From the NCBI GenBank assembly GCA_013696525.1, contig JACCYK010000229.1, positions 1 to 20,632 of the forward strand: 20,632 nt of DNA. Direction: 5' to 3'. The translations under genes and the position numbers were made by a program. The notes under the pieces were generated by a model, which worked only from the letters and a program-made list of their open reading frames with translations, did no database searches and was not told where the DNA came from. Positions 1-20,632 of the stretch are shown piece by piece (within the stretch, counting starts at the first letter, position 1; the number at the start of each line of letters is the position of its first letter). Origin of the DNA: Chloroflexia bacterium (GTDB taxonomy: Bacteria; Chloroflexota; Chloroflexia; Thermomicrobiales; UBA6265).

Positions 1-36
1 AAGCTTGGGGACGAGGGGGTTGGACTTCACGGGGAT

Positions 37-999
37 ATGTCGTTAATGGCCGCCGCCTTCCTTGCCAAACGCTTCCTCTTGCTCATCCCAGCCATGCTGG
101 CCATGTCGGCGATCGTCTTCTTCATCATCCGCTTCGTCCCCGGTGATCCGGCGATGGTGATGCTCGGCCTGCGCTCCACCCCGGAGAACATCCAGGCGCT
201 GCGCCAACAGCTTCACCTCGATGATCCGGTTTGGGTCCAGTACGCGAGCTGGCTGCGCAATGTCGCCACCGGCGACCTGGGAGTTGACTACCGAACCCAT
301 GAGCCAATCCGGGACCAATTGCTCTCCCGGCTGCCGGTGACGCTCGAAATGGCGTTCCTGGCCATGCTGATGTCTGCCCTGATGGGCATCCCGCTTGGCA
401 TCCTGGCGGCCGTGCGTCGCAACGGACCGGCCGACTACGGCTCGAACGCGCTCGGTCTGGCCGGCATTTCGCTGCCGGACTTCTGGCTGGGGATCATGCT
501 CATCCTGGTCATGGCGCTGGTCCTCGGCTGGCTGCCGTCCTCTGGCTATGTGCCGATCCAGGAGTCGGCGGGCGAAAACCTCAAACACCTGCTGTTGCCG
601 TCGTTCACCCTCGCCGTGAACTTCGCGGCGGTGCTGACCCGCACCACCAAAGCGGCCGCGCTCGAGGTACTGAACCGCCCCTACGTGCGCACCGCCCATG
701 CGAAGGGCCTCGCCGAGCGCGTCGTCATCGGCCGCCACGTCCTGCGCAACGCGGCGATCCCGGTCATTACGGTGATGGGCTTGCAGTTTGGCTACGCGCT
801 GGGTGGGGCGATCATCATCGAGCAGATCTTTTCGTTGCCCGGCGTCGGCCGGTTGACCCTGAACGCCGTGCTCGAACGCAACTACCCCGTGGTCCAAGGC
901 GCCGTCCTCCTGATTACGTTCCTCTTTATGACGATTAACATCCTGACCGATGCGCTCTACGCGGTCGTCGATCCCCGGCTGCGGACCGGCAGTCCATGA
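37..999 (+). CDS. Peptide/nickel-type ABC transporter permease, DppB/GsiC-like
   Basis: Inner-membrane subunit of a peptide-class ABC importer that forms half of the translocation channel. The 320-residue length is normal for DppB-type permeases. The N-terminus has the family layout: a membrane helix at about 12-32, then FVPGDPA (33-39), then the stretch around the conserved TGDLG (78-82). The cytoplasmic EAA loop that docks on the ATPase is at about 217-243 (RTAHAKGLAER ... RNAAIP), followed by the family ending SLPGVGR (266-272) and VDPRLR (311-316). The start is uncertain: ATG 37 has only GGGG two bases ahead, while Met4 at 46 has that GGGG about 11 bases upstream. It lies 16 bases ahead of a DppC-type partner. 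No binding protein or ATPase precedes it here, so the operon probably begins outside the window. Family assignment is secure; the substrate is unknown. Confidence 0.93.
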   Translation: MSLMAAAFLAKRFLLLIPAMLAMSAIVFFIIRFVPGDPAMVMLGLRSTPENIQALRQQLHLDDPVWVQYASWLRNVATGDLGVDYRTHEPIRDQLLSRLPVTLEMAFLAMLMSALMGIPLGILAAVRRNGPADYGSNALGLAGISLPDFWLGIMLILVMALVLGWLPSSGYVPIQESAGENLKHLLLPSFTLAVNFAAVLTRTTKAAALEVLNRPYVRTAHAKGLAERVVIGRHVLRNAAIPVITVMGLQFGYALGGAIIIEQIFSLPGVGRLTLNAVLERNYPVVQGAVLLITFLFMTINILTDALYAVVDPRLRTGSP

Positions 1000-1003
1000 G
1001 CGC

Positions 1004-1007
1004 GGGG
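1004..1007 (+). promoter_or_regulatory. Ribosome binding site deciding the GTG start of the DppC-like permease
   Basis: GGGG at 1004-1007 lies 8 bases before GTG 1016. The frame is open back to ATG 950, but using that codon would overlap the preceding gene by 50 bases and add a non-hydrophobic extension, so GTG 1016 is preferred. An ATG at 996 that overlaps the upstream stop is in another frame and ends after seven codons. Confidence 0.55.
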
Positions 1008-1015
1008 TGGCTACC

Positions 1016-1903
1016 GTGAGCACGATGGCGCGGACAATCAGCTTCGCCGGCAGGTACGATCAGGGGGCGCGGTCGCGTACCTGGTGGACGCGACTCGCTT
1101 GGATCAACCCGCCCACGGTTGCTGGGCTCTCGATCGTCCTCGTCATCGTCGCGGCCGCCATGGTGGCGCCGGCGATCTCCCGGTACGATCCTACCTTCGG
1201 TGACTTCTCCCAAGTGCTGGCGCCACCGTCAGCGGACCATTTCTTCGGCACCGATGCCTTCGGCCGGGATGTCTGGACCCGCGTCCTCTCTGGCTACCGG
1301 GTCTCCATGCTGGTCGCGGTGTCGTCGGTCTTCGCGGCCGTGGCGGTGGGGCTTCCGCTCGGGATGCTGGCCGGCTTTGTCGGCGGCGCGACCGACAACC
1401 TCATCATGCGGCCGCTCGATCTGCTGATGGCCTTCCCCCCAATCCTGCTTGCCGTACTGCTGATCGCGGTCTTCGGCACCGGCCAAGTGGTCATCATCCT
1501 CGCTCTCGGCTTGATCTACGTGCCGATCATGGCCCGCGTCTTGCGCGGTTCGGTGATCGCGGTCCGTGGCGAAGAGTTCGTGCAAGCGGCGACCGCGATC
1601 GGCGCCACGCCGATTCGGATCATGGCCCGCCACGTCCTGCCAAACAGCCTCGGACCGTTGATCGTCCAGGCTTCGATCTGCATCGGCATCGCCATTTTGA
1701 TCGAAGCATCGCTCTCCTTCATCGGGCTCGGCACGCAACCGCCGGACCCCTCCCTCGGCTCCATGCTGTCCGAGGGCCGCGACTTCATGCGGGATGCGCC
1801 ATGGGTCATCGTCACCCCGGGCCTGGCGATCATGGCCGCGGTCCTTGGCTTCAATCTGCTCGGCGACGGCTTACGCGACGCCCTCGACCACAACCGGCGA
1901 TAA
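1016..1903 (+). CDS. Peptide/nickel-type ABC transporter permease, DppC/GsiD-like
   Basis: Second channel subunit of the importer begun by the upstream DppB-like gene. From the GTG start it has 295 residues, typical of DppC. Features in order: a basic N-terminus, a membrane helix at about 34-54, the periplasmic DppC signature HFFGTDAFGRDVWTRV (75-90) and several further helices. The EAA loop follows at about 187-213 (EEFVQAATAIGATPIR), then SLSFIGLGTQPPDPSLG close to the C-terminus, another DppC hallmark. The start codon is not certain: GTG 1007 and ATG 1025 are in the same frame. The gene is followed 28 bases later by the BPL_N-domain gene, which has its own strong ribosome binding site. The substrate cannot be read from the sequence. 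Confidence 0.92.
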   Translation: MSTMARTISFAGRYDQGARSRTWWTRLAWINPPTVAGLSIVLVIVAAAMVAPAISRYDPTFGDFSQVLAPPSADHFFGTDAFGRDVWTRVLSGYRVSMLVAVSSVFAAVAVGLPLGMLAGFVGGATDNLIMRPLDLLMAFPPILLAVLLIAVFGTGQVVIILALGLIYVPIMARVLRGSVIAVRGEEFVQAATAIGATPIRIMARHVLPNSLGPLIVQASICIGIAILIEASLSFIGLGTQPPDPSLGSMLSEGRDFMRDAPWVIVTPGLAIMAAVLGFNLLGDGLRDALDHNRR

Positions 1904-1917
1904 GCTGGGATGCGAAC

Positions 1918-1924
1918 AAAGGAG
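1918..1924 (+). promoter_or_regulatory. Strong ribosome binding site fixing the start of the BPL_N-domain gene
   Basis: AAAGGAG at 1918-1924 is 7 bases from ATG 1932. This rules out the longer in-frame reading from 1794, which would overlap the permease gene by 110 bases. Confidence 0.8.
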
Positions 1925-1931
1925 CGTGCCG

Positions 1932-3713
1932 ATGAATCAGCTCAGCCCATTAGCCATGGTGATCCCGGTCGCGGACGATTGGGTTTCAGCCTGCTTCGTC
2001 GCCAACCGCTTGCTCCGCGGCGGCGACCGCGTCCTCTGGATCACGGCCTCGCCCACTGATGACGGTCCAGCGGCCGGGAGCTTTCTCGTCCCGCTCGATC
2101 CCGCGTTCGACCCGGGACTGAGCGAACCGGTCGCCGCCGGCATGGTGCTGGAGGTGCTCAGCGACGCCAACGTCAACGCCGTTCCCTTCTCCGGCGACAG
2201 CGTCCGCGCGTCGCCGATTGCTCCGGTCCGAGTTGGGCTCTACGGCGGTGGCGGCGCCCCGTTCAATCACGCCGCGATCATGGCGGCCTGCGGGTTTCCA
2301 TTTCGATTTCTCTCCGACGCGGAGGTGCGGGCCGGTGCGTTAGCCGAGGTCGACGTCTTCGTCGTGCCGGGCGGCGGCAGCCGCGCCATGCACGGCCAGC
2401 TCGAGCCCTTGGGCGAGGATGGCTGCCGGGCGATCGCCGATTTCGTGCGCGATGGCGGCATGTATATCGGCTGCTGCGCCGGAACCTACGATTGCATCGT
2501 CAATTCCGATGCGTTCGTCGCCTCCTGTCCGCCGCAAAAGCATCTTCAGCTCCTGAACGCGAAGCCCTGGCTGGGCGAGTCCGCCGTGGAAATGTTCGGC
2601 ACCATCCAGTCGCCCGGCGTCGGCGTGGTGCTGGTCCGCAACGACAATCCGGACCATCCGGTGATGCTCGGCCTGCCGCCGGTCTTCCCGCTGGTGCATT
2701 ACAACGGGCCGATCCTCGATCCGTTACCGGTCTCCCAAATCCCTGGCGCTTCCGGCGCGGTCGGGCTGGCGAGCTTCGCCGGCGTGACGGACCGGTTCAC
2801 CGCCGCCGAAGACTTTTCCGGCCCCGCCCCGGTGAGCGAGGCAACGTATGTCTCGCTCGGCATCGCGGCCGAGCGCTTCGCCGCCGCCGCCGGAGAACTC
2901 GGTACCGGCCGCGTCGTTGCCTTCGGCTCGCACCCCGAGCTCGGGGCCGACCTGCCGATGGTCGAGTGGTTCGACCCGGCCCGGATGCTGGCGAACGCGG
3001 TGCTCTGGCAGTCAATCTCCCGCCGCGAGAGCGGTGCTCAACCCGCGCCGGCCTCCTCCGCCGGAACGTTGGGGCTGCCGCTCGGCAGCGGCTACAGCAC
3101 CGTGATCGGGCTGGCAAACGATCTTGCCGCCCGCGCCCGAGCCCTGCAACAACTGCCGATTGATCCGCGGCCGGGATGGCTTGAGCCGGACTACGCGATG
3201 TCAATCTTCGGCCTTGCCGCCGACGACATCTGGCGCCAGTCACTGATCGAGATCCAGCCGCTCGCCGACCAGGCCGGGACGCTCAGCCGCGCGCTGTCGG
3301 ATCGAATAGGCCACCTCATGCAACCGGCCGCTCACCCGGTGCCGCCGCTGGTATGCCAGGCGATCACGACCGCCGAGCATCGTCTCCACGACCACCGCGC
3401 CGCCCCCTGGAATCAAGACGGCGGCTACCAGGGCGTCATCGCCCTCCTCCGCGCCGCGATTGCCATGTGCGATGAGGCCGGCGAGCGGTGGGAGATTGAG
3501 CTAGGCCCTCCCGCCGGCGCCTACGGCTACCTCGACACCAATCCCTACCATCTGGTCGCCGGTTCGTACCTCGCCGCGATCGGCAAGGCCGCCGCGGCCG
3601 TGCAGCTACTCCACGCCACCGCCGCGGAGCTTACAATGGCAGAGAAGCTCGCCATGGACAGTCACCATCGCGATGTAGCTTTGCATTTCTTCACGACTGG
3701 ATCGGAGCTGTGA
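1932..3713 (+). CDS. BPL_N-type class I glutamine-amidotransferase-like protein with unknown C-terminal domain
   Basis: A 593-residue protein without a signal peptide or membrane segment. Residues about 98-345 look like the biotin-protein-ligase N-terminal (BPL_N) group of class I amidotransferase-like folds: VRVGLYGGGGAP (99-110), DVFVVPGGGS (141-150), then the nucleophile elbow IGCCAGTYD (179-187) with Cys182 in the G-x-C-x-G position. GSHPELG holds His334 and Glu336 in the usual H-P-E arrangement, so a complete Cys-His-Glu triad is visible. Residues 1-97 resemble the small domain that precedes such a fold in some M14 carboxypeptidase-associated proteins, from memory and with moderate confidence. 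Residues about 360-593 are Ala-rich, probably helical, and unrecognised. It sits directly after the DppBC pair, so a role in processing the imported compound is plausible. The reaction is unknown. Confidence 0.75.
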   Translation: MNQLSPLAMVIPVADDWVSACFVANRLLRGGDRVLWITASPTDDGPAAGSFLVPLDPAFDPGLSEPVAAGMVLEVLSDANVNAVPFSGDSVRASPIAPVRVGLYGGGGAPFNHAAIMAACGFPFRFLSDAEVRAGALAEVDVFVVPGGGSRAMHGQLEPLGEDGCRAIADFVRDGGMYIGCCAGTYDCIVNSDAFVASCPPQKHLQLLNAKPWLGESAVEMFGTIQSPGVGVVLVRNDNPDHPVMLGLPPVFPLVHYNGPILDPLPVSQIPGASGAVGLASFAGVTDRFTAAEDFSGPAPVSEATYVSLGIAAERFAAAAGELGTGRVVAFGSHPELGADLPMVEWFDPARMLANAVLWQSISRRESGAQPAPASSAGTLGLPLGSGYSTVIGLANDLAARARALQQLPIDPRPGWLEPDYAMSIFGLAADDIWRQSLIEIQPLADQAGTLSRALSDRIGHLMQPAAHPVPPLVCQAITTAEHRLHDHRAAPWNQDGGYQGVIALLRAAIAMCDEAGERWEIELGPPAGAYGYLDTNPYHLVAGSYLAAIGKAAAAVQLLHATAAELTMAEKLAMDSHHRDVALHFFTTGSEL

Positions 3714-3958
3714 TGCTGCCTTCCGCGGTTTCGACATGCCGGCCTGTACGGCCCAATATTTGCCGCCGAACCTCGGAATCAGCCGGCTTCAGCCGGGTTT
3801 GTGATTTCAGCGCGGGGATTTATTCCCGCGCTTCGCGGCCGATACACGGCATCGCCACCAGCTCCCGGCTCGGTGGACACTCCCGCCAATGCGGGAGCAG
3901 CGCGTTCGCACGATCGGTAACGTCACGTTACGTAATTTCGGCGTAGTGTTCAGAATCG
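3714..3958. repeat. Non-coding gap with a cluster of perfect small hairpins
   Basis: The gap between the two operons holds no convincing gene. It carries at least four inverted repeats. GCGCGGG/CCCGCGC is at 3810-3816 and 3825-3831 (loop GATTTATT). CCACCAGC/GCT-C-GGTGG is at 3855-3862 and 3868-3876 (one bulge). CTCCCGC/GCGGGAG is at 3880-3886 and 3891-3897 (loop CAAT). GTAACG/CGTTAC is at 3917-3922 and 3926-3931. An alternative hairpin, CCGCG-CTT-CGCGG (3826-3838), competes with the first. A short direct repeat, CAGCCGG-CTT-CAGCCGG, lies just before. It could be a decayed array of extragenic palindromic repeats or a structured leader of the downstream operon. No run of T follows any stem, so none is a clear intrinsic terminator. 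Confidence 0.6.
3917..3935. promoter_or_regulatory. Palindromic operator-like site upstream of the binding-protein gene
   Basis: Two overlapping dyads are present: GTAACG-TCA-CGTTAC (3917-3931) and the perfect 8-base palindrome TTACGTAA (3928-3935). They lie 36-54 bases before the ATG of the binding-protein gene. The position and symmetry suit binding by a dimeric regulator. No -35/-10 pair with good consensus could be picked out around it, and no regulator gene lies in the window, so this is only a candidate. Confidence 0.35.
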
Positions 3959-3965
3959 AAGGAGG
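3959..3965 (+). promoter_or_regulatory. Near-consensus ribosome binding site of the binding-protein gene
   Basis: AAGGAGG at 3959-3965 stands 5 bases before ATG 3971. It supports this ATG over Met17 at 4019 and shows that the N-terminal part of this unusual protein has a real translation start of its own. Confidence 0.85.
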
Positions 3966-3970
3966 ACGCA

Positions 3971-5722
3971 ATGAGAAATCGACGTAATCGGCAGGCACCA
4001 ACGGATCAGCGGCTCGCCATGTCCGACCTCAACCGCCGTGATCTGCTCAAACGAGCCGGCGCCGTTGGCGGGGCGACAGTCCTGGCCGGCGGCCTCGGTT
4101 CGCTCGGCGCCGCTTCGGCCGCGGCCCAGGACGGCAGTCGCCGGGTCCGCCAGGTCAGCGTTCTCGTCGAGCCGCAGGCAAACGTGCCGGAGCAGTTCGA
4201 GACGATTCAGCTCTCCGCCCAGCGTCTGCGCGATATCGGCTTCGATATCGAGGTCGCGGTCATGCCCTGGGAGCAACAGAGCGATACCGTTTGGTTCGAT
4301 CGCGAGACCTGGGACATGACCGCCTGGCAGATGGTCGGCCGGCCCGAGCGCCTCGACCCCGACGAGTTCATCTATAACCTCTTCCACTCCTCGACTATCG
4401 AGGATGGCTACAACTTCGTCGGCTACTCGAATCCGGCGTACGACGAGCTCGCGGAGGCGCAGCGGGTCGAGGTCGATCACGAGGCGCGGGTGGAGCTGGT
4501 CTACCAGCTCCAGGAGATCATCGGCGCCGACCAGCCGTACATGTTCGCGGTCTACCCGCACGAGAACTACGCGTTCAGCACATCAGTCTGGGATCCGGCG
4601 ACGGTGGTCGATGCCAAGGGAATCGGGATTAAGAACTACTGGACGTTTGTCGGGGCGGCGCCATTAAGCGACCAGACCGACATGATCCTCAATACCCAGT
4701 CCTCGGTCCAGGCGATGAACCCGCTCTACATTTCGGGCGGCGCCGATTCGTGGGTCACCGAGCTGATCTGGGACCGCCTGATGCGGATCGACGCCGCCGG
4801 CCTGCCCCAACCCTACGCCGCCGAGTCGGTGGAATGGGCCGACGACACCACGCTGGTCGCCACCCTGCGGCCGGACCTGATGTGGCATGACGGGCAACCG
4901 GTCACGGTCGAGGACGTGATCTTCAGCTTCCAGGCCCCGGCCGGCGAGATGTCGCCGATGTACAAGCCGTTCGTGGCCCCGATCGAGGCCGTCACGGCGG
5001 TGGGCGACAACCAGGTCGAGTTCAAGCTGCTGGAGCCCTTTGCCGCCTTCCTCACCTCCGGCCTCTCCAAGCTCAACCTGATTCCGAAGCATATCTGGGA
5101 GCCGGTGCTGGCCGACCTGGCGGAGCAAGGGATCAACGCCGAGCAGTACCAGGAAGAGACGCCGATCGGGTCGGGCCCGTTCAAGTATGTCAACTGGGCT
5201 CGCAACCAGGAGATCATCCTCGAAGCGAACGCGGACCACTTCAATGCGCCCAAGATGACGCGCTGGATCATGCGCGACATGCCGAACGTGGCGGCGGCGC
5301 TGGGCGGTCTCCAGAGCGGCGAAATCAACTTCCTCTCCGACTACACCGGCGACCCGACCCTGCTGCAGCAAGCCGCCGATTCCAGCGACGGCGCCCTCAG
5401 CCTGGTCTCGACCATCGTCGTCGGCTTCCGCTTCCTGGCGCCCAACCACCGCCGCGCCCCGTTCGGCGACGCGGCCGTCCGGCGGGCGATGGCTACCGCC
5501 ATCGGGCGCGACCAGATCCGAATCAATATCTACAAGGATATCTACGCTACCAACGCCGACTCGCACGTCTCGAAGGCGCTGGAAGCCTGGCACGCCCCTG
5601 ACCTGCCGGACTACGCGGTCAGCGACGTTGAAGCCGCCCGCGCGATCCTGGCCGAGGCCGGATACGATTGGGACGACGACGGCTTCCTCCTCTACCCCGA
5701 CGGGCAGACGGAGACGCTGTAA
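3971..5722 (+). CDS. Peptide ABC transporter substrate-binding protein (SBP_bac_5), apparently circularly permuted
   Basis: Exported solute receptor of the importer, 583 residues. The Tat leader is NRRDLLKRAG (21-30) with a hydrophobic stretch to about 50 and AAA-type cleavage near 49-53. After it come features that belong at the end of a normal SBP_bac_5 protein: QLSAQRLRDIGFDIEV (80-94), WDMTAW (114-119), LDPDEFIYNLFHS (128-140), NFVGYSNPAYDEL (148-160) and the following Tyr/Pro-rich strand (about 188-202). Only then comes the normal beginning: NTQSSVQAMNPLYI (241-254), LIWDRLMRIDAAGLPQPYAAE (from 265), LRPDLMWHDGQPVTVEDV (299-316), PIGSGPFKYVNW (398-409) and FGDAAVRRAMATAI (498-511). The protein ends at AEAGYDWDDDGFLLYPDG (561-578), where normal homologues enter the C-terminal segment. 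This reads as a circular permutation. Directly followed by a hairpin and the DppBCDF genes. Confidence 0.88.
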   Translation: MRNRRNRQAPTDQRLAMSDLNRRDLLKRAGAVGGATVLAGGLGSLGAASAAAQDGSRRVRQVSVLVEPQANVPEQFETIQLSAQRLRDIGFDIEVAVMPWEQQSDTVWFDRETWDMTAWQMVGRPERLDPDEFIYNLFHSSTIEDGYNFVGYSNPAYDELAEAQRVEVDHEARVELVYQLQEIIGADQPYMFAVYPHENYAFSTSVWDPATVVDAKGIGIKNYWTFVGAAPLSDQTDMILNTQSSVQAMNPLYISGGADSWVTELIWDRLMRIDAAGLPQPYAAESVEWADDTTLVATLRPDLMWHDGQPVTVEDVIFSFQAPAGEMSPMYKPFVAPIEAVTAVGDNQVEFKLLEPFAAFLTSGLSKLNLIPKHIWEPVLADLAEQGINAEQYQEETPIGSGPFKYVNWARNQEIILEANADHFNAPKMTRWIMRDMPNVAAALGGLQSGEINFLSDYTGDPTLLQQAADSSDGALSLVSTIVVGFRFLAPNHRRAPFGDAAVRRAMATAIGRDQIRINIYKDIYATNADSHVSKALEAWHAPDLPDYAVSDVEAARAILAEAGYDWDDDGFLLYPDGQTETL

Positions 5723-5731
5723 CAAACAACC

Positions 5732-5773
5732 CCCAATTCCGAGGGAACACGGGCATTTCCCCTCGGAATTGGG
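5732..5773 (+). terminator. Perfect 14-bp intercistronic hairpin between binding-protein and permease genes
   Basis: CCCAATTCCGAGGG (5732-5745) pairs perfectly with CCCTCGGAATTGGG (5760-5773), with a 14-base loop, starting 10 bases after the TAA of the binding-protein gene. No T-tract follows, so it is more likely a partial terminator or a 3'-end-stabilising structure than a full stop. Such hairpins after binding-protein genes are known to raise binding-protein levels over permease levels, as in malE-malF. That role here is inference. Confidence 0.7.
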
Positions 5774-5787
5774 CGTTCGGAGACCGT

Positions 5788-5793
5788 TAGGAG
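5788..5793 (+). promoter_or_regulatory. Ribosome binding site supporting a TTG start
   Basis: TAGGAG at 5788-5793 lies 6 bases before TTG 5800. No in-frame ATG occurs before Met15, which lies within the first membrane helix, so TTG is the start that keeps the usual DppB N-terminus. Confidence 0.7.
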
Positions 5794-5799
5794 CGCATA

Positions 5800-6795
5800 T
5801 TGCCACCGCGAGCAGTTTACTTCATCCGGCGCCTGGGTCAGATGATCCTCGTTCTCTGGGCGATCGCGACCATTCTCTTTCTGATCTTCCGCTTGATGCC
5901 CGGCAATCCGCTGGTGGCCTTCATCGATCCCACCTTCACGGCGGAGCAGGCTGAGGCGATCTCGCGCCAATTCGGGCTCGATCAGCCGCTCCCCGTGCAG
6001 TACGGCCTCTACCTTAAGAACATCGTGACCGGCAACTTCGGCACATCATTCTTTCAGAAGGAGCCGGTCCTCGGCATTCTCCTCGAGGTCTTCCCGAATA
6101 CGATTCTGCTCACCGGCATTTCGCTGACCGCGGCCTATGTCTTCGGCGTCATCGCCGGCTCAGTCCTCGCCTGGCGGCGCGGCGGCAAGCTGGAAGGCGC
6201 CGGCATCGTCTTCGCCTTGATGACCCGCTCCGCGCCGGAGTTTTTCGTCGGGATGCTGGCGCTGGCGTTCTTCTCGTTCAATCTGGGTTGGTTCCCCTCG
6301 TCGGGCGTTGCCAGTCCGGGCACGATCTACGACTCGGTCTTCCAGCAGCTCACGTCGGCCGATTTTTGGCGTCACCTCGCGCTACCGGCGCTAACGTTGG
6401 CAATCTACCTCCAAGGTTTGCCCCTGCTGCTGATGCGGAGCAATATGTTGGAGGTCCTCGACGAGGATTTCGTCACCATGGCGCGGATGACCGGGTTACC
6501 GGAGTGGCGGGTGATGCTGTCGCACGCCGCCCGCAACGCGCTGCTGCCGATCGTCACCGCCCTCACCCTGGGCATCGGCTACGCCATCGGCGGCAATGTC
6601 ATCGTCGAGACGGTCTTTAGCTGGCCGGGCCTGGGCCGGGTCCTGGTCCGGGCGGTCCAGTCCCACGACTATCCCCTGGCCCAGGGGGCATTCTTCTTGA
6701 TCGCGGTCGTCATCGTCGGACTCAACTTCATGGCCGACATCATCTATAGCGTGCTCGATCCCCGCGTCTCCACCGCTCGCCAGGAGGTCGCCTAA
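5800..6795 (+). CDS. Peptide ABC transporter permease, DppB-like (TTG start)
   Basis: Channel subunit of the second importer, 331 residues. The first membrane helix is at about 14-32, followed by RLMPGNPLVAF (31-41). The segment with FGLDQPLPVQYG (58-69), the conserved TGNFG (77-81), further helices and SRxxP-like patterns follow DppB order. The EAA loop is at about 224-251 (FVTMARMTGLPEW ... RNALLP) and the family ending is WPGLGR (275-280) and VLDPR (318-322). Translation begins with TTG behind TAGGAG. The stop overlaps the next start by one base (TAATG at 6793-6797), so the DppC partner is probably translationally coupled. It is clearly different in sequence from the DppB-like protein at the window start and belongs to a separate importer. 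Confidence 0.93.
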   Translation: MPPRAVYFIRRLGQMILVLWAIATILFLIFRLMPGNPLVAFIDPTFTAEQAEAISRQFGLDQPLPVQYGLYLKNIVTGNFGTSFFQKEPVLGILLEVFPNTILLTGISLTAAYVFGVIAGSVLAWRRGGKLEGAGIVFALMTRSAPEFFVGMLALAFFSFNLGWFPSSGVASPGTIYDSVFQQLTSADFWRHLALPALTLAIYLQGLPLLLMRSNMLEVLDEDFVTMARMTGLPEWRVMLSHAARNALLPIVTALTLGIGYAIGGNVIVETVFSWPGLGRVLVRAVQSHDYPLAQGAFFLIAVVIVGLNFMADIIYSVLDPRVSTARQEVA

Positions 6796-7730
6796 TGCTC
6801 GACGCTGCCTCCGCCCGCTCCGAGCTGACGATTGAGCCGGTGGTTCCGGTCGGTCGCCGGCAGGCGATCGCGACGTCGCTGGGCGGCACGGTCGGCATCC
6901 TGCGGCGGGATCGCTTCGCCCTGGTCGGGGTGGTCATCTACATCCTGTTCATTTTCATGGCGATCTTCGGCCCGGCCCTGGCGCCCCATGATCCCCAAAT
7001 GGTGATGGAGGACGACGGGATTTGGCTGACCAACCAGCCGCCCAGCGCTCAATTCCCGCTTGGCACCACCAACGTCGGCCGCGACATCTTGTCCCAGCTC
7101 ATCCACGGCGCCCGGCCCGCGCTGATGGTCGGCCTCTCCGCCGCCTTCATGGTGGCGGTGGTGGGCACGGTGGTCGGTCTCATCTCCGGCTACTTTGGCG
7201 GCCGCACCGACGCCATCCTGATGCGCCTGACCGATATCGGGTTCGGCATCCCGTTCCTGCCGTTCGTGATCGTGCTGGTCGCTTTTCTCGGTCCCAGCAT
7301 CTGGAATATCGTGCTGGCAATGGGCATCTTGCTCTGGTGCGACACGGCCCGGATCATTCGCAGCCAGGTTCTCACCGTGCGCGAACGGGCCTTCGTTCAG
7401 GCGGCGAAGATCTCGGGCGCCAGCGACTGGCGGACGATCTTCCTCTACATCGCGCCGAACATCCTCTCTCTTTCATTTCTCTACGGCACGCTTGCCATCG
7501 GCTGGGCGATCCTGACCGAGGCCTCGGTCAGCTTCCTTGGCTTCGGCGACCCGGCGGTCGTCAGTTGGGGCTTCATGCTGCAGGATGCCTACGTCAGCCA
7601 GGCCCTGGCCCGGGGCGCTTACTACTGGTTTGTTCCCCCCGGCATCTGCATCATGCTGGCGGTGATGGCCGGGTTCTTCATCGGCCGGGGGTATGAAGAA
7701 TTGCTCTTCCCCCGCCTGCGGGAGCGCTAG
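6795..7730 (+). CDS. Peptide ABC transporter permease, DppC-like
   Basis: Partner channel subunit, 311 residues. After a soluble N-terminus of about 40 residues come a membrane helix (about 43-61) and the periplasmic DppC signature FPLGTTNVGRDILSQLIHGAR (starting at 87). Further helices follow, then the EAA loop at about 199-222 (AFVQAAKISGASDWRTI) and TEASVSFLGFGDPAVVSWG (starting at 241). CAGGAGG at 6781-6787 sits 7 bases ahead of the ATG, inside the end of the upstream gene. The ATPase gene follows 3 bases after the stop. The periplasmic loop (about 65-90) is longer than in the first DppC, with the insertion MVMEDDGIWLTNQPPS, which is common in DppC proteins of this type. Substrate not deducible. 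Confidence 0.93.
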   Translation: MLDAASARSELTIEPVVPVGRRQAIATSLGGTVGILRRDRFALVGVVIYILFIFMAIFGPALAPHDPQMVMEDDGIWLTNQPPSAQFPLGTTNVGRDILSQLIHGARPALMVGLSAAFMVAVVGTVVGLISGYFGGRTDAILMRLTDIGFGIPFLPFVIVLVAFLGPSIWNIVLAMGILLWCDTARIIRSQVLTVRERAFVQAAKISGASDWRTIFLYIAPNILSLSFLYGTLAIGWAILTEASVSFLGFGDPAVVSWGFMLQDAYVSQALARGAYYWFVPPGICIMLAVMAGFFIGRGYEELLFPRLRER

Positions 7731-7733
7731 CCG

Positions 7734-8744
7734 ATGCCCCTGCTCGAGGTTCGGGACCTGACGGTTGAGTACACCACCCAACGCGGCGCCATGCGGGCGG
7801 TCGACGGCGTCTCGTTCGCCGTGGAGGCGGGCCAACACCTCGGCCTGATCGGGGAGAGCGGCTGTGGCAAGTCGACCCTGGGCCGGGCCTTGCTGCGGGT
7901 GCTGCCCCGCAACGGCAGCATCGCCGGCGGTGAGATCCGGCTGAACGACCGCGATCTGGTCACCATTAGCGAAGAACAGATGCGTCGCGCCCGGTGGCGA
8001 GAGCTCAGCATGGTACCCCAATCGTCAATGGACGCCCTCGATCCGGTCTACCGGGTCGGTGACCAGATCAAGGAGGTTCTCACCAATCGCGGGGATTACA
8101 ATCGCCGCGCGGCGCGAGAGCGGGCGGTCGAGCTGTTCGCCCTGGTCGGGCTGGCGAAAGACCGGTTGAGCAACTACCCGCATGAGTTCTCCGGCGGTAT
8201 GCGGCAACGGGCCGTGATCGCCCTGGCCCTGGCCCTCGAGCCCGATCTGGTGGTCGCCGACGAACCGGTGACCGCCCTCGATGTCATCGTCCAGCACCAG
8301 GTCCTGAAGACCTTTCGCGAGCTGCAAGAACGGTTCGATCTTTCGGTCATCATGATTACTCATGACATCTCGGTGGTGGCGGAGACGTGCGACGAGGTCG
8401 CGGTCATGTACGCCGGCAAGATCGTCGAGCAAACCAGCGTCGAGCGCTTCTTTCATCAGCCGTTTCATCCCTACACGCTCGGCCTGCAGAACGCCTACCC
8501 GAGTCTCCACGACGCGAATCGCGTCTTGATCTCGATCGACGGCTATCCGCCGGATTTGATCGATCCCCCGTCCGGCTGCCGGTTCCGGGACCGTTGCCCC
8601 TTTGCGATCGAGCGCTGCCAGCACGAGGAGCCGCCACTAATCGAGGTCGCGCCCGGCCACCGGGCGGCCTGTCACCGCTGGCCCGAGGTTGAGAAGCTTC
8701 GCTCACTGGCCAAGGAGGCCGCCACATGGCAGAAGCGACCATGA
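7734..8744 (+). CDS. Peptide ABC transporter ATPase, DppD-like
   Basis: Cytoplasmic nucleotide-binding subunit, 336 residues. Walker A is GESGCGKST (40-48), the Q-loop is VPQSS (94-98), the ABC signature is SGGMRQ (153-158), Walker B is DLVVADEP (171-178) and the H-loop is His210. All motifs are intact, so it should hydrolyse ATP. The C-terminal extension is the oligopeptide/dipeptide transporter tail with four cysteines, Cys282, Cys288, Cys295 and Cys313, the pattern reported to bind a 4Fe-4S cluster in DppD/DppF proteins. GGAG at 7721-7724 precedes the ATG. The 3' end overlaps the DppF-like gene by 19 bases, as expected for subunits of a heterodimeric ATPase made in equal amounts. Confidence 0.95.
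8712..8718 (+). promoter_or_regulatory. Ribosome binding site choosing the ATG at 8726
   Basis: AAGGAGG (8712-8718) lies inside the DppD-like gene, 7 bases before ATG 8726. A second in-frame ATG at 8741 overlaps the DppD stop (ATGA) but is 22 bases from the site, so 8726 is preferred. Confidence 0.75.
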
Positions 8745-9787
8745 CGAGCTTGGCTGGGCTGGGCCCGCCGGTGATCGACGTAGCAAACCTCGTCAAGCAC
8801 TTTCGTCTCGGCGGCGGTTTGCTCGGCGGCCTCACCGGCGGCGGCCAAGTGGTGCGTGCCGTCAACGGCGTCTCGTTTTCGATCCGGCGTGGCGAGATCG
8901 TCGGCCTGGCCGGCGAAAGCGGCTGTGGCAAGACGACGACCGCCCGCCTCTTGCTCAAACTCTACGCCCCGACCAGCGGCACGATCCGCTTTGCCGGACA
9001 AGACCTGGCCGGGCTACGCGGAGCTGAGCTGAAGGCGTTTCGCCGCCGTACCCAGCTCATGTTTCAAAACCCCTACGAATCATTTAGTCCCCGCTTCACC
9101 ATCCAGCGCTCCTTGCTCGAACCGCTCATCATTCATGGCATCGGCACCAAGGACGAGCAAATAGCGCGAGTTCGGCGGGCGCTCGACGATGTGCAACTGC
9201 GACCGGCGGACAGCTTTCTGGGGAAGCACCCCTATCAGCTCTCCGGCGGCCAGCTTCAGCGCGCGGTCCTGGCCCGGGCCCTCGTCTTGGAGCCCGAGGT
9301 ACTGGTGGCCGATGAGCCGGTCTCGATGCTGGATGTCTCGGTCCGGGCCGGCATCCTCAACACCATGCGCGACCTTTCCCGCGAGCGAAACCTGACCACG
9401 ATTTACATCTCGCACGACCTATCCTTGATCCGCTATCTCTGTGACACCACGGCGATCATGTATTTGGGGCAAATCGTCGAGATCGGCCCCACGGGGGGGA
9501 TCATCGACGAGCCACAGCATCCCTACACCCAAGCCCTGATCGCCAGCATCCCGGTTCCCCGGCCGAACCAGCCGGCGAAGGTCGTCCCGATCCGGGGCGG
9601 CATTCCCAGCGCCATCACCATGCCCACCGGCTGTTCGTTTCACCCGCGCTGCCCCCACGTCATGGACATCTGCAAGATCCGGGCGCCGGCGCCGATTACC
9701 GTCTCCGGGCGTCAAGTGCGCTGCTTCCTGCGAGGGAGCGAGCCCGAATCGGACGTGACAACGGCGGCCAAGAGCGCGGTTGCCTGA
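8726..9787 (+). CDS. Peptide ABC transporter ATPase, DppF-like
   Basis: Second nucleotide-binding subunit, 353 residues. Walker A is GESGCGKTT (63-71), the Q-loop is [11 protein letters not shown] (113-123), the typical DppF/OppF form, the signature is LSGGQLQ (172-178), Walker B is EVLVADEP (191-198) and the H-loop is His230. The C-terminal tail again holds four cysteines, Cys303, Cys309, Cys316 and Cys333, fitting the iron-sulfur site of this subfamily. A Gly-rich insert (29-40, [12 protein letters not shown]) lies between the first strand and the helical part, in the place where DppF proteins often vary. The next gene, an amidohydrolase, follows 23 bases downstream with its own binding site, so transporter and enzymes appear to share one transcript. 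Confidence 0.95.
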
Positions 9788-9810
9788 TTGCGAATGGGAG
9801 GAAACGAAAC

Positions 9811-10995
9811 GTGGCTATTGCCATCACAGCGGGGTGGGTGTGGGACGGCACCACGGACGAGGCGATCCGCGACGGGGTCGTGATCGTTGACGGTGAGCGA
9901 ATTGCTACGGTCGGCCCCGCCTCCGTCATCGACATTCCGCGGGATACGGAGATCGTGGACCGCGGCGACGAGTTCGTGTTGCCCGGCTTAATTGACGCCC
10001 ACACTCACATCTCGATCATTCCGGGTCACGGCGACCAGATTGGCCAACTGCTGCAACCGGTCGAACGGCAGGCGATTCGCGGCGCCGGCAATCTTCGCCG
10101 GATGCTTCGCACCGGGGTCACCACCGCGCGAATCATGGCCGAGGAGCACTGGCTCGATGTCGCGTTCCGGGACGAGATCAACCGGGGCACCACGCCCGGT
10201 CCCCGCCTCACCATCTGCACCCGGGCGATCACCCAGAGCAACGGCCACGGTCGCGCCATCTCCACCGCCGACGGCGTCGACGAGGTGCGGCGCGCGGCCC
10301 GCCAGAACCTGCACGCCGGGGCCGACTTCCTGAAACTCTTCATTACCGGCGGCGTCAGCTCGACTCGCGGTGGCGGCATCCGGGCGGCGAGCTATTCGCG
10401 AGAGGAGATGCGGGTCGCGGTGGAAGAAGCCGACCGGGCCGGCACCTATGTCGCCGCCCACGCGATCGGCGGTCCCGGCATCCGGATCGGGGTCGAGGAA
10501 GGGATTCGGACCATCGAGCACGCCCTGTTGGCCACCGATGACGACCTCGAACTTATTAAGGAGCGCGGCGCCTGGGTGGTCTTGACGCAGGCCATCCTGC
10601 TGCATCCAACCGGCATCGAACAGGGCGACCGGCACAACCCGGTCGTGATGACGAAACTCCACGACGCCCGCGCCACCGCCGCCGAGCGATTCCGCGCCAT
10701 CGTCGCCTCCGGCGTGAAGCTGGCGGTCGGGACCGACAGCATGCACGGTCTCCTCCAATTCGAAGTCGCCAAGCTGGTGGAATGGGGCGCCGGCCCCGCC
10801 GCCGCCTTACGCGCCGCCACCGTGGATGCCGCCGCCTGCTGCCGCCTGGAGGATCAGATCGGCACCCTGGAACCGGGCAAGCTCGCCGACCTGATCGCGG
10901 TCAAGGGGAACCCGCTCGACGACATCGCGGCGCTGGACCAGGTCGAGCTGGTGATGAAAAGCGGCCAACGCTACGACCACTTGTCGGTCGCATAG
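9811..10995 (+). CDS. Metal-dependent amidohydrolase, imidazolonepropionase/prolidase-like
   Basis: A 394-residue amidohydrolase-superfamily enzyme (PF01979 type). The N-terminal beta domain (AGWVWDGTTDEAI ... VDGERIATVG) leads into VLPGLIDAHTHIS, with His64 and His66. The other expected metal ligands follow: Lys175 in FLKLFITGG (carboxylated lysine position), His217 in AAHAIGG, His237 in IEHALL and Asp309 in VGTDSMHG. This set matches the binuclear zinc subgroup whose characterised members hydrolyse Xaa-Pro, Xaa-Arg or similar N-acyl and dipeptide substrates. The GTG start follows GGGAGGA (9796-9801) by 9 bases. No signal peptide is present, so it acts in the cytoplasm. Position right after a peptide importer suggests it hydrolyses the imported compound or a fragment of it. 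The exact substrate is unknown. Confidence 0.88.
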   Translation: MAIAITAGWVWDGTTDEAIRDGVVIVDGERIATVGPASVIDIPRDTEIVDRGDEFVLPGLIDAHTHISIIPGHGDQIGQLLQPVERQAIRGAGNLRRMLRTGVTTARIMAEEHWLDVAFRDEINRGTTPGPRLTICTRAITQSNGHGRAISTADGVDEVRRAARQNLHAGADFLKLFITGGVSSTRGGGIRAASYSREEMRVAVEEADRAGTYVAAHAIGGPGIRIGVEEGIRTIEHALLATDDDLELIKERGAWVVLTQAILLHPTGIEQGDRHNPVVMTKLHDARATAAERFRAIVASGVKLAVGTDSMHGLLQFEVAKLVEWGAGPAAALRAATVDAAACCRLEDQIGTLEPGKLADLIAVKGNPLDDIAALDQVELVMKSGQRYDHLSVA

Positions 10996-11034
10996 CGACC
11001 ACTCAACAGCGAACGAGACGGAGGCGATTCCCTC

Positions 11035-12825
11035 ATGGCAATCACGGTGCCGGTAAACCAGGGCACTGAGGACACGATGCGCGCCGCCTGTACGATCGAC
11101 GTTTCCTGGGATCTCCTCGAACGGTTCAGCTCCCTCGTTCGCCTCTCGGGCAGCGACGAGGAGCGTCAAGCGTTCGACTACATCGCCGCGCGGCTCGACC
11201 ACTTCGGCGTGCCCTACGCTTTGGAGACGACGACTCAGTTCATTAGCTGGCCGCTCGCCGCCACGCTCCGGGTCGCCGGCGACGACGGCGCAACATTCAT
11301 GGCGAAGACGCCGGCGATGTCGGTCTCGACCGGAGGCCGCGAAATGGAGGCCGAGGCGGTCTACCTCGCCACCGGCTATGCCTCTGGCGTCAGCGACTTC
11401 TTCACCGCCAAGGAGCTACCCGGCGGCGACCTGACCGGCAAGATCGTCATTACCGAGGGGATGGCGATGCCGACTAAGGTCGGCGAGATCGCCGCCCGCG
11501 ACGCCATCGCGGCGGTCTTCGTCGGGCCGGGTGAGCGCATCCATGAGGGCATCAGCACCACGATCTGGGGCTCACCCGACCTCGATTCGATCGATCGCCA
11601 GCCGGCGATTCCAATCATCAGCGTCAATCGGCCTCACGGCCTGGACCTGATCGAACGGGCCAAGTCCGGCAACCTCCGTCTTGCCTATTCAACCAATCTC
11701 GACACCCGATGGCGCCCAATCCCGATCCTGGTGACGGAGATCCATGGGGCGACACTCCCCGGCGAGTTTGTCCTCGTCCAGGCTCACCTCGACTCCTGGC
11801 ACGCCGGCATCGGCGACAACGCCACCGGCAACGCCGCCCTCCTGGAACTGGCCCGCGTCCTCCACCAGCATCGCGATCAGCTCCAGCGATCAGTCCGGCT
11901 CGCCTGGTGGAGCGGTCACAGCCACGGCCGCTACGCGGGGTCGACCTGGTACGCGGACACGCACGCGATCGACCTGGACGAGAACGGCGTCGCCCAGGTG
12001 AACTGCGATTCACCCGGCTGCCGCTGGGCCACCGTCTACGACAATATGATGTGGACCGAGGAAGCCGCCCCGCTGGTCATCAGTGCCGTGCGGGATGTTA
12101 CCGGCGTGGAACCAACCTGGACCCGGCCGCTGCGGGCCGGCGACTATTCGTTCAACAACCTGGGTCTCTCCGGCGCCTTTATGTTAAGCAGCACCATGCC
12201 GGACGACCTTCGGGCCGAGAAGGGCTACTACCCGGTGGGAGGGTGCGGCGCCAACATCGCCTGGCACACCGAGGACGACACCCTCGAGATTGCCGACCGC
12301 GACCACCTGCTGCGCGACATCCGGGTCTACCTCACCGCGATCCTCCGGCTCGCGAATAGCCCGGTCAGCCCGTTCGATTTCCGCCTCCTGCTTAGCAGCA
12401 TCGAACAAACCCTGACCGACTACCAGGCGCGGCTCGGCACCCACTTCGATCTCGCGCCGGCCACGGCCGACATCACGGCGCTACGGACCGCGCTTGACAT
12501 CTTTTACGACCGATTCGAGGAGCTTTCGGCGCTCGATCCAACCGACCCGGCGGCGCGATCGGCCGCCGCCGTCCAGCGCGAGCTGGCCCGTCTCCTCGTC
12601 CCCATCAATTACAGCCGCGAGGGTCGGTTCGCCCAAGACCCGGCTGAAACGGTCCAGGCGCTGCCGGACCTCGCGATCGGGTTGACGGCCGCGATCCTGC
12701 CGGCCGGCTCACATCAGTACCAGGCGGCGCTGGTCAGCCTGCAACGCGGTCTCAACCGGCTGCGCTGGACCCTGCGCCGGGCAACCACCGTCGCTCTGGC
12801 AGGCGGCCGTGAGGCAGGCGTATGA
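11035..12825 (+). CDS. M28-like (PA-domain) metallopeptidase homologue, copy 1
   Basis: A 596-residue cytoplasmic protein with no signal peptide. Order: N-terminal peptidase segment (about 20-110), inserted PA-like domain (about 115-235, with DLTGKIVITEGM and the IWGSPDLDS loop), the M28 core (about 240-440) and a helical C-terminal domain (about 445-596) in the place of the dimerisation domain of glutamate-carboxypeptidase-II-like enzymes. M28 metal positions are readable: His251 and Asp253 (AHLDSWHAG), Asp261 (IGDNATGN), Asp325 (VNCDSPG) and His411 (AWHTEDDT). The usual catalytic Glu-Glu is absent: the aligned stretch is WWSGHSHGRYAGS (291-303). Activity is therefore not certain. GGAGG lies 10 bases before ATG 11035; Met15 is an alternative start. 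It overlaps the next gene by 4 bases and has a close paralogue two genes on. Confidence 0.85.
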   Translation: MAITVPVNQGTEDTMRAACTIDVSWDLLERFSSLVRLSGSDEERQAFDYIAARLDHFGVPYALETTTQFISWPLAATLRVAGDDGATFMAKTPAMSVSTGGREMEAEAVYLATGYASGVSDFFTAKELPGGDLTGKIVITEGMAMPTKVGEIAARDAIAAVFVGPGERIHEGISTTIWGSPDLDSIDRQPAIPIISVNRPHGLDLIERAKSGNLRLAYSTNLDTRWRPIPILVTEIHGATLPGEFVLVQAHLDSWHAGIGDNATGNAALLELARVLHQHRDQLQRSVRLAWWSGHSHGRYAGSTWYADTHAIDLDENGVAQVNCDSPGCRWATVYDNMMWTEEAAPLVISAVRDVTGVEPTWTRPLRAGDYSFNNLGLSGAFMLSSTMPDDLRAEKGYYPVGGCGANIAWHTEDDTLEIADRDHLLRDIRVYLTAILRLANSPVSPFDFRLLLSSIEQTLTDYQARLGTHFDLAPATADITALRTALDIFYDRFEELSALDPTDPAARSAAAVQRELARLLVPINYSREGRFAQDPAETVQALPDLAIGLTAAILPAGSHQYQAALVSLQRGLNRLRWTLRRATTVALAGGREAGV

Positions 12826-13880
12826 CAATGCCACCGGCCAACATGCGCGCGGTCGTCATTCACCGGCACGGCGGCCCCGACGTCCTCTCCTATGAAGCGG
12901 TTCCGGTGCCCCAGCCCGGGCCCGGCGAAGCGTTGATCCGGGTCCGCGCCACGTCACTCAACCGGCTTGATCCGCGGGCTCGAAGCGGTCCCCCGGAGCC
13001 GGTCTTTCCCTGGCCGGAAGGGACGTTCCCGATCATTAGCGGCAGCGATTGCGCCGGCGACGTGATCGCTTCCGGCCCCGGCGTCGATCCAAAACTGCTC
13101 GGCCAGCGGGTCGTCCTCTACCCGTCGCTCTTTTGCAATGCCTGCGACGAATGCCGGGCCGGCGAGCAGACGCGCTGCCTGACCTACCACATCTTCGGCG
13201 AGCATACGCCGGGCGCCATGGCCGAATACGCGGTTGCCCCCGCCGCCAATCTGCTCACGCTGCCGGAAAGCGTTTCATACACCGACGCGGCCGCGATGCC
13301 GGTCGCATACACGACGGCTTGGCGGATGCTGGTGACCGCTGGCCAGCTAACAGCGGACGCGACAATTTTGGTCCTCGGAGCCGGCGGCGGGGTAGGTTCC
13401 GCCGCCCTGGTCATTGGCCGCCGTCTCGGGGCGCGGGTCCTGGCCGGGGCCGGTAGCGAAGAAAAGCGCCAGCTCGCGATCCAGCATGGCGCGGACGCCG
13501 CCGTCGATTCCGGTCAGCCCTTCTCGGAGCGAGTGATGGAACTGACTGGCGGCCGCGGCGTCGATATCGTGGTCGATCCGCTCGGGATTACCTGGCCGGA
13601 AAGCATTCGCGGTCTTGCCCGCGGCGGCTGCCTGGCCGTCTGTGGCGCCACCGCCGGCAACCGTCCGGTGTTCGACATCCGAGAGTTGTACCAGCGGCAT
13701 CGCCGCATCGTCGGCGCTCCGATGGGCAACTGGCGGGATTTTGTCTCGGTCATCACCCTGCTCAACCGGGGCGAGCTGCGACCCATCATCGATGGTGTCT
13801 ACCCGCTGGCCGAGGCCAGGCAAGCGCACGTCCGGGCCGAATCCCGGCGGAGTTTCGGCAAGATCGTCTTGACCGCCTGA
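12822..13880 (+). CDS. Zinc-type medium-chain dehydrogenase/reductase (quinone-reductase-like)
   Basis: A 352-residue MDR-superfamily oxidoreductase. The N-terminal GroES-like half contains TSLNRLDPRAR (45-54), the usual form in quinone-reductase-like members, and SGSDCAGDV (73-81). A structural-zinc lobe is present as Cys105, Cys108, Cys111 and Cys119. The Rossmann half has VLGAGGGVGSAA (184-195) for NAD(P) binding and GGRGVDIVVDPLG (243-255). The catalytic zinc ligands of alcohol dehydrogenases are missing: no Cys near residue 46, and SD in place of the usual GHE. This makes a reductase reaction on a carbonyl or enone more likely than zinc-alcohol oxidation. The start overlaps the M28 stop (ATGA), with GAGG 7 bases ahead, so it is translationally coupled. 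Its link to peptide breakdown is unknown. Confidence 0.85.
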   Translation: MTMPPANMRAVVIHRHGGPDVLSYEAVPVPQPGPGEALIRVRATSLNRLDPRARSGPPEPVFPWPEGTFPIISGSDCAGDVIASGPGVDPKLLGQRVVLYPSLFCNACDECRAGEQTRCLTYHIFGEHTPGAMAEYAVAPAANLLTLPESVSYTDAAAMPVAYTTAWRMLVTAGQLTADATILVLGAGGGVGSAALVIGRRLGARVLAGAGSEEKRQLAIQHGADAAVDSGQPFSERVMELTGGRGVDIVVDPLGITWPESIRGLARGGCLAVCGATAGNRPVFDIRELYQRHRRIVGAPMGNWRDFVSVITLLNRGELRPIIDGVYPLAEARQAHVRAESRRSFGKIVLTA

Positions 13881-13896
13881 TCGAAGGAGACAACAG

Positions 13897-15681
13897 ATGA
13901 CCGTCGTTGCTCAGAAACCGATTTCCGCGTGGAAGGATGAGCCACTCGAACGCGCCATCCTGGACGAGGTTTCGCTCGACACCGCCTGGCCGGTGCTAGA
14001 AGCATTCTCGTCGCTGGTCCGCTTGTCGGGGTCAGCCCAAGAGCGAGAAGCGTTCGACCTCCTGGCTCATCACCTGGCAGCGTGGGGCGTGCCCTACACA
14101 TTGCACGAGCCAGAGCTGTTCATCTCCATTCCCCTCACCGCCACGGTGCGAGATCCCGCCTCCGGCACCTCGTTTCGAGCCAAGACATCGGCCATGTCCC
14201 GGCCCACCAACGGTGAGATCGAGGCCGGGCTGGTCTATCTTCCCGCCGCGACCGACGCCGACCTCGACGATGTCGTCTCGGGCGCCGTGCAGCTCAGCGA
14301 TCTCGACGTCACCGGCAAGATCGTCATCACCGAGGGCATGCCGTTCCCCGGCATCGTCACCGCCGTCACCGACGCTGGAGCCCTCGCCGGCATTTTCATC
14401 GCGCCCGGCATCGACATCCACGAGACCATCTGCACCACCGTCTGGGGGACGCCCGATCTCGACTCCGAGCAACACATCCCGACCCTGCCGGTGGTCGCGG
14501 TCAACAATCCGGACGGTCTGCGCCTGATCGACCTTGCCAAGCAAGGCGGCGCCGTCGCCATCTCGAGCGAGGTCGACACCGGCTGGCGCACCATTCCGAT
14601 CCTGGTCGCCGAAATCCCCGGCGCCGTCGTGCCCGACGAGTTTGTCCTCCTCCACGGGCACGCCGACTCCTGGCACGCCGGGGTTGGAGACAACGCCACC
14701 GGCAATGTCACCAAGCTGGAGCTGGCCCGCGTCCTCTGGCAGAACCGGGCGGATCTCGCGCGATCGGTCCGGATCGCCTGGTGGAGCGGCCATAGCCACG
14801 GTCGTTACGCGGGCTCGACCTGGTACGCGGACCAAATCGGGATCGACCTGGCGCTCAATTGCGTGGCTCAGATCAACTGCGACTCCCCCGGCTGTCGCTG
14901 GGCGGACACCTTCAACGACCTGACCTGCATGAGCGAAGCGGAGCCGTTCGTGGACACCACGATCCGCGACATCACCGGAATTACGCCGGCCACCGAGCGG
15001 CCGGTCCGGGCCGGGGATTACTCGTTCAACCAGATCGGGATCACCTCGTACCTGATGCTGTCGTCCACCATGTCCGAGACGAAACGGGAGGAGCTCGGCT
15101 ATTACCGGGTGGGAGGATGCGGCGGCAACATCGCCTGGCACACCGAGCACGACACCCTCGACATCGCCGATCGCGATAACCTCCTCCGTGACATGCGCCT
15201 CTACGCCGCGATCGTGTTGCGCACCGCGAACGCGCCGCTCCACCCCTTCGATTGGCGCCGGACCACGGCCGACATGGAACGAACCATCAACGACTACCAA
15301 GAAGCGGCGGGAGAGGCGTTTGATTTTGCGGCAACCAGGGCGGCGCTCGCGAGCCTCGATCTCGCCCTCACCGATTTCTACCAGGATGCTTCCGACAAGA
15401 CCGACCCCTCCGCGCCAGAGGCTCGGACCTTCAACAAGATTCAACGGCGGCTGGCCCGCCTGCTGGTCCCGGTCAATTACAGTCGGATGGCGCCCTTCTG
15501 GCACGACCCGGCGCTGCATGTGCCGGCGTTGCCCGACCTCGCTCCGGCCCTGACCGCTGCAACTTTGGCGAACGAGCCCGACCGGGCCGGCATCTTGCGC
15601 GCGCACTTGACTCGCGGTCAAAATCGTCTCGTCTGGACGCTGATCGAAGCGTGCGACCTGGTAACCGGCACCTTGGCCTAA
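13897..15681 (+). CDS. M28-like (PA-domain) metallopeptidase homologue, copy 2
   Basis: A 594-residue paralogue of the protein encoded two genes upstream, colinear over its full length and, by eye, roughly half identical. Retained M28 positions are His255 and Asp257 (GHADSWHAG), Asp265 (VGDNATGN), Asp329 (INCDSPG) and His415 (AWHTEHDT). As in copy 1, Glu-Glu is replaced: WWSGHSHGRYAGS (295-307). The PA-like insert carries the same DVTGKIVITEGM and VWGTPDLDS elements. The N-terminus has about 14 extra residues before the shared part, and no signal peptide. AAGGAG (13884-13889) is 7 bases before the ATG, 16 bases after the dehydrogenase gene. The two copies may form a heteromer or divide substrates. 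A divergent enzyme or pseudo-enzyme role cannot be excluded. Confidence 0.85.
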   Translation: MTVVAQKPISAWKDEPLERAILDEVSLDTAWPVLEAFSSLVRLSGSAQEREAFDLLAHHLAAWGVPYTLHEPELFISIPLTATVRDPASGTSFRAKTSAMSRPTNGEIEAGLVYLPAATDADLDDVVSGAVQLSDLDVTGKIVITEGMPFPGIVTAVTDAGALAGIFIAPGIDIHETICTTVWGTPDLDSEQHIPTLPVVAVNNPDGLRLIDLAKQGGAVAISSEVDTGWRTIPILVAEIPGAVVPDEFVLLHGHADSWHAGVGDNATGNVTKLELARVLWQNRADLARSVRIAWWSGHSHGRYAGSTWYADQIGIDLALNCVAQINCDSPGCRWADTFNDLTCMSEAEPFVDTTIRDITGITPATERPVRAGDYSFNQIGITSYLMLSSTMSETKREELGYYRVGGCGGNIAWHTEHDTLDIADRDNLLRDMRLYAAIVLRTANAPLHPFDWRRTTADMERTINDYQEAAGEAFDFAATRAALASLDLALTDFYQDASDKTDPSAPEARTFNKIQRRLARLLVPVNYSRMAPFWHDPALHVPALPDLAPALTAATLANEPDRAGILRAHLTRGQNRLVWTLIEACDLVTGTLA

Positions 15682-15698
15682 GCGGAGGCACTCGACGC

Positions 15699-16769
15699 AT
15701 GACCGCCGGTCGCGATCGCCCGATCATCGTCGCCGCGTTGGGAGACTTCATCTTCTTCGACCGCCCCGATCCGGCGGACATCGCGGCAACCCGGCCGCTG
15801 CTTGCCGGCGCCGATATCGTCATCGGCAACATCGACGTCGTCCTCTCGGACCGGGGAACGCCGGTGCCGAAGTGGGCGAACCTACGCGCGTCACCCCAGA
15901 TCGCCCATGATCTCCGCGAGCTGGGTCTCGATGTCGCGGTCGTCGCCAACAATCACACCATGGACTACCGGGCCGAGGCGATGGCGGACTGCCTCGCCGC
16001 TTACGAGGCCGCCGGCATCCGCCCCTCGGGGGCCGGCGCCAACCTGGCGGAGGCGACCGCGCCGACGATCATCGCCACGCCGCATGGTACCGTCGCCATC
16101 CTCTCGGTCTGCTCGACCCTCTCCCCCGAATCCGCCGCCGGTGCCGAATCGCCCGGCGTGGCGCCGCTCAACGTGCGGCAATCGTATCTGCTCGACGAAT
16201 CGCTCCTCGTCGAGCAGCCCGGCACGCCACCCGAGGTTCACACCTGGCCCGACGAGCGGGACTTGGCCCGCGCCCGCCGGGACATCACCGCCGCTCGCCG
16301 GCAGGCCGATCATGTCCTCGTCGTGATCCACTGGGGCGTCCCATCGCCATGGCGGATGCCGGCCAGTCCGATCATCCAACCGGGCCAGCGGACAATCGGC
16401 CACGCCCTAATCGAGGCCGGCGCCGACGCCGTCATCGGCAATCACGCCCACGAGCTGCACGGCATTGAGTTTCACCAGGGCAAGCCGATCATCTATTGTC
16501 TCGGCAACTTCTGGATCGACGGCATCTCACGCTTCCCCTGGATGGGCCGGGAAGCGATCGTCCTCCGCCTGTTGCTCCGTCCCGGAGCCGATGTGCGCCT
16601 GGAGTTGGTTTCCCTCTACCTGGATAACCGCGGCGTCCCGCGACCGGATACCACGGCGCGAGCGGTTCGCGTCCTCACCGAGCAAAGCCGGGAGTTCGGC
16701 GTCATCCTGGCCGCCGACGCCGGCCGCTATCGCGTCCTGCCGGCCTTGACACAAGATGTAACGGACTGA
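15699..16769 (+). CDS. CapA-family (PGA_cap) metallophosphatase-like protein
   Basis: A 356-residue protein of the CapA/PgsA family, named for poly-gamma-glutamate capsule genes and built on a metallophosphatase-like fold. Family marks in order: AALGDF (12-17), GNIDVVLS (43-50), VVANNHTMDYR (81-91), VVIHWG (208-213), AVIGNHAHELHGIEF (244-258) and the signature IIYCLGNFW (264-272). It lacks the N-terminal membrane anchor of PgsA proteins, so it is probably cytoplasmic. GGAGG (15684-15688) lies 10 bases before ATG 15699; the longer in-frame reading from 15651 would overlap the M28 gene. As the last gene of the long operon it may act on the same substrate as the peptidases, for example a glutamyl-linked oligomer, but that is inference. 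Confidence 0.85.
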   Translation: MTAGRDRPIIVAALGDFIFFDRPDPADIAATRPLLAGADIVIGNIDVVLSDRGTPVPKWANLRASPQIAHDLRELGLDVAVVANNHTMDYRAEAMADCLAAYEAAGIRPSGAGANLAEATAPTIIATPHGTVAILSVCSTLSPESAAGAESPGVAPLNVRQSYLLDESLLVEQPGTPPEVHTWPDERDLARARRDITAARRQADHVLVVIHWGVPSPWRMPASPIIQPGQRTIGHALIEAGADAVIGNHAHELHGIEFHQGKPIIYCLGNFWIDGISRFPWMGREAIVLRLLLRPGADVRLELVSLYLDNRGVPRPDTTARAVRVLTEQSREFGVILAADAGRYRVLPALTQDVTD

Positions 16770-16854
16770 CTGCTTGCACCGATCTGAATCCGCGGTAGCC
16801 TAAGGGTCGGCCCCACGCGTGTTGCGACCTTGGGAGCGCGGAGTACCTAAGTCA

Positions 16855-16868
16855 GGCCGGCACCGGCC
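16855..16868 (+). repeat. Short perfect inverted repeat before the lactonase gene
   Basis: GGCCGGCACCGGCC forms a stem of five pairs with a four-base loop just ahead of the purine-rich AGAGGTGA (16871-16878). It could affect access to the ribosome binding site, but in DNA this GC-rich it may be chance. Confidence 0.3.
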
Positions 16869-16888
16869 AGAGAGGTGAAGTGATCGAG

Positions 16889-18184
16889 ATGACTCGGCAC
16901 AAATTTCCCTCGCCAGCATTGGTACGTGAGCATGACCGTCGAACGATTCTCCGAAACGGAACTGCCGGCGCCGCGATTGCCGCGCTGGCGATGATGGCCG
17001 GCCCCTCCGGCCGGACTCCGGCGCAGGAGGCAACCCCAGTGGCGAGCGCGGATGCGACCCCTGTCAGCGGGGGACAGTTCATGTACGTTGGATCCTACAC
17101 TCGCGATGCGGTCGAGGAGGGCGCCAATGCCGCCGAGCTCGGCATCTCGGTCTTCGCCGTCGATCCCGAAACCGGGGCGCTCACGCCCATCCAGACGGTC
17201 GTCAGTGACAACCCGTCCTTCGTCGCGATGCATCCCTCGGGGCAATTCCTCTATGCCGTCAACGAGAACGCCGACTACGACGGAGCGGACTCGGGATCGA
17301 TCGAATCCTACGGTATCGACCCCGCCTCCGGTGAGCTGACGTTGATCAATCGAGAATCCACGGCCGGTGCGATTCCGGCCCACCTCGCGGTCGATCCAAG
17401 TGGCGACCATGTCGTTGTCGCGAACTACATCGGGAAGAACTTCGTCGTCCTCCCAATCAATGACGATGGCTCGCTCAGCCCGGTTAGTGGCACCTTTGAC
17501 ATCACCGGATCCGGCCCGAATCCCGACCGGCAAGAAGCGCCGCATCCCCATGCGACCACGTTCGATCCCGGCGGCAACTTTGTCGCCGCCGCCGATCTTG
17601 GCGTCGACAAGGTTCTCATCTTTGATCTCAACGAGGACGATGGAACGCTCGAACTGGTTAGCGAGACGGCGGCGACGCCCGGCGCCGGGCCGCGCCATGT
17701 CGCCTTCAACCCAACTGGAACAATCCTCTACGTCCTCAATGAGCTCGATGCCACGATCGTCGCCTACGCCTATGACGCCGCGACCGGCGCCATCGGCGAC
17801 GAGATTCAAACAATTTCAACCGTGCCGGACCCCTTCGACGGCACCAAGAGCACGGCCGAGATCTTCGTCCACCCGTCCGGCGAGTTCCTCTACAGCTCGA
17901 ATCGAGGTCAGCCGGACTCCACCACGCCCGAGGGCGACGCCATCGTCGCCTGGAGCATCGACCCCGATTCCGGCGAGCTGACCCTGATCGGCCACACGAT
18001 CGACGACATCGAGGTGCCGCGCAACTTCGCGATCGATCCCACCGGCACCTGGCTCTACGCCGCCAACCAGGAAGGCGACTCCATCGTCCAGTTCGCGATC
18101 AACCAGGAAACCGGCGCTCTAACCCCCACCGGCAACGTCGTCGAAACGACCAAACCGGTAGCGATCGTGTTCAGCAGACCGTAG
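16889..18184 (+). CDS. Tat-exported lactonase, YbhE/6-phosphogluconolactonase-type beta-propeller
   Basis: A secreted or lipid-free periplasmic protein of about 431 residues that belongs to the seven-bladed lactonase family (PF10282 type). The leader is a Tat signal: DRRTILRNG followed by AAIAALAMMAG, then a Thr/Pro/Ala linker (EATPVASADATPVSGG). Repeated blades follow, each with a dPsG-type turn: GSYTRD near the start, AMHPSGQFLYAVNE, AVDPSGDHVVVANY, PHPHATTFDPGGNFVAAADLG (the family's most typical stretch), GPRHVAFNPTG, FVHPSGEFLYSSNRG and FAIDPTGTWLYAANQ. Some members hydrolyse 6-phosphogluconolactone; exported members usually have unknown substrates. The start is ambiguous: GTG 16880 is in frame but sits only 2-4 bases from the AGAGGTGA site, so ATG 16889 is preferred. 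Separated from CapA by about 110 bases, so probably its own unit. Confidence 0.88.
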   Translation: MTRHKFPSPALVREHDRRTILRNGTAGAAIAALAMMAGPSGRTPAQEATPVASADATPVSGGQFMYVGSYTRDAVEEGANAAELGISVFAVDPETGALTPIQTVVSDNPSFVAMHPSGQFLYAVNENADYDGADSGSIESYGIDPASGELTLINRESTAGAIPAHLAVDPSGDHVVVANYIGKNFVVLPINDDGSLSPVSGTFDITGSGPNPDRQEAPHPHATTFDPGGNFVAAADLGVDKVLIFDLNEDDGTLELVSETAATPGAGPRHVAFNPTGTILYVLNELDATIVAYAYDAATGAIGDEIQTISTVPDPFDGTKSTAEIFVHPSGEFLYSSNRGQPDSTTPEGDAIVAWSIDPDSGELTLIGHTIDDIEVPRNFAIDPTGTWLYAANQEGDSIVQFAINQETGALTPTGNVVETTKPVAIVFSRP

Positions 18185-18487
18185 ACGAAAACCAACCTGG
18201 ACACCCTCGGCCCGAGTGAGCCCGCGGCCGTGCAAAATCAATCAAGGCGCGTGGCACAGAATGCTGCCCGAGTGTGACCTGCAATGCTGGTCATCTCCAA
18301 ATTGGTAGCTAGCAGTACCAGTGTTCATGTTCCTCAACGCGCGCTGATCAAAATTGGAGTGTTGAACGCATTCCGTCGTATTTCGTCGTGTGATAGCATG
18401 CCTTCCAGGCCATCCGTACTAAAGCAAATGGTCGCTTCGGCTTGGCACGGCGGCGGCGGTGACAGGCAGAACATGGAGTTCCAAGTG
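18185..18487. other. Non-coding gap before the small secreted protein
   Basis: About 300 bases of visibly lower GC than the operons to the left. No RNA gene, transposon or strong hairpin was seen. The frame of the next gene is open across part of it (from 18284), but the translated text there does not look like a protein start and lacks a ribosome site. TTGAAC at 18362 and TAGCAT at 18394 are weakly promoter-like but too far apart to call as one promoter. Confidence 0.5.
18475..18478 (+). promoter_or_regulatory. Ribosome binding site choosing ATG 18488
   Basis: GGAG at 18475-18478 is 9 bases before ATG 18488. That start puts a clean signal peptide at the very N-terminus. The next ATG upstream (18473) has no recognisable site. 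Confidence 0.55.
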
Positions 18488-19060
18488 ATGCGGCTCATCT
18501 CCTACGTCGTGATCTGTTTGTTCGTCGCCGGAAACGCTGTTCCCGCGATTGCCCAGGACGAAGACCTTGCCGCGTCTCCCGCTTCCTCGTCTTATCTTCC
18601 CGAAGTCAGTGGATTTGGTGACGACTGGTTCGAAGTCAATCGATTTGGTCTTGAAGTGCCGACCGACATTTTTCAAGAAGGGTCGTCGGCCGTGTATGCC
18701 GGTCCCAACGGGGCGCGGATCACGGTGCTTGTCTTCCTCGTCACCGATGATCGCGTTGCTATTCGCCAGTCATGGGAAGAGGCAAGCGATACGTTTGATA
18801 GCTACCGATACAATGTGGCAACGAATTATGACTATTCACAGCTCGAACGACTGGAGGCGATGCCACCGCCTGCCGGCTGCGTCGAATCGAAGCGAGCGGA
18901 AGGCACCGATAACTACTTTGGCTTCTTGGCCGGAGTGACAATGTGCGCGATAGATCCTGATCTCATTGTGATCGCCGCCACCTCGGGCGACGTCTCCGGC
19001 GACGCCGGATATCGCGCCTCCGACTCAGTCATCGAGATGGCGATCGCTACGGTCGAGTAG
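18488..19060 (+). CDS. Small secreted protein of unknown function
   Basis: A 190-residue protein with a Sec signal peptide, MRLISYVVICLFVAGNAVPAIAQ by position 23 and a likely AIA cleavage site. The mature part starts acidic and Ser-rich, then has an aromatic alternating stretch (DDWFEVNRFGLEVPTDIF) and a Tyr/Asn-rich middle. Two cysteines, one in PPAGCVESK and one in GVTMCAIDP, could form a disulfide. No family was recognised. The end (GYRASDSVIEMAIATVE) looks like a terminal helix. Base composition is lower in GC than in the operon genes. It stands alone, with gaps on both sides, so a shared function with its neighbours is not indicated. Confidence 0.7.
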   Translation: MRLISYVVICLFVAGNAVPAIAQDEDLAASPASSSYLPEVSGFGDDWFEVNRFGLEVPTDIFQEGSSAVYAGPNGARITVLVFLVTDDRVAIRQSWEEASDTFDSYRYNVATNYDYSQLERLEAMPPPAGCVESKRAEGTDNYFGFLAGVTMCAIDPDLIVIAATSGDVSGDAGYRASDSVIEMAIATVE

Positions 19061-19135
19061 GAATATGTTCCGTTTCGATCCCGCCTTCTTGGTCTTCCTG
19101 AACTCGATTCGAACCTGCCGGCCCGGGTACTGGGG

Positions 19136-19615
19136 ATGACGATGCCTGATCGGGAGCCGCCAACGCCGACGTATCCGCCCGGACCGTGGGTGGTCGTCGC
19201 CGCACTCTGCGATCGCGCGATCGTCGAGAGCAACGGCCTCCTTAGTCTGATCCAAATCCTTGATCGTGTCGTTCTGACAGCGAGCGCGTCGGAGGTTCTT
19301 GACGATCCGCCGGTGTTCGGCATTTCCTCGACCGTCATCATCGTGCTCTCGGGCGGCCCTGAGTTTGATGGCGGCCTGTTGGCGTTGCAGGTAAACAGTC
19401 CTTCCGGGCGCTCCCGAAGCGGTGAGATCATGCCGGTCCCGTTCCCTGAAGGCAACCACAATGCACGCGTAACGATCGACTTCCAATTGTCACTCAAGGA
19501 ATCGGGCGTCTACTGGATTGACGTGATCTTCAATGAGCGGGTGCTGTCGCGAATTCCACTACAAGTCGTCTATCAACTTGAAGGGGAAACAAGTCCCGAA
19601 CCGACCATACCGTGA
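19136..19615 (+). CDS. DUF6941-like hypothetical protein
   Basis: A 159-residue cytoplasmic protein. The opening, WVVVAALCDRAIVESNGLLS followed by LIQILDRVV, resembles the start of DUF6941-type proteins, small beta-sandwich-like proteins of unknown function. This match is from memory. The middle has alternating hydrophobic strands (STVIIVLSGGPEF, LLALQVNSPSG, RVTIDFQLSL) and the end is SGVYWIDVIFNERVLSRIPL, typical for such a fold. Start uncertain: ATG 19136 touches GGGG, while Met3 at 19142 has that GGGG 6 bases upstream and may be the true start. The last 86 bases overlap a convergent minus-strand gene. Confidence 0.65.
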   Translation: MTMPDREPPTPTYPPGPWVVVAALCDRAIVESNGLLSLIQILDRVVLTASASEVLDDPPVFGISSTVIIVLSGGPEFDGGLLALQVNSPSGRSRSGEIMPVPFPEGNHNARVTIDFQLSLKESGVYWIDVIFNERVLSRIPLQVVYQLEGETSPEPTIP

Positions 19616-19982
19616 CCCCGGCGGAATCGGACGTGAAGTCGAACGAAGCCGTGTGCATCGTAGAGCTTCCTGCGCGCCGGGCGAGATCCGCTTGGAGCGT
19701 TTCGATCAGGCAATCCTCGCTGATGTAGCCGCTAGTGAGCTCAGCCAGACGAAGCTCGATCAGGGACATGAGGTCAACCGTGTCGTCATCTCCCTCTAGC
19801 TCGATGTTCCATTGGGAATTGACAAACCACTGTCTGAAATCCCGCACGCTGACCGATCTGTCGAGGAGCATGCCGAAATGCGTTCGGAGATCGATCGCGT
19901 GGAACGCGGCCCGGTCCAAGCCCATCCGCATCCAAATTCCCGTGTCAGACTTACGGACGATGTTCGATCGGGAGGAGTGCAT
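19530..19982 (-). CDS. Minus-strand hypothetical protein
   Basis: A reading frame of 150 codons on the opposite strand. The segment VSVRDFRQWFVNSQWNIELE, followed by acidic residues and SLIELRLAELTSGYISEDCL, resembles small helical proteins seen beside toxin-antitoxin-like or orphan loci, with an Asp/Glu-rich turn and a laE-G core. I cannot name the family. Possible starts are Met1 (19982, GAAGGG about 9 bases ahead), Met18 (19931, with CGGGAA ahead) and Met20 (19925). A later start would remove the overlap with the divergent gene at 19960. The last 29 codons overlap the plus-strand gene at 19136-19615 tail to tail and look less protein-like, so the C-terminus may be an extension after loss of an earlier stop. 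Confidence 0.55.
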   Translation of the reverse strand: MHSSRSNIVRKSDTGIWMRMGLDRAAFHAIDLRTHFGMLLDRSVSVRDFRQWFVNSQWNIELEGDDDTVDLMSLIELRLAELTSGYISEDCLIETLQADLARRAGSSTMHTASFDFTSDSAGVTVWSVRDLFPLQVDRRLVVEFATAPAH

Positions 19983-20220
19983 TGCGCGTGCCCTTCGCCT
20001 GAATTACACATGTTGCCTGAAACACTGTGAACCGTGCCCACTTCGGACGGAGCCAGCCGGTACGCAATCGATCGTCTTGCAATTCTACGACGAACGCCAG
20101 CGGTACGCATTCATGGTCCACTGCTACGTGCGGCCAGATCGTACAATCGGCGGCAGCGGCAAGGTTGATCCCAAATCGATCGTGGCGGACAACGGCATCG
20201 AGTACCTACCCACCTACTAG
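19960..20220 (+). CDS. Small cysteine-containing hypothetical protein
   Basis: An 86-residue protein. The frame is open further upstream to 19735, but that part reads as the shadow of the minus-strand gene, while from ATG 19960 the text is protein-like. It has a cysteine cluster, YTCCLKHCEPCPL (about 23-35), that could bind a metal, then strands SIVLQFYDERQRYAFMVHCY, a Gly-rich turn (TIGGSGKVDPKS) and the end DNGIEYLPTY. No family recognised. No good ribosome site precedes ATG 19960. A strong GGAGGAG lies at 19971-19977, but the only in-frame codon near it is ATT 19981, so the true start is open. A secreted-protein gene follows 12 bases downstream. Confidence 0.55.
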   Translation: MFDREECIARALRLNYTCCLKHCEPCPLRTEPAGTQSIVLQFYDERQRYAFMVHCYVRPDRTIGGSGKVDPKSIVADNGIEYLPTY

Positions 20221-20232
20221 GGAGTGCTTCCT

Positions 20233-20632
20233 ATGAACCGCTTGCTCACTGGCATTGTGATCGTGGTGTTGGCGACTCCGGTCGTCGGAATTGCGGCAGT
20301 CACCTCCACCGATGGCGGCGACCACTTCAAGCCGCGCGGCCGGTGCGTTTCGGTGAGCAACGGCCACCACCTGATCCGCATCAATTGCGACATCGAGGGA
20401 GGGGTAAACATCGCATTTGGCCGCTTCCCGTTCGGGGTATCGATCGGGGAGGAATCGGCGCGGATGGCGCCACCTTCGGCGACCGCCACCGCGACTGCAA
20501 TCCCGGAGCAGCCGCGCCGCGACCGGGAGCGGGACCGTGAACCGGAACGCGACCGCGACCGCGATCGCGACGAGCCGCGCGATGCGGCGACCGAAACCCC
20601 AACGCCGCGGTCGGATCGTCCGTCAGATGACG
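20233..20632 (+). CDS. Secreted Arg/Asp-repeat protein, cut by the window end
   Basis: A partial gene; the frame is open to the last base, giving 133 codons. GGAG (20221-20224), just after the upstream stop, is 8 bases before ATG 20233. The N-terminus is a signal peptide or signal anchor, NRLLTGIVIVVLATPVVGIA (2-21). A short domain follows with two cysteines (RGRCVSVSNGHH, IRINCDIEGG) and a run of aromatic/Gly residues. Then come Thr/Ala repeats (SATATATAI) and a low-complexity tract of Arg with Asp and Glu (about 95-116). The tail is again Thr/Pro-rich. The composition is that of a cell-surface or secreted linker region. No function can be assigned, and the missing C-terminus may hold the main domain. 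Confidence 0.65.
   Translation, partial: MNRLLTGIVIVVLATPVVGIAAVTSTDGGDHFKPRGRCVSVSNGHHLIRINCDIEGGVNIAFGRFPFGVSIGEESARMAPPSATATATAIPEQPRRDRERDREPERDRDRDRDEPRDAATETPTPRSDRPSDD

Follow-up and report, generated by a model that had tools for sequence, protein, structure and literature searches.

Does the binding-protein gene of a putative peptide importer in a Chloroflexia bacterium really carry the two halves of its fold in reversed order, and, if so, is this an oddity of one draft genome or an established variant of family 5, a very large family of nutrient receptors? The gene lies in a window of 20,632 nucleotides, by which we mean the whole stretch of DNA analysed (contig JACCYK010000229.1 of assembly GCA_013696525.1), and the coordinates of its features are collected in Table 1. 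The initial annotation, made from the sequence alone, had described the encoded protein as circularly permuted within one gene that has a ribosome site and a Tat leader in front and a hairpin behind. The three flanking signals are indeed there: an AGGAGG precedes the start codon, the two arginines of the leader are residues 22-23 (nt 4034-4039), and a perfect inverted repeat of 14 bp with arms at 5732-5745 and 5760-5773 follows the gene (-28.1 kcal/mol, z -4.27). Because no T-run accompanies this hairpin in the sequence, its status as a terminator is uncertain; it may govern how much receptor is made relative to transporter.

Table 1. Positions in the window of the permuted binding-protein gene, its parts and its neighbours
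Feature	Position	Strand	Details and basis
Shine-Dalgarno-like AGGAGG	3960-3965	+	5 nt upstream of ATG; read from sequence
Binding-protein gene	3971-5722	+	single unbroken ORF, 583 aa
Leader, residues 1-54	3971-4132	+	twin-arginine motif NRRDLLK; from translation
Canonical C-terminal part, now first, residues 56-206	4136-4588	+	
Clade signature RPERLDP (R..R.DP), residues 124-130	4340-4360	+	motif counts across clade-A rows
Joint of old C-terminus to old N-terminus, residues 207-237	4589-4681	+	gap between two profile matches
Canonical N-terminal part, now last, residues 238-583	4682-5719	+	
Hairpin between binding-protein gene and oppB	5732-5773	+	perfect 14-bp inverted repeat; read from sequence
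oppB-type permease	5800-6795	+	PF00528 and PF19300
oppC-type permease	6795-7730	+	PF00528 and PF12911
oppD-type ATPase	7734-8744	+	PF00005 and PF08352
oppF-type ATPase	8726-9787	+	PF00005 and PF08352
Amidohydrolase	9811-10995		
M28 peptidase	11035-12825		
M28 peptidase, second	13897-15681		

Along the protein, PF00496 (SBP_bac_5) scored 204.9 bits over two stretches (cut-off 32.4) and was the sole Pfam match at E ≤ 0.001. In a search of the own genome, profile positions 2-288 matched nt 4805-5710 (E 7.3e-54) and positions 285-365 matched nt 4136-4396 (E 7.2e-6), the latter match scoring by itself below the family cut-off. Together they account for nearly all of the 368 positions and join at profile position 285-288 with no gap left, the C-terminal part standing ahead of the N-terminal part; a single colinear hit was looked for and was absent. 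The swapped order was equally obtained against the solved AppA (1xoc), where residues 237-578 correspond to chain positions 23-357 (i-E 8e-30) and residues 82-202 to positions 380-495 (i-E 2e-9, improving to 1e-14 when 110 aligned sequences, the query among them, were used as the profile). It was obtained once more when 14 canonical binding proteins of the own genome served to build the profile: residues 238-570 matched model positions 90-410 (196.2 bits), residues 69-206 matched positions 424-555 (60.4 bits), and residues 4-54 gave a weak match to the canonical leader (14.6 bits). Each canonical half occurs once and is nearly complete, and a short linker connects what used to be the two ends of the chain; because the halves complement each other, the arrangement is a permutation rather than a duplication. 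The new termini fall within the hairpin behind the '...A-G-Y-x-W-D-x-D-G' element, where the initial annotation had placed the cut. On these profile matches the protein is filed as a permuted variant of PF00496; linear order defines the usual topology of SBP_bac_5, not homology. None of the NCBIfam equivalogs Opp4A, Opp5A_NikA, DppA and OppA scored above its model cut-off, the best being Opp4A with 99.8 against 650. The own genome yielded 40 PF00496 matches, 2 of them from the permuted gene, and a search with the protein found no second gene matching it end to end in this assembly of 78.6% completeness, from which one could be missing.

The AF2 model of the protein (pLDDT 88.9, pTM 0.84) has the family-5 fold, with a poorly modelled leader (pLDDT below 50 across residues 1-53). 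A whole-model structure search keeps sequence order, so the two parts were matched one at a time and not under a common superposition; searched in this way, they fall side by side on solved family-5 proteins, with the seam at AppA 356/359. With Foldseek alone the first piece gave weak matches, 8 of them at E ≤ 0.001 and the best at E 3e-5. No permuted member appeared among the solved chains listed, which were the best 60 of 95, or the best 60 of 104 when the profile was used.

Homologues with the same order were found both among proteins and in genomes. The protein search scored 7996 candidates, 1286 of them at E ≤ 1e-3, and we have taken the best 120, among which P0002 is the window's own protein. 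The permuted order with this cut was present in 120 of 121 proteins (the query plus the best 120 of 1286), the lone exception, P0065 (372 aa), being a fragment of the N-part. The scan of genome contigs kept the best 80 loci and thus gives a lower bound; a permuted frame was found in 69 of these, a partial one in two (L051 and L087) and a canonical one in nine (L092-L100). When 191 permuted rows were pooled (L130 duplicates L069, and L051 is a piece), the C-part started at model positions 395-439 in 188 and the N-part ended at 405-419 in 189. The carriers include cultured Brevibacillus, Martelella, Neorhizobium and Alkalispirochaeta, and the gene is also found on a Haladaptatus plasmid recorded as complete. 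In two Pseudomonadota drafts (L051 and L062) the permuted gene is split into two frames. The source names of the matched proteins are those of plain substrate-binding proteins, and the permutation is unmarked there.

Almost all permuted rows belong to a single lineage, which we call clade A. Trees were made after restoring the canonical order of the halves, and the tree of 157 rows took in 64 of 66 canonical rows and 93 of 191 permuted ones, the latter being those from loci that reach 380 aa and, from the database, every fifth protein. In the whole tree, 92 of 93 permuted rows formed one clade with none of the 64 canonical rows (support 1.0), and the N-part by itself gave the same 92 of 93 (support 0.998). 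The tree of the C-part was weaker, with 90 of 92 rows in the clade (support 0.731) and L088 and L090 outside. The signature R..R.DP occurs in 179 of 190 clade-A rows and in one of 66 canonical rows, and R124 and R127 are invariant in the 110-sequence alignment. Exceptions to clade A are two long-branched rows, L131, placed among canonical rows, and L132, placed beside the canonical L093/L096; joining L131 to clade A was not rejected (AU p 0.17). L131 is a stretch of 4001 bases from the genome of the Brevibacillus locus L025, whose frame 1103-2920 is a very divergent permuted family-5 lipoprotein-like gene, the second in that genome. L132 and L133 are divergent permuted binding proteins in the haloarchaeal genome of L076, which together with L076 holds three.

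The spread of clade A is wide and patchy. Counted by phylum, with L051 added and L090 removed, its 69 loci comprise 40 from Pseudomonadota, seven from Bacillota, six from Chloroflexota, four from Methanobacteriota, three from Spirochaetota, two from Deinococcota, one each from Thermomicrobiota, Armatimonadota, Sysuimicrobiota, Actinomycetota and Bathyarchaeota, and two from bacteria without a named phylum. Nine named phyla of bacteria and two of archaea are represented, and L090 adds Thermoproteota as a third archaeal one. In the phylum of the window, 3 of 301 genomes had a member, counting the own genome, as did 12 of 289 genomes of the class of the Roseibium genome that holds L047, itself included, one of these 12 being a piece that covers query 308-582 only; with a threshold of E ≤ 1e-45 and no more than four candidates scored in each genome, both surveys miss divergent members. 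The initial annotation had presented the locus as one odd gene: the permuted gene itself is real, but it has many relatives in an old and large clade, next to which a separate permuted archaeal group exists. The rearrangement is real and conserved in transporters of bacteria and archaea.

The gene is followed, here and in its relatives, by the components of an importer, which in the window are two permeases and two oligo_HPY ATPases. Among the 57 loci that extend 5.2 kb or more downstream, oppB, oppC and oppD adjoin the permuted gene in 55, the order being B-C-D-F in 40, B-C-D in 14 and B-C-F-D in one (L090); of the two loci where no transporter genes follow, L052 has them on the other strand. 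The permease follows the same division as the receptor, because 62 of 63 OppB partners of permuted proteins fall in one clade with none of the 40 partners of canonical proteins (support 0.999). Three of the seven OppB that had no assigned partner join them, and each of the three lies in a locus whose binding protein is permuted or partial. As judged from these trees, the permuted clade travels with its own permease branch. The ratios of dN to dS in the mature part (0.015-0.17 in seven of nine near pairs, dS being saturated in the remaining two) indicate that the permuted gene is under purifying selection. Of the 63 loci long enough to show one, 26 have a frame most like one of the window's M28 peptidases, and these peptidases, together with the nearby amidohydrolase, suggest a diet of peptides or N-acyl amino acids.

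These data bear on two ways in which the gene could be less than it seems. The source genome is a draft of 689 contigs with many family-5 genes, a setting in which the end of one binding-protein gene could have been fused to the start of the next by assembly or gene calling. The same joint nevertheless recurs in the 120 of 121 best proteins and the 69 of 80 best loci counted above, isolates and the replicon recorded as complete among them, and an artefact would leave neither a conserved operon nor the mark of purifying selection. Misassembly at the joint is excluded because independent genomes share it, and we give an artefact of any kind practically no chance. The protein might also be a receptor or sensor that no longer feeds a transporter, as its ligand may differ from that of OppA: the segment with R124 and R127 lies, we assume, about where OppA has the Asp that holds the amino group of the peptide. 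The adjoining oppB, oppC and oppD genes in 55 of 57 loci and the separate clade of the permease partners point instead to a dedicated importer, and make a role detached from transport very improbable. With high confidence we regard the product of the gene as a functional binding protein of family 5 (cluster C, SBP_bac_5) that was permuted in nature and serves an Opp/Dpp-type ABC importer, with its halves swapped and its termini in the inter-half hairpin.

Such a protein would be exported by its twin-arginine leader here, and by other leaders elsewhere, and would fold as an ordinary two-lobed (Venus-flytrap) receptor. It would bind a peptide-like solute and dock on OppBC, and ATP hydrolysis by OppDF would drive the import of the solute. 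From the position of the two arginines, one guess would be a ligand with an anionic group. The permutation would leave the fold unaltered and would move the exit of the chain, and any tether, from lobe I, which we take to bear the old termini, to lobe II, which we take to bear the new ones; the leader would now stand ahead of the strand that formerly came after the hairpin, and the chain would end in that hairpin. Anchoring is not the general reason for the permutation, because a search for a simple lipobox-like pattern picked out no more than 31 of 190 clade-A rows.

The outlier of the tree, L090, comes from a Thermoproteota archaeon and leads to a second group. Among the 120 relatives listed for it, the profile shows 39 as permuted and 77 as canonical, with four undecided; leaving out P0207, P0213 and P0216, which go with clade A, and P0202, which has a different cut, gives a set of 35 permuted proteins in what we call clade B. 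This group around L090 and P0122 has the same halves swapped at the same hairpin as clade A, but it forms a separate clade and differs by its own C-terminal membrane anchor and by the absence of R..R.DP, found in none of the 35 permuted rows (nor in the 77 canonical relatives). In L090 a proline-rich linker and a membrane helix follow the new C-terminus, and an anchor was recognised by eye in L090 and in all eight permuted clade-B members viewed. P0202 (588 aa) has residues 3-260 on model positions 310-558 and residues 285-471 on positions 87-268, and continues with a linker and membrane anchor; because it has no leader, its gene call may be cut at the 5' end.

Forcing clades A and B together cost 338 log-likelihood units on a quick tree, and a single clade was rejected (AU p 3e-9). 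The simplest reading of the sequences would be two separate permutations, unless the order was also lost in between. In clade B the canonical rows are nested within permuted ones, and a single clade of the permuted rows, a group named after a tree had been seen, was rejected with all rows (p 0.0015) and without the long rows (p 0.006), and was not rejected on the N-part columns only (p 0.081). Either one lineage returned to the canonical order or the permutation was gained several times. We can only tentatively propose, as a possibility somewhat short of even, that permutation at the lobe II hairpin recurs and can be reversed, with at least two independent permutations (the bacterial-haloarchaeal A and the archaeal B) and a later reversal in one B lineage. 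If true, a circular permutation would have made its round trip in nature. Clade B, having canonical and permuted close relatives, would offer a tractable system for studying how permutations arise and possibly revert.

Concerning the origin of the order, tandem duplication, in-frame fusion and trimming of the ends, as the initial annotation had supposed, give a plausible route as far as the sequences indicate. Tandem family-5 genes do exist (two adjoin in L092) and would be raw material for it, and the separate archaeal group used the same hairpin. No redundant-end, N-C-N-C or over-long intermediate was seen among the proteins examined, in a search that left proteins much longer than the query outside. 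The profile overlap in some archaeal members, up to about position 446, a candidate for vestigial duplicated ends, proved residue by residue (P0132, P0138, P0164) to consist of linkers and membrane anchors, and eight L090 relatives of over 700 aa, candidates for double proteins, hold one family-5 unit each. The lack of intermediates and redundant ends would also fit a change of order without tandem duplication, in which the C-terminal segment was moved behind the leader or taken from another family-5 gene; the leader still stands in front, so at least two joints have changed. A foreign C-part would have to come from close kin, since the tree of the C-part gives nearly the same clade. Weighing these points, we consider relocation or replacement of the segment the less likely route, and prefer duplication and fusion.

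Compared with known PF00496 proteins (AppA, DppA, OppA and NikA; cluster C), the present protein shares profile positions 2-365 of 368, the predicted fold and the OppBCDF partners, and differs by its swapped halves, by termini in the inter-half hairpin and by the R..R.DP signature. No permuted family-5 binding protein was reported in the titles and abstract openings listed by searches of openly licensed papers. The closest parallel is Tp0684/MglB-2 of Treponema pallidum, which the excerpt of its description used here presents as a naturally permuted sugar-binding receptor of cluster B, for which 'Type Ic/Cluster Bc' was proposed, with the first three strands of the N-lobe moved and a fourth hinge crossing added, and with related proteins across phyla and a similarly distributed permease (PMC4990184). 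Judged from that excerpt, both cases are natural permutations of an ABC-importer binding protein with cross-phylum spread and a matching permease distribution, whereas MglB-2 is a cluster B sugar receptor of another family with an unrelated cut, and the present protein is not of the MglB-2 type. It is the cluster C counterpart of that variant, by an unrelated event. As this conserved and selected branch shows, a large two-lobed receptor tolerates natural permutation at a single hairpin, and the permuted form can be kept across domains of life. It also provides a natural experiment on whether chain order, or the lobe that bears the tether, matters for fold, closure and permease docking.

Elsewhere in the window, positions 1-1903 hold a second oppB-oppC pair upstream, whose binding protein would fall beyond the end of the contig. 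A frame of 639 aa at 1794-3713 overlaps that oppC by 110 bases and has only a short BPL_N-like match (46 residues); its true start is probably further in. On the minus strand, an open frame of 529 aa at 14032-15621 runs antisense to the second M28 peptidase gene and is likely a by-product of base composition.
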